Under the pieces are notes generated by a model, which did not search any database, was not told the origin of the DNA, and saw only the letters and a list, made by a program, of their open reading frames with translations. A stretch of 64,000 nt of DNA, from positions 124,001 through 188,000 of the forward strand of contig NZ_CP089095.1 of NCBI RefSeq assembly GCF_021172145.1, in the 5' to 3' direction. Shown piece after piece: positions 1-64,000 of this stretch. Each line of letters opens with the position of its first letter. Position 1 is the first letter of the stretch. The DNA comes from Flavobacterium cyclinae (GTDB taxonomy: Bacteria; Bacteroidota; Bacteroidia; Flavobacteriales; Flavobacteriaceae). A program made the translations under genes and the position numbers.

Positions 1-481
1 AATACCGGTTACTAAAGATGTGGTTAACAAAGATGTAGCTTTTGCAGTAGTTAAGTTAATGGAAGGGGTAACCCAATCAGGAACAGGTTCACGATTAAAA
101 TGGGGAGGAGCAGGATTCCGAAATTATGATTATAGTTTTGGTAATCCAATAGCTGGAAAAACAGGAACTTCTCAAAATAATTCTGATGGATGGTTTATAG
201 GCATGGTTCCAAATTTAGCCACCGGAATTTGGGTAGGAAATGAAGATAGAGCCGCTCATTTTAAATCTACTCATTATGGACAAGGTGCAACAATGGCACT
301 ACCAATTTGGGGTATTTTTATGAAAAAATGTTATGCCGATAGTGATTTAGATGTATCAAAAGACCCATTTGAACGACCTGATGATTTAAAAATCAAGGTG
401 GATTGTTGGACGCCTAAAAAAGTAGTAGATTCTACTGCTGTTCCAACAGATGAACCTGATATGAATGAATTTGGAATATAA
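1..481 (+). CDS. Penicillin-binding protein 1A, C-terminal fragment (5' end outside window)
   Basis: This is the last roughly 159 codons of a class A penicillin-binding protein, open in frame from base 2 and cut by the window edge. The visible part is the end of the transpeptidase domain, which cross-links peptidoglycan peptides in the periplasm. The diagnostic KTGT box (GKTGTSQNN) lies near base 160 and is followed by the usual DGWFIGMVPNLATGIWVGN stretch. The remaining 75 or so residues are a charged tail ending in an acidic segment. The GTG at base 20 is not the start, because the frame is open upstream of it. The SxxK and SxN motifs and the glycosyltransferase domain would lie upstream and cannot be checked. 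The family call is firm; the 1A subtype is inferred. Confidence 0.93.
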   Translation, partial: IPVTKDVVNKDVAFAVVKLMEGVTQSGTGSRLKWGGAGFRNYDYSFGNPIAGKTGTSQNNSDGWFIGMVPNLATGIWVGNEDRAAHFKSTHYGQGATMALPIWGIFMKKCYADSDLDVSKDPFERPDDLKIKVDCWTPKKVVDSTAVPTDEPDMNEFGI

Positions 482-500
482 AACAACAACAAACTAATAT

Positions 501-1199
501 ATGATTTCTAGAAAAGTTAACAACGTTAAAGAGGCTTTAGAAGGCATTCAAGACGGACAAACCATCATGTTAGGTGGTTTTGGTCTTTGTGGAATTCCCG
601 AAAACAGTATTGCCGAATTAGTAAATAAAGGAGTTACCAATTTAACTTGTATTTCCAATAATGCAGGTGTTGATGATTTCGGATTGGGATTATTATTACA
701 AAAACGCCAAATCAAAAAAATGATTTCTTCTTATGTAGGAGAAAATGCTGAATTTGAAAGACAAATGCTTTCAGGTGAATTAGAAGTAGAACTAACACCA
801 CAAGGAACTTTAGCTGAAAAATGTCGTGCTGCTCAAGCAGGAATTCCAGCATTCTTTACTCCAGCAGGTTACGGAACAGAAGTAGCTGAAGGAAAAGAAG
901 TTCGTGAATTTAACGGAAAAATGCATGTTTTAGAACATGCTTTCAAAGCCGATTTTTCAATTGTAAAAGCTTGGAAAGGTGACGAAGCAGGAAATTTAAT
1001 CTTCAAAGGAACAGCCCGAAACTTTAATGCACCGATGGCTGGCGCAGCAAAAATCACAATTGCTGAGGTTGAAGAATTGGTACCAGCTGGAACTTTAGAT
1101 CCAAATGAAATTCACATTCCAGGAATTATGATTAATCGTATTTTCCAGGGTGAGAAATTTGAGAAAAGAATTGAGCAAAGAACCGTTAGACAAAAATAA
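501..1199 (+). CDS. scoA: 3-oxoacid (succinyl-CoA:acetoacetate) CoA-transferase subunit A
   Basis: Alpha subunit (232 aa) of a heteromeric family I CoA transferase, which moves CoA between succinyl-CoA and acetoacetate in ketone-body and branched-chain amino acid catabolism. The N-terminal [10 protein letters not shown] motif and the length are typical. The ATG at 501 follows the PBP gene by 19 bases, so read-through from upstream is possible. The partner subunit lies 134 bases downstream, an unusually wide gap for two subunits of one enzyme, and that gap is filled by short repeats. The choice of acetoacetate over another 3-oxoacid is inferred from the family. Confidence 0.92.
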
Positions 1200-1215
1200 T
1201 TAGCCAATATGCAAA

Positions 1216-1327
1216 TGAGCCATTTAGACGATGAGCCATTTAGTCAATAAAATTAATTGACACATTGACACATTTTCAAATTGACACATAAAAATAGGCA
1301 CATTGACACATTATCACATTGACACAT
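1216..1327. repeat. Short tandem repeat cluster between scoA and scoB
   Basis: Two kinds of short repeat fill the gap between the CoA-transferase subunit genes. ATGAGCCATTTAG occurs twice (1215-1227 and 1231-1243). TTGACACAT occurs five times (1257-1265, 1265-1273, 1281-1289, 1303-1311, 1319-1327), the last copy ending seven bases before the scoB start codon. No open frame, terminator hairpin or promoter box is seen. The origin is unknown; similar short-period arrays flank the decayed four-helix-bundle gene near 63.1-63.5 kb. Confidence 0.85.
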
Positions 1328-1333
1328 TATACT

Positions 1334-1993
1334 ATGGCATTAGATAAAAATCAAATCGCAAAAAGAATAGCACAAGAAGTAAAAGACGGTTACTATGTTA
1401 ATTTAGGAATCGGAATCCCAACTTTAGTTGCCAATTATGTTCGTACCGATATTTCAGTTGAATTTCAATCTGAAAATGGGGTTTTAGGAATGGGACCTTT
1501 CCCTTTTGAAGGAGAAGAAGATGCGGATATCATAAACGCAGGAAAACAAACCATCACCACTTTACCAGGAGCCAGTTTCTTTGACTCAGCATTTAGTTTC
1601 GGAATGATTCGCGCTCAAAAAGTAGATTTAACGATTTTAGGAGCTATGGAAGTTTCTGAAAATGGTGATATTGCCAACTGGAAAATCCCAGGAAAAATGG
1701 TAAAAGGAATGGGTGGTGCTATGGATTTAGTAGCTTCGGCAGAAAATATTATCGTAGCTATGATGCACGTTAATAAAGCAGGAGAATCTAAAATTCTAAA
1801 AAGATGTACACTTCCATTAACAGGTGTTGGTTGTGTGAAAAAAGTAGTTACAGAATTAGCAGTTTTAGAAATTACTCCAAGAGGTTTCAAATTGTTAGAA
1901 ACAGCACCAGGCGTTTCAGTTGAAGATGTTATTAAAGCAACAGAAGCAGAATTAATCATTGAAGGAGATATTCCTGAAATGAAAATCGATTAA
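1334..1993 (+). CDS. scoB: 3-oxoacid CoA-transferase subunit B
   Basis: Beta subunit (219 aa) of the CoA transferase encoded just upstream. The SENGVLGMGP motif contains the glutamate that forms the covalent glutamyl-CoA intermediate in this family. The start is placed at ATG 1334 (MALDKNQIAK) instead of the in-frame TTG at 1319, because the five residues in between are a translation of the TTGACACAT repeat and are not part of the family fold. The two subunits should form an alpha2beta2 enzyme. The gene is followed by an inverted-repeat element. Confidence 0.92.
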   Translation: MALDKNQIAKRIAQEVKDGYYVNLGIGIPTLVANYVRTDISVEFQSENGVLGMGPFPFEGEEDADIINAGKQTITTLPGASFFDSAFSFGMIRAQKVDLTILGAMEVSENGDIANWKIPGKMVKGMGGAMDLVASAENIIVAMMHVNKAGESKILKRCTLPLTGVGCVKKVVTELAVLEITPRGFKLLETAPGVSVEDVIKATEAELIIEGDIPEMKID

Positions 1994-2008
1994 TAATAAA
2001 TTTTTTGT

Positions 2009-2111
2009 TTACCGCAGATTCGCAGATTACAATTTTTAACATCTGTGGATCTGCTTTTTACTTCTATTTAATCCAATAAAAAACAAATAATAATCTGCGA
2101 ATCCGCGGTAA
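2009..2111. repeat. Intergenic palindromic element, 21-bp arms
   Basis: Inverted repeat with arms at 2009-2029 and 2091-2111 that match at 20 of 21 positions. The left arm contains CCGCAGATTCGCAGATTA. A further degenerate copy of the same word lies between the arms near 2038-2054. The element fills most of the gap between scoB and the methyltransferase gene. It has no open frame and no terminator-like U run. The palindrome at 57443-57501 has a similar design (a GCAGATTA- or GCCACGGATTA-type outer word), so this may be a dispersed REP- or MITE-like family. Confidence 0.8.
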
Positions 2112-2125
2112 TATTTTCAAGAAAA

Positions 2126-3292
2126 ATGAGCTTACCAAAAGTAATTCTAAAATCAGGTAAAGAAAAATCTATTCAACGTCGTCATCCTTGGATTTTCAGT
2201 GGTGCGGTTTATGGCGTGAGTCGTGAAATTAATGATGGCGAAATGGTAGATGTAGTCGATTCGAAAAACAATCATTTAGGAACGGGATATTTCAGTGATA
2301 AAGGAAGTATCGTAGTTCGAATTTTGACTTTCGGCGATGAAACTTTTTCTGAGAATTTCTGGAATGAAAAATTGCAATCGGCTTGGAAGTTGCGATTGAA
2401 ATTATTGAATTTAGAAGTTACGAATGCTTTTCGTGTAATTCACGGAGAAGGAGATGGAATTCCAGGATTAATCATTGACTATTACGATAAGAACTGGGTA
2501 ATTCAAGCCCATTCTACTGGAATTTTTCTTCAAATGGCGGAAATTGCAAAAGCGATTCAAATCAATTTCTCAGATTTTTGCGAAACCATTTATTGTAAAA
2601 GTTCAGGAACTTTACCTAATAGAGGAACCGATTATTTCTTATTTGGAAATAAAGCAGAAGCGGTTGCGAAAGAGAACAACATTTTATTTTCGGTAAATTG
2701 GGTAGAAGGTCAAAAAACAGGTTTCTTCCTAGACCAACGTGAAAACCGAAAATTACTAGGCGAATTCTCAAAAGGTAAAAAAGTATTAAACACCTTTTGC
2801 TACACAGGCGGATTTTCAATTTACGCCATGAGCGCGGGAGCTGAGTTGGTAACTTCGGTAGATATTTCTCAAAAAGCGGTGGATTTGGCTGCTAGTAATA
2901 TGGAATTGAATTTTCCAAACGCCAACCATAAAGCTGTAGCTGATGATGTATTCAACTTCATGAAAGAGAATCATCAAATTTATGATGTAATTGTCTTAGA
3001 TCCACCCGCATTTGCAAAAAGCATCAAAAGTAAACACACCGCAACGCAAGCCTACAAACGTTTAAACATTGCAGGTTTAAAAGCTTTAGCTCCAAACGGA
3101 ATTTTATTCACGTTCTCGTGCTCTCAAGTCATTGACGATGTTTTATTTTACAATACAGTTGCCGCAGCAGCCATAGAAACCGGAAGAAACATCAGAGTTT
3201 TACACAAATTAGAACAAGGACCCGATCACCCAACGAATATTTACCATCCCGAAGGTCATTATTTAAAAGGATTGGTGTTGTTTGTAGAGTAG
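2126..3292 (+). CDS. rlmI: Class I SAM-dependent rRNA cytosine methyltransferase, RlmI-like
   Basis: 388-residue protein matching the RlmI/YccW family, whose E. coli member (about 396 aa) makes 5-methylcytosine in 23S rRNA. An N-terminal PUA-like RNA-binding domain covers roughly residues 1-75 and contains RRHPWIFSGAV. The Rossmann methyltransferase domain follows, with the SAM-binding motif FCYTGGFS at 224-231, acidic D246, the DPPAFAKS catalytic-loop motif at 292-299 and SCS at 331-333. It starts 14 bases after the palindromic element and appears to be transcribed alone. The family is secure; the exact rRNA position modified is inferred from E. coli. Confidence 0.85.
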   Translation: MSLPKVILKSGKEKSIQRRHPWIFSGAVYGVSREINDGEMVDVVDSKNNHLGTGYFSDKGSIVVRILTFGDETFSENFWNEKLQSAWKLRLKLLNLEVTNAFRVIHGEGDGIPGLIIDYYDKNWVIQAHSTGIFLQMAEIAKAIQINFSDFCETIYCKSSGTLPNRGTDYFLFGNKAEAVAKENNILFSVNWVEGQKTGFFLDQRENRKLLGEFSKGKKVLNTFCYTGGFSIYAMSAGAELVTSVDISQKAVDLAASNMELNFPNANHKAVADDVFNFMKENHQIYDVIVLDPPAFAKSIKSKHTATQAYKRLNIAGLKALAPNGILFTFSCSQVIDDVLFYNTVAAAAIETGRNIRVLHKLEQGPDHPTNIYHPEGHYLKGLVLFVE

Positions 3293-3300
3293 ACTTGAAA

Positions 3301-3334
3301 GTGTTCAGTGTTCAGTTTGAAGTGTTCAGTGTTT
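3301..3334. repeat. GTGTTCAGT tandem repeat remnant
   Basis: The nine-base word GTGTTCAGT occurs at 3301-3309 and 3322-3330, with an extra overlapping GTTCAGT at 3308-3314, directly downstream of the methyltransferase gene. A related word (TGTTCAGT, read on the minus strand) occurs in the right flank of the IVP pseudogene near 63480. No gene is present in this gap. Confidence 0.6.
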
Positions 3335-3346
3335 TACACATTGTTT

Positions 3347-3364
3347 GTCATTCCGAAGGAATCT
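3347..3364. repeat. GTC-hairpin-CT element, short copy
   Basis: GTCATTCCGAAGGAATCT: a five-base-pair stem ATTCC/GGAAT with loop GAA, bounded by GTC on the left and CT on the right. Longer elements with the same GTC and CT borders occur at 59275-59300, 59326-59351, 61347-61372 and, slightly degenerate, 58627-58652. It lies in the gap before the lipoprotein gene at 3384. Confidence 0.6.
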
Positions 3365-3383
3365 CATAAAGTTTTTTTAAATT

Positions 3384-4097
3384 ATGATAAGATTTTTTAG
3401 CTTCTTACTTTTTACTCTTTTTTTGTTTAGTTGTAAACAGAAAACAGAAATAGTACAAGCTGAAATGAAGTCTTTTAATATGAAAATTGACTTTAGACTT
3501 TATTCTGATAGCACTTACATTTTTAAAAGTATATATGAATTTGATTCTATAAAAAATGAAATTCTTAAAGGAAAATATAAATTAGTAAATGACACACTTG
3601 TTTGTTATGGTGATTTTAATTTTAATGGGGTTTTAAAAAATAATTTTATTGAATCTAACGATGAATATGAAAAATATGAAATCTTAAATTCGAAAATAAA
3701 TTCAAATTCTAAAATTGATTTTCAAAAATTTCCAACTTATACAACTTTTACATTTAGTCAATCAAAACAAAATAATCATTTTAACGAAACAGCTATTCCT
3801 TACGAATTAACAGAAAATGATTTACTTACAATAGATTCTATTTTGCCAATTTACATGAATAAAACAAGTTATTTCAAAGGAGTGAAGAAAACAGACAACT
3901 ATTCGAAACAGTTTATAGCAACAAAAAACAAGAATGGCGAAATAGAAGTTTGGGTTAATTGCACATGTTCAGGAATAGCTAAAGATTCATTCAAATATTT
4001 TATTGGAACAGTTCATGATGGTGGACCTTGTTTTTTTAGATTTAAAATTAATTTATCTACAAAAGAATGTTTTGATGTTGTAGTAAATGGAAATTAA
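3384..4097 (+). CDS. Hypothetical lipoprotein
   Basis: 237-residue protein not recognised by family. The N-terminus is a lipoprotein signal: positively charged start, hydrophobic stretch, and lipobox LFSC with the lipidated cysteine at residue 17. The mature part is rich in Asn, Lys, Ser and Phe. A C-terminal region with VNCTCSG and DGGPCFFRFKINL contains cysteines that could pair after export. The following terminator hairpin ends the unit, so it is probably monocistronic. Function unknown; likely periplasmic, anchored to the inner or outer membrane. Confidence 0.75.
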   Translation: MIRFFSFLLFTLFLFSCKQKTEIVQAEMKSFNMKIDFRLYSDSTYIFKSIYEFDSIKNEILKGKYKLVNDTLVCYGDFNFNGVLKNNFIESNDEYEKYEILNSKINSNSKIDFQKFPTYTTFTFSQSKQNNHFNETAIPYELTENDLLTIDSILPIYMNKTSYFKGVKKTDNYSKQFIATKNKNGEIEVWVNCTCSGIAKDSFKYFIGTVHDGGPCFFRFKINLSTKECFDVVVNGN

Positions 4098-4099
4098 AA

Positions 4100-4129
4100 A
4101 AACCTGTAAGTTGAAAGACTTACAGGTTT
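4100..4129. terminator. Bidirectional rho-independent terminator
   Basis: Perfect 12-bp stem (4100-4111 with 4118-4129, arm AAACCTGTAAGT) and a six-base loop. An A run precedes it and T-rich sequence follows, between convergent genes ending at 4097 (+) and 4159 (-), so it can serve both. Confidence 0.9.
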
Positions 4130-4158
4130 GTATATTTTCTAATCTCTTTATTTTAAGA

Positions 4159-5760
4159 TTAAAGATTCATAAAGAAATCATTCCCTTTATCATCTGTAAT
4201 AATAAACGCTGGGAAATCTTTTACTTCAATTTTACGCACAGCTTCCATTCCTAATTCTGGGAAATCTACAACTTCAACTGATAAGATGTTTTCTTTTGCT
4301 AAAATTGCAGCAGGACCACCAATCGAACCTAAATAGAATCCACCGTGTTTTTTACAAGCGTTCATTACGTCTTTGCTTCGGTTTCCTTTTGCCAACATGA
4401 TCATGCTTCCACCAGCCGCTTGGAATTCGTCTACATAAACGTCCATTCTTCCAGCAGTCGTTGGACCAAAACTTCCTGAAGGCATTCCGTCTGGAGTTTT
4501 TGCAGGACCTGCGTAATATACTGGGTGATTTTTAAAATATTCTGGCATTGGTTTTCCAGCATCTAATAATTCTTTGATTTTGGCATGAGCAATATCGCGT
4601 GCTACAATCAAAGTTCCGTTTAATTTCAAACGTGTTTTGATTGGGTATTTTGATAATTCTCCCAATACTTCTTTCATTGGTTTGTTCAAATCAATTTCCA
4701 CCGCTGGCTCTAAATGTGGAGCAGTTTCAGGTAAAAATTGACCTGGATTCGTTTCCAATTGCTCTAAGAAAATACCGTCTTTCGTGATTTTTCCTTTGAT
4801 ATTTCTATCTGCCGAACAAGAAACTCCCATTCCCACTGGACAAGATGCTGCGTGACGAGGTAAACGAATTACACGAACATCATGTGTTAAATATTTCCCG
4901 CCAAATTGGGCTCCAATAGAGCTTTCTTGACAAATCTGCTGAACACGTTTTTCCCATTCCAAATCACGGAAAGCTTGACCTGCCATGTTTCCAGAAGTTG
5001 GAAGATTGTCATAATAACCAGCAGAAGCTTTTTTCACGGCTGCTAAATTCGCTTCCGCAGAAGTTCCACCGATAACGATAGCTAAGTGATAGGGAGGACA
5101 AGCCGCTGTTCCTAAATCCATAATGCGCTCACGAATGAATTCATCTAGCGATTTTTCATTCAATAAGGATTTAGTTTTTTGATATAAAAACGTTTTGTTA
5201 GCAGAACCACCACCTTTAGCTAAAAATAAAAACTCATACGAATTCCCTTTTTTGGAATAAATATCAATTTGAGCTGGTAAGTTTGAACCCGAATTTTTTT
5301 CTTCAAACATCGAAATCGGCACAATTTGCGAGTAACGAAGGTTTTTATTTTGGTAGGTGTTAAAAATCCCTTTTGATAACCATTCGCCATCATCAACACC
5401 GGTGTATACACTTTCTCCTTTTTTAGCAACTACAATAGCTGTTCCAGTATCTTGACAAGAAGGCAATTTTCCTTCTACTGCCACCGCGGCATTTTGTAAT
5501 AAATTATAAGCCACAAAACGATCGTTGTCTGTTGCTTCTGGGTCTTCAATAATGTTTCTTAGTTTTTGTAAATGTGCCGAACGCAACATAAATGAAACGT
5601 CGTTCATAGCTTCTTGCGCTAATAACTCTAATCCTTTTGGGTCAACCACTACGATTTCTCTGTCGCCAAGTTGCTCCACTTTTACGTAATCAGAAGTTAA
5701 TTTTTTGTATTGTGTATCGTCTTTTAAAATTGGATACGGGTCTTGATATAAAAAGTCCAT
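4159..5760 (-). CDS. fumA: Fumarate hydratase, class I (iron-sulfur)
   Basis: Class I fumarase (533 aa), which hydrates fumarate to L-malate in the TCA cycle using an oxygen-sensitive [4Fe-4S] cluster. Recognisable segments include [12 protein letters not shown] near residue 102 (cluster cysteine), [14 protein letters not shown], and [20 protein letters not shown], followed by the C-terminal fumarase domain with [20 protein letters not shown] and SIGGPAA. The length fits the two-domain single-chain FumA/FumB type (about 548 aa in E. coli). It is the first gene of its strand block, with no obvious partner. Only one fumarase is seen in the window. Confidence 0.94.
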
Positions 5761-5815
5761 TGTGTGTATGTTTTGAAAGGTAAAGTTACGGATTTTTGAT
5801 TATTTAGTTGTCTTG

Positions 5816-6964
5816 TTATTCGTATTTATTGTTTTTTATAATTGAATTTTGTTCAATAAAGTTGTAGCCTAAATCAATTGTTTTTGAAGTATTATCAGAA
5901 TATACAATTTTATAATATTGCCCATCTGTTGTTATTTTTTTTATGGTATTCTTCAAAGTCCATTCATGAAATTTTAATGTATATTTTTCTCTAAATTTCC
6001 CTTCATATTTTTTACCTTTTAACAATTCAACTTCAAGTAAAAAAAATTCTGAATCTTTAAAATAAATTTTTGAATTTTCATCAAACAAAAAAGTATTCAT
6101 TAATTTATTATCAAACGGAAAATTATCTTGATATTTTAAGTTTATTTTTTGATAGGCAAAACTTAACTCATTTATTGCTTTTTCTAAATTTACAGGACAA
6201 TCAATATAGGTTTCAACGGTTTTAATTATTTTATTATTTTTTATGAATGATATCGTATTTGTTTGACTATCAGTTGCATTTATAGAATATCTATTTTTTA
6301 AATGATTAATATTAATTTTGTCAAAAGATTTAAATAATAATTTTGTTGTATATTCATCTAATTTAGAAAAGTAATTATCATATACAGTATTTGAACCATA
6401 TGATTTAAAATATAATTCCCCATTTCTATTAATATAAGTTGAATTAAATGGACAAGAACCAAAACAAGGACTTCTATCCACAATTATTGCATCAAATTCA
6501 TCTTTATTATTATTGGATTCCTTTTCTATTTTCTTTAATTGAAAAATCCTGTCATTATAATTTTTAATTTTAATTTCATTATTTGAAATACCCATAACTT
6601 TTATAGTATCCCAAATGTTTTCAGATTTATTGTAAAAAATTATATTAGAATTTTCAATTTTATATTTAGTTTCTGTTCCAAGATAATAATAAGAAAAGCG
6701 ATACTCAAGAGTGCTGTCGGGAAGGGTAAATCTATCTTTTATTAAATAAAAAAAACCACTTTTAAAATCCAAAATACTATCATTAATTATTGAGAAATTT
6801 ATTTTTTCATTTGGGTGAACAGGATGAGAATTTTTCAATTTCTCTGAGTAAAGTTCTTTTTCGAAATACCAATCACCAATATACTTATCATTTGAAGATT
6901 TACTCTCTTTATCACATGATAACATGAAGAGTGTGACTGAATAAAGGATTAAAAATTTTCTCAT
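5816..6964 (-). CDS. Lipoprotein with DUF6438-like domain
   Basis: 382-residue predicted lipoprotein; the N-terminal signal ends in lipobox MLSC with Cys17. The first ~140 residues resemble a lipocalin-like 'how much is left' domain (DKYIGDWYFEKEL). From about residue 155 the sequence VDRSPCFGSCPFNSTYINRNGELYFKSYG matches the DUF6438 signature SPCFGxCPxY, a family of unknown function common in Bacteroidota. It lies seven bases downstream of the SpmA/B-like gene, so the two are probably co-transcribed. The DUF assignment is from memory of the motif; the biochemical role is unknown. Confidence 0.7.
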   Translation of the reverse strand: MRKFLILYSVTLFMLSCDKESKSSNDKYIGDWYFEKELYSEKLKNSHPVHPNEKINFSIINDSILDFKSGFFYLIKDRFTLPDSTLEYRFSYYYLGTETKYKIENSNIIFYNKSENIWDTIKVMGISNNEIKIKNYNDRIFQLKKIEKESNNNKDEFDAIIVDRSPCFGSCPFNSTYINRNGELYFKSYGSNTVYDNYFSKLDEYTTKLLFKSFDKININHLKNRYSINATDSQTNTISFIKNNKIIKTVETYIDCPVNLEKAINELSFAYQKINLKYQDNFPFDNKLMNTFLFDENSKIYFKDSEFFLLEVELLKGKKYEGKFREKYTLKFHEWTLKNTIKKITTDGQYYKIVYSDNTSKTIDLGYNFIEQNSIIKNNKYE

Positions 6965-6971
6965 AATCTAA

Positions 6972-8411
6972 TTAAAAAAACCAACTCGCTACAAAAATCG
7001 CTGTAATCACACAGATTAAATCCACTAAAAGCATCATTCCTAAAGTATAACGGGTGTTTTTCACGTTGATACTTCCAAAATAAACCGCAATTACGTAGAA
7101 AGTCGTTTCGGCACTACACTGGAAAATGCAGCTTAGTCTTCCGGTTAAAGAATCGGGTCCAAATTGCTTCATTGCATCAATCATAAAACCACGTGAACCA
7201 CCAGAACTAAAAGGGCGCAACATCGCCACAGGAAGCGAATCCGTGATTTCTTTAGCTACCCCAAGATGTGCAAATAAAAAGGAAATCCCATTGGCTATAA
7301 TTTCAAATAACCCACTATTTCTGAATAAAGAAATCGCCACTAACATTCCCATTACATAAGGGAAAATAGTCACCCCAGTTTTTAATCCGTTATTGGCTCC
7401 AGCTACAAAAGTGTCGAAAATGGTTGTTTTTTGTTCCACGAATTTCTTTTCTTGAACGAAAGAAAATATCAACGTTCCACCTATAATTAAGATTAACAAT
7501 AATCCCGAAAGGTTAGAAGTAAAATAGTTTTTTCCGATTAAATCTAAACTATTAACATAAAATAATAATCCCACAATCGCACCGATAACTCCCATTAAAG
7601 CTGCTAATAAAGAAGCACTTTTGAAATTAACGCGTTGTTTAATTCCAACTAAAATAAAAGCTGCAATAGTTCCCACAAAAGACGTAATAATACATGGTAA
7701 CATTACATCAGCAGGATTTGCCGCATGTTCTGCTGCACGATAACCAATAATTGATGTTGGGATTAATGTTAAACCAGCCGCATGTAAACACATAAACATG
7801 ATTTGGGCATCACTAGCGCTGTCTTTATCTGGGTTTAGTTCTTGTAAACTTTGCATGGCTTTAAGTCCAAACGGAGTAGCAGCAGAATCTAATCCTAAAA
7901 AGTTAGCAGAAAAGTTTAACGTCATATAAGAAATCGATTCATGATTTTTAGGAATAGAAGGGAATACTTTTGCAAATAACGGGCTTAATTTTTTAGCCAA
8001 TTTTTCAGATGCTCCAGAAATAATAAGTAATTCCATAATACCACAAAAGAATGCTAAATAGGCAATTAATGGTAAAATTAAGTCAAACAAACTGCTTTTG
8101 GTCATTGGAAGTAAACCATCGGCTTTTTGTTTTCCGCTGTAGATTTTTACGGTGTGATTGTTGTACACATAGGTCGTATCAGCATCTGCAATGTTATTAT
8201 TTATTATGAAAGTTTTATCATCAGCGTTTTCTAAACTGTCTTTAACAAACTTTGGCACTTCATTTAAATACTTTTCTCCAATTAAAAGGGGTTCGCCTTG
8301 TTTGCCATTCAACACATAGTCAATAGAATAGTATTGAGATGAAAATAATCCAAAAACAATAAAAAAGATGGAGGAAATAAAAATTACCAACCAAAATCTG
8401 CTTAAAACCAT
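6972..8411 (-). CDS. Nucleoside-recognition (gate domain) membrane protein, SpmA-SpmB fusion
   Basis: 479-residue multi-span membrane protein. An N-terminal membrane anchor is followed by a roughly 90-residue soluble insert. Then come two gate-domain halves corresponding to spore maturation proteins A and B: the SpmA-like half has NFSANFLGLDSAATPFGLKAM (about 168-188), and the SpmB-like half has PYVMGMLVAISLFRNSGLFE and MLRPFSSGGSRGFMIDAM (about 350-430). Non-sporulating Bacteroidota carry such fusions, and their substrate is unknown. The gene is divergent from the S8 protease at 8535 and leads a two-gene unit with the lipoprotein gene at 5816. Confidence 0.85.
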   Translation of the reverse strand: MVLSRFWLVIFISSIFFIVFGLFSSQYYSIDYVLNGKQGEPLLIGEKYLNEVPKFVKDSLENADDKTFIINNNIADADTTYVYNNHTVKIYSGKQKADGLLPMTKSSLFDLILPLIAYLAFFCGIMELLIISGASEKLAKKLSPLFAKVFPSIPKNHESISYMTLNFSANFLGLDSAATPFGLKAMQSLQELNPDKDSASDAQIMFMCLHAAGLTLIPTSIIGYRAAEHAANPADVMLPCIITSFVGTIAAFILVGIKQRVNFKSASLLAALMGVIGAIVGLLFYVNSLDLIGKNYFTSNLSGLLLILIIGGTLIFSFVQEKKFVEQKTTIFDTFVAGANNGLKTGVTIFPYVMGMLVAISLFRNSGLFEIIANGISFLFAHLGVAKEITDSLPVAMLRPFSSGGSRGFMIDAMKQFGPDSLTGRLSCIFQCSAETTFYVIAVYFGSINVKNTRYTLGMMLLVDLICVITAIFVASWFF

Positions 8412-8493
8412 AAAATTAATTTTTTGTAAATGTAATATTAAATCAACAAATATTAAATCGATATTAATTTTTAGAATTTAAGATAAATAATTT

Positions 8494-8501
8494 TATATTT
8501 G
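8494..8501 (+). promoter_or_regulatory. Putative -7 box for the S8 protease gene
   Basis: TATATTTG matches the Bacteroidota -7 consensus TAnnTTTG and lies 33 bases before the start codon at 8535. The -33 region is only T-rich, with no clear TTTG. Confidence 0.5.
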
Positions 8502-8534
8502 TTAATTAATCATTAACCAAACCTACTAATTAAT

Positions 8535-11492
8535 ATGAAAATCAAAGTTTTACTGTTTATTTCTATACTTTTTTCTGTATTGGTTTTCTCTCAAACGAAA
8601 GAAGATGTAGATAAAATTATCAAGAATTACGATTTTGAAAAAATTAAAGAATTAGAAGTTACTTATAAAAAGAAAGAGGAAGCTGAGAAAAAGGCAGCAT
8701 ATGAAGCTGCAAAAATTAATGGATGGCCTGTTATTATTGAAAAAGAAGATGGGACCTTTCAAGAATTAATGAAATTAACCCCAGATGGTTATCCAGTTTA
8801 TTATTCTACAAATAATGTTGCTGCTGCAAGATCAACTCGAACTAATTTTTTAAATACTGGAGGAGGTTTAGGACTTTCTTTGGATGGACAAAACATGGTT
8901 GCGAGAGTTTGGGACGGTGGTACTGCAAGAAGAACTCATAATGGATTTAGTGGAAGAGTTACTACTGTTGATGATATTTCAGGAACTTCTTATAGTAGTC
9001 ATGCAACCCATGTTACAGGAACTATTCTTGCATTACCTTGGGATTTAACTTCAGCAAACGTTAAAGGTATGGCTACTCAAGCAACTGCTAGAACGTTCAA
9101 TTGGGACAATGATGAATCAGAAGCTTTAAGTGAAGTTTTAGAAGGAATGACAATTTCTAATCATTCATATGGAGTGCCAATTGGTAGTGGTACTTCAGTT
9201 TTACCTGCATGGTATATTGGTGCATATACGGTTTCAGCAAGAAATTGGGACGAGATTACTTATTTAGCACCTTATTATTTACCTGTTATGTCAGCAGGAA
9301 ATGATGGTCTTAATAATAATAATTCAAATCCAATTTCTATAGGTTTTGATAAATTAACTGGAAATAAAACATCAAAGAATACATTAATAGTAGCTAATGC
9401 TCAAGATGCAAATATAGCAACAGATGGATCTTTGATAAGTGTTTCAATTAATTCTGGCAGTAGTCAAGGCCCAACGGATGACAGAAGAATTAAACCAGAT
9501 ATTACGGGTAATGGTACTGGAGTAACATCTGTAATTTCAACAAATAATACCGCAACAGATACTTATTCAGGGACATCTATGTCTAGCCCAAATGTAGCGG
9601 GAACATTATTATTATTGCAACAACATTATAAAAATTTAACAAATAGTTTTATGAAATCTGCAACTTTGCGAGGATTAGCTTGCCATACTGCTGATGATGC
9701 TGGTGTAGTAGGTCCTGATCCTAGATTTGGTTGGGGACTTTTAAATGCAAAAAAAGCAGTAGAAACAATTTCAGGAAATGGATTAAATTCTTGGATTTCA
9801 GAAAATAAATTATTGCAAGATGAAATATTTACTATGACTGTTACCTCAGAAGGGGGTGTATCAAATCCATTAATTGCTTCTATAACATGGACAGATTTAC
9901 CAGGAGAAGCTAATTATGGTAATTTAGGAGATAATTATTCCGAACCAGTATTAGTCAATGATTTAGACATCAGAATCACAAAAGATGGAGTTACAACTTT
10001 TTATCCTTGGAAATTACCATCAAATCCTAGTTCTTTAGCCATAAGAAGTTCAGATAATAATGTTGATAATATTGAAATAATTAAAATTGATAATCCAACT
10101 GCTGGTGATTATGTTATTTCAGTATCACACAAGGGAACATTAGTATCAGGGTCTCAAAACTATTCATTAATTGTTACTGGAATTACATCTAATTTTGGGA
10201 TTATTTCAAATTCTGATGATGTTGAATTATGTGAAAATCAGTCTGCAACTTATACTTTTGATTATATTCAAAATAGGACGACTACAACAACTAATTTTTC
10301 ACCTATAGGTATTCCTGCAGGGGCAAATTATTCTATTTCGCCAACAAGTTTAAGTTCAAATGGTACTGTAACATTAACAGTTTCTAATTTACCTGCTGTT
10401 ACACCTGGTGAATATAGTGTGGGTATCGTTGGAAATAATGGAATTGAAACAGAAACAAGAACTAAATTTTTGAAACTTTATAGTGGAACTTTTGCTCCAG
10501 TATCTATTTTATCACCTACTAATGGTTTTAATGGTACAGCAACTACTGTTAATCTTCGTTGGCAACCAAATTCAAATGTTGAAAATCATTTGGTTCAAGT
10601 GTCAACTAGTCCTACTTTTTCTTCATATGTAGTAAATCAATCTACATCAAATTCAAATTATATTGTTTCTGGTTTAAATCAAGATACAATGTATTATTGG
10701 AGAATTGTACCTTCTAATAGATGTGGTGCTGAAAATGAAAATTCGGCAGTTGTAAATTCATTTAGAACCGGAATATTATCTTGTGGAAATACTTTTTCTG
10801 CTACTGATTTTTCAGATGCTGTATTGGCAGATGTTGCTAATTCATCAGCAAGTGTACCTGTAACTGTTACGGGTGGTTTAACAATTGGTGAAATGAGAGT
10901 TTCATTTGATATGACACATACTTATGTTCAAGATATGACAATAACATTACAAGGACCTCCTTCTATTGGCAGCCCTATTGTAACTTTATTGCAACAACCA
11001 TGTGGAGACAATGACGATATTAGTTGTAGATTTATTGATTCTGGATCACCACCAGCATGTACAGGTGTTCCTGCTATTTCTGGTGATATTGCACCATTTT
11101 CTCCTTTAAGTGATTTGAATGGTTTAAATGCAGATGGTGTATGGACACTATTGGTAGATGATCCATTTAATGGAGATGGTGGAACTATTTCTAATTTCAC
11201 AATTGAAATATGTGCTGTAACTGCATCATTAAGTTCAAATGATAATGTATTTAATTCGTTAAGTGTTTTCCCTAACCCAGCAAAAGGAACTGTTAATATT
11301 GATTTAGCAGGAGCTGTTACAGGAGATACTACTTATGAATTATTTGATGTTCAAGGAAGAAAAGTTATTACTAAAGTTTCTTCAAATAATTTCGAAACAT
11401 TAAACGTTGAAAATTTATCTGACGGAATTTATATGTTGAGCATTCAAAATGGAAGTGCAAAAACAACGAAAAAAGTGGTTATTAATAATTAA
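8535..11492 (+). CDS. Secreted S8 (subtilisin-like) serine protease with P-domain and T9SS sorting domain
   Basis: 985-residue exported protease. A Sec signal peptide covers residues 1-19 (cut after VFS) and a charged propeptide-like helix follows. The S8 catalytic domain shows Asp127 in RVWDGG, His156 in SSHATHVTG, oxyanion Asn256 in SAGNDG and Ser348 in SGTSMSSPNVAG. A beta-sandwich region is followed by a fibronectin III-like domain (about 650-750) and a proprotein-convertase P domain (about 765-895, ending ADGVWTLLVDDPFNGDGGTI). The last ~75 residues are a T9SS type A sorting domain (VFPNPAKGTVNI ... KKVVINN), so it should leave the cell through the type IX system. Likely an extracellular protease of a proteolytic lifestyle; the substrate is unknown. 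Confidence 0.93.
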   Translation: MKIKVLLFISILFSVLVFSQTKEDVDKIIKNYDFEKIKELEVTYKKKEEAEKKAAYEAAKINGWPVIIEKEDGTFQELMKLTPDGYPVYYSTNNVAAARSTRTNFLNTGGGLGLSLDGQNMVARVWDGGTARRTHNGFSGRVTTVDDISGTSYSSHATHVTGTILALPWDLTSANVKGMATQATARTFNWDNDESEALSEVLEGMTISNHSYGVPIGSGTSVLPAWYIGAYTVSARNWDEITYLAPYYLPVMSAGNDGLNNNNSNPISIGFDKLTGNKTSKNTLIVANAQDANIATDGSLISVSINSGSSQGPTDDRRIKPDITGNGTGVTSVISTNNTATDTYSGTSMSSPNVAGTLLLLQQHYKNLTNSFMKSATLRGLACHTADDAGVVGPDPRFGWGLLNAKKAVETISGNGLNSWISENKLLQDEIFTMTVTSEGGVSNPLIASITWTDLPGEANYGNLGDNYSEPVLVNDLDIRITKDGVTTFYPWKLPSNPSSLAIRSSDNNVDNIEIIKIDNPTAGDYVISVSHKGTLVSGSQNYSLIVTGITSNFGIISNSDDVELCENQSATYTFDYIQNRTTTTTNFSPIGIPAGANYSISPTSLSSNGTVTLTVSNLPAVTPGEYSVGIVGNNGIETETRTKFLKLYSGTFAPVSILSPTNGFNGTATTVNLRWQPNSNVENHLVQVSTSPTFSSYVVNQSTSNSNYIVSGLNQDTMYYWRIVPSNRCGAENENSAVVNSFRTGILSCGNTFSATDFSDAVLADVANSSASVPVTVTGGLTIGEMRVSFDMTHTYVQDMTITLQGPPSIGSPIVTLLQQPCGDNDDISCRFIDSGSPPACTGVPAISGDIAPFSPLSDLNGLNADGVWTLLVDDPFNGDGGTISNFTIEICAVTASLSSNDNVFNSLSVFPNPAKGTVNIDLAGAVTGDTTYELFDVQGRKVITKVSSNNFETLNVENLSDGIYMLSIQNGSAKTTKKVVINN

Positions 11493-11511
11493 TCATGTGT
11501 TGATATATAAT

Positions 11512-11538
11512 AAAAAGGGAGCAATTTGCTCCCTTTTT
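11512..11538. terminator. Rho-independent terminator after S8 protease
   Basis: Inverted repeat AAAAAGGGAGCAA / TTGCTCCCTTTTT with T-rich sequence following on the plus strand and A-rich sequence on the other side. It sits between convergent genes and may serve both. Confidence 0.88.
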
Positions 11539-11540
11539 AT

Positions 11541-12254
11541 TTATACATGTATTATTTCTTCTTCCACCAACAAATCCTCACGTCTTAATCTTAAGAAAAT
11601 TTGAGCTACAGCAATAACGTCTTTTTCGCAGTAAGTTATGATTCGGTCGATATCATTTTCAACGTAATAAACATGAGCTACTTCGCTACCATCGATATCG
11701 TCTTTTGGAGAAGGAATTCCTAAAACTTTAGTTAATAGTTTTAATGAAGTGAAATGTTTGTAATCACCAAATTTCCATAATTCTAGAGTATCTAAGTGTG
11801 GAACTTCCCATGGCTTTTTACCAAATAAATTTAGTTTGTTAGGTAAAGCAATTCCGTTTATAATCATTCTTCTTGCTATAAATGGGATATCAAACTCTTT
11901 AGCATTGTGTCCACACAAAAGGTGTTGTACTCCATTGAAATGGGTATTTAATAAATTTGAAAAATCTTGTAATATTTTTTTTTCATCACCCCAAAAACTA
12001 GTAACACGAAAGTTTCGGATATCCGCTTTGTTAACAAAATATCCTACGGAAATTGTGATGATTTTTCCAAATTCGGCCCAAATTCCAGCACGCTCATAAA
12101 AATCTTCACCAGAAACTTCATCTTTTCTTTGGTATTGAGTTTTTTGTTCCCAAAGTTGTTGGGTTTCATGATCTAATCCTCTATAATTGTGATATTCAGG
12201 AACCGTTTCAATATCCAAAAATAAAATGTTATTTAAATTTATTTTCTCTATCAT
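11541..12254 (-). CDS. 3'-5' exonuclease related to the PolB exonuclease domain
   Basis: 237-residue protein of the predicted PolB-like 3'-5' exonuclease family (DnaQ-like RNase H fold). The three exonuclease motifs are visible: ExoI LFLDIETVPE near residue 12-21 (Asp and Glu metal ligands), ExoII GHNAKEFDIPF near 115-125, and ExoIII with YCEKDVIAVAQIF near 208-220. It has no polymerase domain. The gene is followed by the shared terminator at 11512 and lies 22 bases downstream of the small membrane protein gene at 12277, so it may be part of a unit with it and the hydrolase. The cellular substrate is unknown. Confidence 0.85.
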   Translation of the reverse strand: MIEKINLNNILFLDIETVPEYHNYRGLDHETQQLWEQKTQYQRKDEVSGEDFYERAGIWAEFGKIITISVGYFVNKADIRNFRVTSFWGDEKKILQDFSNLLNTHFNGVQHLLCGHNAKEFDIPFIARRMIINGIALPNKLNLFGKKPWEVPHLDTLELWKFGDYKHFTSLKLLTKVLGIPSPKDDIDGSEVAHVYYVENDIDRIITYCEKDVIAVAQIFLRLRREDLLVEEEIIHV

Positions 12255-12276
12255 TTTTTCGTATTTATGGTTAATT

Positions 12277-12567
12277 TCAAAAAACGTTAAATTTTATACT
12301 TAAAAGAATAAGAATTAATAAAAGAGCAAAAAAACTAAAAGCAAACATCAAGTTTTGTTTATTTTCTCTAATTTTAATTTTTAATCTTATTTGTTTTTTA
12401 ATTTCATTTAATTCATTACTTGAAATTTGAACTTCTTCAACATTTGAATTGCTTTCGGTATTGTTAATCAAATTTGTTTTTTTATGGCTAATAGATGCTC
12501 TTAGAGAAGCCTTTTTTGCTTCACTAATTTTCTCCCTATTTTTCAATGCAAAAAAATGTCCGCTCAT
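12277..12567 (-). CDS. Small hypothetical protein with C-terminal membrane segment
   Basis: 96-residue protein with a basic N-terminus (REKISEAKKASLRASISHKK), a polar and coiled-coil-prone middle, and a C-terminal hydrophobic segment of about 22 residues, which suggests a tail-anchored membrane protein. No family is recognised. Its ATG overlaps the stop codon of the upstream hydrolase gene by one base (TAATG), which supports it as a real, translationally coupled gene. Confidence 0.65.
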   Translation of the reverse strand: MSGHFFALKNREKISEAKKASLRASISHKKTNLINNTESNSNVEEVQISSNELNEIKKQIRLKIKIRENKQNLMFAFSFFALLLILILLSIKFNVF

Positions 12568-13730
12568 TATTTCTTTTTCTTTTTTTCAAGCATATTGTAA
12601 GCTTCTTCAACGTAAACGTATAAATCTTCACTATGAGGATCATATGTAGTTTGTATTCCTTTTAAATGGCCTAATCGCACAATAATTAATTTGTCTTCAG
12701 GTATTACAATGACAAATTGCCCTAAATGTCCTCGCATATAATATAAATCTTTACCTAAAAAGTTGTGCATCCACCAACCGTAGCCATATTCTGGGCTTTT
12801 TTCAAAACGAGGAGTAATACATTTTTTCACAAATGTACTATCTAAAATTTCCTTATCATTCCATTTACCATTGTTTAGATATAGTTTACCAAATCGTGCA
12901 AAATCTCTTGCATTACTTGCTATACAACAATAGGCTTTTTCTATTCCATCAGGTGCTTCGTCTAATTGCCATAAAGCTTCGTTTTCTGCTCCCATTGGTT
13001 GCCAAAAATGTTTCGAAACATAATCTGATAAATGTTCTCCAGTGGCTTTTTCAATGCACATTGCTAATAATTGAGTAGCACCACTTAAGTATTTAAAAGA
13101 TTGCCCAGGTTTTTCGTTGATTTCTAAACCTAAAATGATTTCTTTTAAATTGTCATCAAAATAAGCACGTGTTACAATTGAAAATGGGCTATAATATTTT
13201 TCGTCCCAACTTAAACCAGATGCCATTGAAGATAAATCACCCACGGTGACTTCTTTTGCAAATTGGCCTTTTAATTCAGGAAAAAAATCAATTACTTTTT
13301 GATCTAAACTTTTAATTTTTCCTTCCATTATAGCTTTCCCCATGGCCATAGTAACAATACTTTTTGCCATTGAGAAAGAGTTGGTTTTAGCGTTTTTATC
13401 AAATCCATCAAAGTAACTTTCATGCCAAATACTATCATTTTTTATAATTAAATAAGCTATGGTTTGAAGTTCTTTATGAGTCTTTTGAAGTGTTTCAGTT
13501 GCTGGAATTGTATTATAGTCTGTTGCAATTGCCCAAGGTTGTGCAATTCCTTTTTTAATTTCTCGATTAGGAAATTCTTTATAATCTTCAAGAAATGCAG
13601 TTGTATATCCTTTAAAGTATATTGTTTTCACAGCCCTTAATAGATAATCAACATTAAAAATATACATCAATAATATGATGCTAGCTAGGACAATGATAAA
13701 CCATTTGAAGAATTTTACTAAAAATTTCAT
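12567..13730 (-). CDS. Serine hydrolase, class C beta-lactamase family
   Basis: 387-residue protein with an N-terminal membrane anchor (about 8-28) and a beta-lactamase/transpeptidase-like domain outside the membrane. The catalytic SxxK motif is S120-MA-K123 in NSFSMAKSIVTM. A Tyr-containing second motif is probably YLSGATQ (about 214-220), and the third, GHLGQFVIVIP, occupies the place of KTG in esterase-type members. Such proteins may be esterases, D-aminopeptidases or peptidoglycan-acting enzymes; nothing here indicates antibiotic resistance. The gene overlaps the next small gene by one base. Confidence 0.85.
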   Translation of the reverse strand: MKFLVKFFKWFIIVLASIILLMYIFNVDYLLRAVKTIYFKGYTTAFLEDYKEFPNREIKKGIAQPWAIATDYNTIPATETLQKTHKELQTIAYLIIKNDSIWHESYFDGFDKNAKTNSFSMAKSIVTMAMGKAIMEGKIKSLDQKVIDFFPELKGQFAKEVTVGDLSSMASGLSWDEKYYSPFSIVTRAYFDDNLKEIILGLEINEKPGQSFKYLSGATQLLAMCIEKATGEHLSDYVSKHFWQPMGAENEALWQLDEAPDGIEKAYCCIASNARDFARFGKLYLNNGKWNDKEILDSTFVKKCITPRFEKSPEYGYGWWMHNFLGKDLYYMRGHLGQFVIVIPEDKLIIVRLGHLKGIQTTYDPHSEDLYVYVEEAYNMLEKKKKK

Positions 13731-13789
13731 GTACTTAATTATAGGATTGCGTTATAAAAATAACAAAAAGCGTTTGGATTATCAATATT

Positions 13790-14263
13790 CTAAAATAAAC
13801 TTTCTTGTTTTAAAGGGTTTTCATGATGCAATAACCATTTTTTTCGCCATAAACCTCCTGCATAACCAGTTAAAGAACCATCGCTTCCAATAACTCGATG
13901 ACAAGGTATTATTATTAATAGGGGATTTTTACCATTTGCAGCTGCAACAGCACGAATGGCTTTTACATCTCCTAATTTTTTTGATAATTCTAAATATGAA
14001 CATGTTTTCCCATATGGAATATTAATTAATTCTTGCCAAACTTTTTTCTGGAATTCAGTACCAATGGGGTTAATTTGAAAAGTAAAATGTGTTCTTTTCC
14101 CTTCAAAATACTCATTAAGTTGTTGGATTGAAGAATTAAATATCTTAGGTATTTTAGTTGATATTTCTATTGCTTCATTAAGCAGGCAAATTTTTGAAAT
14201 TCCACTTTCATTGCCTTGTAATTTCATTATTCCAATAGGAGTATTTATATAAATCGTTTCCAT
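13790..14263 (-). CDS. ogt: Methylated-DNA--[protein]-cysteine S-methyltransferase
   Basis: 157-residue suicidal repair protein that removes the alkyl group from O6-alkylguanine in DNA onto its own cysteine. The active-site motif IIPCHRVIG is complete with Cys121. The N-terminal RNase H-like domain and the C-terminal helix-turn-helix region (YGKTCSYLELSKKLG) are of normal length for Ogt/MGMT. No Ada-type regulatory domain is present. The start codon lies only seven bases downstream of an upstream terminator's stem-loop and T run (minus strand), which leaves little room for its own promoter. Confidence 0.93.
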   Translation of the reverse strand: METIYINTPIGIMKLQGNESGISKICLLNEAIEISTKIPKIFNSSIQQLNEYFEGKRTHFTFQINPIGTEFQKKVWQELINIPYGKTCSYLELSKKLGDVKAIRAVAAANGKNPLLIIIPCHRVIGSDGSLTGYAGGLWRKKWLLHHENPLKQESLF

Positions 14264-14273
14264 TTTAATAAAA

Positions 14274-14301
14274 AAACCACCTTATTTTGGTAAGGTGGTT
14301 T
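14274..14301 (-). terminator. Rho-independent terminator after the DUF1573 gene
   Basis: Eleven-base-pair stem AAACCACCTTA / TAAGGTGGTTT (14274-14284 and 14291-14301), loop of six. On the minus strand it is followed by a T run that ends a few bases before the ogt start codon. Confidence 0.85.
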
Positions 14302-14330
14302 AATAAGATGTAAAAGCTGAATTAATAATA

Positions 14331-14834
14331 TTATGATTTTATCTCTTCTTTTTTGTCTGAATTTGGATCTAGAACTTTACCTTTAAAAGATAAGGTTTTA
14401 ACTGCATCTACACCATTTTCATTAGTTGTAATGGTAACAGATTTTTGAAATACACCAACATTTGCAGCATTAAAAGTTGCAGCAACCATTCCTTTTTCAC
14501 CTGGTTTAATAGGTGTTTTAGTGTAATTAGCAGCAGTACAACCACAAGCTGGTCTTACATTTGTAATTAATACAGTTTCTTTAGTATTGTTTGTAAAAGA
14601 AAATTCATAAGTAACAGGTTTTCCTTTTTCAATTTCACCAAAATCATGCATTTCCTGATCCCACTTAATTGTTGATGGTATTGGTGTTGCTTTAACTTCA
14701 GCAGGAGTTGCTTGAACTACTTTTGCTGTTTCTGTTTTTAATTCTTTTGAAGGAGCTATCTTAGCATCTTTAACTTGTGCAAAAGAAGCAGAAGCCAAAA
14801 GAACTGCAAAAATTGATAATTTAATTGATTTCAT
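14331..14834 (-). CDS. Exported DUF1573 domain protein
   Basis: 167-residue protein with a Sec signal peptide (MKSIKLSIFAVLLASASFAQ, cut after Ala19 or so). A low-complexity Ala/Lys/Thr/Pro linker is followed by a DUF1573 domain (about 55-155) with the usual immunoglobulin-like core HDFGEIEKGKPVTYEFSF and the NVRPACGCTAANY motif carrying two conserved cysteines. The family is abundant in Bacteroidota and its function is unknown; the fold resembles ASPM-SPD-2-Hydin (ASH) adhesion modules. A -7 box lies upstream and a terminator downstream, so the gene is monocistronic. Confidence 0.88.
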   Translation of the reverse strand: MKSIKLSIFAVLLASASFAQVKDAKIAPSKELKTETAKVVQATPAEVKATPIPSTIKWDQEMHDFGEIEKGKPVTYEFSFTNNTKETVLITNVRPACGCTAANYTKTPIKPGEKGMVAATFNAANVGVFQKSVTITTNENGVDAVKTLSFKGKVLDPNSDKKEEIKS

Positions 14835-14870
14835 AGAATATATGTTTTAAGATGTTTTAAATTTGTTATA

Positions 14871-14878
14871 CAAAACTA
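14871..14878 (-). promoter_or_regulatory. Putative -7 box for the DUF1573 gene
   Basis: On the minus strand TAGTTTTG matches TAnnTTTG, 36 bases before the start codon at 14834. No convincing -33 TTTG was found. Confidence 0.4.
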
Positions 14879-14980
14879 AATAACTTTTTATTTTACATTG
14901 TTAATTATATTTTAATGATTGTTAATGACTTGTTAACAGTTAATTTATAAACTACATTTTTTTGTAATATCGAATTATAT

Positions 14981-16249
14981 ATGAAATTCACTAGATTTAA
15001 TACCATTATTATCATTGGCTTTTTAGCAATTGTTGGCGTAATTGTTATGCAATTGTTTTTATTAAATCAAGCCTATATATTTGAAAAAAAGGACATGGAA
15101 GATAAAATCCATTTTGCTTTACAAGATGTGGTTGAAAAAATATACAGAGATAATAAATCAGAATTACCAATAACAAATCCTATAAAAAAAGTATCTGAGA
15201 ATTATTTTATTGTAAATGTAAACGATGTTTTTGAAAATCAAATTTTAGAAGAATATTTAAAAATTGAATTTGAAAAAGTTAAATTAGAATTGGATTTTGA
15301 GTATGCTATATACGATTGTAGCTCTGATGAAATGGTTTATGGAAATTATATCTCTATAGACGGGAAACCCGAAAAATTTTGCGCCGATTGTTTTCCTAAG
15401 AATAATGAACTTACATATTATTTTGCCGTTCGATTTCCAAACTTAAAACAAACATATTTCAAAAGCATATCGCAATATTGGATATTTACAGGTGTTTTGT
15501 TTTTTGTTTTAATCATTTATGTTTATTCCGTTTTGCTCATGTTACAGCAAAAAAAATATACCGATTTACAAAAAGATTTTATTAATAATATGACGCATGA
15601 GTTTAAAACTCCTTTAGCATCTATATTAATAGCGTCTAATTATGCTAATACACAAAAAGAAATTAATGAAAACCCAAAATTGTCTAAATACATCCAAATT
15701 ATTATTAATCAAAGTAATAAACTAAATCAGCATATTGAGAAAATTTTATACGTTGCTAAAACCGAAAGCAAACAAATTGTATTAAATAAAACAAAAGTCA
15801 ATATTGCTTCTTTAATAGACTTGGTAAAAGACAATATCGTATTAAAGCATCAAAAAGAAATGCATATCAATATTGAATTTCAACGCGATTATTTTGTTAT
15901 TGCTGATGAATTTCATTTATATAATGTAGTGTATAACATATTGGATAATGCGGTAAAATATTCCATTCAAACACCAGAAATACATATAACATCTAAAGAA
16001 AATTCTAGAGGGTTGGTATTACATTTTTCTGATAATGGTAGCGGTATTCCCGATAACGATTTACCTTTTATTTTTGATAAATTCTATAGAGTTGCAAGAC
16101 AAGATAGCAAAGATATAGAAGGATTTGGAATAGGACTTTCTTATGTCAAACGTGTTTGCGAATGGCATAAATGGAAAGTAGAAGCTAAAAACAACATTGA
16201 AAAAGGAATTACAATAACCATTCAAATAAATAAAAAAGATTATGAGTAA
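14981..16249 (+). CDS. Sensor histidine kinase (two-component system)
   Basis: 422-residue membrane histidine kinase. The first transmembrane segment is at about 8-30 and the second at about 167-188, enclosing a periplasmic sensor of about 135 residues that has a CxxC pair (Cys134 and Cys137, FCADC). The H box NNMTHEFKTPLASI places the phosphorylated histidine at His206. The N box (NILDNAVKYS) and G boxes (DNGSGI, GFGIGLSYV) follow in the ATPase domain. The gene overlaps the response regulator by eight bases, so the two form an operon. Its organisation resembles Bacteroides RprX/RprY; the signal is unknown. Confidence 0.92.
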   Translation: MKFTRFNTIIIIGFLAIVGVIVMQLFLLNQAYIFEKKDMEDKIHFALQDVVEKIYRDNKSELPITNPIKKVSENYFIVNVNDVFENQILEEYLKIEFEKVKLELDFEYAIYDCSSDEMVYGNYISIDGKPEKFCADCFPKNNELTYYFAVRFPNLKQTYFKSISQYWIFTGVLFFVLIIYVYSVLLMLQQKKYTDLQKDFINNMTHEFKTPLASILIASNYANTQKEINENPKLSKYIQIIINQSNKLNQHIEKILYVAKTESKQIVLNKTKVNIASLIDLVKDNIVLKHQKEMHINIEFQRDYFVIADEFHLYNVVYNILDNAVKYSIQTPEIHITSKENSRGLVLHFSDNGSGIPDNDLPFIFDKFYRVARQDSKDIEGFGIGLSYVKRVCEWHKWKVEAKNNIEKGITITIQINKKDYE

Positions 16250-16928
16250 GAAACGCATTTTATATGTTGAAGACGATGAAACCTTAGCGTTTTTAACTGC
16301 TGATAATTTAGAACAACATTTTGATGTTACTCATTGCGCTAATGGAAAAGAAGCTTTTCAATTATTTTGCAAAGAATCATTTGATTTATGTGTTTTGGAT
16401 ATCATGTTGCCTGAAATGGATGGTTTTGAAATTGCTACCGAAATAAGAAAGCGCAATCAAGAAATCCCAATAATTTTTCTATCTGCTAAAACAATGAAAG
16501 ATGACCGAATTAAAGGTTTGAAATTGGGAGCCGACGATTATTTAGTGAAACCGTATTCGATTGAAGAATTAATATTAAAAATCGAAATTTTCTTAAACCG
16601 AAGTCAAAAATCAACTGATAATTCGCATCAAAAACAATATACTTTTGGAAGTTTTCAATTTGAACCCGAAAATTATTTGTTGAAAAATGAGAATCAAAGC
16701 ATTACGTTAACCGAAAGAGAAGCATCGCTTTTAAAATTGTTTTTAGACAATCCGAATACGGTTTTAAAACGCGAAAAAATCTTGATGGAATTATGGGGAA
16801 GTGATGATTATTTCCTAGGCAGAAGTTTGGATGTATTTATTTCAAGATTGCGAAAAATCATAAAAGAAGAAACCCACGTGAGAATTGAAAACATTCCGCG
16901 CGTGGGCTTTAAATTGGTGGTCGAATAA
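16242..16928 (+). CDS. OmpR-family response regulator
   Basis: 228-residue DNA-binding response regulator, partner of the kinase that overlaps it. The receiver domain has the acidic pocket (EDDE near 10-13), the phosphoacceptor Asp53 in LCVLDIMLPEMDG and Lys103 in LVKPYS. A winged-helix OmpR/PhoB-type DNA-binding domain occupies about 130-228 and includes LTEREASLLKLFLDNPNTVL and SLDVFISRLRKII. The regulated genes are not evident; the cytochrome c and hemB genes that follow are on the other strand. Confidence 0.93.
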   Translation: MSKKRILYVEDDETLAFLTADNLEQHFDVTHCANGKEAFQLFCKESFDLCVLDIMLPEMDGFEIATEIRKRNQEIPIIFLSAKTMKDDRIKGLKLGADDYLVKPYSIEELILKIEIFLNRSQKSTDNSHQKQYTFGSFQFEPENYLLKNENQSITLTEREASLLKLFLDNPNTVLKREKILMELWGSDDYFLGRSLDVFISRLRKIIKEETHVRIENIPRVGFKLVVE

Positions 16929-16930
16929 TA

Positions 16931-17344
16931 TTATTCGAAACTCATCATATAAACTTCTAAAGCTTTACGTTCTTCAGCCGTCATGGCTTTTGTGATAGTA
17001 AAGTTAGTTTTCATAGTTTCATATTGTGATGGGTCAACTATAGGTTCGCCTTCTTCGTTGATGAAAGCAGCAATGCTAGCTCCTTTTTCTTTGTAAATTT
17101 TAGCGATATCTTTTATTGCTGGTCCAATTACTTTTGTGTCAGCTTTGTGACAAGCAGTACAAGTTCCTTTTCCTTCAAAAAGTTCTTGTCCTTTTGCAAA
17201 TAATGGATCAACTGTAGTATCCGTTGTTGCCTCAGTTTTTTCTTTAACGGGATTTCCGTAAGGGTCGGTTTCTTTTTTATCGCCACAATTGGTTAACGAA
17301 ATCGCTAAGGCAAAAACAGCAAAAGATTTTAAAACAAGTTTCAT
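16931..17344 (-). CDS. Class I cytochrome c, lipid-anchored
   Basis: 137-residue lipoprotein cytochrome. The lipobox places the lipidated cysteine at Cys20 (ISLTNC), followed by an acidic/Thr linker. The single heme-binding motif is CTACH (Cys62, Cys65, His66), and GPAIKDIAKIYKEKG resembles the GPxL/I segment after the heme site. A methionine in the YETMKTNF region is a plausible sixth heme ligand. It probably carries electrons in the periplasm at the membrane. The gene is two bases from the convergent response-regulator gene. Its position next to heme biosynthesis is suggestive, but that is inference. Confidence 0.9.
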   Translation of the reverse strand: MKLVLKSFAVFALAISLTNCGDKKETDPYGNPVKEKTEATTDTTVDPLFAKGQELFEGKGTCTACHKADTKVIGPAIKDIAKIYKEKGASIAAFINEEGEPIVDPSQYETMKTNFTITKAMTAEERKALEVYMMSFE

Positions 17345-17413
17345 TTTAAGTTTATTTAGAAATATCGATAAAATTACATCATCGATTTCACTTTGTTTGT
17401 GACAAATGTCACA

Positions 17414-18412
17414 TTACTTTTTATTTAACAAAATCGCTGCCTCTTTTGCAAAATAAGTCGAAATCAAACTCGCACCCGCTCTTTTGATACACATTAATTG
17501 CTCCATCATAATTTTGTCATGGTCTAACCAACCTCTTTCTGACGCCGCTTTAATCATGGCATATTCTCCTGAAACATGGAAAACCGTTACCGGAACATCC
17601 ACAGCATTTTTCACTTCACGAACAATATCCAAATAAGCGATTCCTGGCTTAACCATCACCATATCAGCACCTTCTTCTACATCCCATAGTGCTTCTTTAA
17701 CTGCTTCGATGCGATTAGCGTAATCCATTTGATAGGTTTTTTTGTCTTTCGGTACTTCAACATCAGCATCTTTTGGAGCCGAATCTAAAGCATCTCTAAA
17801 CGGACCATAAAAAGCAGAAGCATATTTTGCCGAATAACTCATAATGCCAACATTGTGAAATCCTGCTGTATCTAAACCTTGACGTAAACGCAAAACACGA
17901 CCATCCATCATATCACTTGGTGCAACGAAATCGGCACCAGCTTTTGCATGAGAAACCGCCATTTTTACTAAAGCATCATTGGTAGCATCGTTAGCCACAT
18001 CACCTTTTTCGATAATTCCATCGTGACCATAAATTGAATATGGGTCTAACGCTACATCAGGCATTACAATCATTTCAGGACAAGCTGCTTTAATAGCACG
18101 AATGGCTCTTTGCATCAAACCATTGTCGTTCCAGGCTTCTTTACCAGTATTATCTTTTAAATCATCGCTAACTTTTACATAAATATTTACGGCACGAATT
18201 CCTAAAGCGAATAATTCTTTCACTTCTTCCACCGTTAAATCTAATGTACGACGGAAAATTCCTGGCATAGAAGGGATTTCTACTTTTGTATTTTCACCTT
18301 CCATAATAAACATTGGAAACATAAAATCAGCTGGACTCAAGCTGGTTTCGCGAACTAAACTTCTTATAGATTCGTTTACTCGTAAACGACGACCTCTGTG
18401 TATTGGAAACAT
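17414..18412 (-). CDS. hemB: Porphobilinogen synthase (delta-aminolevulinate dehydratase)
   Basis: 332-residue HemB, which condenses two 5-aminolevulinate molecules to porphobilinogen. The Schiff-base lysine motif MVMVKPGIAYLD and the second lysine region APSDMMDGR are present. The metal-site segment reads MPDVALDPYSIYGHDG, with Asp where zinc enzymes have Cys, so it belongs to the Mg/K-type HemB. It is separated from the main hem operon by two plus-strand genes and is divergent from the lipoprotein gene at 18514. Confidence 0.95.
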   Translation of the reverse strand: MFPIHRGRRLRVNESIRSLVRETSLSPADFMFPMFIMEGENTKVEIPSMPGIFRRTLDLTVEEVKELFALGIRAVNIYVKVSDDLKDNTGKEAWNDNGLMQRAIRAIKAACPEMIVMPDVALDPYSIYGHDGIIEKGDVANDATNDALVKMAVSHAKAGADFVAPSDMMDGRVLRLRQGLDTAGFHNVGIMSYSAKYASAFYGPFRDALDSAPKDADVEVPKDKKTYQMDYANRIEAVKEALWDVEEGADMVMVKPGIAYLDIVREVKNAVDVPVTVFHVSGEYAMIKAASERGWLDHDKIMMEQLMCIKRAGASLISTYFAKEAAILLNKK

Positions 18413-18501
18413 AATTTGTTCTTGAAAATTAAAGTGTAAAGTTACTAATTTTTCATCGATTTCTTTCTTTTAGAAATCATGTAAATCTGTAAAAATATTC
18501 C

Positions 18502-18509
18502 TAATTTTG
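18502..18509 (+). promoter_or_regulatory. Putative -7 box very close to a start codon
   Basis: TAATTTTG matches TAnnTTTG and ends four bases before the ATG at 18514. If used, transcription would begin at about the start codon, giving a leaderless or nearly leaderless message. Confidence 0.4.
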
Positions 18510-18513
18510 TAGA

Positions 18514-19146
18514 ATGAAGCAGTTTTTCATTTTATTCATTTGTTTGTTGTTAACCAGTTGTTTTGAAATCACTGAAAAAATCAAACACAATAGTGACCAA
18601 AGTGGGGATTATAGTTTGGTTGTTGATTTTTCAAGTTCTTGGTTAAAAACTAAATCCGCTATTATGCTCGAAGAGGTTGATGGTGTTAGCATTCCTAATG
18701 AAGAAGATATCAAATCAAAATTGGCCCAATTTAGAATGGAAGCATCTAAAATAAAAGGGACTTCTAAAATTTCAACTTCATATGATTTTAATACCTATAT
18801 CTTTAAAATCAATTTTTCATACAATTCAATAGAAACTTTAAATGCGGTATTAAACGTAATGGATAAGAATAATAATTTAGTTCATTTTAGGAATACTAAT
18901 GGTAAGTTTGAACGAATAGCTTCCTATCCATTACCTAAAAATCTAACCAAAAATCAAGATAAAAAAGAAGATTTACTTAAAGCAAATATTATAGCCGTTT
19001 ATACTTTTGATAAAAACGTTTCAACTGTACAAAATGTAAATTGCAAACTATCTAAATCTAAAAAAACAGTGTTTTTAAAACAGAATATATGGAATGTTTT
19101 AAATAACAATAAATTAATGAACAATTCCATAAGTTTCAATCCTTAA
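18514..19146 (+). CDS. Hypothetical lipoprotein
   Basis: 210-residue protein with a lipoprotein signal (lipobox LTSC, Cys16). The mature part contains alternating beta-strand-like segments (GDYSLVVDFSSSW, TYIFKINFSY), so an all-beta or mixed periplasmic domain is likely. No family is recognised. It lies seven bases upstream of the large hypothetical gene at 19154, and the two are almost certainly co-transcribed and probably function together at the envelope. Confidence 0.72.
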   Translation: MKQFFILFICLLLTSCFEITEKIKHNSDQSGDYSLVVDFSSSWLKTKSAIMLEEVDGVSIPNEEDIKSKLAQFRMEASKIKGTSKISTSYDFNTYIFKINFSYNSIETLNAVLNVMDKNNNLVHFRNTNGKFERIASYPLPKNLTKNQDKKEDLLKANIIAVYTFDKNVSTVQNVNCKLSKSKKTVFLKQNIWNVLNNNKLMNNSISFNP

Positions 19147-19153
19147 CGTTATT

Positions 19154-21046
19154 ATGAAAAAGATTTTTTATTTCTTATTAGTATTTCCGGTTTTTGTATT
19201 TAGTCAAGAAAAACAGGAACAGTATGACTATTTTGTACAATTCAACACACCACAATTTGCTAAAAAAGTAGATATTGATAGTTTGTTTAATCACAAAGTT
19301 TTTAAAAAAGTAAATCAAACAGATTCTGATTTTAAATTAAACGAATTCATTTCGTTCATTGATAAGTCTAAACCTGTTGTTATTCACGGTAATTTTACAG
19401 ATAGTATACCCTATTATCAAATGACATTTTCTTTAATTGATGGAAAAAAATGTAATACTTTCATGCAAAACAAAGTAAATAACTACAATTTAAAATCGTC
19501 AGATTCAATTAAGGAAATCATAAAAGATCATGAAAAGTTTTCAGTTTATTCGCCTAAAAATAGTGATTATTCTATGGCCTGGAATGAGAACAATTTTATT
19601 ATTTATGAATTGATGGAAACTAGAAACAATTTTGCTTTCAATAATTTTTCTGATGAATCAATAATTGTTGATACTGCCGCAGTAGCTATAGATGATGATT
19701 TTTATGATGATATGCCTGTAGAGGCGGTAGAAGTGGTTGAAGAAGTTCCAACAAAAGTTATTCTAGATAAAAAAATTATTGTTGAAGAAGATGCTCCAAT
19801 AGAAGAATGGGAAGATAATAATATAGAAGTAGTTATTGAAGAGGAAGAAGAAGATGAGTTTGATGAAGAAGCCTACAAACAGTGGATTGCTTCTTTTGAA
19901 AAAGAACAAATGCAACAACGAATTCTACAACACGAAAAACAGGAAGCACAAATCGCTCATTTGTTTGAAAACGGATTTGTTTCACCATCAACTTCAAAAA
20001 TAAATACCAATGCTGATATTTCGTGTTGGATTAATTATGAAGCCGTTTATGGCAGAATGAGTTCGATTTATTATTTAATGGGAGGTTCTATTAATTCCAA
20101 CAAAGGTTCTAATAACTTGATAAAGGGAATGAATATGGATTTCTATTTTGAAAATAATAAAGCGCGAATGGAACAAAAAGTTGAATATTCAGAATCGCTT
20201 AGCAATGTAATGGAAAAAGTAGTTTCAAGAAAACCAAATAAAAATATTTTCAACTTTTTCCCAAAGCAAGAACCATTAGCCTATTTTTCGTATCATACGA
20301 ATACAGAAGAACTTCTAAAAAATTATCCAAGTATTATGGAGCAATTTTTAAGTAATATGGCTATTGATAAACAAGATACGGAGATTATTACAGACTTAAT
20401 TACTACGGTTGTTGATGAAGAAGCAACAGCAACTCTTTTTGATGGCGATATTTCTATGTTCTTGCATGCAATGGAAACCTATGAAAGTACTTTTATGTCT
20501 CGATCTTTTGATGAAGATTTTGAAGAGATTGAAGAAGAAAAAACCATTACAAAAACCCGCCCTATTTTTACTATGATTATGACTTCTACTCATCCTACAA
20601 TGGGAAATAAATTATTGAATTTAGGCGTTAGAAAAAATATGTTGCAAAAAGTAGATGATTATTATTTGGTTAACCCATCTGAAGAGTTAGGTGATTTAGT
20701 AATTTTCAAAAAAGGAGATGTCATGATTTTTACAAATGGCATGAATTATTTAAATAATGGTTCCCCATCTGATTTTACAAAAAAAGTAAAGAAAAATTTA
20801 GCTAAGAATTATTTTTATGGAAATATTGAAATCCAACGTTTTTTCAAATCGTATGTAATGAGTTTAGATTTAGGAAGCGATACCGCAAAGATGAATCGAT
20901 TAGCGAATCAATTTAAAAATATGGAATTTAAAGCATCTAATAAAATAAAGAATAATGTTATGAATTTAGAAATGGAAATGAATTCCAATTTTTCAAATGA
21001 AAATATCGTTCTTCAAACCTTAGATTTAATTGATTTTTTTGATTAA
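19154..21046 (+). CDS. Large exported hypothetical protein with acidic region
   Basis: 630-residue protein with a Sec signal peptide (MKKIFYFLLVFPVFVFSQ). The N-terminal ~130 residues are mixed alpha/beta. A strongly acidic low-complexity segment (about 175-245, with runs of Glu such as EEEEEDEFDEE) follows, and then a long helical and beta region containing paired segments (DISCWINYEAVYG, FYFENNKARMEQ). No domain is recognised. It is the second gene of a two-gene unit with the lipoprotein gene at 18514 and is followed by a terminator. It is probably periplasmic or outer-membrane associated. Confidence 0.75.
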   Translation: MKKIFYFLLVFPVFVFSQEKQEQYDYFVQFNTPQFAKKVDIDSLFNHKVFKKVNQTDSDFKLNEFISFIDKSKPVVIHGNFTDSIPYYQMTFSLIDGKKCNTFMQNKVNNYNLKSSDSIKEIIKDHEKFSVYSPKNSDYSMAWNENNFIIYELMETRNNFAFNNFSDESIIVDTAAVAIDDDFYDDMPVEAVEVVEEVPTKVILDKKIIVEEDAPIEEWEDNNIEVVIEEEEEDEFDEEAYKQWIASFEKEQMQQRILQHEKQEAQIAHLFENGFVSPSTSKINTNADISCWINYEAVYGRMSSIYYLMGGSINSNKGSNNLIKGMNMDFYFENNKARMEQKVEYSESLSNVMEKVVSRKPNKNIFNFFPKQEPLAYFSYHTNTEELLKNYPSIMEQFLSNMAIDKQDTEIITDLITTVVDEEATATLFDGDISMFLHAMETYESTFMSRSFDEDFEEIEEEKTITKTRPIFTMIMTSTHPTMGNKLLNLGVRKNMLQKVDDYYLVNPSEELGDLVIFKKGDVMIFTNGMNYLNNGSPSDFTKKVKKNLAKNYFYGNIEIQRFFKSYVMSLDLGSDTAKMNRLANQFKNMEFKASNKIKNNVMNLEMEMNSNFSNENIVLQTLDLIDFFD

Positions 21047-21066
21047 ATCTAAACGATACTTTAAAT

Positions 21067-21099
21067 AAAAATTCCGCTACAAAAAATAGCGGAATTTTT
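21067..21099. terminator. Bidirectional terminator between the 19154 gene and hemF
   Basis: Thirteen-base-pair perfect stem (21067-21079 with 21087-21099, arm AAAAATTCCGCTA), loop of seven, between convergent genes. A run of T follows in the plus direction and of A before it. Confidence 0.9.
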
Positions 21100-21101
21100 A
21101 T

Positions 21102-22004
21102 TTATACCCATTCGATAGGTTTTGCTAATATTTTCAATAGTTTTTCTTCTTCACTTCCCTTTTCTGGATGATGGTCATATACCCATTGCACATGGGGTGG
21201 TAAACTCATCAAAATACTTTCAATTCTTCCGTTGGTTTTTAGTCCGAAAAGTGTTCCTTTATCGTGAACCAAATTAAATTCTACATAGCGACCACGACGA
21301 ATTTCTTGCCAAGTTCTGTTTGCTTCTGTATACGATAAATCTTTTCTTTTTTCTACAATTGGAACATATGCTTGTAAGAACGAATTTCCAACTTCCGTCA
21401 CGAAATTGTACCAATTTTCCATAGACATTTCCTCGGATGTTTTTAAATAATCGAAAAACAAACCGCCAATTCCCCTTGCTTCATTGCGATGTGCATTCCA
21501 GAAATACTCGTCACATTTCTTTTTATAGTTCGGATAAAATTCAGGATTATGTTTATCGCAAGCATTTTTGCAGGTTTGATGAAAGTGTTTGGCATCTTCT
21601 TCAAACAGATAATACGGAGTTAAATCTTGTCCGCCACCAAACCATTGGTTTATGATTTCTCCATTCTCATTGTACATTTCAAAATAACGCCAATTAGCAT
21701 GAACCGTTGGCACCATAGGGTTTTTAGGATGAATCACCAAACTTAATCCGCAAGCGAAAAAATCAGCTTCTCCTACACCAAACATTTTTTGCATGGTATC
21801 GGGTAGTTTGCCATGAACAGCCGAAATATTTACACCGCCTTTTTCAAAAACCTTTCCGTTTTCAATAACGCGTGTTCGACCGCCACCGCCTTCTGGTCGT
21901 TCCCAAATATCTTCACGAAATTGGGTGCCACCATCAATATTTTCTAATCCTTTGCAGATTTGATCTTGTAGGTTTTGTATGTAGGTGTAGAATTTGTTTT
22001 TCAT
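21102..22004 (-). CDS. hemF: Oxygen-dependent coproporphyrinogen III oxidase
   Basis: 300-residue HemF, which uses O2 to decarboxylate two propionates of coproporphyrinogen III. Characteristic stretches are RPEGGGGRTRVIENG, ACGLSLVIHPKNPMVPTVHANWRYF and WFGGGQDLTPYY. The length equals that of E. coli HemF (299). It is the last gene of the hem operon and is followed by a terminator. It is separated from hemE by 63 bases that carry a repeat remnant. Its presence implies aerobic heme synthesis. Confidence 0.96.
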   Translation of the reverse strand: MKNKFYTYIQNLQDQICKGLENIDGGTQFREDIWERPEGGGGRTRVIENGKVFEKGGVNISAVHGKLPDTMQKMFGVGEADFFACGLSLVIHPKNPMVPTVHANWRYFEMYNENGEIINQWFGGGQDLTPYYLFEEDAKHFHQTCKNACDKHNPEFYPNYKKKCDEYFWNAHRNEARGIGGLFFDYLKTSEEMSMENWYNFVTEVGNSFLQAYVPIVEKRKDLSYTEANRTWQEIRRGRYVEFNLVHDKGTLFGLKTNGRIESILMSLPPHVQWVYDHHPEKGSEEEKLLKILAKPIEWV

Positions 22005-22010
22005 ATTAAT

Positions 22011-22059
22011 CAGTTTTCAGTTGCAGTTTTCAGTCGCAGTTCATTTGTAAACTGAGACT
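22011..22059. repeat. CAGTTTTCAGT-type repeat remnant between hemE and hemF
   Basis: The gap holds two CAGTTTTCAGT words (22011-22021, 22024-22034) and a short inverted repeat, CAGTCGCAGTT (22031-22041) with AACTGAGACTG (22049-22059), ten of eleven pairing. The same words bracket the four-helix-bundle pseudogene at 63.05-63.5 kb. This may be a collapsed or solo copy of the same element; that relation is inferred. Confidence 0.65.
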
Positions 22060-22067
22060 GAGACTGT

Positions 22068-23093
22068 CTACTTTTGATACTCTTTAACCGCTTCAACAAA
22101 CGCTTTAGCATGATCAACGGGAATATTTGGTAAAATTCCGTGACCTAAGTTTACGATGTATTTGTCTTTTCCGAATTCGTCAATCATTTCGTGTACCATT
22201 TTTTTGATGGTTGGTATTGGAGAAAGTAAACGACTTGGATCAAAATTCCCTTGTAAAGTAATATCGCCACCAGTTAAATAACGGGCATTTCTTGGCGAAC
22301 ACGTCCAATCTACTCCTAAAGCAGATGCTTTTGATTTTGACATTTCATTTAAGGCAAACCAACACCCTTTACCAAAAACAATAACTTCTGTTAAGGGAGC
22401 TAATGCTTCTACAATTTGGTTAATGTATTTCCAAGAGAATTCTTGATAATCTACAGGAGATAACATCCCTCCCCAAGAATCAAAAATTTGAATCGCGTTA
22501 CAACCGTTTTTTACTTTTTCTTTTAAGTATAAAATTGTAGTATCGGTAATTTTTTGTAATAAAGTATGAGCCGCTTCTGGTTGTGAAAAACAAAAACCTT
22601 TAGCTGTATCATAACTTTTAGATCCTTTTCCTTCAACTGCATAACAAAATATAGTCCATGGCGAACCAGCGAAACCAATTAACGGTACTTCGTTGTTCAA
22701 CATTTCTTTTGTTAATTTTATAGCATCCATTACATACCCTAACGACTCATTTACATCGGGAATAAACACTTGGTTTACTTGCTCTATTGAACGAATAGGA
22801 TTTGGAATAATTGGACCGATATTGTCTTTTAATTCTACGTGAATTCCCATTGCTCTTGGAACTACTAAAATATCTGAAAATAAAATAGCAGCATCTGGTT
22901 TTACAATTCGAATAGGTTGCACTGTGATTTCAGCTGCTAATTCGGGAGTTTCACAACGGGTAAAAAAATCGTATTTATCACGTAATGCTCTAAATTCTGG
23001 TAAATATCTTCCGGCTTGACGCATCATCCATACTGGTGGACGTTCAACAGTTTCTCCTTTTAGTGCTCGTAAAAATAAGTCGTTTTTAATCAT
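22068..23093 (-). CDS. hemE: Uroporphyrinogen III decarboxylase
   Basis: 341-residue HemE, which removes four acetate carboxyls from uroporphyrinogen III to give coproporphyrinogen III. The N-terminal signature [17 protein letters not shown] is complete, and the second signature [17 protein letters not shown] is present, together with the C-terminal [15 protein letters not shown]. It sits between hemD (29 bases upstream) and hemF in the operon. Confidence 0.96.
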
Positions 23094-23122
23094 TTTTTAT
23101 GCTTTATGCTTTAAGCAATTGG

Positions 23123-23776
23123 CTATAAGCGTTTATAAAATTTTATTATTTCGGTAATTACATTTTCAACTATTGGTTGCGATGCAATTATTATCTTTTC
23201 TGTTTTGTTTTCTAATGCTTTTGCGGTGGTTTTTCCAATGCAAAAACATGTTTTATTTTCTAATGTGTTGTTTTCCAAAAAACTATTTACGCCAGACGGA
23301 CTGAAAAATAAAACACCATCAAATTGTTCTTTTATTTGGTGTGGTTTCAGTTTTGTTTCATATACGACAATTTCGTTATATGTGATTTTATTTTCTTGAA
23401 AATAGTTTGGAATCGTATTTTTTCTAATGTTTCCACAGAAGAAGGTGAACGAATTGTCTTTATATTTCGAATCGATGATTTGAACTAAATCTTCAGCATA
23501 ATCAGCACTTTCAATAACTTTGAATCCTTTCTTCTCAAGAAAACTTCGAGTTTTGCTTCCTACGCAAAAACATGACTTTGAATGAACGTTTTCTAAATTC
23601 AGTATGTTTTTTACCGCCTCTTTACTTGTAAAAATTAAGTAATTGTTTAGTTTAGGGGTTTCAATTTGTACCGCTTTAGTTTGTATAAAATTCTTCTCTA
23701 CAAGTTCAATTCTAGCATCAGAGAGTTTGTTTTTTAATGCTTTCGAAAGTTTTTTTGTAGAGAGAATTCGGGTCAT
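23123..23776 (-). CDS. hemD: Uroporphyrinogen-III synthase
   Basis: 217-residue HemD-family protein, which cyclises hydroxymethylbilane with inversion of ring D. The family is poorly conserved; the two-domain pattern can be traced with YLIFTSKEAVKNIL (about 46-60) and GVLFFSPSGVNSFLENN (about 153-170). Its place between trkA and hemE in a hem operon supports the call. It starts one base after the trkA stop codon, so translation is probably coupled. It is shorter than the E. coli enzyme (246) but within the range seen for the family. Confidence 0.85.
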   Translation of the reverse strand: MTRILSTKKLSKALKNKLSDARIELVEKNFIQTKAVQIETPKLNNYLIFTSKEAVKNILNLENVHSKSCFCVGSKTRSFLEKKGFKVIESADYAEDLVQIIDSKYKDNSFTFFCGNIRKNTIPNYFQENKITYNEIVVYETKLKPHQIKEQFDGVLFFSPSGVNSFLENNTLENKTCFCIGKTTAKALENKTEKIIIASQPIVENVITEIIKFYKRL

Positions 23777-23777
23777 T

Positions 23778-24485
23778 TTAGCTTCTAATTTGGTGTTCTT
23801 CTTGTCCTAAACAATAAGTTTCAATGTCTTTGTTATTACCATAAACTACTAAAATATCTTCCTCTTGAACAACAGTCTCTGGATCAGGACGTCCAATGGT
23901 TTCTTTTACAATAGTTTTTTTACCTATAAGGTTACGTTTTTCTCTTTTTCGAATAATGGTAACTAAAGTCAAATGATACTTATCAATTGAATCTAATTCA
24001 GCAAGTGTTTTTCCAAAGAACTCAGGCTTAGCTTTTACTTCTGAGATGGTATAATTATCATCTAATTGATAATTCTCTAAAGTAGATTTAAAGTTGATTT
24101 GCTTAGTTAATCTATCCGCAGATTCTTGCTCTGGGTGAATAATGCTGTGAATTCCCATTGCTTCTAGAACGGTATCGTGAATAGGTGATAAAGCCCTACT
24201 AATGATTTTTACATCGCTTAATTTTTTAATGATAGCAGTTGTAATAATAGCAGCACCTTCATTTTCTCCAATGGCAACAACTACTTTATCGGCATCTTTT
24301 AAAGGCAATGCTTCATAAGACAATTCATTAGTAGAATCTAATGCAATAGCATGAGAAATTTTGTCTTTTACTAAATTTACTTTCTCGATGTTTTTATCAA
24401 CACCTATTACTTCGTTTCCTGTTTCAGTTAGACTGATAGCAAGCGACATTCCGAAGTTTCCTAAACCAAATACGATAATTTTCAT
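23778..24485 (-). CDS. Potassium uptake regulatory subunit, TrkA/KtrA type
   Basis: 235-residue cytoplasmic RCK protein that gates a potassium channel-like transporter. The RCK N domain has the Rossmann motif GLGNFGMSLA (7-16) and acidic VDKNIEKV for NAD(H) or ATP binding. An RCK C domain (about 145-230) ends the chain. A single RCK unit of this length fits KtrA better than the double-unit E. coli TrkA. Its membrane partner is encoded 10 bases upstream, and the pair lies inside the heme biosynthesis operon between hemC and hemD. Confidence 0.9.
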   Translation of the reverse strand: MKIIVFGLGNFGMSLAISLTETGNEVIGVDKNIEKVNLVKDKISHAIALDSTNELSYEALPLKDADKVVVAIGENEGAAIITTAIIKKLSDVKIISRALSPIHDTVLEAMGIHSIIHPEQESADRLTKQINFKSTLENYQLDDNYTISEVKAKPEFFGKTLAELDSIDKYHLTLVTIIRKREKRNLIGKKTIVKETIGRPDPETVVQEEDILVVYGNNKDIETYCLGQEEHQIRS

Positions 24486-24495
24486 TTGGACAAGT

Positions 24496-26238
24496 TTAGT
24501 TAATTAAAATATTTTCTTTTGGATATTCATAGAATTGATGATTCATTCTTCTAAGTAATCCAATCATTAAGTTGAGCATTCCTATTCGACCAATAAACAT
24601 CACTGCAATTATGACGTATTTACTTGGTTCGGTCAGTGTTGGGGTATAGTTTAAGCTTAAACCAACAGTACTATATGCTGAAAAACATTCAAAAGCTACT
24701 GTTAATAAAGGTGTTCCTTTAGGTTCAAAGATCAATAAAGCCACAATTGAAATTCCAATTGTAATTAATGAGATACATAAAATTGCAAAAGCACGAGAAG
24801 TAGATTCTGATGAAATTCTTCTTCCAAAAAGTTGAATTCTACTTTTACCACTTGCTACTGCAAATATATTTAATGTTGCTAATGCAAAAGTACTGGTTTT
24901 AATACCTCCGGCAGTTGAAGCAGGAGAGCCACCAATCCACATTAAAAAGATAATAAACAATAAAGAAGGCACATTCATTTGCGTGAAATCAACAGCATTG
25001 AATCCGGCAGTTCTTGGAGTAACAGCATTAAAAGATGCTGCAGTTATTTTACCAAAAATTGTATGATGTTCTAATAAAGTGTTGTTGTATTCAGATATAA
25101 ATAGAAAAATAAAACCACCTATCAATAATACTAAAGTGGTATAAATTACAATTTGTGTGTTTAAAGTAATAATACGTACTTTTTTATGAATAATTGTTTT
25201 ATCAAACCATTCAATAACATGGGTTTTAATTTTTTGATAAAAATTAAATACAATATTATGTCCTAATCCACCAAGTACAATCATTATGATTAAAATCCAT
25301 TGTAAATAGTAATTAAAACGAATGCCTTCATCATATATTCCAGCAGATAGTATTGAAAAACCAGCATTACAAAAAGCAGAAATTGAATGAAATACAGAAA
25401 AGAATAGTTTATTGTCTATTGTACTATTATCTATAATTGAAGAATACACAAAAAAGGCCCCAAAAAGTTCTACACCAATTGTAAACATTACAACATTTAA
25501 AGCAGCTCTAAATACATCTTTTAATCCTTCTTGTGCAATAAAATCTTTTGTATTTAATCCTTCTTTAAAAGAAGAACTTCCTCTGAAAAAGAAAGCAAAG
25601 AAAGAAGTAAAAGTCAAAATTCCAATTCCTCCTAACTGAATTAAAACTAAGATTATAGATTGCCCCACAATAGTAAAAGCAGATGAAGTATCAACTACAG
25701 TAAGTCCAGTTACACAAACAGCACTAGTTGCAGTAAAAATTGCGTTTGTAAAAGTTATTCCATTTGTAGTGGCACTTGGAAGCATTAAAAGAAACCCACC
25801 TGTCAAAGCTAATATGATAAAACTTCCCACAAAAACAATTGCCGGATTGAAGTAAATATCATAAATATGTCGGACTAAAACTAAAAGGCGAAGTAAAAAA
25901 TAAAAAATAAGACCGCCTTCTAAAACAGGTTTTACTTTTTGCAGAATATAATCAGTGGAAAAATTTAAGTTTAGTATCGATATTACACCACAAGCAATTA
26001 ATATTCCGGTAAGTAATACCATATTGGTAAGCGCAACTTTCTTATTGCTTCTATATTTATAGATAAAAAATTTAAAAGAATTGAAAGCTAATAATCCAAT
26101 TGACAAGAAAATTAAACCTATAACATGGGGCGAATTATAGTTTTCTTTAAAATCGTATCCAAAGTCAAAAACAATAAAAAGTAATACGATAATATCAAAA
26201 AAACGATATAAATAATTGAGTAACGATTCTTTCTCCAT
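24496..26238 (-). CDS. Potassium transporter membrane subunit, TrkH/KtrB type
   Basis: 580-residue membrane protein with about 12 hydrophobic segments. The four P-loop repeats typical of the SKT family are visible: SAVCVTGLTVVDTS, FHSISAFCNAGFSIL, ASFNAVTPRTAGFNAVDF and FECFSAYSTVGLSLN, each providing a selectivity-filter glycine. Four extra N-terminal segments make it longer than KtrB from Bacillus. It is encoded 12 bases after hemC and 10 bases before its regulatory subunit gene, within the hem operon. It should import K+, with Na+ or H+ coupling undetermined. Confidence 0.92.
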   Translation of the reverse strand: MEKESLLNYLYRFFDIIVLLFIVFDFGYDFKENYNSPHVIGLIFLSIGLLAFNSFKFFIYKYRSNKKVALTNMVLLTGILIACGVISILNLNFSTDYILQKVKPVLEGGLIFYFLLRLLVLVRHIYDIYFNPAIVFVGSFIILALTGGFLLMLPSATTNGITFTNAIFTATSAVCVTGLTVVDTSSAFTIVGQSIILVLIQLGGIGILTFTSFFAFFFRGSSSFKEGLNTKDFIAQEGLKDVFRAALNVVMFTIGVELFGAFFVYSSIIDNSTIDNKLFFSVFHSISAFCNAGFSILSAGIYDEGIRFNYYLQWILIIMIVLGGLGHNIVFNFYQKIKTHVIEWFDKTIIHKKVRIITLNTQIVIYTTLVLLIGGFIFLFISEYNNTLLEHHTIFGKITAASFNAVTPRTAGFNAVDFTQMNVPSLLFIIFLMWIGGSPASTAGGIKTSTFALATLNIFAVASGKSRIQLFGRRISSESTSRAFAILCISLITIGISIVALLIFEPKGTPLLTVAFECFSAYSTVGLSLNYTPTLTEPSKYVIIAVMFIGRIGMLNLMIGLLRRMNHQFYEYPKENILIN

Positions 26239-26250
26239 TTTGGAATAAAA

Positions 26251-27168
26251 TTACTTTTTTAAATCACGACGAATGCTTTCCATTAATGTAGTTCCGCCGT
26301 TGTTTAAAATTGCTTCGGCACAATTTCTTCCGAAGTTTTTATAAGAATCAAAAGTACAACTTTTTTTGATTGTATGTTTTTCTTTTCCATCTAAAGAGAA
26401 TAAAACACCCTCAAAATCTATATTATTATCAGTAATTTTTGCTAAAGCACCAATAGGAGCTGTACATCCTCCTTCAAGTGTTTTTAAGAATTCACGTTCA
26501 ATATGCGTACAAATTTCAGTTTCTGAATGGTTTAATTTTGCTAACGCTTCTTTACAAAAATCATCATTTTCCATTGCGACTACTACCATAGCTCCTTGAG
26601 CAGGAGCTGGAATCATCCAACTTAAATCGATATAATTTTCTGGTTTTAAATTGATGCGTTCTAAACCTGCTGCTGCAAAAATAGCTCCATTCCAATCACT
26701 ATCTTCTAGTTTTTGCATACGGGTATTAACGTTTCCACGTAAATCTACCACTTTGTGATTAGGGTATTTATTTAACCACTGCGCTTGTCTTCTTAAACTT
26801 CCTGTAGCTATTATTCCTTCCGAATTTAAAAAATCTAAATTACCTTTATGAACTAATATATCCACTGTATTGGCACGTTCTAAAACGGCAGCTTGCACTA
26901 TCCCAATTGGTAAAGCCGTTGGCACATCTTTCATAGAATGCACCGCAATATCAACCTGACCATTTAGCATGGCAATATCTAAAGTCTTAGTGAAAATTCC
27001 AGTGATTCCTAATTCGTAAAGAGGTTTGTCAAGAATAATATCTCCTTGAGATTTTACAGCAACAATTTCAGTTTTGTAACCTAAATCGTTTAATTTTTTT
27101 TGTACGGTGTGTGCTTGCCAAAGGGCTAATTCACTATCACGAGTTCCTATTCGGATTGTTTTGCTCAT
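26251..27168 (-). CDS. hemC: Hydroxymethylbilane synthase (porphobilinogen deaminase)
   Basis: 305-residue HemC, which polymerises four porphobilinogens into hydroxymethylbilane on a covalently bound dipyrromethane cofactor. The cofactor cysteine is in the LEGGCTAPIGA motif, and the substrate-binding GTRDSELALWQA and SLRRQAQWL motifs are present. Its ATG overlaps the hemA stop codon by one base (TAATG), indicating translational coupling. Confidence 0.96.
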   Translation of the reverse strand: MSKTIRIGTRDSELALWQAHTVQKKLNDLGYKTEIVAVKSQGDIILDKPLYELGITGIFTKTLDIAMLNGQVDIAVHSMKDVPTALPIGIVQAAVLERANTVDILVHKGNLDFLNSEGIIATGSLRRQAQWLNKYPNHKVVDLRGNVNTRMQKLEDSDWNGAIFAAAGLERINLKPENYIDLSWMIPAPAQGAMVVVAMENDDFCKEALAKLNHSETEICTHIEREFLKTLEGGCTAPIGALAKITDNNIDFEGVLFSLDGKEKHTIKKSCTFDSYKNFGRNCAEAILNNGGTTLMESIRRDLKK

Positions 27169-28424
27169 TATTTTGAAACTGTTTCTAGTTGGAAAATTTT
27201 TTCAATCCATTCAATGCTTTCATCCACCATAGTTTCGTCATCTTTTAAATGATTTGCAAAGTGATTTGTGATTTTCTGAATGATTCTGGTTGTAATTAAT
27301 TCGGCTTGTTCTTCGTCAAAATTAGCCAATTTTTTACGTTGAAAATTTAATTCTCCCTCTTTTATTGTATTCAGTTTTGCTTTTAAAGCATGAATAGTAG
27401 GTGCAAATTTACGCTGTTTTGTCCAAGCCATAAATTCGTCTTTAATTTCTTCAATGATGGCTTCGGCAGCAGGGATGTGTTTTTTTCTGTTTTCTAAAGT
27501 TTCATCGGTAATTTGAGATAATTCATCCATATGAACTAAAGTTACACCTTCTAAATCTCTTACATTTTCGTTCACGTTTTTCGGAATCGATAAATCTAAA
27601 ATCAATAAAGGTTTTTTCAGATTTAAAATGGCTTTATCAACTGTTGGGTTTTGAGCTCCGGTTGCCACCACCACTACATCTGCTTTTTGAAGCTCTATTT
27701 GTAAATCGGCATATTCTTTAACAATAACATCTAATTTTTTTGCTAATTTTTCTGCCTTTTCTTTGGTTCTATTAATTAAAGTAATTTGCTCGTGTTTCGT
27801 ATGTTTTACTAGATTTTCACAAGTATTTCTTCCAATTTTTCCAGTTCCAAAAAGTAAAATATTTTTGGAAGCAATGTCCGTTACATTTTTAAAAATATAT
27901 TGAACTGATGCAAAAGAAACAGAAGTAGCTCCAGAAGAAATTTCGGTTTCGTTTTTGATTTTTCTACTGGCTTGAATAACCGCATTTACTAGTCTTTCTA
28001 AAAAAGCATTTACCAAATTTAATTCTTTACTAATAACAAATGCATTTTTTAATTGGCTAATGATTTCAAAGTCACCTAAAATTTGACTATCTAAACCAGT
28101 ACCCACGCGAAACATATGGTTTACTGCATCACTATTTTTGTATACAAAAGCTACTTTTTGAAAATCTTCAACGGTACCCTGACTGTTTTCACATAACAAT
28201 TTGATTAACTGAAAAGGGTGTTGAGCAAAACCATAGATTTCAGTTCTATTACAGGTTGAAGTTACAATTAGACTATCAATACCTTCTGCTTTTGCTTGTA
28301 GCAATAAGTTATTTTTAGCTTGGTCATCCAAACTAAATTTTCCCCGCATTTCAGCATCAGCTTTTTTATAGCTCAAGCCAACCGCATAAAAAGTGGGATG
28401 CTTTGCAAATGTATTGTTTTCCAT
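27168..28424 (-). CDS. hemA: Glutamyl-tRNA reductase
   Basis: 418-residue HemA of the C5 pathway, which reduces glutamyl-tRNA(Glu) to glutamate-1-semialdehyde. The catalytic Cys lies in VTSTCNRTEIYGF. The NADPH-binding domain carries LLFGTGKIGRNT, and a C-terminal helical dimerisation domain completes the normal length. It is the first gene of hemA-hemC-trkH-trkA-hemD-hemE-hemF. A promoter and a direct-repeat operator candidate lie in the gap shared with the divergent AraC gene. As the first committed enzyme it is the expected control point. hemL, encoding the next enzyme, was not seen in this window. Confidence 0.96.
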   Translation of the reverse strand: MENNTFAKHPTFYAVGLSYKKADAEMRGKFSLDDQAKNNLLLQAKAEGIDSLIVTSTCNRTEIYGFAQHPFQLIKLLCENSQGTVEDFQKVAFVYKNSDAVNHMFRVGTGLDSQILGDFEIISQLKNAFVISKELNLVNAFLERLVNAVIQASRKIKNETEISSGATSVSFASVQYIFKNVTDIASKNILLFGTGKIGRNTCENLVKHTKHEQITLINRTKEKAEKLAKKLDVIVKEYADLQIELQKADVVVVATGAQNPTVDKAILNLKKPLLILDLSIPKNVNENVRDLEGVTLVHMDELSQITDETLENRKKHIPAAEAIIEEIKDEFMAWTKQRKFAPTIHALKAKLNTIKEGELNFQRKKLANFDEEQAELITTRIIQKITNHFANHLKDDETMVDESIEWIEKIFQLETVSK

Positions 28425-28452
28425 ATTGTTTACTCTCTACCTAAAAGTAGAA

Positions 28453-28484
28453 CAAAATTATATTTTCCATTTTTATAAAAACAA
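28453..28484 (-). promoter_or_regulatory. Putative hemA operon promoter
   Basis: Read on the minus strand, a TTG (28482-28484) is followed 21 bases later by TAATTTTG (28453-28460), matching the Bacteroidota -33/-7 pattern TTG-N(17-23)-TAnnTTTG. The predicted transcription start is about 20 bases before the hemA start codon. Confidence 0.55.
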
Positions 28485-28514
28485 CGCTTGAAGGACTTTT
28501 TATGTCGCTTGAAG
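28485..28514. promoter_or_regulatory. Direct-repeat operator candidate between hemA and the AraC gene
   Basis: CGCTTGAAG occurs at 28485-28493 and again at 28506-28514, a spacing of exactly 21 bases, or two helical turns. AraC-family activators commonly bind two such direct repeats. The nearer copy abuts the -33 element of the hemA promoter, the position expected for an activator contacting RNA polymerase. Binding by the adjacent regulator is inferred. Confidence 0.55.
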
Positions 28515-28528
28515 TTATTTTTATTTCA

Positions 28529-28562
28529 TTTGTTATGTATTGTAATATTTCTTCTAAATTTG
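28529..28562 (+). promoter_or_regulatory. Putative promoter of the AraC-family gene
   Basis: TTTG (28529-28532) and TAAATTTG (28555-28562) are separated by 22 bases, matching the Bacteroidota -33/-7 pattern. They lie about 95 bases before the start codon at 28656. Confidence 0.55.
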
Positions 28563-28655
28563 TAATAAATTCAAGCATTTACAATTGCATTATATAGAAT
28601 AATTCTAAATAACACAAAATAAGTTTCAAAAACTTAGAGATAAAAAAATATCGCT

Positions 28656-29531
28656 ATGAGTTCACAGGAAGAAATAAAAATTGAAAATGATTTTATTTTA
28701 TTGCGTTTTCAAAATGATAGTAACGAAACCATTAAGATTGAAAGACCTGTTAATCAAGGCCTTATTCAGTTTCATTTTGGACTTAAAGGAAAGGGGAAAT
28801 TTATTTTTAATCAAGGAAATTATGCCTTAGATTTAAAAGAAGAAAAGTCGCTTTTGTTTTATAATCCTCAAAAAGTATTGCCTATTCATTTAGAATTAGC
28901 GCCTAATACTTGGGTAATTTCTGTAATAGTTTCGATAAAAAAATTTCATGGTTTATTTTCTTCTGAAGCTGAAAACATCCCTTTTTTAAGTGAGGAAAAT
29001 AAAGATAAAAAATATTATAAAGAGAATGATATTAGTCCTTCTATGTCAATTGTTTTAAGTCAGATTTTTCATTACAACTTAAATTCATTCATTAAAAATT
29101 TATACTATAAAGGGAAAGGATACGAACTATTAAGTTTGTATTTTAATCGTTCAGAAGATCCTAATGCAGAACAATGTCCGTTTTTGATAGATGAAGAAAA
29201 TGTTTTAAAAATTAAGAAAGCAAAAGAAATTATCATTGCCAATATGGCCGAACCTCCTACATTAGAAACTTTATCTGAACAAGTAGGGTTGAGTCTTAAA
29301 AAGCTAAAAATGGGTTTCAAACAAATTTATGGCGATACGGTGTATGGATTTCTATTCGATTATAAAATGGATTATGCGCGCCAGCTATTAGACAGTGGAT
29401 CGTATAATGTTAACGAAGTTGGACTAAAAATTGGATATAGTACCGGAAGTCATTTCATTGCGGCTTTCAAGAAAAAATTTGGAACCACCCCAAAAAAATA
29501 TCTGATGAATTTGAATGCTAACTTAGAATGA
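28656..29531 (+). CDS. AraC-family transcriptional regulator
   Basis: 291-residue regulator. The N-terminal ~165 residues are a cupin-like sensing domain (VNQGLIQFHFGLKGKGKF). The C-terminal domain (about 190-288) has the two helix-turn-helix units of the AraC family: ETLSEQVGLSLKKLKMGFKQIYG and VNEVGLKIGYSTGSHFIAAFKKKFGTTPKKY. The layout resembles PchR-like AraC regulators that respond to iron or siderophores. Lying between divergent hemA and downstream hemH, it is a good candidate to control heme synthesis. The ligand is unknown. Confidence 0.9.
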   Translation: MSSQEEIKIENDFILLRFQNDSNETIKIERPVNQGLIQFHFGLKGKGKFIFNQGNYALDLKEEKSLLFYNPQKVLPIHLELAPNTWVISVIVSIKKFHGLFSSEAENIPFLSEENKDKKYYKENDISPSMSIVLSQIFHYNLNSFIKNLYYKGKGYELLSLYFNRSEDPNAEQCPFLIDEENVLKIKKAKEIIIANMAEPPTLETLSEQVGLSLKKLKMGFKQIYGDTVYGFLFDYKMDYARQLLDSGSYNVNEVGLKIGYSTGSHFIAAFKKKFGTTPKKYLMNLNANLE

Positions 29532-29622
29532 TTTATAGATTTTACAAATCGTATAATAGATAAAAAACGAATTTAAAATTTTCCTTAAAAACAAGATTGA
29601 TTACTTTTATAAAAAAAAGAAA

Positions 29623-30645
29623 ATGAAAAAAGGAGTATTGTTGATTAATTTAGGTTCGCCTGATAGCCCTGAACCAAAAGATGTAAAAAAATATTTAGAT
29701 GAATTTTTAATGGATGAACGCGTTATCGATGTTCCCTATTTACTTAGAGCATTTTTGGTAAAAGGAATTATTTTAAATACACGTCCAAAAAAATCAGCTA
29801 AAGCGTATAAAAAAATATGGTGGGAAGAAGGTTCTCCATTAATTGTTTTGTCAAAAAGATTACAAAATAAAGTACAAGAACAAGTAAGTATTCCAGTTGC
29901 TTTAGCCATGAGATATGGAAATCCAAGTATCGAATTTGGTTTGCAACAATTGCATGATCAAGGAGTAGATGAGGTTTTATTAATTCCATTATATCCTCAG
30001 TTTGCGATGGCAACTACTGAAACGATTTTAGTTTTGGCTGAAGAAATTCGTAAAAAACAATTCCCTAATATGGAATTTACAATACTTCCAGCTTTCTATA
30101 ACCAACCCGATTATGTTCGAGATTTGTCTAATTCCATAAAATTGGCTTTAAATAATTTTAAATCTGATTATTTATTGTTTTCGTATCATGGTGTTCCAGA
30201 GCGTCATATTAGAAAATCAGATGTTACTAAATCGCATTGTAAAATAGATGGAAGTTGTTGCAATACTCCATCAAAAGCACATGAATTTTGCTACCGCCAT
30301 CAATGTTATGAAACCACAAAACAAGTAGCCGAATTTTTAGGTTTAGAAGAAGGAAAATACAGCACTTCTTTTCAGTCACGTTTAGGTCGCGATCCTTGGT
30401 TACAACCTTACACCGATGCTACTATTGATGGATTGGCTCAAAAAGGGATAAAAAACTTGGCAGTTGTAACTCCAGCCTTTGTTTCAGATTGCTTGGAAAC
30501 TTTAGAAGAAATAGGAATGGAAGCAGCTCATAGTTTCAAAGAAAATGGTGGAGAAAATTTCTTATCTATTCCGTGTTTAAATGATAGTGAAGATTGGGTA
30601 AAAACTATGAGCCGTTGGATTGACCAATGGGCTTTTCAAAATTAA
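29623..30645 (+). CDS. hemH: Ferrochelatase
   Basis: 340-residue HemH, which inserts Fe2+ into a porphyrin. The start MKKGVLLINLGSPDSPEP and the active-site signature LLFSYHGVPERHI, with the catalytic His, are present. A cysteine cluster (CKIDGSCCNTPS then CYRHQCYE) might bind an iron-sulfur cluster, as in some bacterial ferrochelatases; that is inferred only from the cysteines. It follows the AraC gene by 91 bases and precedes hemJ. Confidence 0.95.
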   Translation: MKKGVLLINLGSPDSPEPKDVKKYLDEFLMDERVIDVPYLLRAFLVKGIILNTRPKKSAKAYKKIWWEEGSPLIVLSKRLQNKVQEQVSIPVALAMRYGNPSIEFGLQQLHDQGVDEVLLIPLYPQFAMATTETILVLAEEIRKKQFPNMEFTILPAFYNQPDYVRDLSNSIKLALNNFKSDYLLFSYHGVPERHIRKSDVTKSHCKIDGSCCNTPSKAHEFCYRHQCYETTKQVAEFLGLEEGKYSTSFQSRLGRDPWLQPYTDATIDGLAQKGIKNLAVVTPAFVSDCLETLEEIGMEAAHSFKENGGENFLSIPCLNDSEDWVKTMSRWIDQWAFQN

Positions 30646-30667
30646 TATGAAATCGCCATAAACACAA

Positions 30668-30717
30668 GTTTGCTTGCAAACACCAATAATTAAAAAGGCG
30701 ATAACATATGTTACCGC
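30668..30717. other. Dyad-rich gap between hemH and hemJ
   Basis: Two palindromes lie in the 98-base gap: GTTTGCTTGCAAAC (30668-30681) and GCGATAACATATGTTACCGC (30698-30717, two mismatched positions). No T run follows either, so they do not look like terminators. They may be operators or a degenerate repeat; function unknown. Confidence 0.45.
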
Positions 30718-30743
30718 TAAAAAATAAATTTTAAACATATGAA

Positions 30744-31298
30744 ATGGAACTTTACAACTACATAAAATCACTGCATTTAATTTTTGTTGTTACTTGGTTT
30801 GCAGGTTTGTTTTACATTGTTCGTTTATTCGTTTATCACGCTGAAGCCAAACAAAAGCCACAACCTGAACAAGATATTTTAATTAAACAATACCAATTAA
30901 TGCAGTATCGCTTGTGGTACATTATCACTTGGCCAAGTGCAATTTTGGCTAGTATTTTTGCCTTTTGGATGTTGTTTTTTACAGAAGTTGGTAAAGTTTG
31001 GTTAGCCCAACCTTGGATGCATGTTAAATTAGCTTTTGTTTTTTTATTGTACTTGTATCATATTAAATGTCATCAGATATTCAAACAATTACAAAGGGGA
31101 GAGGTTAAAAAATCATCCAATTTTTTCAGAATCTGGAACGAAGGAGCAACGATTATTCTTTTTGCAGTTGTTTTTTTAGTAATTTTAAAAAGTGCAATTA
31201 ATTGGATATTTGGAGTAGTAGGTATTATTGCATTCTCATTATTAATAATGGTAGGTTTTAAATTTTATAAAAAAATACGAGAAAAAAACAACAGCTAA
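30744..31298 (+). CDS. hemJ: HemJ-like protoporphyrinogen IX oxidase (CopD family membrane protein)
   Basis: 184-residue membrane protein with about four to five hydrophobic helices. Conserved features of the HemJ/UPF0093 group include HLIFVVTWFAGLFYIVRLF near the N-terminus, with the conserved His at residue 11 or so, and the WMHVKLAF segment with a conserved Lys. HemJ oxidises protoporphyrinogen IX to protoporphyrin IX; no hemG or hemY is seen here, and its place after hemH fills that pathway gap. A general 'CopD family' label is the alternative. Confidence 0.82.
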   Translation: MELYNYIKSLHLIFVVTWFAGLFYIVRLFVYHAEAKQKPQPEQDILIKQYQLMQYRLWYIITWPSAILASIFAFWMLFFTEVGKVWLAQPWMHVKLAFVFLLYLYHIKCHQIFKQLQRGEVKKSSNFFRIWNEGATIILFAVVFLVILKSAINWIFGVVGIIAFSLLIMVGFKFYKKIREKNNS

Positions 31299-31311
31299 TA
31301 GTAGCACAAAC

Positions 31312-32781
31312 ATGGACAGAATATTAAACTTTAAAAATCTATCCTTGCGTGTAAGAATATTTCTTTCCATGATATTCTTAACGTTAATTGCGTCTGTCCT
31401 AATTGCTGCGGTTTCTATTTACCAATTCAGAAAAGAAGCTCGTGAATACCATCAAGATCGATTAGAACGAAAAGAAATTGCCATTACAGAACATATTAAT
31501 TATGTACTTCAAAACACTAGTTTCGAGTTAACGACTGAAAATTTAAAATATATTTTTAGAGAGAAAATAACTGAAATAGCTGATGTTCATAGCATGGAAA
31601 TCAATTTATTTGATTTAAAAGGAAATTTATTAATTTCATCAAGAGCCATTTTCAAACTAGATAAAGACAACCCACAAATTAATCCATCTACATTAAAAAT
31701 TATTCAATCTTCTTTAGATAAAAGATATATTGAGTTTTCAGAAGTGGACGGGCAATCGATTCGTTCTTCTTATTCTTATTTAAAAGATACGAAGTTTAAA
31801 CCAATGGGTATTTTAAACTTACCTTATGAAGAGAATACAGAGTTTTACGACAATGAAGTACAAAACTTTTTAATTCGATTTGGACAAGTTTATATTTTTA
31901 TGTTTTTTATTTCTATAGTTTTATCTTATTTCTTGTCGAGCTATATTACAAAATCATTAAAAATAATTAGTGATAAACTTCAAGAAACAGAACTTTATCA
32001 ACGCAATGAAAAAATTGTTATCGAAGATGGAAGTAAAGAAATCAACCTTTTAATTAATTCATACAACAATATGGTGGATAAATTAGAAGAAAGTGCCACC
32101 ATTTTAGCTCAAAGTGAACGAGAACAAGCTTGGCGGGAAATGGCTAAACAAGTAGCACACGAGATAAAAAACCCATTAACACCTATGCGTTTAACGGTTC
32201 AAAATTTTCAAAGAAAATTTGATTCAAATGACCCAAATATTACAAAAAAATTAGACGATTATACGAAAACAATTTTACAACAAATTGATACTATGACAGC
32301 TGTTGCTGGTGCTTTTTCAAATTTTGCAGCAATGCCAGCACAGCAAAACGAAACCTTAAATGTGGTTAAAATTGTTAAAATGGCATTGGAAATTTTTAAT
32401 GAAGATTATATTCAATTTTCTGCATTAGAAGACGAGATAATTGCCAAATTAGACAGAACGCAACTTATTCGTGTCATTACAAATTTGGTAAAAAATGCCA
32501 TTCAAGCCATACCTGAAGAACAAGAAAACAAATCTGTTTTTGTTACCGTTTTTAGACAAGATAACGAAGTAAAAATTGCAGTAAAAGATAACGGAAAAGG
32601 TATTTCTGTAGAGAATCAAGAACACGTTTTTGAGCCAAAGTTCACTACAAAGTCAAGTGGTATGGGACTTGGTTTAGCTATTATTAAAAATATCATTGAA
32701 AATTATAACGGAACCATTACTTTTGAAACGGAACCTAATTCGGGAACCGAATTCTTGGTTTCATTCCCAATAAATAAATAA
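31312..32781 (+). CDS. Sensor histidine kinase with HAMP domain
   Basis: 489-residue membrane kinase. The first transmembrane helix is at about 15-37 and the second at about 188-212, around a 150-residue periplasmic sensor. A HAMP linker follows (about 210-262). The H box AHEIKNPLTPMRLTVQNF puts the phosphorylated histidine at His283, and the sequence is of the NtrB/NtrY kind. N box NLVKNAIQAIP and G boxes DNGKGIS and GMGLGLAI complete the ATPase domain. No response regulator is adjacent, so it is an orphan here. It lies 13 bases after hemJ, so co-transcription with hemH-hemJ is possible. Confidence 0.9.
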   Translation: MDRILNFKNLSLRVRIFLSMIFLTLIASVLIAAVSIYQFRKEAREYHQDRLERKEIAITEHINYVLQNTSFELTTENLKYIFREKITEIADVHSMEINLFDLKGNLLISSRAIFKLDKDNPQINPSTLKIIQSSLDKRYIEFSEVDGQSIRSSYSYLKDTKFKPMGILNLPYEENTEFYDNEVQNFLIRFGQVYIFMFFISIVLSYFLSSYITKSLKIISDKLQETELYQRNEKIVIEDGSKEINLLINSYNNMVDKLEESATILAQSEREQAWREMAKQVAHEIKNPLTPMRLTVQNFQRKFDSNDPNITKKLDDYTKTILQQIDTMTAVAGAFSNFAAMPAQQNETLNVVKIVKMALEIFNEDYIQFSALEDEIIAKLDRTQLIRVITNLVKNAIQAIPEEQENKSVFVTVFRQDNEVKIAVKDNGKGISVENQEHVFEPKFTTKSSGMGLGLAIIKNIIENYNGTITFETEPNSGTEFLVSFPINK

Positions 32782-32796
32782 TCAAAACAACTAAAA

Positions 32797-33573
32797 ATGG
32801 AAAACATTCTTATCGAAAAACAAGAAGCAATTGCAATTGTAACCATTAACAGACCTACAAAGTTAAATGCTTTAAACAAAGCAACTATTCAAGAATTACA
32901 CGATGGATTTAAATCCTTAAACGAAGATAAATCAGTTAAAGCAATTATTGTAACCGGAAGTGGAGAAAAAGCTTTTGTAGCTGGAGCCGATATTTCAGAA
33001 TTTGCTCATTTTTCTGTAGAAGAAGGAGGAAAATTAGCAGCTCAAGGACAAGAATTATTATTTGATTTTGTTCAAAATTTAGATACGCCTGTTATTGCAG
33101 CAGTTAATGGTTTTGCATTAGGTGGAGGATTAGAATTGGCAATGTCATGTCATTTTAGAGTGGCTTCTGATAATGCAAAAATGGGATTGCCAGAAGTAAC
33201 ATTAGGAGTAATTCCAGGTTACGGAGGAACACAACGTTTAGCGCAATTAGTTGGTAAAGGCCGTGCCATGGAAATGATAATGACAGCAGGAATGGTTGAT
33301 GCTGAAACGGCAAAAAACTATGGTTTAGTAAATCATGTAGTTCCGCAAGCAGAATTATTAGAATTTGCTAAAGGAATTGCTTCAAAAATAACTAAAAATT
33401 CTAGTGTGGCTATTGCAAAAGCAATTCAAGCAGTTAATGCAAATTACACAGATGGTGTTAATGGCTACCAAGTAGAAATTGAAAATTTTGGATATTGTTT
33501 TGGTACCGAAGATTTTAAAGAAGGAACCACAGCATTTTTAGAAAAAAGAAAAGCAGAATTTCCAGGGAAGTAA
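32797..33573 (+). CDS. Enoyl-CoA hydratase / isomerase family protein
   Basis: 258-residue crotonase-fold enzyme, probably hydrating enoyl-CoA in beta-oxidation. The oxyanion-hole segment VAGADISEF and the glutamates of GGGLELAMSCHFR and GLPEVTLGVIPGYGGTQRL occupy the positions of the catalytic pair in mitochondrial crotonase. The N-terminus has no targeting extension. It lies 15 bases after the kinase gene, but a functional link is not obvious. A role in butanoate or amino-acid catabolism alongside scoAB is plausible. Confidence 0.9.
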   Translation: MENILIEKQEAIAIVTINRPTKLNALNKATIQELHDGFKSLNEDKSVKAIIVTGSGEKAFVAGADISEFAHFSVEEGGKLAAQGQELLFDFVQNLDTPVIAAVNGFALGGGLELAMSCHFRVASDNAKMGLPEVTLGVIPGYGGTQRLAQLVGKGRAMEMIMTAGMVDAETAKNYGLVNHVVPQAELLEFAKGIASKITKNSSVAIAKAIQAVNANYTDGVNGYQVEIENFGYCFGTEDFKEGTTAFLEKRKAEFPGK

Positions 33574-33623
33574 TTATTCTTGGTTTTTTTATTAATTTCA
33601 TAATTATGTGTTGTTAAAATTAT

Positions 33624-33631
33624 TAATTTTG
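33624..33631 (+). promoter_or_regulatory. Putative -7 box for gdhA
   Basis: TAATTTTG matches TAnnTTTG, 49 bases before the gdhA start codon. The -33 element is not clear. Confidence 0.4.
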
Positions 33632-33680
33632 AAACGAATTTTAACTTTATTAATAATTCATTAAAAACAACACAACAATT

Positions 33681-35024
33681 ATGACCCAAAAAATTAATGA
33701 TTTTGTTGCGGAAGTAGCAAAATCAAACCCTAATGAACCTGAATTCTTACAAGCTGTACAAGAAGTAGCAGAAGCTGTTATTCCATTTATTGAGAGCAAC
33801 AGCAAGTATAACAACAAAATGCTCTTAGAGCGTATGGTGGAGCCTGAAAGGGTAGTTATGTTTCGTGTAGCATGGATAGACGATGCAGGAAAAACAAGAA
33901 TTAATAAAGGATATCGTATTCAAATGAATTCTGCTATCGGACCTTATAAAGGAGGATTGCGTTTTCATCCATCAGTTAATTTGAGTATATTGAAGTTTTT
34001 GGCTTTTGAACAAGTATTTAAAAATAGCTTAACGACTCTACCAATGGGTGGAGGAAAAGGAGGTTCAAACTTTGATCCAAAAGGAAAATCAGATACTGAA
34101 ATTATGCGTTTTTGTCAAGCGTTTATGGATGAATTATTTAGACATATTGGTTCTGATACAGATGTGCCTGCAGGAGATATTGGTGTAGGAGGAAGAGAGG
34201 TAGGTTATATGTTTGGAAAATATAAAAAGCTTAGAAATGAATTTACTGGAGTATTAACCGGAAAAGGAATTTCTTTTGGAGGTTCATTAATTCGTCCTGA
34301 AGCCACTGGTTATGGAACGGTTTATTTTGCACAAAGTATGTTAGCGACTAAAGGTAGTTCTTTTCAAGGGAAAACAGTATTAGTTTCGGGTTCTGGTAAT
34401 GTTGCTCAATATGCAATTGAAAAAGCTACACAGTTAGGAGCTAAAGTGGTTACTGCTTCTGATTCTTCTGGTTATATTTATGACGCAGAAGGAATTGACG
34501 CAGAAAAACTGGCTTTTATCATGGAAATCAAAAATGTAAACTATGGTAGAATTTCTGACTATGTTGCCAAATATCCTAATGCAAAATTTGTAGCAGGTAA
34601 ACGCCCTTGGGAAGTAAAAGGTGATATTGCATTACCTTGTGCAACTCAAAATGAATTAAATGGAGAAGAAGCAAATACCTTAGTAAATAACGGTTGTATT
34701 TGTGTTGCCGAAGGAGCTAATATGCCTTCAACTCCAGAAGCGATTGCAGTATTTCATAAAGCAAAAATTTTATTTGCACCAGGAAAAGCTTCAAATGCTG
34801 GAGGAGTAGCAACATCTGGTTTAGAAATGTCACAAAACTCATTACGATTAAGTTGGTCAACAGAAGAAGTAGATCAAAAATTATTCAAAATCATGAGTGA
34901 TATTCATGAATCTTGTGTGAAATATGGAACAAATGAAGATGGTTATATAGATTATGTAAAAGGAGCCAATATTGCTGGTTTCGTAAAAGTTGCCGATGCT
35001 ATGTTGGCACAAGGAGTAGTATAA
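33681..35024 (+). CDS. gdhA: Glutamate dehydrogenase (NADP-type, hexameric class I)
   Basis: 447-residue glutamate dehydrogenase, which interconverts 2-oxoglutarate plus ammonia and glutamate. GPYKGGLRFHPSVN and the catalytic-lysine motif LPMGGGKGGSNFDPKGKS are complete, and the Rossmann domain has VLVSGSGNVAQYA. The length equals that of the small hexameric NADP-dependent enzymes (E. coli 447), which are mostly biosynthetic. It is monocistronic, with its own -7 box and terminator. Confidence 0.96.
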   Translation: MTQKINDFVAEVAKSNPNEPEFLQAVQEVAEAVIPFIESNSKYNNKMLLERMVEPERVVMFRVAWIDDAGKTRINKGYRIQMNSAIGPYKGGLRFHPSVNLSILKFLAFEQVFKNSLTTLPMGGGKGGSNFDPKGKSDTEIMRFCQAFMDELFRHIGSDTDVPAGDIGVGGREVGYMFGKYKKLRNEFTGVLTGKGISFGGSLIRPEATGYGTVYFAQSMLATKGSSFQGKTVLVSGSGNVAQYAIEKATQLGAKVVTASDSSGYIYDAEGIDAEKLAFIMEIKNVNYGRISDYVAKYPNAKFVAGKRPWEVKGDIALPCATQNELNGEEANTLVNNGCICVAEGANMPSTPEAIAVFHKAKILFAPGKASNAGGVATSGLEMSQNSLRLSWSTEEVDQKLFKIMSDIHESCVKYGTNEDGYIDYVKGANIAGFVKVADAMLAQGVV

Positions 35025-35041
35025 TCTGTACTTTAAAAATT

Positions 35042-35077
35042 AAAAGCGGTTTTCTTAAAAAAGAGAACCGCTTTTTT
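35042..35077. terminator. Bidirectional terminator after gdhA
   Basis: Stem AAAAGCGGTTTTCTT with AAGAGAACCGCTTTT (one G-T mismatch), followed by a T run, between convergent gdhA and the HD hydrolase gene whose stop codon it overlaps. Confidence 0.9.
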
Positions 35078-35720
35078 ATTCTTCGCCATCCCATTCTGAA
35101 TAAAACCGACTCAAAAAAGTCACCATAAAATCATGACGTTTTTGCGCAATTTTCTTTCCAGTTTTGGTGTTCATTTTGTCTTTTAGAAGTAAGAGTTTTT
35201 CGTAAAAGTGATTTAATGTTGGGGCTTCACTATTTTTATATTCTTCCTTACTCATGTTTATTTTGGGTGGAATATTTGGGTCGTATATAACACGATTTTT
35301 GAACCCTCCATAATTAAAAGTACGAGCAATTCCTATTGCACCAATAGCATCAAGTCGGTCGGCATCTTGTACAATATCTAATTCTTTAGAATGAAATTTT
35401 TTATCAAAAACGCCGCCTTTAAAAGAAATATTTTCAATAATTGCAATTACGTGTAAAATGATATCTTCTGAAACTTTTTGAGATTCTAAAAACTCTCGTG
35501 CTACTTTAGGACCAATACTTTCATCACCATTATGAAATTTGGAATCTGCAATATCATGAAGAAGCGCTGCTAATTTTACAATTGTTAAATTACATTCTTC
35601 TTCTTCAGCAATTAGCATAGCATTTTTGTAAACACGTTCAATATGAAACCAATCGTGTCCGCCTTCAGCATTAGCTAATTTATTTTTTACAAAAAGTATT
35701 GTATTATCAATTAATTGCAT
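35076..35720 (-). CDS. HD domain phosphohydrolase
   Basis: 214-residue predicted metal-dependent phosphohydrolase of the YedJ/HD group. The metal-binding histidines and aspartates are GHDWFHIERV (His22, Asp23, His26), ALLHDIADS (His55, Asp56), and a later VQDADRLDAIG aspartate. Substrates of this family are nucleotides or related phosphates and are not determined here. It is the last gene of its strand block before the terminator shared with gdhA. Confidence 0.87.
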   Translation of the reverse strand: MQLIDNTILFVKNKLANAEGGHDWFHIERVYKNAMLIAEEEECNLTIVKLAALLHDIADSKFHNGDESIGPKVAREFLESQKVSEDIILHVIAIIENISFKGGVFDKKFHSKELDIVQDADRLDAIGAIGIARTFNYGGFKNRVIYDPNIPPKINMSKEEYKNSEAPTLNHFYEKLLLLKDKMNTKTGKKIAQKRHDFMVTFLSRFYSEWDGEE

Positions 35721-35738
35721 GCTTACAATTTACAAAAA

Positions 35739-35768
35739 AAATCCAAATTCAATTATGAATTTGGATTT
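35739..35768 (-). terminator. Terminator after the acyl-ACP desaturase gene
   Basis: Thirteen-base-pair perfect stem (35739-35751 with 35756-35768), loop of four. On the minus strand it is followed by eight or so T. It lies between the desaturase and HD hydrolase genes. Confidence 0.88.
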
Positions 35769-35774
35769 GAAATT

Positions 35775-36773
35775 TTACTTTACCAATGCAGGTTGTACCC
35801 ATTTAAAAATCTGTTCTTCCATAGGAACAACCATTCTTTCCGAAATTTTGGTCATTCTTTCAGGTAACTTCATTAAATAATCTCTTGCTTTTTCTGCTTC
35901 ATCACTAAGATTCGTAATTTTATCAATTTCCCATTTAACGTTTAATTTTTTCAAAATTTCAACATAATCCATAGCTGTATAAACACCTAAACGTTGGGCT
36001 GATTCTGAAAATTTTTCAAATGCTGTTCCAATACTCTCGCCAGATTCTCTAATTAAATGAGCAGGCATCGTAATTTTTTTCTTCATCATATATTGAAATG
36101 ATAACATCATTTCGCTTGGATCAATTTCAAAAATACGTTTTACAAATTCACTATAAGCAAGGTGATGACGCATTTCATCTCCAGCAATTAAATTACACAT
36201 TTTATGTAATTTTTTATCACCAAATTTCTTTGCCATTTGGGCCACACGATTGTGTGAAACATAAGTAGCTAATTCTTGAAAACTTGTAAATACAAAGTTT
36301 TTATAAGGATCTCTGTCAGTTCCTGGGTCAAAACCATCGTTAATTAAATGATGTGTTGTAATTTCTACTTCACGCATATTTACTCTTCCAGAAAGGTATA
36401 AATATTTGTTTAATACATCACCATGACGATTTTCTTCACCTGTCCAGTGGCGTAACCATTTTGCCCAGCCATTATCGCCTTTTTCTCCTTTTTGTTTAAC
36501 ACCTTCAACATCCATTAACCAAGTTTCGTAAGTTGGTAATGCTTCTTCAGTAATAGTATCTCCAACTAAAACTACCCAAAAATCATAAGGTAAATCTTTT
36601 GCAATTTCTCTAAGTTCCTTTGCTTCTTCTAAGAAATTTTCTTTAGAAGAATCAGGTAATAAATCAGTAGGTTGCCAAATTTTTTCTACTGGAATTAAGA
36701 ATTCTTCCATGAAGTGGTCAATTTTCTTTTCTAAAAATTGCATCACTTCTAAACGGACATTTTGTATCGACAT
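35775..36773 (-). CDS. Acyl-ACP desaturase (ferritin-like diiron)
   Basis: 332-residue soluble fatty-acid desaturase, which puts a cis double bond in an acyl-ACP chain using a diiron centre and O2. The two iron-binding EXXH motifs are EENRHGDVLNKY near residue 130 and DEMRHHLAY near residue 200. The start MSIQNVRLEV fits the family. It is encoded just downstream (one base) of an acyltransferase gene, with which it forms a membrane-lipid unit. It likely adjusts membrane unsaturation. Confidence 0.92.
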   Translation of the reverse strand: MSIQNVRLEVMQFLEKKIDHFMEEFLIPVEKIWQPTDLLPDSSKENFLEEAKELREIAKDLPYDFWVVLVGDTITEEALPTYETWLMDVEGVKQKGEKGDNGWAKWLRHWTGEENRHGDVLNKYLYLSGRVNMREVEITTHHLINDGFDPGTDRDPYKNFVFTSFQELATYVSHNRVAQMAKKFGDKKLHKMCNLIAGDEMRHHLAYSEFVKRIFEIDPSEMMLSFQYMMKKKITMPAHLIRESGESIGTAFEKFSESAQRLGVYTAMDYVEILKKLNVKWEIDKITNLSDEAEKARDYLMKLPERMTKISERMVVPMEEQIFKWVQPALVK

Positions 36774-36774
36774 T

Positions 36775-37512
36775 TTATTTTATTTTGATATGTTTTGTAA
36801 TTATTGTTTCTGTTTTTTCGAAGATTTCTTCAAATGAATAATCAGTAACTTTTAAAGGTTTGTGAATAATAAATTTTAAAGAAGTTCCTAATCCTAGTGG
36901 AAATGTACCAAACTTGGTCATTTTCCATGAATTATTTATGGTAATAGGTAATATGTAGGCATCAGGGGCAAACTTACACAGCATTTTTAGTCCATTAACG
37001 GCAAATGGTTTAGGTTTTCCTGTTTTGCTTCGAGTTCCTTCTGGAAATATTACTACGGAGTAGTTGTTTGTGTTGATTAACTCAGCTACTTTTTTAATTT
37101 CGGGTAAGGCTTGTTTTGGATCTTTTCGGTCAATCAAAGCCGATCCTCCATGTTTTAAATTATAGGAAACACTTGGTATTCCTTTTCCTAATTCAATTTT
37201 ACTGATAAATTTTGGATGTACTTTTCGTAAAAACCAAATTATGGTTGTTATGTCATGTAAGCTTTGATGATTGGCCACAATAATTAACGGTTTGTTTTCG
37301 GGAACATTTCTCATTCCTCTAATGTGATAAGTAGTCCCTAAAACATGTGCAGTTCTTACTAAAAAGAAATTTAAGTAGGCAACACTTATTCGGTGCGCAT
37401 TATATCCAAAAAGATTAAAGCATACCCATTGGATAGGATGAAAAATTAATAACCAAAGAATAAAAAAAATGTAATAAACTATTGAAAGAGGATACGATAC
37501 TATTTTTTCCAT
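36775..37512 (-). CDS. plsC: 1-acyl-sn-glycerol-3-phosphate acyltransferase
   Basis: 245-residue PlsC-family acyltransferase, which makes phosphatidic acid from lysophosphatidic acid. Hydrophobic N-terminal segments anchor it in the membrane. Catalytic motif NHQSLHD has His82 and Asp87, and the substrate-binding FPEGTRS motif is at about 154-160. The next gene is the desaturase, one base away, so acyl chain placement and desaturation are co-expressed. Some family members have other acceptors, so the exact reaction is inferred. Confidence 0.88.
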   Translation of the reverse strand: MEKIVSYPLSIVYYIFFILWLLIFHPIQWVCFNLFGYNAHRISVAYLNFFLVRTAHVLGTTYHIRGMRNVPENKPLIIVANHQSLHDITTIIWFLRKVHPKFISKIELGKGIPSVSYNLKHGGSALIDRKDPKQALPEIKKVAELINTNNYSVVIFPEGTRSKTGKPKPFAVNGLKMLCKFAPDAYILPITINNSWKMTKFGTFPLGLGTSLKFIIHKPLKVTDYSFEEIFEKTETIITKHIKIK

Positions 37513-37554
37513 TTAAAAAACCATTTATGCAAAAGTAACTTATAAAATAAAAAA

Positions 37555-37572
37555 ACCACCATAATAGGTGGT
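37555..37572 (-). terminator. Terminator after the 37607 lipoprotein gene
   Basis: Stem ACCACC/GGTGGT with a six-base loop. On the minus strand it is followed by a run of seven T, so it closes the unit that reads from 37990. Confidence 0.8.
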
Positions 37573-37606
37573 CTTTCTGTATGCTAGCATAGTAAAATAA
37601 TTATTT

Positions 37607-37990
37607 TTAATCTATAATTGTGCAAACACCATTAACGCAATCCACTGAACGTGGTGGACCCACTATCATACAATCAGAAACTGCTCCCGTTTGTATGTTG
37701 TATTCATTGTCCATTTCGTAATATTCATTTACTAAATTTTCAAGTGTAGCTTGATTAACCGTATTTGGATAAACCAAAAATTCTCTCGGACCACCACAAG
37801 GTTTAGCACCAAAAGCAATATAATTACATCCAGAAGCTTCGGCACAAGAAAAACTATTGATATAATCAAGAATTTCTTGCTTTTTTTGAAGCAATTGTTC
37901 TGGTGTAACCGAAGTTACAGTTTCTTCTTCATTACATTGAAAACTTTGTAATAATGTTGCTAAGAATAAAAATTTAATTATAGTTTTCAT
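37607..37990 (-). CDS. Small cysteine-rich lipoprotein
   Basis: 127-residue predicted lipoprotein with signal peptide and lipobox-like SFQC (Cys19). The mature part has about seven further cysteines (FSCAEASGC, KPCGGPREF, DCMIVGPP, VDCVNGVC), which suggests disulfides formed after export. No family is recognised. It is bounded by a terminator downstream and probably transcribed alone. Function unknown. Confidence 0.65.
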   Translation of the reverse strand: MKTIIKFLFLATLLQSFQCNEEETVTSVTPEQLLQKKQEILDYINSFSCAEASGCNYIAFGAKPCGGPREFLVYPNTVNQATLENLVNEYYEMDNEYNIQTGAVSDCMIVGPPRSVDCVNGVCTIID

Positions 37991-38035
37991 AATCTTTTTT
38001 ATTAAGATTGAAAAACCATGAAAAGGTTGCGTTGT

Positions 38036-38446
38036 TTAGCAAAATTCGTTGTATGCGTCTTTTAAATTTTCAGCAATTAATTCTGCAGGACGACCTTCAA
38101 TGTGATGACGTTCTAACATGTGAACTAATTCCCCATTTTTGAATAAAGCCATACTTGGAGACGATGGTGGAAAAGGAAACATTTCTGCTCTTGCCGCATC
38201 AACAGCTTCTCTGTCTACACCTGCAAAAACGGTGATTAAATTTGCTGGTTTTTTAGCACCTTCTAAACTCATTTTTACTCCCGGACGCGCATTTCTTGCA
38301 GCACAACCACAAACAGAATTAATTACTACTAAAGTAGTTCCTTCTGATTTGATAGCATTTTTAACGTCATCAGCTGTATATAAATTTTTGAAACCTGCGT
38401 CTGTTAATTCAGCGCGCATCGGGCTAACCATTTCTTCTGGATACAT
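38036..38446 (-). CDS. Bacilliredoxin-like protein (BrxA/BrxB, YphP/YqiW family)
   Basis: 136-residue thioredoxin-fold protein with the family CGC motif (Cys46 and Cys48 in NSVCGCAARNARPG). In Bacillus these proteins remove bacillithiol from mixed disulfides; Bacteroidota carry homologues. The MYPEEMVSPMRAEL start and the length match the family. It has no signal peptide, so it acts in the cytoplasm. The thiol partner in this organism is not known. Confidence 0.88.
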   Translation of the reverse strand: MYPEEMVSPMRAELTDAGFKNLYTADDVKNAIKSEGTTLVVINSVCGCAARNARPGVKMSLEGAKKPANLITVFAGVDREAVDAARAEMFPFPPSSPSMALFKNGELVHMLERHHIEGRPAELIAENLKDAYNEFC

Positions 38447-38565
38447 AATATATTTTGTTGAAAATTATCGAATGACAAAGTTACAAGTTTTTTATTTGTT
38501 GCAAAATACCAATTCATAAAGATTTGTTATGATTTGATAAATTGAAACAATCTTTTTTATTAATA

Positions 38566-39465
38566 TTATGGATTAGGAAAGATTCTTTTAAAAGCCCATT
38601 CCTCATATCCATAACCAGGTAATCCTATTGTTTTTCTTATCGAATCAATTTTCTTTTCATTTACTAATGGGACTTTGCCAGTAAAAGTTCCATAATATAA
38701 TGAACCCTCGTCAAGATAAATTTTATCAACTATTCCGCCATATTCGTTTGGTGAAAGTTTCCCTTTAACAAGATTGTCATAAAGTAGTGGTAAATACTTT
38801 TTTTTGTTTTCAGTAGTTTGATGATAAAAAATCACATCGAAACTTACTGGCTCATAGTTCTCATTTAATAAATATCCCGTAACATTATGATTTGGATAGC
38901 CAAATTCAGAAATTATTTCATCAATTTCTTTTTCATGTTTCTTTTGGATTTCATCCATTTTGGCATGATTCAATACTGGAATTCTTACATTTTGATCTTC
39001 ATCTTCCATCCTTATTATCCTATTCCTTAATTCAGTATTATATTGTTCACCATTTTTTTGACTTAACAATTTCATTTCTTCTCTTGAAACTTTTGTAATT
39101 TTAGATAAACGAGTGTAAATTGTATCTCCATCTGGATGATTTCGTATTATGCTACCATATTTTAAAATTCCAATTCTTATTTTTTCATCTAAATTTTCAA
39201 TATTTCCAGTCATTACGCAGCAAGCTATATAATTAGAATACTCATTTACATTATCCATATTTGTGGGTTCATATTTTTTAAATAGACTATCTAATATTTC
39301 ATAGGAACGTTGATAATTTCCAATTAAACATAAACTATCTGCTTCGTATGCTTTTAAATAGTAAGGAATATAATTTGCATTTTTATCACCAATATTAGTG
39401 TAGGAACTTTTGCAAGAAAGTATTGTTAATGTAACAATAGAAATTAGAAATAAGCTTTTTTTCAT
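38566..39465 (-). CDS. DUF6624-like lipoprotein
   Basis: 299-residue predicted lipoprotein with lipobox ILSC (Cys18). A central region, about 150-260, matches my memory of DUF6624: MEDEDQNVRIPVLNHAKMDE, then IISEFGYPNHNVTGY, VIFYHQTTENKKKYLPLLYD and GIVDKIYL. The family is of unknown function. Its ATG overlaps the crtY stop codon (ATGA), so it is translationally coupled to lycopene cyclase and lies in the same operon as the TonB receptor. The functional link is unexplained. Confidence 0.75.
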   Translation of the reverse strand: MKKSLFLISIVTLTILSCKSSYTNIGDKNANYIPYYLKAYEADSLCLIGNYQRSYEILDSLFKKYEPTNMDNVNEYSNYIACCVMTGNIENLDEKIRIGILKYGSIIRNHPDGDTIYTRLSKITKVSREEMKLLSQKNGEQYNTELRNRIIRMEDEDQNVRIPVLNHAKMDEIQKKHEKEIDEIISEFGYPNHNVTGYLLNENYEPVSFDVIFYHQTTENKKKYLPLLYDNLVKGKLSPNEYGGIVDKIYLDEGSLYYGTFTGKVPLVNEKKIDSIRKTIGLPGYGYEEWAFKRIFPNP

Positions 39466-40604
39466 ATTTTAGATAATCTTTTAACTAGTGCTTTCACAAA
39501 TAGCATTTTTGGACACTTCCAAATCACTTGTAAATCTTCCCAAATTGATGTTTCTTCATCTAAAAATTTGAAAATTACAGTCGAGTCTCCTACTTTAAAC
39601 ATCGATGAAAATATTTTGGAACCCAATTCGTTTTTCGAATTCAAAATATCTAACAACAATAAATCATAAAACCAAAATTTATCTTTTTTATGAAATTTTG
39701 TGAAGTCTCTTTCTGATTTTAAAAACTCAACCAAAACTTTTGATTTTTTGGAAGCATTTTTAAACGTATAACCTGTGCTAGCTTTTGTCCAACCGCCAGC
39801 CGATCCAATATTGATGATATTTTTTGTATTGTGTTTCCAAAACGGATAGCACGTCATCGGAATATTTCCTTGTTCTTTTTCGATGATTTCGTATTCTGTT
39901 ATTCCGAGATTTTCAATGTATTTTTGAATTTCGGATTCATATTCCTCTTTTGAAAGTAAGTCTTTTGAAAACAACGTATATTCTAACAACGCTTCAGTTG
40001 CAGAAGTTGGTAAAACATACATAAATCGCGTATTGCCTTTTTGTTCCACCGAAAAATCCATGAAAGTGGCACAATTAGGTGTAAAAACCGCTTCTTTACT
40101 TTTGATGAACCAACCAATAAAATGCTGTTGAATTAATGGAAATTTAGATTGCACTTTTGCAACTTCTGGATGGTAAATTGAATTGATAACTTTGTTGCAA
40201 GTGAAGGTTTTGTTTTCTGTTTTTACAATGCAATGATTGCCTAGTTCAGAAAAATCAATCACTTTTTGATTTAGAAAATGAATGTTTTTATGTTTGGAAA
40301 TCTTCTTGAAAACCAATTCGTAAAAATCTAAACCATTTATTTTTTTGTATTGATAAGGCGTAAGTTCTAAAATTCGATTGAATTTTTCATTAGCAAAAAC
40401 CGCTTGATTCCATTTTTTTGAAACGATTTCATCAAACAAATTATTTTCATCCCATAAGCACCAAGTTCTATCGTTTACTTTTTTAGCATTTTCATCAATT
40501 AATAAAATCGATTTATCTTCAAATTTTCCAGATACAAGCATTTCATAAACCGTCATTAAAGCTGACAATCCTGAACCTGTGAAAATGTACTGATAATGTT
40601 GCAT
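39462..40604 (-). CDS. crtY: Lycopene beta-cyclase
   Basis: 380-residue flavoprotein cyclase, which forms the beta rings of beta-carotene from lycopene. The N-terminal dinucleotide-binding segment is YIFTGSGLSALMTVYEM, followed by VNDRTWCLWD, a CrtY signature. IGSAGGWTKASTGYTF matches the conserved region of the CrtY/CrtL group. The gene overlaps the receptor gene upstream by one base (TAATG) and the lipoprotein gene downstream by four bases. No other carotenoid gene is seen in the window. Confidence 0.92.
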   Translation of the reverse strand: MQHYQYIFTGSGLSALMTVYEMLVSGKFEDKSILLIDENAKKVNDRTWCLWDENNLFDEIVSKKWNQAVFANEKFNRILELTPYQYKKINGLDFYELVFKKISKHKNIHFLNQKVIDFSELGNHCIVKTENKTFTCNKVINSIYHPEVAKVQSKFPLIQQHFIGWFIKSKEAVFTPNCATFMDFSVEQKGNTRFMYVLPTSATEALLEYTLFSKDLLSKEEYESEIQKYIENLGITEYEIIEKEQGNIPMTCYPFWKHNTKNIINIGSAGGWTKASTGYTFKNASKKSKVLVEFLKSERDFTKFHKKDKFWFYDLLLLDILNSKNELGSKIFSSMFKVGDSTVIFKFLDEETSIWEDLQVIWKCPKMLFVKALVKRLSKI

Positions 40605-42796
40605 TAATAAATGGTATATCGAATTCCTAAAAAACCTCTAATTCCTTGATTTGGAGCATATATGTAGGTAGCATCAAAATTGTCTCCAAAAGGATCTGCT
40701 GCTCCCGATATTAAAAATGGAGTTCCTTTATTTGGGGTCCAATTCAAAATATTTTTTACACCACCATAAAGTTCAAAACTACGAATTTTTTTATAAGTAA
40801 ACTGAATGTTTTGCAAACTCCAAATAGGAGAGTACTCAGGTCTTGGATCTGAATCACTTAATAAGGGCAATCGCATGGGTCCGTATAAATTTCCTGTGTA
40901 ATCGATGGATAAAAACCATTTTGGGATATCATAACTAATTGTCCAATTAGCGCTGTATTTTTCGGTTAAAATTGGGGTTGAATTTACTCCGTTTTGTACA
41001 TTTTTAGGTTCCATAATTGTAAAACCAACAATTGCTTTTAATCCGAAAGGCGTAACTACATCAATATTGCCGCTTATTCCTAATGTTTGAGCATATCCGT
41101 TAAGGTTTGAATAAATAATTTGGTTCGGATTGGTGTCGTAATCTGGTATAATTTGGTTGTTAAAATAGGTATACCAAGCTGAAGTTTCAAAGCCTAAAAA
41201 AATACCGTTTTCAAATCTGATTTTTTTCAAATAATTGAAATTAATGTTATACGAAGTTTCAGGTTTTAAATCTTCGGTAATGATTACGTCTCTTGAACCG
41301 GTTAAAGCAGCGTGATCTTCGGTAAATAAATTTACGATTCGAAATCCAGTTCCCGCATTAATTCGGAATACATCATTTTCTGTTGGGTTCCATTTGTAGG
41401 CAATTCTCGGAGTAAATATAGAACCGTGATTGTTATTGTAATCGTATCGAGTGCCTAATAAGAGATGATGCTTTTCGGCCAACTTTATTTCGTCTTGAAG
41501 AAAAACACTATAGATAGAGGTTTTTTCTGCCGAAGTTGTTGCTGGTGTATTATCATTATAATATTGATAACGAAAAGCGGCACCCAATAACAAATTGTGA
41601 TTTTCTAATTTTTTATCCCAAGTATATTGTCCGAAAGCTATTTTTTGATTGGCTAAATAAACTGTATTTCCATATACTGAATTTTGATCGTGAGCCGTCA
41701 TCGAAAATGAAAGATACATATCTTCAGAAGTAGGTAATTGATATTTACTCAAAATTTCCACACGTTTTGTATAGATACTTTCACCATACACTTCTGAACC
41801 ACCACGATGCGATTTGTTCCATTGCATTTCGCCACCCCAACGGTCTTCATAAAACAGTCTTCCTGCGACGGAAAATTCTTTATTATTTTTTCGATCAAAG
41901 TTCCATTTGTTGAAGATGGAAATTCGTTCTTGTAACGTAACATCGGTGAAATTATCATTGTTGTTATCGATAGGTTGGTTATAATTGTAATAATTGATGC
42001 CAATTAAGGTCGTTGCTTTTTTTCCAACCGAACTTTTCCAACCTAAATCAATGTTATTTTCCAACCACGAAGTTGAAAAAATATCTGCAGAAAACTTAGG
42101 TGCATTTAAAGGTTTTTTGGTAATGATGTTAATCAGTCCGCCAACGGCTTCACTTCCATATAAACTTGAAGCCGGACCTTTAACGACTTCAACTCTATCA
42201 ATCAAAGAATTCGGAATTCCCGACAAACCATAAACAGTTGAAAGTGCGCTTACAATCGGCATTCCATCAATCGTAACCATTGTGTACGGACCTTCTAAAC
42301 CGTTGATGTGAATGTCGCCAGTGTTGCAAATGTTGCAATTTAGTTGAGGTCGAACGCCATTCACATTTTGTAAAGCTTCAAAAATATTAGATGTAGGGTT
42401 TTTTTTCAAAAAAGCTGTTGTGTAAACTTCAACTGGTACTGGAGTTTCCATTCGAGAAACAGGTTTTAGTGTTCCAGAAACTACAACTTCTTCTAAATTA
42501 CTCGCATCTTCAATCAAATTAAAATGGATTGTTACTCCAATATTTGCTAATTGAATTTTTTTCGTAACCGATTTGAAACCTATATACGAAGCAGTAATTG
42601 TATAAGAGCCACTAGGAATCTCTTTGAATTCATATAAACCATTTTCATTAGATTCTACTCCTTTACGAAGTTCCTTGATATAAATACTGGCAAAGGCTAA
42701 TGGTTCATGATCAGCTGTTATTTTTCCAGAAATACTATTCTGAGAATAGGAAAATAACGAAAAAAGCAGTGTTGTGTAAATTAAAATTTTATACAT
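40604..42796 (-). CDS. TonB-dependent outer membrane receptor
   Basis: 730-residue receptor with signal peptide MYKILIYTTLLFSLFSYSQ. A carboxypeptidase-D-like domain (SGKITADHEPLAFASIYI) precedes the plug, which has the TonB-box-like EVVVSGT. The plug contains a CNIC pair (Cys154 and Cys157) just before TGDIHINGLEGPYTMVTIDG, typical of one subgroup of metal-related receptors. The chain ends as a beta barrel. The start is set at ATG 42796 because the 24 residues upstream are not a signal peptide. Substrate unknown; the neighbouring DtxR-type regulator suggests a metal or metal chelate. Confidence 0.9.
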   Translation of the reverse strand: MYKILIYTTLLFSLFSYSQNSISGKITADHEPLAFASIYIKELRKGVESNENGLYEFKEIPSGSYTITASYIGFKSVTKKIQLANIGVTIHFNLIEDASNLEEVVVSGTLKPVSRMETPVPVEVYTTAFLKKNPTSNIFEALQNVNGVRPQLNCNICNTGDIHINGLEGPYTMVTIDGMPIVSALSTVYGLSGIPNSLIDRVEVVKGPASSLYGSEAVGGLINIITKKPLNAPKFSADIFSTSWLENNIDLGWKSSVGKKATTLIGINYYNYNQPIDNNNDNFTDVTLQERISIFNKWNFDRKNNKEFSVAGRLFYEDRWGGEMQWNKSHRGGSEVYGESIYTKRVEILSKYQLPTSEDMYLSFSMTAHDQNSVYGNTVYLANQKIAFGQYTWDKKLENHNLLLGAAFRYQYYNDNTPATTSAEKTSIYSVFLQDEIKLAEKHHLLLGTRYDYNNNHGSIFTPRIAYKWNPTENDVFRINAGTGFRIVNLFTEDHAALTGSRDVIITEDLKPETSYNINFNYLKKIRFENGIFLGFETSAWYTYFNNQIIPDYDTNPNQIIYSNLNGYAQTLGISGNIDVVTPFGLKAIVGFTIMEPKNVQNGVNSTPILTEKYSANWTISYDIPKWFLSIDYTGNLYGPMRLPLLSDSDPRPEYSPIWSLQNIQFTYKKIRSFELYGGVKNILNWTPNKGTPFLISGAADPFGDNFDATYIYAPNQGIRGFLGIRYTIY

Positions 42797-42808
42797 ATTA
42801 AAAATAAA

Positions 42809-42824
42809 TTTAGACAAAACTAAA
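42809..42824. promoter_or_regulatory. Dyad overlapping the receptor promoter
   Basis: TTTAGACAAAACTAAA, an inverted repeat TTTAG/CTAAA with six bases between. On the minus strand it contains TAGTTTTG (42815-42822), a TAnnTTTG -7 box for the receptor gene, with a TTG 16 bases upstream at 42839-42841. Similar dyads occur near feoA (49391-49406) and, as a partial match, the receptor at 46831. Candidate operator for the DtxR-type regulator encoded at 42881; inferred. Confidence 0.5.
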
Positions 42825-42856
42825 AATAAAATATTTATCAATCTAAAAAAAGAAAC

Positions 42857-42864
42857 TATATTTG
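42857..42864 (+). promoter_or_regulatory. Putative -7 box for the DtxR-family gene
   Basis: TATATTTG matches TAnnTTTG, 16 bases before the start codon at 42881. It lies close to the operator candidate at 42809-42824. Confidence 0.45.
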
Positions 42865-42880
42865 TCAAAATGAATTGTTT

Positions 42881-43528
42881 ATGACCATTTCAGAAGAGAA
42901 TTATATTAAGGTTATTTATCATTTGTCGTTGGTTTCACCAAAAGGCGTGAATACGAATGCAATTGCAGCAATGTTAGATACCAAAGCTTCTTCGGTTACT
43001 GATATGATGAAGAAACTTTCGGATAAAGATTTAGTGACGTATCAGAAATATCAAGGTGTTACTTTAACAGATAAAGGATTTTATTCAGCCAAAATGATAG
43101 TGAGAAAACACCGCTTGTGGGAAGTTTTTTTGGTGGATAAATTAGGTTTTTCTTGGGATGAAGTACATGAAATTGCTGAAGAATTAGAACACATCAAATC
43201 CGAACAATTGATTAATAAATTGGATGCGTTTTTAGGATTTCCAGTAGCAGATCCACACGGTGATCCCATTCCAGATGCGAAAGGTGTGATTAAGAAAATT
43301 GAGAAACAACTCTTATCAGAAGTTGAAATTAATACCTCCTTTCATTGCGTAGGCGTGAAAGATTCTTCTACTGATTTTTTAAAATATTTAGACAAACAAA
43401 AAATTGCTTTAGGTTCTGTAATTACAGTGATAGAAAAGGAAGATTTTGATGATACATTAACCGTTGAAATTGACGGAAAACGCTTAACGATTTCGAATAA
43501 GATTGCTAATAATTTATACGTACAATAA
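42881..43528 (+). CDS. DtxR/MntR-family metal-dependent transcriptional regulator
   Basis: 215-residue repressor of the iron/manganese-sensing DtxR family. The N-terminal winged helix (SEENYIKVIYHLS, VNTNAIAAMLDTKASSVTDMMKKL) is followed by the dimerisation and metal-binding domain (RKHRLWEVFLVDKLGFSWDEVHEIAEELEHI, with His and Glu ligands) and a C-terminal FeoA-like SH3 domain. ATG 42881 is preferred to the in-frame TTG at 42875. It lies two bases upstream of a ZIP transporter gene, with which it forms an operon, and divergent from the TonB receptor. The metal sensed is not determined. Confidence 0.92.
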   Translation: MTISEENYIKVIYHLSLVSPKGVNTNAIAAMLDTKASSVTDMMKKLSDKDLVTYQKYQGVTLTDKGFYSAKMIVRKHRLWEVFLVDKLGFSWDEVHEIAEELEHIKSEQLINKLDAFLGFPVADPHGDPIPDAKGVIKKIEKQLLSEVEINTSFHCVGVKDSSTDFLKYLDKQKIALGSVITVIEKEDFDDTLTVEIDGKRLTISNKIANNLYVQ

Positions 43529-43530
43529 TT

Positions 43531-44349
43531 ATGTTTGATTCTATTATTCAGTTTTTTGAAAGTATCGATCCTATTTTGGCAGCATTACTAGCTACAACAT
43601 TTACTTGGGCATTAACCGCTTTTGGTGCATCTTTTGTATTCTTTTTTAAAACTATGAATCGGGTTGTATTAGACGGAATGTTGGGTTTTACAGGAGGCGT
43701 AATGGTAGCGGCAAGTTTTTGGAGTTTATTAGCTCCTGCCATTGAAATGAGTAAAGGCGATGGTTTTATGAAAGTAATTCCAGCAGCAGTTGGGTTTTTA
43801 TTAGGTGCAATATTTATTTTCGGATTAGATAAAGTATTGCCTCATATGCATATTAACTTCAAAGAAACCGAAGGTATAAAATCGCCTTGGCAACGTACAA
43901 CACTTTTGGTTTTAGCCATTACATTGCATAATATTCCAGAAGGATTAGCAGTTGGGGTTTTATTTGGTGGAGTCGCAGCGGGAATTCCAGAAGCATCCAT
44001 TGCGGGAGCGGTTACTTTGGCTATTGGAATTGGAATTCAAAATTTCCCCGAAGGAATTGCCGTTTCTATGCCGTTACGAAGAATGGGAATGAGCAGATTA
44101 AAAAGCTTTACTTTTGGACAATCTTCTGCTTTGGTTGAACCCATTTTCGGTGTTTTAGGTGCAGTTGCTGTGACTTTTTTTACTCCTATTTTACCTTATG
44201 CTTTGGCTTTTGCTGCGGGAGCTATGATTTTTGTGGTTGTGGAAGAAGTAATTCCAGAAACGCAACAAGATAAAAATACGGATATTGCCACTTTAGGTTT
44301 TATAGGTGGTTTTATTGTAATGATGACTTTAGACGTGGCATTGGGTTAA
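43531..44349 (+). CDS. ZIP-family divalent metal transporter
   Basis: 272-residue membrane protein with about eight helices of the ZIP/ZupT family. The two metal-site helices are HNIPEGLAVGVLFGG and NFPEGIAVSMPLRR, with His, Asn and Glu ligands. It imports Zn, Fe or Mn in homologues; the substrate here is not known. It is co-transcribed with the DtxR-type regulator. Its stop codon overlaps the end of the convergent 42-residue gene. Confidence 0.92.
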   Translation: MFDSIIQFFESIDPILAALLATTFTWALTAFGASFVFFFKTMNRVVLDGMLGFTGGVMVAASFWSLLAPAIEMSKGDGFMKVIPAAVGFLLGAIFIFGLDKVLPHMHINFKETEGIKSPWQRTTLLVLAITLHNIPEGLAVGVLFGGVAAGIPEASIAGAVTLAIGIGIQNFPEGIAVSMPLRRMGMSRLKSFTFGQSSALVEPIFGVLGAVAVTFFTPILPYALAFAAGAMIFVVVEEVIPETQQDKNTDIATLGFIGGFIVMMTLDVALG

Positions 44350-44474
44350 TGACAAGCACAATCATCACCGCAAGGTTTTGATTTTTTAGTACGTTTTTTC
44401 CAAAAGAATTTTTTTACTAAAAAACCTACCGCAATGGCTAAAGAAAGGTAAACTAAGATTTGTTGTATATCCAT
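44346..44474 (-). CDS. FeoB-associated Cys-rich membrane protein
   Basis: 42-residue protein. An N-terminal membrane helix (MDIQQILVYLSLAIAVGFLV) is followed by a basic linker (KKFFWKKRTKKSK) and a C-terminal cysteine cluster, Cys35, Cys39 and Cys41, ending CGDDCACH. This matches the FeoB-associated Cys-rich membrane protein family, which accompanies the ferrous transporter. Here it is separated from feoAB by a TonB receptor gene and a terminator. It overlaps the ZIP stop codon by three bases. The composition and ending are typical, so I consider it real. Confidence 0.82.
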   Translation of the reverse strand: MDIQQILVYLSLAIAVGFLVKKFFWKKRTKKSKPCGDDCACH

Positions 44475-44478
44475 AGTA

Positions 44479-44486
44479 CAAAAATA
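44479..44486 (-). promoter_or_regulatory. Putative -7 box for the Cys-rich protein gene
   Basis: TATTTTTG on the minus strand matches TAnnTTTG and ends four bases before the start codon at 44474. It lies just downstream of a terminator hairpin. Confidence 0.35.
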
Positions 44487-44488
44487 AG

Positions 44489-44521
44489 AAAGCAATCTCA
44501 TTTATTAATTGAGATTGCTTT
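44489..44521. terminator. Terminator after the FecA-like receptor gene
   Basis: Stem AAAGCAATCTCA (44489-44500) with TGAGATTGCTTT (44510-44521), loop of nine, followed by T-rich DNA on both strands. It lies between the receptor gene and the Cys-rich protein gene, both on the minus strand. Confidence 0.85.
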
Positions 44522-44551
44522 TTTTATTAACTTAAAATTTACTTTAAACAA

Positions 44552-46783
44552 TTAAAGCTTAACGCCTATTGATAAGAAAAAGGTTCTTCCTTCTCCTGGT
44601 AAAATTCCAGGACCTGGATATCCACCTGCTCTTCTAGTAGCATACATTTCGTTAGTTACATTGTTAATACCGCCTCTTAGGTTGTATTTTTTTAAGAATT
44701 TATATTCTGCAGAAATGTCTAATACATTGTATTTGTCTAATAATCCTGTTACACCATTAGCAGAAGGAGTTACAGTGTTGTTAGCATCAGTAAAAATTTT
44801 CCCAGACATTTTATATTGTAATGTAGCAGAGAAGTTGTTGTTGTTCCAGCCTAAACCAAAATTGTGAATGTAACGAGGAGCATTTTCTACTCTATTACCT
44901 TTAAGGTTACTTTCAGTAATTATTACATTGGGTGCAGTACCTGTTGCAGTATAGGTTTTGAAATCGGTATATCTCGAATCGATGAAACTAATTGTTGCAA
45001 ATAAGTCGATGTTACCCATTTTTTCGTCAATTTCTAAAAATTTAGTAACACTTAAATTTACAAATCCTTCAATTCCTTTATTAATAGTTTCACCTAAGTT
45101 AGTTCTATATAAATAAGTTCCTTGAGTTGGATCGTTATTAATAAATTGTCTCACTCCTCCAATTCGATTGTTGTATGAAAGATAGAACAAACTAAAATCA
45201 AAGTTCAAATAGTTTTTGAAAATGCCTCTGTATCCTAAATCGGCGTTAAATCCTGAAGCATCTTTTAAGTTAGGGTCAATTTGGTCTGTAACTGCTGCTG
45301 GTGTAATATCTGAAAAAAGCACTGGTCTATAGGCCTGTGTAATATTAGCATATATGTTAGTTGTTCCAAGTTTATATTCCATTCCTAAACCAAATAATGG
45401 TTTGCTTCTGCTAATTTCTTTTTCTTCAAATGGAATATCATTTCCTGAGCTAACACCAAATCTTCCACTTCCATTAGATTTAATATATTCATATCTTAAA
45501 CCTGGAGTTATACTTAATTTTTCTGTTAATTTAAATTGATTTTCAACAAATAAAGCTACGTTTTCAGTGTGAAAATCCAAATCTCTTGGAAATCCATTTT
45601 CTGTAGATAAGTCAAAGTCAGAACCCGTTGTTCCAGTTCCTTGTTGTTGTCTGATAGTATTTGCTTTATATAATCTAAATCCGAAAGCTAAATTATTTTC
45701 AATTTTCCCAATATTATATTGGAATAAATTTCTGTTTTCTAATCCAAAATTTTTATAGGAATCTCTATCAACTCTTCTGTTTTCGAAGTCATTAGTTATT
45801 GGGTTAATAGCATCTGGATTATTTGGAGTTGCCGTGAATCCAACACTATTTCTTTCCCCAATTAATCCAAATAATTTAGTGCTTGAACTTAATTTATTAT
45901 TGATTTTTGTATCAAAGTTTAATGAAAATACATTCCAAGGAGTTCCAAACCAGTTTCTGTTTCTCAAGGATTGTCTTGGGTTACTATTAAATTGTTCATC
46001 TGTTAAACCACCCGCTTGTTGCATTTTGTAATCCATGTTGGTATATTCTGCAGACAATTTCGTTTTTGATGTAAATGCATATTCTAGAAAAACATGAGAA
46101 TTTCTTACTTTATACTCGCTGTTTTCTCTCCATCCATCAGCACTTCTTGAATGATTATATGCGTAATAAGAGAATTTACCTACTTTACCTCCAATAGCAT
46201 TATAAGAGCTCATTAAGTTATAGCTGCCAGCTGTGTTTTGAGTTTCAAATGAAAATTTCTTTTTAGTTTCTCTTTTTAAAACATAATTTAGCATACCTCC
46301 AAATTGTGGTCCAAATTGTAATGAAGCGCCACCACGAATTAATTCTAATGATTCAACGGCTTCTAATGGTGGATTATAATAAGCTTCTGGATATCCAAAA
46401 ACATCTGATGAAATATCATACCCGTTTTGTCTAGTATTTAATTCCCAACTTCGATTAGGGCTTAAACCTCTTACACCAACATTTATTTGAATTCCAGAAC
46501 CTTCATTTTCCCAAATTGTAACTCCAGGAATTCTTGAGAAAACTTCTCTAGCATTATTTGTAGTTAAGTTTGCATTGATAGCATTTAATTTAATAACTTC
46601 ATTTTTCTTTCCTGAAAAAATTACATTCCCTTTAGTTTCGGGCATTCTTTCAGGACTTTGTTGAATGGGAGTTATCGTAACAGAATTTAATTTCACTATT
46701 GAATCATTAGATTCTATTTCTTGTGCTTTTAAGTTGCTTGATAATACGCAACATACGAACATTACTGCTGTAAAATACTTCAT
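44552..46783 (-). CDS. TonB-dependent receptor, FecA-like
   Basis: 743-residue outer membrane receptor with a signal peptide (first 20 residues or so, cut after LKA) and no carboxypeptidase-like domain. The plug has IPGVTIWENEGSGIQINVGVRGL and SPNRSWELNTRQNGYDISSDVFGYPEAYY, a run characteristic of FecA-like ferric-citrate/siderophore receptors. The barrel ends GEGRTFFLSIGVKL, with a C-terminal hydrophobic pattern typical of outer membrane proteins. It is bounded by its own promoter and terminator. Iron chelate import is the likely role; ferric citrate is inferred only from similarity. Confidence 0.88.
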   Translation of the reverse strand: MKYFTAVMFVCCVLSSNLKAQEIESNDSIVKLNSVTITPIQQSPERMPETKGNVIFSGKKNEVIKLNAINANLTTNNAREVFSRIPGVTIWENEGSGIQINVGVRGLSPNRSWELNTRQNGYDISSDVFGYPEAYYNPPLEAVESLELIRGGASLQFGPQFGGMLNYVLKRETKKKFSFETQNTAGSYNLMSSYNAIGGKVGKFSYYAYNHSRSADGWRENSEYKVRNSHVFLEYAFTSKTKLSAEYTNMDYKMQQAGGLTDEQFNSNPRQSLRNRNWFGTPWNVFSLNFDTKINNKLSSSTKLFGLIGERNSVGFTATPNNPDAINPITNDFENRRVDRDSYKNFGLENRNLFQYNIGKIENNLAFGFRLYKANTIRQQQGTGTTGSDFDLSTENGFPRDLDFHTENVALFVENQFKLTEKLSITPGLRYEYIKSNGSGRFGVSSGNDIPFEEKEISRSKPLFGLGMEYKLGTTNIYANITQAYRPVLFSDITPAAVTDQIDPNLKDASGFNADLGYRGIFKNYLNFDFSLFYLSYNNRIGGVRQFINNDPTQGTYLYRTNLGETINKGIEGFVNLSVTKFLEIDEKMGNIDLFATISFIDSRYTDFKTYTATGTAPNVIITESNLKGNRVENAPRYIHNFGLGWNNNNFSATLQYKMSGKIFTDANNTVTPSANGVTGLLDKYNVLDISAEYKFLKKYNLRGGINNVTNEMYATRRAGGYPGPGILPGEGRTFFLSIGVKL

Positions 46784-46808
46784 TTTTATTTAGATTAATT
46801 CTATACAG

Positions 46809-46840
46809 CAAAATTAAACCCTAAAATTTATTTAGACAAA
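46809..46840 (-). promoter_or_regulatory. Putative promoter of the FecA-like receptor gene
   Basis: On the minus strand TTTG (46837-46840) and TAATTTTG (46809-46816) are separated by 20 bases, a good Bacteroidota promoter. The -33 box is part of TTTAGACAAA (46831-46840, plus strand), the same word found at the other TonB receptor promoter. Confidence 0.55.
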
Positions 46841-47016
46841 TTATAAATTAATTTTTTTGAATTCTATTTACGATTTGTAAAAATGCATTTATTTTATGCT
46901 TAATCTTTATAAATTGAAAAAAATAACAATAAAATCGTGACTTTATTTAATTTAAATTGACTATTTATTGAGAAATATTCAATTGTTATTGCAGGATATT
47001 ATTGGGTGGTAACAAT

Positions 47017-49119
47017 TTATTTTAAAAATTGGTAGGCTATTAAAGAAGTTATATAGGCAAATCCACTCATAAATACCAATTGAATTATCGGCCATTTCCA
47101 TGAGTTGGTTTCTTTTTTAACAATAGCTAAAGTAGAAATACACTGCATTGCAAATGCATAAAATAGTAGCAATGAAATTCCTGTTGCAAAGTTGAATATT
47201 TTTTTACCTGTTATTGGATGAACTTCGGCAGCCATTCGGTTTTTAATAGTTGTTTCTTCTTCGCTGTGACTTCCCACGCTATAAATAGTAGCTAGAGTCC
47301 CCACAAATACTTCACGAGCGGCAAAAGAACTCACAACTGCAACTCCAATTTTCCAATCGTAACCTAATGGACGAATCACGGGTTCAATAGCTTTTCCCAT
47401 ATAACCGATATAAGAATTTTCTAATTTGAATGAGTTTACTTGGTCTTCAAATTCTTCGGTTGTAATTGTTTTGTTTTGATTTTGTTGCGTAATAATCTGC
47501 TCCGCATTGTTGAAATCATCACTTAAACCATGCGAACCCAAATACCACAATATAACCGATAAAGCTAAAATGATTTTTCCGGCACCAGTTACAAATGCTT
47601 TTGTTTTTTCTAAAACATTTATTCCAACATTCTTAAACATTGGAATTTTATAGCTTGGCATTTCAACTACGAAATACGATTTGCAGTTTAATTTTAAAAA
47701 TTTGTTTAATAAATAAGCTGAAAATATTGCCATTCCAAATCCTAATAAATACAATCCCATTAAGGTTAATCCTTGTAAACTTAAGAAACCAAAGACTCTT
47801 TTATCAGGAATAATTAAGGAAATTAAGATGGAATAAACAGGCAATCTTGCTGAACAAGTGGTAAATGGCGTAACTAAAATTGTTATTAATCGTTCTTTCC
47901 AATTTTCAATATTACGAGCACTCATAATGGCCGGAATGGCACATGCCGTTCCAGAAATTAAGGGAACAATACTCTTTCCAGATAAACCAAATTTTCTCAT
48001 GATTTTATCCATCAAAAATACTACGCGACTCATATAGCCGCTTTCTTCTAATACTGAAATGAACAAAAATAAAAAGGCAATTTGTGGAATAAAAATTACA
48101 ATACCACCAATTCCAGGAATCAATCCTTCACTGATTAAATTGGTAAATTCTCCAGCCGGAAGATGTTGTTTTGCCAATGAACTTAAATTAGCAAATGTTT
48201 CATCAATAAAATCCATTGGAATACTACTCCAATCAAACAAAAATTGGAATATCAACATCAAAATGCTAAAGAAAATCAAATATCCAAAAATCTTATGTGT
48301 CAGTCCACGATCAATCTTAGCACGAATATCAGTAGCTTTTGAAACATCAATTTTTTGACCTAATTTCAGTGTGTCATTAATAAATTGATACCGTTTAATG
48401 GTTTCTTTTTGTTGGAGTTTTTTCAAATCGGAATGCGATTTGGTAAACGAGCTTTTGATTTCGTTTCGGTCTAAATTCAAGAAATTAACATCTTGTGTAA
48501 TTACTAACCAAAGTTTGTACAATAATTGATTTGGAAAAGCTCTTCTTAAGTTATTAAAATATTCTGGATCTATTGAAGAAGCATTCAAACATGGTTCTGT
48601 TGAAAGCGATTCATAGTTCAGAATTAAGTTTTTCAAGTTTTCAATCCCTATTTTTTTTCTTGAACTAATTAATGCAATTTTTGTTTTTAGTTCTTTTTCT
48701 AAAACAGGTATGTCTAATTCAATTCCTTTCAATTCCATTCTATCAGCCATATTGATGACTAAAATGGTTGGAATTTCTAAATCTTTAATTTGAGTAAAAA
48801 GTAAAAAATTACGTTTTAAATTTTCCACTTCAGTAACTACTACAGCAACATCAGGAAAATCTTCATCGTTTTTATTTAGTAATAATTCGATTACCACATT
48901 TTCATCAATTGAACTGGCATTTAAACTGTAAGTTCCGGGTAAATCGATGATTTTTGCTTTCGTGTTGTCGTTAAGTTTACAAACCCCTTGTTTTTTTTCA
49001 ACGGTAATTCCTGGGTAATTTCCCACTTGTTGATTTAATCCTGTTAATTCATTAAAAACGGATGTTTTTCCCACATTTGGGTTTCCAATTAAAGCAACTT
49101 TGATAGGATTTTTACTCAT
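47017..49119 (-). CDS. feoB: Ferrous iron transport protein B
   Basis: 700-residue FeoB, which imports Fe2+ across the inner membrane. The N-terminal G domain carries G1 GNPNVGKTS, switch NYPGITVEKK and G3 DLPGTYSL. Two gate domains follow, with the first holding the segment SGTACAIPAIMSARN and several membrane helices, and the end SWKWPIIQLVFMSGFAYITSLIAY. The length is normal for the family. It follows feoA by five bases, so the two are co-transcribed. Confidence 0.95.
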   Translation of the reverse strand: MSKNPIKVALIGNPNVGKTSVFNELTGLNQQVGNYPGITVEKKQGVCKLNDNTKAKIIDLPGTYSLNASSIDENVVIELLLNKNDEDFPDVAVVVTEVENLKRNFLLFTQIKDLEIPTILVINMADRMELKGIELDIPVLEKELKTKIALISSRKKIGIENLKNLILNYESLSTEPCLNASSIDPEYFNNLRRAFPNQLLYKLWLVITQDVNFLNLDRNEIKSSFTKSHSDLKKLQQKETIKRYQFINDTLKLGQKIDVSKATDIRAKIDRGLTHKIFGYLIFFSILMLIFQFLFDWSSIPMDFIDETFANLSSLAKQHLPAGEFTNLISEGLIPGIGGIVIFIPQIAFLFLFISVLEESGYMSRVVFLMDKIMRKFGLSGKSIVPLISGTACAIPAIMSARNIENWKERLITILVTPFTTCSARLPVYSILISLIIPDKRVFGFLSLQGLTLMGLYLLGFGMAIFSAYLLNKFLKLNCKSYFVVEMPSYKIPMFKNVGINVLEKTKAFVTGAGKIILALSVILWYLGSHGLSDDFNNAEQIITQQNQNKTITTEEFEDQVNSFKLENSYIGYMGKAIEPVIRPLGYDWKIGVAVVSSFAAREVFVGTLATIYSVGSHSEEETTIKNRMAAEVHPITGKKIFNFATGISLLLFYAFAMQCISTLAIVKKETNSWKWPIIQLVFMSGFAYITSLIAYQFLK

Positions 49120-49124
49120 GATTA

Positions 49125-49352
49125 TTATAATTTGGCAACCGTAATTTCTTTAGCTGTTTCTAATCGAATAGCCACATGAGAATCATTTACGTTAAAATAC
49201 AAAGGATCACCAAAAGGTGCAATTTGAATTAAAGTAATGGAATTTCCAGGTAAACATCCCATTTCTAATAACTTAAGCGGGATTTCATCTAGATTAATTG
49301 AAGTAATTGTAGCTACTTCTCCTATTTTAAGTTCAGAAGAACTAATTTCCAT
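49125..49352 (-). CDS. feoA: FeoA family protein
   Basis: 75-residue cytoplasmic SH3-like protein, which supports FeoB-dependent iron uptake. The conserved LLEMGCLPGNSITLIQIAPFGDPLYFNV pattern is present. It is the first gene of feoA-feoB. A -7 box and a dyad resembling the receptor-promoter dyad lie just upstream. Confidence 0.93.
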   Translation of the reverse strand: MEISSSELKIGEVATITSINLDEIPLKLLEMGCLPGNSITLIQIAPFGDPLYFNVNDSHVAIRLETAKEITVAKL

Positions 49353-49378
49353 TTCCTTATTTAGATTGAATTAAAATA

Positions 49379-49406
49379 CAAAAGTAAAAATTTAAATTGG
49401 ACTAAA
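49379..49406 (-). promoter_or_regulatory. Putative feoAB promoter with dyad
   Basis: On the minus strand TACTTTTG (49379-49386) matches TAnnTTTG, 27 bases before feoA. Immediately upstream lies TTTAAATTGGACTAAA (49391-49406, plus strand), which fits TTTAR-N6-CTAAA like the dyad at 42809. Its position over the promoter fits repression by a metal-sensing regulator; inferred. Confidence 0.5.
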
Positions 49407-49450
49407 GCTGATAATTGTCAATTTTAGCAAATTATTTATTGAAATTATAG

Positions 49451-50146
49451 TTATTGATTTTCACAAAGCCACAAAATATCTTCTAAAAGTTGTTTCATGT
49501 TCTTTGTTTTTGGGTCATTTGTAGGTTGGTCTAAATTTGTACCATCATAAAAACCACGAATTCGTTTATTCTTATCGACTAGGATAAAATTTTCGGTATG
49601 AACCATATCATACATTTCTTCTGGTTTGCCAGTTTTTACTGCTAAATAAGATTTTCGAGCTAAGAAATAAATATCCTTTTTATCTCCGGTAACTAAATTC
49701 CAACGCGAATCATCAACACCTTTTTCGATGGCATATTTTTTCAAAACTTCAGGAGTATCGATATCAGGAGTAACCGAAAAGGATAACAATTTTACTTCAG
49801 GATTATTTTTTAATTGATTTTGTAACCAAACCATGTTATCAGTCATTTTAGGACAAATTGTGGGGCAAGTGGTAAAAAAGAAATCGGCTACATAAATGCT
49901 GTTTTCATAATCTTTTTGTGTGATTATTTTTCCATTTTGATTGGTGAAAGCAAAATTTTCAATTTTATGATCATTGCCAATATGCTGAACGGTAGAATCT
50001 ACTAACTCAGGATTAATATCTCTTGGTGAGTATATTGGAAGCATTTTTTCTGGAGATAATAAATTGTAAATTCCAAAATATATAATGATGGAAAGTATTC
50101 CAAAAATGATAAAAAATTTCTTATAAGGAGCTAAAAAATTAAGCAT
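49451..50146 (-). CDS. SCO1/SenC-family copper chaperone
   Basis: 231-residue membrane-anchored thioredoxin-fold protein involved in copper delivery to, or redox priming of, cytochrome c oxidase. A single N-terminal membrane helix is followed by the copper-binding CxxxC motif in FFTTCPTICPKM and the conserved distal histidine in MVHTENFILVD. The start is set at ATG 50146 (MLNFLAPYKK), because the 11 codons upstream lack a signal and are not conserved in feature. It is divergent from the T9SS gene at 50279 and fits the respiratory theme of the region. Confidence 0.92.
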   Translation of the reverse strand: MLNFLAPYKKFFIIFGILSIIIYFGIYNLLSPEKMLPIYSPRDINPELVDSTVQHIGNDHKIENFAFTNQNGKIITQKDYENSIYVADFFFTTCPTICPKMTDNMVWLQNQLKNNPEVKLLSFSVTPDIDTPEVLKKYAIEKGVDDSRWNLVTGDKKDIYFLARKSYLAVKTGKPEEMYDMVHTENFILVDKNKRIRGFYDGTNLDQPTNDPKTKNMKQLLEDILWLCENQ

Positions 50147-50159
50147 GATTATTTTTTTG

Positions 50160-50167
50160 CAAAAATA
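50160..50167 (-). promoter_or_regulatory. Putative -7 box for the SCO1 gene
   Basis: On the minus strand TATTTTTG matches TAnnTTTG, 13 bases before the start codon at 50146. The -33 element is uncertain. Confidence 0.35.
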
Positions 50168-50241
50168 GTCAATATTCAAAAGAGTTTTGTTAATTCGCCA
50201 ATAGACATTTGTTAAAATTCTAATTTCTTGATTTTCTTCAT

Positions 50242-50249
50242 TATATTTG
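50242..50249 (+). promoter_or_regulatory. Putative -7 box for the BNR-repeat exoprotein gene
   Basis: TATATTTG matches TAnnTTTG, 29 bases before the start codon at 50279, and could serve the three-gene run down to the M13 peptidase. Confidence 0.45.
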
Positions 50250-50278
50250 TGAGATTATACCCAAAAAACTACTAAAAA

Positions 50279-53200
50279 ATGACTAAAAATTACCTTATTA
50301 TCTGTCTATTGTGTTCCTTTTTAGGGTTTTCACAATTTAATCCTGCAGCTCCTTGGATGGACGAAATTAATGCTTCAAAGAAAGGAGAAGTTACTATTGA
50401 TGAATTAGTTGTGGCGTTTAATCAGTATTGGTTAACTCATGATAAAAACGTCAAAGGATCAGGATATAAGCCCTTTATGCGTTCTGAATTTCATTGGAGA
50501 AGTTTCACAAACGAACAAGGTTTTATTCAATCTTCAGAAGAATTTTGGAATGCTTGGAAACAAAAGAAACAATCAAAAATAACTAGTAGAAATGCGGTTT
50601 TGTCATTACCGATAAGTAATTGGCAGGCTGTTGGACCTTTTACACATACCAATACCGGTTCTTGGTCTTCTGGTCAAGGAAGAGTTAATATTGTTCATGT
50701 AGATCCTTCAAATTCAAACACAATATATTTAGGCGCACCTGCTGGTGGAATCTGGAAATCAACAGATAATGGTTCAACTTGGACGCCTTTAACAGATGAG
50801 CTACCTCAAATTGGAGTTTCAGGAATTGCGGTTGATTATTCTGATTCAAATACAATTTATATTGCAACCGGTGATAAAGATGCAGGAGATTCTTACTCTG
50901 TAGGGGTTTATAAATCCACTGATGGAGGCGCTACTTGGAATCCAACTGGAATAATGGGAACTACTTCAAATCCTTCAAGAGCAGGAGATATATTAATTCA
51001 TCCAACCAATAATCAAATTCTTTGGTGTGCAACCAATTCTGGAATTTATAGAACGACAAACGCTGGAGCAACTTGGTCTAGAGTAAGACTTGGAGATTTT
51101 TCTCAAGGAAGTATTCGATTAAAACCTGGAAGTCCAGATATTGTTTATGCAGTTTCTGATAATGCATTTTATCGTTCAACTAATACAGGTTCTAGTTTTT
51201 CTCAAATAACTTCAGGTTTACCAACTGCTTCAAGTAGATTATTGTTAGACGTTACTCCGGCCAATGTAGATTATGTTTATGTTTTAAGTGCTGCAAGTGG
51301 AGGGGAATTTCAAGGAATTTATCGATCTACTGATGGAGGAACAACATTTACGGCAAGAAACACTACAACTGATGTTTTTGAATCTAATCAATCTTGGTAT
51401 GATTTAGCTTTGGCAGTTTCTTCAACTAATGCAGAGGAAATTTATACAGGTTGTTTGAATGTTTGGAAATCAGTAAGTGGAGGTACAAGTATAACAAAAA
51501 TAAACAGTTGGAGTAATCCAAGCGGACCATCATATACACATGCCGATATCCATTACTTAGGATTTCACGGCACAAGATTATTTGCAGGAACGGATGGAGG
51601 AATTTACGTTTCAGATAATAATGGAAGTAATTTCACTGATTTAACAGCCGGTGTACAAATTAGTCAGTTTTATAGAATTGCAGTATCAAAACAATCTTCT
51701 GCCAATATGGTAGGAGGATTGCAAGATAATGGTGGTCATGCGTACAGCGGAGGAATTTGGAAAAATTATTATGGCGCTGACGGAATGGATACTGCAATTA
51801 ATCCAAACAATCAAAATCAATATTATGGTTTTATTCAAAACGGTAGTACTTTGTACATAAGTGATTCTGCTGGTAATGGAATTACAGGTTCTGTTTCATC
51901 ACCTGGGGTTAGTGGCAACTGGGTTACTCCTTTAATTGCTAACAATAGTGGTGAATTATTTTCGGGTTTTGATGGATTATATAAGTTAAATGGAACAAGT
52001 TGGACATTACAAAATGCAGATCCATTAGGGTCGGGTAATGTAGACATCATTGAAGTTGATCCATCTAATGATGATATTATGTATGTGGCAAATGGTTTTG
52101 CTTTATATAAAAGTACTAACCGAGGTGTGAATTTTACAAATGTGTATAATTTACCAAGTGGTAACATACAATCAGTTGAGGTTCATTCAACAGATAGTAA
52201 CATAGTTTATTTAGTTTCAAGCGGTTCTTCGGGAGCAGTTTTAAAATCAACAGATGGTGGAATTAATTTTACAGATATTTCTAATGGATTGCCTTCTATT
52301 GGGAAAAATTGCATTGTTCATCAAGGAAGAAATACAGATAATCCTCTTTATTTAGGAACAACTTTAGGTGTTTATTACAGAGATGATTCAATGGCACAAT
52401 GGGAGCCATTTGATACGAATTTACCAAATGTTTCAGTTCGTGATTTAGAAATTAATTTAGAAGATGCAAAACTAATTGCGGCTACATATGGTAGAGGAGT
52501 TTGGGAAACTCCAATTACAGTTCAATTAGCTAATGTAGATGTAAAGTTTATTGCCATTCAAAATCCAGGAATCAATATTAATTGTAATGATAATGTAGTG
52601 CCACAAATTCAAGTTAAGAATAACGGATTAACAACATTAAATACCATTTCGGTTGATTATACAATTGATGCTACTCCATATACGTATAACTGGTCAGGTA
52701 CAATTTTATCAAATGAAGTAACTTCAATTGATTTACCTGCAGTAACATTATCTCGTGGAATGCATTCTATGAATGTAACAACTACTACAACTAATGATGC
52801 TTTCTCAGATAATAATCAAGGAAGTGCAACTTTTTATGTTAATGATTCAGGAACAATTGGATTGACCAATACATTTACAAATACTACTGACCAATTAATT
52901 TCTTATAAAGAAGGCGCTACTGGAGCTCAATGGGTTAGAACTGTTAGGACAGATGGTTTGTCCTCTTCAAGTAATATAGTATATTCGACTAATACAAACG
53001 GAAACTATCCAAATAATACAAAAGCATATTTAGTTTCTCAATGTTATAATTTATCTAATGTGATAAATCCGCAAATTAGCTTTTCAATGAAATATGAGCT
53101 TGAAGAAAATTGGGATGTTGCATATGTAGAATACTCAACAAATTTTGGTGCTTCATGGTCGGTTTTAGGAACTATGGGTGCTACATGGTATAATAGTGAT

Positions 53201-53668
53201 CGAACTTCTGCAACTACAGGAAATGATTGTTATAATTGTCCAGGAGCTCAATGGACAGGTTCAAATGTTAATTTAACTACTTATAGTTATCCATTAAATG
53301 CTTTAAATTCTGAAACAAATATTATTTTCAGAATTGTATTCCACTCAGATTCATCAGTTGTAGGATTAGGTGTTAATATTGATGATTTTTTAATTGACGG
53401 AACACTTTCAAATGAAAATTTAGAAATCCAAAACATAGTTCTTTATCCAAATCCATCTGAAGGGAATTTCTACATTAATTGGGGAGATGTGAAACCAAAT
53501 GCAATTGAAGTTTATGATTTAACAGGAAAAATAGTTTGGTCAAATTACAATGTAAGTAACTCTTCATCAGAGAAGAATTTAAATTTATCTTCTGTACAGC
53601 AAGGCGTTTATTTTGTTAAAATTTCAACTGAAAATTCCTCTGTTGTGAAACGTGTAATTAAAAAATAA
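50279..53668 (+). CDS. Secreted beta-propeller (BNR/sortilin-like) protein with T9SS sorting domain
   Basis: 1129-residue exported protein with a Sec signal peptide (first 19 residues). From about residue 110 to 740 it contains at least eight Asp-box-like repeats (STDNGSTW, STDGGATW, TTNAGATW, STDGGTTF, STNRGVNF, STDGGINF), indicating one or two sortilin/VPS10-type beta propellers. A C-terminal beta-sandwich region and a T9SS type A sorting domain follow (LYPNPSEGNFYINWG ... KRVIKK). No glycosidase active-site motif was identified, so an enzymatic role is unproven. Probably cell-surface or released; it leads a run with two peptidase genes. Confidence 0.9.
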   Translation: MTKNYLIICLLCSFLGFSQFNPAAPWMDEINASKKGEVTIDELVVAFNQYWLTHDKNVKGSGYKPFMRSEFHWRSFTNEQGFIQSSEEFWNAWKQKKQSKITSRNAVLSLPISNWQAVGPFTHTNTGSWSSGQGRVNIVHVDPSNSNTIYLGAPAGGIWKSTDNGSTWTPLTDELPQIGVSGIAVDYSDSNTIYIATGDKDAGDSYSVGVYKSTDGGATWNPTGIMGTTSNPSRAGDILIHPTNNQILWCATNSGIYRTTNAGATWSRVRLGDFSQGSIRLKPGSPDIVYAVSDNAFYRSTNTGSSFSQITSGLPTASSRLLLDVTPANVDYVYVLSAASGGEFQGIYRSTDGGTTFTARNTTTDVFESNQSWYDLALAVSSTNAEEIYTGCLNVWKSVSGGTSITKINSWSNPSGPSYTHADIHYLGFHGTRLFAGTDGGIYVSDNNGSNFTDLTAGVQISQFYRIAVSKQSSANMVGGLQDNGGHAYSGGIWKNYYGADGMDTAINPNNQNQYYGFIQNGSTLYISDSAGNGITGSVSSPGVSGNWVTPLIANNSGELFSGFDGLYKLNGTSWTLQNADPLGSGNVDIIEVDPSNDDIMYVANGFALYKSTNRGVNFTNVYNLPSGNIQSVEVHSTDSNIVYLVSSGSSGAVLKSTDGGINFTDISNGLPSIGKNCIVHQGRNTDNPLYLGTTLGVYYRDDSMAQWEPFDTNLPNVSVRDLEINLEDAKLIAATYGRGVWETPITVQLANVDVKFIAIQNPGININCNDNVVPQIQVKNNGLTTLNTISVDYTIDATPYTYNWSGTILSNEVTSIDLPAVTLSRGMHSMNVTTTTTNDAFSDNNQGSATFYVNDSGTIGLTNTFTNTTDQLISYKEGATGAQWVRTVRTDGLSSSSNIVYSTNTNGNYPNNTKAYLVSQCYNLSNVINPQISFSMKYELEENWDVAYVEYSTNFGASWSVLGTMGATWYNSDRTSATTGNDCYNCPGAQWTGSNVNLTTYSYPLNALNSETNIIFRIVFHSDSSVVGLGVNIDDFLIDGTLSNENLEIQNIVLYPNPSEGNFYINWGDVKPNAIEVYDLTGKIVWSNYNVSNSSSEKNLNLSSVQQGVYFVKISTENSSVVKRVIKK

Positions 53669-53682
53669 ATATATATATAGGT

Positions 53683-55293
53683 ATGAAAATAAAACTAACA
53701 ATCTTTTTTTTGTTTTCTATATCTTTTTTAACAAGTCAAAATAAATTGATAGTTTGTTTAGATATTGAGAAAAATGAAGTTGTTAGTTTTATTGATAATA
53801 ATGGTTTTTTAATTGAACCTCTATATAAAATATCTGAAGAAAATTACAAGTTTTTAGAGCAAGATGCTTTGAGAATTTCTGGGACTGACTTTAGTGTAAA
53901 AAAATTAAAAAACTATTTTATCATATCTAATTTTAATCAATTTCTTATAGATTTTTTATCAACAAGTAAAATTCCTTTTTTTGCTTATACAGAAAGAATA
54001 GTTCCACCACCCGGGGATATTTTACCAATTACACCGGCATATGTTTCCCAACAAACTTATTTGCAATCAAACCCAGGTTTAAATGTTCAAGCTGTATGGA
54101 ATTTAGGATATTCAGGACAAAATATTACGATTCATAATATTGAATATGGTTTTAATAAAAATCATGAAGAGTTTAATGAAACAAATTGTCATATAGCAAC
54201 AGGAATGGATGTTAATTCTAGTGCTACAGCTAGTTATACAGAACATGGAACAGCTACTATGGGAGTTCTATTTGGACATAATGGTACTTATGGTATTACT
54301 GGAATTGCCCATGGGGCTCAACAAGTTTGGTTGTATCCTGAATGGCAGCAAAGCGGGTATAGTAGAATTAATGCTATTACTCAAGCATTAAATAATTCAA
54401 CTGTTGGAGACGTAATTGTTTTTGAAATGCAAGCTTACGGTTTTAATGGAACTGTTTCAAATCCTCGTTTTGTTCCAGCAGAATATGACATTCTAGTTTG
54501 GAATCTTACAAAAGCACTAACAGATTCTGGGAGAATTGTAGTCGCAGCTGCAGGAAATGGATTCCAAAATTTAGATAGTTTAGATTATGAAAACTATATG
54601 AACTATGGAGATAGTGGGGCTATTATTGTTGGAGGCGGAACAGCCAATACAACTCATGCCATTTTTCCTCCTTATGTGGTTAGTGGAATAACTTATTCAA
54701 GTACATTTGGAAATAGAGTTGATGTTCAAGGTTGGTTTGAAAATGTAAGAACAACCGGAGCTATTCCAAATTCTGGATTTACTTTAATAGGTAATGATTT
54801 TAATCAATCTTACATGACTTTCACAGGTACTAGTTCAGCAACAGCTCAAATAGGTGGTGTAGTTACCGTATTACAATCCTATTATAAAAGTCAAACCAAC
54901 AATACACTAACATCTCAACAGATGAGGGCAATTCTAAAAAATACCGGAATTCCTCAAGGAGGTGATGTTTCTAAGCCTATAGGTCCATTTCCTAATATGT
55001 TAGCGGCTATTAATTTAATACAGCAAACATTGAATAATGAAACATTTTTAGAAAATTCTGTTTATATTTACCCTAACCCTACAAATGATATTATTAATAT
55101 CGCAATTGGTTTTAATGAAATTTCTACTATTGAAGTATATGATATAATGGGGAAAGCAGTAGTGACCGAAAATGATTTTAGTACTTCAAATGGTGAGATT
55201 CAATTAAATTTATCTGAACTATCTGAAGGAATCTACTTTTTAAAAATAACAGCAAATAATCAATCAATAATTAAAAGAATCATTAAAAACTAA
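53683..55293 (+). CDS. Secreted S8-type peptidase homologue with T9SS sorting domain
   Basis: 536-residue exported protein with a Sec signal peptide. The S8 fold is visible: His188 in SYTEHGTATMG, oxyanion Asn292 in AAAGNG and Ser384 in TGTSSATAQIGG. The segment that should hold the catalytic Asp reads IHNIEYGFNKNHEEF, with Asn152 where related sequences (as remembered) have Asp, two residues before Glu154. Activity is therefore uncertain. The last ~75 residues form a T9SS sorting domain (IYPNPTNDIINIAIG ... KRIIKN). It lies 14 bases after the propeller gene and 3 bases before the M13 peptidase gene. Confidence 0.85.
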   Translation: MKIKLTIFFLFSISFLTSQNKLIVCLDIEKNEVVSFIDNNGFLIEPLYKISEENYKFLEQDALRISGTDFSVKKLKNYFIISNFNQFLIDFLSTSKIPFFAYTERIVPPPGDILPITPAYVSQQTYLQSNPGLNVQAVWNLGYSGQNITIHNIEYGFNKNHEEFNETNCHIATGMDVNSSATASYTEHGTATMGVLFGHNGTYGITGIAHGAQQVWLYPEWQQSGYSRINAITQALNNSTVGDVIVFEMQAYGFNGTVSNPRFVPAEYDILVWNLTKALTDSGRIVVAAAGNGFQNLDSLDYENYMNYGDSGAIIVGGGTANTTHAIFPPYVVSGITYSSTFGNRVDVQGWFENVRTTGAIPNSGFTLIGNDFNQSYMTFTGTSSATAQIGGVVTVLQSYYKSQTNNTLTSQQMRAILKNTGIPQGGDVSKPIGPFPNMLAAINLIQQTLNNETFLENSVYIYPNPTNDIINIAIGFNEISTIEVYDIMGKAVVTENDFSTSNGEIQLNLSELSEGIYFLKITANNQSIIKRIIKN

Positions 55294-55296
55294 ACT

Positions 55297-57369
55297 ATGA
55301 ATAAATTTATTTTAAAAGGAAGTTTAGGTTTTCTTATTTTGTCTGCTGCTTTATCATCTTGTAAATCCACACAAGAAGCAACTGCACAAAAAAAAGAACC
55401 AGTAGGAATTAATATTGGATATATGGACAAATCCGTAAATCCTGCAGATGATTTTAATCGTTATGTTAATGGAACTTGGTTAGATAAAACCGAAATCCCA
55501 GCCGATAGAACACGTTGGGGAAGTTTTGACGAACTTCGTAAAAATACCGATGACGATGTTATGGCCATATTAAAAGAAGCCATAAATGACAAAACAATAG
55601 ATCCAAATTCTGACCAAGCAAAAGCTATCAATTTATACAAAACGGTTTTAGATACCGTAACTAGAAACAAACAAGGGATTGAACCATTGAAGCCTTATAT
55701 TGCTAAAATTAATGCCGTTCAAAATGCTGAACAATTAGTTGCACTATTAGCAGAAATGGAACCAGAAATGGGATTAGGTTTCTTTGGAAGTTATATAGGA
55801 GCTGATGCTAAAAATAGTAATAAAAATGTTATTTATTTAGGAACAGGAAGTCTTGGTTTACCAGATAGAGATTATTATGTTTCTGAAGCGCCTGATAATC
55901 AAGAAAAAAGAGAAAAGTATGTGTCTCACATAACAAGAATGTTACAATTTCTTGGAGAAACTGAAGCGACAGCTAATGCAAATGCAAAGAAAATTTTAGC
56001 ATTAGAAACTAAAATGTCAACCGCTACTTTAGACCGTGTACAAAGAAGAGATAGAAGAAACACTTATAATCCAATGTCTTTTGCTGATTTACAAAAATTA
56101 GCACCAACAGTAAAATGGGATTCTTATTTCCAAAGTGTTGGAATTGGTAAAGTAGATTCGTTAGTGGTTTCACAACCAAAATACATTCAAACAGTTGAAA
56201 GTATTTTAAACGAAAATCAAGTTGAAGATTGGAAAGCATACATGAGATGGACTGCGTTAAGAGGAACATCGGGCTTATTATCAACTGAAATTGAAAATGC
56301 AAATTGGGAATTTTACGGAAAAACCTTAACGGGAGCCGTAAAACAACGTCCAGCTGAGGAAAGAGCTTTAGCAACCGTTAACGGAAGATTAGGAGAGGCA
56401 TTAGGAAAACTATATGTAGCAAAAAAATTCCCACCAGAAGCTAAAGAAAAAGCACAAGCAATGATTGCAAACGTAATGAAAGCGTTTGACAATAGAATTG
56501 ATAATTTACCTTGGATGACAAAAGCTACTAAGGAAAATGCAAAAATTAAATTGAATAAATTCCGTGTTAAAATTGGATATCCTGATAAATGGAAAGATTA
56601 TTCAGCATTACAAGTAAAATCTCCTGAACAAGGTGGAACCTATTTTGAAAATTCAAGAATGTATGCAAAATGGAGTCATATTAAAAATATTGAAAAATTA
56701 GGAAAACCAGTTGACAAAGAAGAGTGGGGAATGTCGCCTCAAACGGTTAATGCGTATTTCAGTCCAACAAACAACGAAATTGTATTCCCAGCTGCTATTT
56801 TACAACCACCTTTCTATGATTACAAAGCGGATGAAGCAGTAAACTACGGAGGAATTGGAGCAGTTATTGGTCACGAAATTTCTCACGGATTTGATGATTC
56901 AGGTTCAAGATATAATGCGGATGGAAACTTAGTAAATTGGTGGAGTGAAGAAGATTTGAAACAATTCACTACTTTAGGAAGTGAATTAGCAGATCAATAT
57001 TCAGCATTGGAGCCATTACCGGGAATTTTTGTTGATGGAAAATTCACTTTAGGTGAAAACATCGGAGATTTAGGCGGGGTTAATGCTGCATTTGATGGTT
57101 TACAAATCTATTTGAAAGAAAATGGAAATCCAGGTTTAATCGACGGATTCACTCCAGAGCAACGTTTCTTTATTTCATGGGCAACCATTTGGAGAAGTAA
57201 AATGCGTGATGAAGCGATTAAAAATCAAGTAAAAACTGATCCACATTCACCAGGAATGTATCGTGCTTATGTGCCGTTACAAAATGTGGAAGCGTTTTAT
57301 AAAGCGTTCAATATTTTACCACACAACGGTATGTATTTGCCTTTTGAGAAACGCGTGAAAATTTGGTAA
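55297..57369 (+). CDS. M13 family zinc metallopeptidase (neprilysin-like), lipoprotein
   Basis: 690-residue peptidase with lipobox LSSC (Cys22), so it is probably attached to a membrane facing the periplasm or exterior. The zinc site is HEISH (His526, Glu527, His530), and the downstream GENIGDLGG supplies the third ligand Glu. An N-terminal PGDDFNRYVNGTW-like segment (VNPADDFNRYVNGTW) is typical of the M13 family. It is co-transcribed with the two T9SS proteins upstream and probably degrades peptides released by them; the latter is inferred. A terminator follows. Confidence 0.94.
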   Translation: MNKFILKGSLGFLILSAALSSCKSTQEATAQKKEPVGINIGYMDKSVNPADDFNRYVNGTWLDKTEIPADRTRWGSFDELRKNTDDDVMAILKEAINDKTIDPNSDQAKAINLYKTVLDTVTRNKQGIEPLKPYIAKINAVQNAEQLVALLAEMEPEMGLGFFGSYIGADAKNSNKNVIYLGTGSLGLPDRDYYVSEAPDNQEKREKYVSHITRMLQFLGETEATANANAKKILALETKMSTATLDRVQRRDRRNTYNPMSFADLQKLAPTVKWDSYFQSVGIGKVDSLVVSQPKYIQTVESILNENQVEDWKAYMRWTALRGTSGLLSTEIENANWEFYGKTLTGAVKQRPAEERALATVNGRLGEALGKLYVAKKFPPEAKEKAQAMIANVMKAFDNRIDNLPWMTKATKENAKIKLNKFRVKIGYPDKWKDYSALQVKSPEQGGTYFENSRMYAKWSHIKNIEKLGKPVDKEEWGMSPQTVNAYFSPTNNEIVFPAAILQPPFYDYKADEAVNYGGIGAVIGHEISHGFDDSGSRYNADGNLVNWWSEEDLKQFTTLGSELADQYSALEPLPGIFVDGKFTLGENIGDLGGVNAAFDGLQIYLKENGNPGLIDGFTPEQRFFISWATIWRSKMRDEAIKNQVKTDPHSPGMYRAYVPLQNVEAFYKAFNILPHNGMYLPFEKRVKIW

Positions 57370-57389
57370 TCAAGCTCAAAATACAATCA

Positions 57390-57417
57390 AATCCCATCTT
57401 TTTAGGTGGGATTTTTT
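57390..57417 (+). terminator. Terminator after the M13 peptidase gene
   Basis: Stem AATCCCATCT / AGGTGGGATT with one G-T pair, followed by a run of seven T, 20 bases after the stop codon. Confidence 0.88.
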
Positions 57418-57442
57418 TGTTTGATGAAACTATTATGATTTC

Positions 57443-57501
57443 AGCCACGGATTAATAGATTAGAAGGATTACAATCCGTGAAAATCCTTTAATCTGTGGC
57501 T
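57443..57501. repeat. Intergenic palindromic element
   Basis: Imperfect palindrome of 59 bases. The outer words AGCCACGGATTA (57443-57454) and TAATCTGTGGCT (57490-57501) match at 11 of 12 positions, and inner words around AAGGATT/AATCCTT pair too. It fills the gap between convergent genes and stops five bases before the transporter's stop codon. Its design resembles the element at 2009-2111. Confidence 0.75.
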
Positions 57502-57505
57502 AAAA

Positions 57506-58429
57506 CTATTTCTTCTTAATCGCTCGATTTACAATATAAAGTCCAATAATCGTGATTGTTCCGCCAATGATAATCGCAGTAGTTAAAGGTTCATTAAATA
57601 ACAAATAGCCAAAAAACAACGCTACCATTGGATTGATATAGGCATACAAACTACTAATTTCAGTTGGTAGATTTTCCAAAGCATATATATAAGCTATAAA
57701 TGTCAAAACAGAACCAAAAACCACTAAATACCCAATCGACCACCAAGAAATAGCCGGGATTTCAGTCAACGGAACCGAAGTGCCATTAAATCCAATCACA
57801 CTCGAAATCACAACACTCGAAATCAACATTTGTAATCCCAAACTAAAATACGGATTGAAATTCGTCTTGTTTTCTTTGATATAAATTGAAGATAATGCCC
57901 AAGTAAACGTTGCAATAACCGAAAGTAAAATCCCAAAACGGAACTCAGGTTCTAAGAAATCGTTGAGGTAATCGTAGAAAATCACACAAATACCACCAAA
58001 AGAAATAATCATTCCTAAAACAGCTTTCCAAGATGTTTTTTGTCCGCGAAACAAACTGATTATTACAATCCAAAGTGGAAAAATAGAACCAATAATCGCA
58101 CCCAAACCACTCGAAATATATTTAACACCCCAAGTACTTAATCCGTTACTTAGCATAAAATTTAGCGCACTCAAAACAAGAATATTGCGCCATTGTCTTT
58201 TGTTTGGCCAAGGATGTTTTTTGATTAAGAAGTACAGCAAATACAACAATCCACCAAAAAGTTGACGCAGCGCAACCAATTGCATCGGAGGCATGTGTTT
58301 TACGCCTTCTTTGGAAGCAATCCATGTAGTTCCCCAAAAAAAGCTAATCCAAATTAATGCTAAAATGGGCAAGCCAATAGCATTTTTCTTTTGCTGGATG
58401 TAATTGTGAAATACGCTAAAATAAGCCAT
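57506..58429 (-). CDS. EamA-family (DMT) transporter
   Basis: 307-residue membrane protein with ten hydrophobic helices in two EamA repeats of five (about 22-155 and 165-300). FFWGTTWIASKEGVKHMPP at the start and the ending TIIGLYIVNRAIKKK are typical. Family members export small metabolites such as amino acids; the substrate is not predictable. It lies two bases downstream of the epimerase gene, so the two are co-transcribed. Confidence 0.88.
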   Translation of the reverse strand: MAYFSVFHNYIQQKKNAIGLPILALIWISFFWGTTWIASKEGVKHMPPMQLVALRQLFGGLLYLLYFLIKKHPWPNKRQWRNILVLSALNFMLSNGLSTWGVKYISSGLGAIIGSIFPLWIVIISLFRGQKTSWKAVLGMIISFGGICVIFYDYLNDFLEPEFRFGILLSVIATFTWALSSIYIKENKTNFNPYFSLGLQMLISSVVISSVIGFNGTSVPLTEIPAISWWSIGYLVVFGSVLTFIAYIYALENLPTEISSLYAYINPMVALFFGYLLFNEPLTTAIIIGGTITIIGLYIVNRAIKKK

Positions 58430-58431
58430 TA

Positions 58432-59265
58432 TTAAATTTCTTTTTGGAACGAATACCCTAAAATCGTTTCCACTTTTTTACTAGAAATAATTTTTCCTTT
58501 CGATGCTGAATCTTCGGCAAAGGTAGGCAATGGCAAATTCAAAATTTCAGCTTTTTTGTGATAATATGCTTTGCGTGTTGGATGCTGAGGTGCGACAGCG
58601 TTGAAGGTTTGATTCCATTCCCAATTGTCATCTCGAGCGAAGTCGAGAGTCTTTTCTATAATTCCAATGCAATCTTCTCTTTGAATCATATTCACAGGCG
58701 CTTCTGGATTTTCAACATTGGTTCTTCCTGCCAAAAAATTTATAGGATGACGATCATCACCAAGCAAACCACCAAAACGAATTACAGTAGTTTTAAAATG
58801 CTCGTTTGATTGTAAAAGAGTTTCGGCAATAACTAATTGGTTACCACTTTCGATGTCAGGATTTGGAGTTGTCTCTTCAGTAATTTCTTTAATTGGAAAA
58901 CTATCACCATAAACCGAAGTAGAACTCACAAAAATAACTTTCTGAATCCCTGATTTTTCGATATACGGAATTAGATTTTTGATTTTATTTACAAACGTCA
59001 TTTCGTTTGAAGTCGAAGTTTCTCTTCTCAATCCTGGTGGAATATCAATAATCAAAACATCGGTTTCTTTCAGAAAATCTTCCATATTTCCAATGATTTG
59101 ATGTTCTTCCAATTGAATTTGGAAAGGCGATATCCCAGCATTTTTCAAAACTTCTAACTTACTTTCCGAAGTCGTAGAGCCTTTTACTTCGTACCCTTTT
59201 GAAAGCAATGATTTGGCTAACGGTAATCCGAGCCAACCGCAGCCGAGTATGGAGATTTTATTCAT
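58432..59265 (-). CDS. NAD-dependent epimerase/dehydratase-like protein (YeeZ type)
   Basis: 277-residue Rossmann-fold protein with GCGWLGLPLAKSLL (about 8-21) as the dinucleotide motif. The start is set at ATG 59265 (MNKISILGCG); the upstream in-frame ATG at 59298 would add eleven codons (MLKQVQHDKNT) that merely translate a GTC-hairpin-CT repeat. A second repeat copy lies inside the gene at 58627-58652 and is translated as KTLDFARDDN between the conserved segments DCIGII and WNQTFNAVAPQHPTRK. Its substrate is unknown. Confidence 0.85.
   Translation of the reverse strand: MNKISILGCGWLGLPLAKSLLSKGYEVKGSTTSESKLEVLKNAGISPFQIQLEEHQIIGNMEDFLKETDVLIIDIPPGLRRETSTSNEMTFVNKIKNLIPYIEKSGIQKVIFVSSTSVYGDSFPIKEITEETTPNPDIESGNQLVIAETLLQSNEHFKTTVIRFGGLLGDDRHPINFLAGRTNVENPEAPVNMIQREDCIGIIEKTLDFARDDNWEWNQTFNAVAPQHPTRKAYYHKKAEILNLPLPTFAEDSASKGKIISSKKVETILGYSFQKEI
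58627..58652. repeat. GTC-hairpin-CT element inside a coding sequence
   Basis: GTCATCTCGAGCGAAGTCGA (58627-58646) and six more bases to CT at 58652. The stem is CTCGA/TCGAG, with the family's GTC and CT borders. It is read in frame by the epimerase gene. No target-site duplication could be recognised. Confidence 0.6.
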
Positions 59266-59274
59266 TGTATTTTT

Positions 59275-59351
59275 GTCATGCTGAACTTGTTTCAGCATCT
59301 AGTTTATGATTAAATTATGAAAATGAGATACTGAAACAAGTTCAGTATGAC
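59275..59351. repeat. Paired GTC-hairpin-CT elements, head to head
   Basis: Two 26-base copies in inverted orientation, 59275-59300 and 59326-59351, identical except at two positions. Each forms its own hairpin with stem ATGCTGAA/TTCAGCAT or ATACTGAA/TTCAGTAT. The two differences change a G-C pair to an A-T pair, so pairing is kept. The pair lies between the epimerase gene start and the zinc-ribbon gene. Confidence 0.85.
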
Positions 59352-59360
59352 AAACGAGTG

Positions 59361-59711
59361 TTAACTATCTTTCTTTACCAACATATAAAAATCGTCTTCT
59401 AAAGCACGATAGCCTTGGTCGTACAAAAAGAAATACGTGTTCCCAGTTTTGGTTTGTAACATGCTGGTAAAAAACTCAAAATCGAAACCTTTACTTAGCA
59501 ATTTAGTTTTGGTAGTTTTTGCTTTGTCTTCTGGGTTGAGTTCACACAAAATACGATAATTTTTACGCAATTTGTTGTTAATGTTGCGCATCAGATTGTT
59601 CTGATCTTTGTTCATTTTGTTGTTGTACGCATTGCGGCAACCATCAGAACAAAACTTTTTGTCTTCGCGACCAATGATTTTATCGCCACATTCTAAACAG
59701 GTTTTACTCAT
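59361..59711 (-). CDS. Zinc-ribbon protein, DUF2116-like
   Basis: 116-residue cytoplasmic protein. The N-terminus has four cysteines in CLECGDKIIG and KKFCSDGCRNAYNNK, a zinc-ribbon pattern like that of DUF2116. A basic helical region follows, and the C-terminal ~45 residues (about 72-116) are mixed alpha/beta. The start overlaps the upstream hypothetical gene by eight bases, which indicates a shared transcript. Zinc binding is inferred from the cysteines; function unknown. Confidence 0.82.
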   Translation of the reverse strand: MSKTCLECGDKIIGREDKKFCSDGCRNAYNNKMNKDQNNLMRNINNKLRKNYRILCELNPEDKAKTTKTKLLSKGFDFEFFTSMLQTKTGNTYFFLYDQGYRALEDDFYMLVKKDS

Positions 59712-60846
59712 AGTAGTATTTTTTATATTCGATTAGAATTGCATTCAAATAGGTTTTCTGTTCAATTAAGAGTCCTTTTTTATTGAATAAATGTTCTTCA
59801 ACGGTTATTCCGTTTTTAAATCTATTTGTTGTTTTTTTGATTGAACTTTCAGAGTATGTGTAAGTAGTTTCAACATTGTATTCAGTATATTCAGCCTCTA
59901 AAAATTCATAAACTAATTGATTATTGTCAAATTTTCTAGTTTCATTTTTGAAATAGGAACCATCGTTAAATTTTGTCAGAATTTCGATTTTGATATTATC
60001 ATCAAATCTAATTTCTTTAATTGAGGATAAAGAAGGTTTGCCTAGATACCATCCTGTTGAATCAATTTGTTTTACTAGATTTTTATTTTCATCATAAAAA
60101 TAATTTTTCTTAGTATGCTTTTCTTTTTTATGAGTATATGTTGTCCATTCTAAAAGTTTATTTTCGTCATATTTCCATTCTTGTTGTAAATATTTTTCTT
60201 CACAATAATAGCAACTTTTTGAAGATGTAATTTTTTTGTCTTTGTAACTATTAATATGATATTCTGAACTATCTCTTGTGAAGTATTCTTTAATTACTCG
60301 GTTTTTAGAATCATATTTATATTCTGTTATTTTGGGATATGAAACACTTCTGTAATGTGCTGTAGTGTCTTTTTTTGACAAATCATATTCGTTCTCTTCA
60401 GAATATTTTTTATCAGAGATAAGTCTTTTTAAATTGTCATATTTATATAATTCTACAAAAGAATTATTTACAATTTTATCTTTGGTAACCTTTGGAATTT
60501 CTTTGTTTTCTTTTTTTTCAATTAATGAATCTGAGAAATATTGATTTTTAAAATTATAAAACTTTAGCTGACTTTCACCTCCATGAAGCATAATAATTGA
60601 ATGATGATTTATTCCTTTTATTATGAAATTATTTTTATCGAATTCGTATTTAGCAAGAAGCAAACTATCTTTTTTAATTTTCCCATTCTTTTTGACATCT
60701 TTCGAAAAAACGGTTACTTTTTTTAAATTAAATTTTTCAAAGTTTTTGGGGTTTTCCCAATCCATATAAATTTGATTCAAATTTTCATTTTGACTGAATG
60801 AAAATAGTGAATGGATTAGAATTAGTATTAAGATGACTTTTTTCAA
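59704..60846 (-). CDS. Exported hypothetical protein with YD-like repeats
   Basis: 380-residue protein with a Sec signal peptide (MKKVILILILIHSLFSFSQ). The mature part shows several short beta-hairpin repeats of the YD/RHS kind, for example YKYDNLKRLISDKKY, EYKYDSKNRVIKEY, EWKYDENKLLEWTTY and YFYDENKNLVKQID. It has no toxin or core RHS domain, so it is not an RHS toxin. It lies three bases downstream of the DUF6265 gene. Function unknown. Confidence 0.72.
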   Translation of the reverse strand: MKKVILILILIHSLFSFSQNENLNQIYMDWENPKNFEKFNLKKVTVFSKDVKKNGKIKKDSLLLAKYEFDKNNFIIKGINHHSIIMLHGGESQLKFYNFKNQYFSDSLIEKKENKEIPKVTKDKIVNNSFVELYKYDNLKRLISDKKYSEENEYDLSKKDTTAHYRSVSYPKITEYKYDSKNRVIKEYFTRDSSEYHINSYKDKKITSSKSCYYCEEKYLQQEWKYDENKLLEWTTYTHKKEKHTKKNYFYDENKNLVKQIDSTGWYLGKPSLSSIKEIRFDDNIKIEILTKFNDGSYFKNETRKFDNNQLVYEFLEAEYTEYNVETTYTYSESSIKKTTNRFKNGITVEEHLFNKKGLLIEQKTYLNAILIEYKKYYYE

Positions 60847-60849
60847 GTT

Positions 60850-61326
60850 TTACTTCTTAAAATTAAACTTCATTTCTTTACCGCTATCTTCAAAAACCAC
60901 GTAAATATTAATTTCGTTATCCGAAATTTTCTCAAACGTAAATTTATCGAAATACACATGTGTTGGGGTGATTTTTACTAATCTGAAATTCTCGCTTACT
61001 TCCGCTTTTTCCCAACCTTTTAATTCGCCATCAAAGTGTTTGAGTTGTAATAAAAGGGTTTTGTCTGTTTCAATAATGTGTCCCAATTCATAAAAAGCGA
61101 CTTTTCCATCTACTACTAATTTGAAGCTAAACATCATCGAATTTCCAATCGGTTCGCTCCACGTTTCTTGACAAATGCCACCTAAAGCTTCGCCTGTCCA
61201 ATTGCCAACAATCCATTTTATATCTTGTAAAGTAGCTTTTGGCGAACCTTTTTCATCGTTATAATTCAGAGTGTTTTGGGCAAAACCTAAAGTTGTGAAT
61301 AATAAAAATAGAACTAACTTTTTCAT
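60850..61326 (-). CDS. Exported DUF6265-like protein
   Basis: 158-residue protein with a short signal peptide (MKKLVLFLLFTTLGFAQ). The mature part (IKWIVGNWTGEALGGICQETWSEP, then a beta-rich stretch MMFSFKLVVDGKVAFYELGHI) matches DUF6265, a lipocalin-like family of unknown function. It is the first gene of a run of five minus-strand genes spaced by 3 to 95 bases. No operator is apparent upstream beyond the hairpin element at 61347. Confidence 0.8.
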   Translation of the reverse strand: MKKLVLFLLFTTLGFAQNTLNYNDEKGSPKATLQDIKWIVGNWTGEALGGICQETWSEPIGNSMMFSFKLVVDGKVAFYELGHIIETDKTLLLQLKHFDGELKGWEKAEVSENFRLVKITPTHVYFDKFTFEKISDNEINIYVVFEDSGKEMKFNFKK

Positions 61327-61346
61327 AATTATTTTCTGGATAAATG

Positions 61347-61372
61347 AGATTCTGAACCGAGTTCAGAATGAC
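61347..61372. repeat. GTC-hairpin-CT element, single copy
   Basis: 26-base element with a nine-base-pair stem ATTCTGAAC/GTTCAGAAT and loop CGA, borders AG and GAC (complement of GTC and CT). It lies between the DUF6265 gene and the GNAT-nitrilase gene. Compared with the copies at 59275 and 59326, the varying stem pair is here T-A. Confidence 0.8.
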
Positions 61373-61381
61373 AAAATTTAA

Positions 61382-62908
61382 TTATTTATTTTTTTTAAGT
61401 TGGTACAAATCAACTCGGCGATCTTTCATGGTTCTCACGCTTCCATGTTCATGGAGTTCTTTTAATAAATCGATGTCAACATCCACAATTAAAGTCATTT
61501 CAGTATTTGGTGTGGCTTCTGCTTTAATTCCGTTACTTGGAAAAGCAAAATCAGAAGGTGTAAATACCGCTGCTTGTGCATACTGAATATCCATGTTGTT
61601 TACCTTTGGTAAGTTTCCAACACAACCGGCAATAGCAACATAGCATTCGTTTTCAATTGCACGTGCTTGGGCACAATGTTTTACTCGCGTATAACCGTTT
61701 TGCGTATCGGTTAAAAAAGGGACAAACAAAATATTCATTCCTTCATCAGCCATCAATCTTGATAACTCTGGAAATTCCACATCATAACAAATCATGATTC
61801 CAATTTTACCACAATCGGTATCAAAAGTCTGAATGGTATCGCCACCTGTAATTCCCCAATGAAACACCTCGTTTGGTGTAATATGGATTTTGCGATACAT
61901 TTCGCTTGTTCCATCTCGTTTACACAAAAAACCTACATTATATACATGTCCGTTTTCGATAAAAGGCATGCTTCCTGTAATGATGTTGATGTTATATGAA
62001 ATTGCAAATTCTTGAAATTTTGAACGAACAGCTTCAGTATGGCGAGCCAGTTCTCGAATTGCTTCTGCTTCTGACAAATGATTGTAATCGGCCATTAAAG
62101 GTGCGGTAAAAAATTCCGGGAAAAGCGCAAAGTCGCTACCATAACCCGAAACGGCGTCTATAAAAAATTCGGCTTGCTCAAACAATGCATCTAAATTTCC
62201 TAGCGAACGCATTTGCCATTGAATTAGACCCAAACGAACAATACTTTTTTCTGTATTTATCAATTTTGGACTATCGTCATAATAAATATTATTCCATTCT
62301 AATAAAACAGCATATTCTTGCGATTCTACATCGCCTTCTAAATAATTTTTAAGCACTCGAACTTCGTGGAAATCATTACTCAATTGGAAGGATAAAACCG
62401 GGTCGTAAATTTCTTTCTTCTTTACTTTTTCAATATAAACTTTTGGTGTTATTTCGTCTTTATATTTTCCATAGTTTGGAATTCTTCCAGCAAAAATGAT
62501 GGATTTTAAGTTCAATTGCTCACACAATTCTTTTCTTACATCGTATAATCGTCTTCCTAATCGTAATCCACGATATTGCGGATTTATAAAAACATCTATT
62601 CCGTATAAAACTTCTCCGTCTGGGTTATGTGATTTGAAAGTATAATTTGCAGTAATCGCTTTGTAGGTTCTTGTTTTAAAAGCAAAATCTTCTGTTACTA
62701 AAAGCGATAAGGCGGAGCCTACTACAACTCCGTCAACAACAATAACTAGTTGTCCTTCTGGAAATTTTTCTAGTAAAAGTTCAATTTGATCTTCTTTCCA
62801 AAATGAATCCATCATATCAGGATACGATTCAATCATGGATTTTTTTAATTCTTTGTAATCTTCTATTTTAAGATTACGTAATTCGATAGACTTAATATTT
62901 GTTGGCAT
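61382..62908 (-). CDS. GNAT N-acetyltransferase fused to a carbon-nitrogen hydrolase
   Basis: 508-residue two-domain cytoplasmic enzyme. An N-terminal GNAT domain (about 5-205) has the acetyl-CoA-binding YRGLRLGRRLYDVRKEL. A C-terminal nitrilase-superfamily domain (about 220-500) shows the catalytic Glu in ALFPEFFTAP, Lys in YRKIHITPNE and Cys in GIMICYDVEFPE. The start is set at ATG 62908 (MPTNIKSIE); the 14 codons upstream are hydrophobic and lie in an AT-rich leader. This fusion is known in bacteria, and its amide substrate is not. Confidence 0.9.
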   Translation of the reverse strand: MPTNIKSIELRNLKIEDYKELKKSMIESYPDMMDSFWKEDQIELLLEKFPEGQLVIVVDGVVVGSALSLLVTEDFAFKTRTYKAITANYTFKSHNPDGEVLYGIDVFINPQYRGLRLGRRLYDVRKELCEQLNLKSIIFAGRIPNYGKYKDEITPKVYIEKVKKKEIYDPVLSFQLSNDFHEVRVLKNYLEGDVESQEYAVLLEWNNIYYDDSPKLINTEKSIVRLGLIQWQMRSLGNLDALFEQAEFFIDAVSGYGSDFALFPEFFTAPLMADYNHLSEAEAIRELARHTEAVRSKFQEFAISYNINIITGSMPFIENGHVYNVGFLCKRDGTSEMYRKIHITPNEVFHWGITGGDTIQTFDTDCGKIGIMICYDVEFPELSRLMADEGMNILFVPFLTDTQNGYTRVKHCAQARAIENECYVAIAGCVGNLPKVNNMDIQYAQAAVFTPSDFAFPSNGIKAEATPNTEMTLIVDVDIDLLKELHEHGSVRTMKDRRVDLYQLKKNK

Positions 62909-63053
62909 ATATAATTGATTTTCAACAAATATAATAAAAATAATTTCCATTTACAAACGCTTACAAATATTTACAACCGAAATTAAGTGGCTAAATACCG
63001 AATAACGTTTTTTTCTTGCCACATCTTTGCACTGTCGAAATGAACGAATTATT

Positions 63054-63498
63054 AGTCGCAGTTTTCAGTCACAGTTTTCAGAAAAATTAACAGAATGGAT
63101 TTTAAAGAATTATTAGCCTATCAAAAAGCTTTTTCATTAGCTATGGAAATTAAAAAAGTATCTGATTCATTTCCAAAAGAAGAAAATATGCATTAACAGA
63201 TCAAGTTAGAAGATCATCAAGAAGTGTATGTGCCAATATTGCGGAAGCTTACAGAAAGAGAAGATATATAAATCATTTTATAAGTAAGCTTACTGATTCA
63301 GATGGTGAAAATTCTGAAACTTCCGTTTGGTTAGATTTTGCTTTAGAATGTAATTATTTATCAAAGGAACAGCATATTGATATGGTTGAAAATCCGAAGA
63401 AATTGGTAAATTAATTAATTAGATGATTTTAAATCCAACAAGATTTGGTTGTAAATCATAAAATTAAACACCTGTGACTGAACACTGCGACTGCGACT
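63054..63498. mobile_element. Inverted-repeat-bounded element around a decayed IVP gene
   Basis: The left end, AGTCGCAGTTTTCAGTCACAG (63054-63074), corresponds to the reverse complement of the right end (63472-63498), apart from one extra GCAGTC-type unit and a base change. A 445-base unit with a single gene remnant lies between them. Whether it was mobilised as a unit is inferred; no transposase is present. Confidence 0.55.
63095..63461 (+). pseudogene. Four-helix-bundle (23S rRNA-intervening-sequence, IVP family) protein, broken
   Basis: Reading in three segments gives a complete IVP protein: MDFKELLAYQKAFSLAMEIK ... FPKEE, then YALTDQVRRSSRSVCANIAE and EAYRKRRYINHFISKLTDS, GENSETSVWLDFALECNYLS, then LIN and MILNPTRFGCKS. 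The first frame stops at 63194-63196. Restoring one A in the run at 63183-63186 continues it in a frame read from TAT at 63187. A second missing base near 63393 shifts it again, and a TAG at 63420-63422 stands where TAT (Tyr) is expected. At least two frameshifts and one nonsense change mean it is not functional, unless sequencing errors explain them. Confidence 0.85.
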
Positions 63499-63531
63499 AA
63501 AAAGTAACATAATTATTAATATTTACACGCC

Positions 63532-63852
63532 ATGAAAAACAGAGTACAATTAATCGGACATGTAGGTCAAGAACCAGAAATCAAAAACTTAGAATCTGGA
63601 AGAGTAGCTAACTTCACTATCGCTACGAATGAAAATTACACCAACGCCAAAGGTGAAAAAGTAGAACAAACCGAATGGCACCGCGTTTCCGCTTGGGGAA
63701 AAACAGTTGACATTATTGAAAAATTGTTAACTAAAGGAAGCTACGTTGCCATCGAAGGAAAATTAACCCACAGAAACTACGACGATAAAGACGGAAACAA
63801 ACGTTATATCACAGAAGTGGTTGCGAATGAATTGGTTTTATTAAGTAAATAA
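63532..63852 (+). CDS. ssb: Single-stranded DNA-binding protein
   Basis: 106-residue SSB, an OB-fold protein that coats single-stranded DNA in replication and repair. MKNRVQLIGHVGQEPEIKNL, EWHRVSAWGKTVDII and GSYVAIEGKLTHRNYDDKDG cover the fold. It lacks the usual long disordered tail with the DDDIPF-type tip, so its partner interactions may be limited. A near-identical second copy begins 64 bases downstream, and both copies share the leader TTAATATTTAYACGCC before the start codon. Confidence 0.93.
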   Translation: MKNRVQLIGHVGQEPEIKNLESGRVANFTIATNENYTNAKGEKVEQTEWHRVSAWGKTVDIIEKLLTKGSYVAIEGKLTHRNYDDKDGNKRYITEVVANELVLLSK

Positions 63853-63862
63853 TCAAGTTCAA

Positions 63863-63878
63863 TCCCGAAGCTTCGGGA
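63863..63878. repeat. Perfect palindrome between the ssb genes
   Basis: TCCCGAAGCTTCGGGA is a 16-base perfect palindrome with no loop and no T run, so it is not a typical terminator. It lies in the 64-base gap between the two ssb genes. Confidence 0.7.
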
Positions 63879-63916
63879 CAAATTCAATTAACACAAACAT
63901 TTAATATTTATACGCC

Positions 63917-64000
63917 ATGAAGAATTCAGTACAATTAATCGGACACGTTGGTCAAGAACCAGAAATCAAAAACCTTGAAGGAGGAAAAAAATTAGCAAAC
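63917..64000 (+). CDS. Single-stranded DNA-binding protein, second tandem copy (3' end outside window)
   Basis: The 28 visible codons read MKNSVQLIGHVGQEPEIKNL then EGGKKLAN, close to the first 28 of the ssb gene at 63532 (four to six substitutions). The leader before the ATG is also shared. It is a tandem duplicate; whether it carries a full C-terminal tail cannot be seen. Confidence 0.88.
   Translation, partial: MKNSVQLIGHVGQEPEIKNLEGGKKLAN

Follow-up and report, generated by a model that had tools for sequence, protein, structure and literature searches.

The 23S rRNA intervening sequences (IVSs) consist of one open reading frame of the S23p/IVP family enclosed by terminal inverted repeats and, in the described case, measure 428-444 nt (PMC4990558). 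In the passages concerned, that account calls the IVS elements selfish and suspects the ORF of aiding their mobility; the S23p/IVP protein, which is a homopentamer in its solved structures, is given as having 'no known function' (PMC4990558). The element described here resembles an IVS, as far as that account goes, in having one ORF between inverted repeats, and a copy with the same kind of arms is present in a 23S rRNA gene of Azospirillum. It differs in that most such elements lie in the gaps between protein genes, in that the arms are arrays of words with a 7-nt period, and in that gene-free copies are dispersed.

Two further systems bear comparison. PF05635, the Pfam family of the IVPs, has been likened in one passage to Avd (PMC10053308). 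Avd, the accessory variability determinant of diversity-generating retroelements, represents a related family, and one IVP of the genome studied here (L005) matches bAvd in addition to PF05635, with no other profile above cut-off; the element at 63 kb differs from these retroelements in having no reverse transcriptase beside it. In REP/RAYT systems, one gene with its cognate palindromic arms acts as the source, and gene-free copies are numerous. The IVP element likewise has one gene, apparently cognate palindromic arms and many gene-free copies, but it is without the HUH nuclease or another known transposase, its protein is a four-helix bundle, and its arms are heptad arrays. In Pfam comparisons, neither the L005 IVP nor the decayed piece at 63 kb matches the HUH (Y1) transposase that is a trait of REP/RAYT.

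Heptanucleotide repeats have been described separately. TAACTGA repeats occur in Beggiatoaceae, Cyanobacteria, and Bacteroidetes; of their transfer it is said that 'no mechanism is evident', and S1, Csp, and Csr proteins have been proposed as candidate binders (MacGregor 2015, PMC4679880). GGGAATC in Xanthomonas and GGGGA(C/T)T in Nostoc are treated as G-quadruplex elements (Rehm 2015, PMC4692102), GGACCGG repeats are present in Geobacter (PMC2700814), and a palindrome survey reports high counts in two Flavobacterium genomes in a passage that makes no link to a protein (PMC12306157). In the portions of these papers available, no partner protein is established for the repeats of Nostoc, Xanthomonas, Beggiatoaceae, and Geobacter (PMC4692102, PMC4679880, PMC2700814). 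S23 and four helix are absent as terms from the available text of both PMC4679880 and PMC4692102, as is intervening sequence from the former and intervening from the latter, and searches of open-licence papers found no link between IVP and heptamer repeats. Such a link would make both sides testable, since an IVP would predict its surrounding word and an orphan word would predict an IVP.

The 63-kb element and its insertion site

The window, which is the whole 64,000-nt stretch of Flavobacterium cyclinae DNA analysed, corresponds to positions 124001-188000 of C1, the single 3.02-Mb contig that constitutes the genome. Positions are those of the window unless given as genome positions. On the plus strand, a 5' arm at 63054..63081, an array of AGT cores spaced 6-7 nt (AGTCGCAGTTTTCAGTCACAGTTTTCAG), is followed by an IVP gene (PF05635) with a broken frame at 63095..63430, its end approximate, and by a 3' arm at 63472..63498, which is an inverted copy of the array (CTGTGACTGAACACTGCGACTGCGACT, flank score 18). 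Positions 63054-63074 and 63472-63492 constitute 21-nt arms that are 95% complementary; the left array extends to 63081 and the right one to 63498. With up to 3 mismatches allowed, 4 copies of the motif AGTCGCAGTTTTCAGTC, taken from this site, are found in the window, where 0.14 would be expected. The decayed gene matches PF05635 at 73.1 bits (curated cut-off 33.8), the sole profile above cut-off for this piece, with profile positions 23-103 covered and one in-frame stop. Profile positions 1-28 are matched in a different frame by a first piece of 33 aa (63095-63193; E 0.00026, under the curated cut-off), and because the two parts of the profile are matched in different frames, and a stop is present as well, the reading frame is broken. 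Compared with the L005 IVP, the decayed protein has 47% identity and three stops. The original prediction of a decayed IVP gene between inverted arms is borne out as to the arms and the broken frame. It is unlikely that an assembly error fully explains the broken frame, because the copy present at the same site in a second genome of the genus (G115) also has an in-frame stop; in G115 the copy spans the PF05635 profile in one frame.

The element sits between a gene for a carbon-nitrogen hydrolase with a GNAT domain (61382..62950, minus strand, divergent) and ssb, the single-strand binding protein gene (63532..63852, plus strand), both assigned by Pfam, and lies outside any 23S rRNA gene. (In positions 63532-64000 there is a tandem pair of ssb-like starts, 86 nt at 86% identity, with a similar leader before each.) These two genes served as flanks for an empty-site comparison. 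A search of 121 genus genomes, the present one included, gave 117 that matched part of the region; the best 30 loci were compared, and 21 of these had both flanks. By eye, the element is present only in the present genome and in G115 among these 21 loci. A plain short leader precedes ssb in 16, and in the remaining 3 (L216, L218, L219) an array of CAAGTTCAA-type words occupies the ssb site without an IVP gene. The expectation of empty sites in relatives thus held at 19 of the 21 loci, and the 63-kb element is an insertion. No obvious target-site duplication was seen by eye at the element junctions inspected in this genome, in G115, and at the genus loci.

Positions 62928-63863 are 96% identical to G115, whereas, in the approximately 200 kb compared, identity is 76-91% in the larger aligned blocks and 94% in two shorter ones; the IVP-ssb stretch may perhaps reflect a recent transfer or recombination. 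Arrays also differ at other conserved gaps between 204 kb of this genome and 260 kb of G115. Among the differences listed, genome positions 87477-87639 contain a CACAAAG-type palindrome where G115 has a 31-base gap, and genome positions 125921-126134 contain a GCAGATTC palindrome where G115 has an IVP gene with TTGACACATT arrays.

Inverted word arms at other IVP genes

Besides the 63-kb gene (L008), eight other genes of this genome match PF05635 above cut-off, all of them without internal stops. By eye, each of the nine has a word array 3' of its upstream gene and an inverted array ahead of its downstream gene. The strict arm score of at least 12 is reached by five of the nine, which are L003 (GATATTCTGATGTTCGGA), L004 (GGAAGATGGAAG), L005 (CAGTGTTCAG), L006 (AGAATATAGA), and L008 (CAGTTTTCAGTCGCAGT, score 18); below it are L001 (GGGAAAAGTAA, 11), L002 (ATAGGCAATAGGT, 8), L007 (GTTATCGGTTATCTG, 11, the right arm being less similar), and L009 (CAAGTTCAATTTC, 11). 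A single genome-wide word family was rejected, as pairwise word Jaccard values among the eight intact paralogues are at most 0.11. L005 and L008 have the CAGT word family in common; the best named matches of the L005 protein are from Flavobacterium (F. sasangense, 98%).

The association was measured using 196 loci, which yielded 201 IVP frames, 191 after duplicates and frames near contig ends were dropped, and 179 of full length. An inverted-arm score of at least 12 is seen at 125 of the 179 full-length loci (69.8%), with 54 below it. This score is reached by 1.7% of dinucleotide shuffles, by 4.7% of the 447 control ORFs taken from the same loci, and by 8.1% of the 892 swapped pairs; when the arms are compared in direct orientation, the share is 13.4%. 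(The first null, swapped flanks, included orthologous loci, and 2-19% of swapped pairs equalled each pair of the present genome; shuffles and control ORFs were then added.) The share of armed loci is 57/83 in the largest protein cluster and 68/96 in the remainder. The association of IVP genes with inverted word arms is thus strongly supported. A period is clear (z of at least 3) in 87 of 124 arms tested; it is 7, 14, or 21 nt in 60 of these and 8 nt in 10, versus 11 shuffled arms with a period, one at 7 nt. The 60 arms come from the largest cluster (25) and from twelve others (35), and thus from 13 of the 16 protein clusters with such arms. Within the largest cluster (83 loci), neighbouring AGT cores mostly lie 7 nt apart (560 of 760 spacings), and an arm most often has five of them (35 of 83 5' arms and 42 of 83 3' arms); these core counts are not independent, because the 83 loci fall in only nine site clusters, which come from a coarse single-linkage clustering (33 clusters overall).

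At the 125 loci with clear arms, 1703 G and 756 C are counted in the 5' arms and the corresponding part of the inverted 3' arms, with 103 loci G-rich and 16 C-rich. The protein itself is under strong purifying selection, with a median dN/dS of 0.07 (118 pairs, of which one lineage contributes 93).

Two further expectations of the original prediction can be judged at this point. A dispersed 0.45-kb element that carries an IVP gene alone is supported both by the empty sites and by the inverted arms at many IVP genes, and repeats do surround other IVP genes, at the 125 of 179 full-length loci that pass the arm threshold. The single repeat family that it had assumed does not stand; the words differ among IVP lineages and mostly have a 7-nt period.

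Arms also occur outside the genus. Among Bacteroidota, 116 of 148 genomes have PF05635; the signal is weaker at 29 loci from across the phylum, where the arm score is at least 12 in 11 (shuffles 0.7%) and at least 10 in 20 (shuffles 5.7%), a clear period being present in 7 of the 11. Beyond these, 26 of 41 IVP plasmid records (25 non-Bacteroidota, one Riemerella) and all 5 viral contigs found were used, with near-duplicates kept. A score of at least 12 is seen at 17 of these 31 loci (14/25 non-Bacteroidota plasmid loci, the Riemerella locus, and 2/5 viral loci) versus 0.8% of mononucleotide shuffles; the period of the 17 is 7 or 14 in 10, 8 in 6, and unclear in 1, and their 5' arms have 237 G versus 30 C. 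The words include AGGTGAC in Anabaena, GTGTAGG in Calothrix, GTAGGGA and AAAAGGG in Nostoc, and GAGGGCAG in Gemmatirosa, so that the architecture is found in Cyanobacteria and Gemmatimonadota. It is wider than a single dispersed element and recurs in other phyla. In Azospirillum lipoferum, an IVP gene with word arms interrupts a 23S rRNA gene, a match to Rfam RF02541 extending across the locus; this copy connects the classical IVS with the elements composed of an IVP gene and arrays.

Some cyanobacterial plasmid loci have neighbours of other kinds. IVP genes lie within CRISPR-Cas operons with co-directional neighbours (L278 and L281, both cas6-IVP-cas4; L286, cas10-IVP-cmr3), and on two plasmids (L298, L301) a tyrosine recombinase gene is directly 3' of the IVP gene.

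Gene-free arrays and the pairing of word with protein

Copies of the words also occur without a gene. The lone repeat expected in the hemE-hemF gap is a CAGT palindrome at 22005..22067, between hemF and hemE as assigned by Pfam. The arrays expected at 1.25 and 3.3 kb both exist; the one at 3.3 kb (3293..3340, AGTGTTCAGTG) belongs to the CAGT word family as had been thought, whereas that at 1.25 kb (1200..1333) consists of a different word, TTGACACATT, which in G115 flanks an IVP gene in the next gap. In that next gap, the window has a gene-free palindrome of a third word (GCAGATTC, 1994..2125). In 204 kb with 100 intergenic gaps, approximately 13 word arrays without an IVP gene were counted versus one IVP gene; the 13 are a judgement by eye, and many inverted-only matches resemble ordinary terminators. 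Tested separately, direct repeats are found in 12 of the gaps and inverted repeats in 19, versus 1.6 expected for each, and a strict joint test for direct and inverted repeats gives 3 matches, one of which appears by eye to be tRNA-like pieces and not a word array. A mixed array is present at C1:262991-263066 of the genome (L247), its left half being the CAGT word and its right half the word of another lineage, CTAATCACTAATTACT.

The CAGT word pattern CAGTNNNCAGT occurs 142 times in the genome versus 14 for the pattern read backwards, and among the 100 of 142 matches listed, 9 of 9 opposite-strand neighbours within 100 bp are arranged as plus then minus. The same polarity is seen in GGGAATC and GGGGA(C/T)T, which are G-rich heptamers that prefer the gaps of aligned ORFs, with the G-rich strand sense after a stop codon and antisense upstream of an ORF, in the passages available (PMC4692102). 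TAACTGA is similarly an intergenic heptamer, whose reverse complement, TCAGTTA, is in the CAGT word family of this genome, and some related genomes are described as having shorter, repeat-free gaps (PMC4679880).

The abundance of two words varies with the presence of a matching IVP. The L005-type IVP was scored in 61 genus genomes, some copies being frame-broken; the excess of CAGTNNNCAGT is 21.6/Mb in the 23 genomes with it versus 12.9/Mb in the 38 without (one-sided p 0.0006, kinship ignored), and G040 and G052 have many CAGT words despite the absence of this type. At least five copies of the GGAAG word GGAAGNTGGAAG are found in 7 of 8 genomes with an L004-type IVP versus 4 of 53 without (Fisher p 6e-6, kinship ignored), with totals of 314 versus 22 control matches; matches in the arms of the IVP gene are counted too (3 of 14 in G000, 6 of 22 in G032), and matches can share one array (10 of 16 in G059). 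The exceptions are G068 (79), G005 (14), G040 (7), and G012 (6), which lack the matching IVP, and G027, which has the IVP and one copy. As in REP/RAYT, then, palindromic copies of the word of the element are dispersed without the gene, and their abundance is tied, with exceptions, to the matching IVP.

Words also follow the protein among close relatives. For pairs at different sites, shared-word similarity is approximately 0.03-0.04 below 50% protein identity, 0.043 at 50-60%, 0.074 at 60-70%, 0.110 at 70-80%, and 0.173 at 80-90% (13 pairs). The Mantel r between word and protein for such pairs is 0.437, with 0 of 2000 permutations as high, and it is 0.405 (0/2000) within the largest cluster alone versus 0.052 (94/2000 equally high) when that cluster is removed. 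After this removal, the 44 pairs with at least 60% identity have a mean similarity of 0.106 versus approximately 0.035 for more distant pairs; because only the close pairs then stand out, words appear to be common to close relatives and to diverge rapidly beyond them. L004 and L268, which occupy the same site and share 68% of residues, have the words GGAAGAT and GATGGAT, respectively, changed in both arms. A cognate word for each IVP thus has support from close relatives and, in two lineages, from word abundance.

Possible mechanism and alternative readings

The reading that we favour, and regard as somewhat probable, is that the 63-kb element is a decayed representative of a group of small elements in which inverted arrays of a word, with a period of mostly 7 nt, flank a single IVP gene, and which are driven by the IVP. 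We read them as two-part selfish elements, made up of an IVP that would recognise its own heptad arms and of gene-free copies that would move with it. Other explanations have to be weighed against this one. The IVP might be a host regulator, with its arms as an operator or autoregulatory hairpin and the gene-free arrays as a regulon or as sites of mRNA control, mobility being limited to slow spread. The context of the genes is consistent with such a role: at 167 of 176 loci both neighbours are on the IVP strand (the upstream gene is divergent at 5 and the downstream gene convergent at 4, and at no locus are both antisense), the gaps between the IVP gene and its neighbours are short (medians 65 and 53 nt), which places the arms within probable leaders, the selection on the protein described above is strong, and a case for translational control by TAACTGA repeats has been made in one genome, in the portion of the study available (MacGregor 2015, PMC4679880). 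We nevertheless consider a host regulator unlikely, as the clean empty sites and the different words found at one site across species have the appearance of arrays inserted and replaced again and again. Sense orientation between co-directional genes, together with the one copy inside 23S rRNA and the excision of 23S intervening sequences by RNase III, as the source has it (PMC4990558), might instead indicate that the arms act as RNA, in the form of an IVS-like stem that is cut by RNase III and tolerated in operons, the IVP being a passenger or an RNA chaperone. Sense orientation can be explained by transcription with the operon, so that it is not by itself proof of an RNA step. The 63-kb element sits behind a divergent gene, as at the 5 loci above, and arm mismatches of the wobble type number 235 sense versus 240 antisense; an RNA stem under selection was rejected, given the lack of a sense-strand G-U excess, and a role of the arms as RNA is accordingly quite improbable.

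A further possibility is that replication slippage and quasipalindrome correction leave the arrays behind as by-products, with IVP genes present in such gaps by chance. Heptamer repeats are the top class in most genomes of the Mrazek 2007 survey, as cited in the available part of PMC4679880, and the link between word and protein is weak outside the largest lineage. In addition, the two arms of a locus match each other better than they match arms at the same site in other species at 96 loci, and worse at 50, of 151, as correction from arm to arm would give. Against slippage, such arms are found at only 4.7% of control ORFs, words are common to close IVP relatives at different sites, and genomes that have the matching IVP are richer in two of the words; we consider it very improbable.

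If the favoured reading of an IVP-driven element is correct, the following steps may be envisaged. The IVP, whose solved relatives are homopentamers (2rld and 2gsc, with five chains apiece), would bind the heptad arms of its own element in the form of either DNA or RNA, and each subunit might engage one heptad, as five cores per arm are commonest in the best-sampled lineage. It would hold the folded palindrome, and host replication or repair would then copy the unit into other intergenic gaps, with gene-free arrays carried along in trans. Under this reading, the classical IVS would be this element residing in 23S rRNA. A driving role of the IVP in the movement of arrays is plausible; if IVPs do move the arrays, these would be mobile elements without a recognised transposase or reverse transcriptase. 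In a broader form of this proposal, which we offer as possible rather than probable, PF05635 proteins would be the missing partners of scattered heptanucleotide repeats (TAACTGA, GGGAATC, cyanobacterial STRR, and others), their pentamers reading five-heptad arms and driving transposase-free selfish elements, of which the 23S IVS would be the rRNA-resident form.

A requirement for a reverse transcriptase acting in trans was rejected, as 26 of 61 genus genomes are without a match to PF00078. In the present genome there are three such matches, none less than 1.1 Mb from the 63-kb element even when the contig is taken as circular. The CAGT excess does not differ significantly between RT-positive and RT-negative genomes (p 0.12), and 23 of the 26 PF00078-negative genomes match the L005 IVP query.
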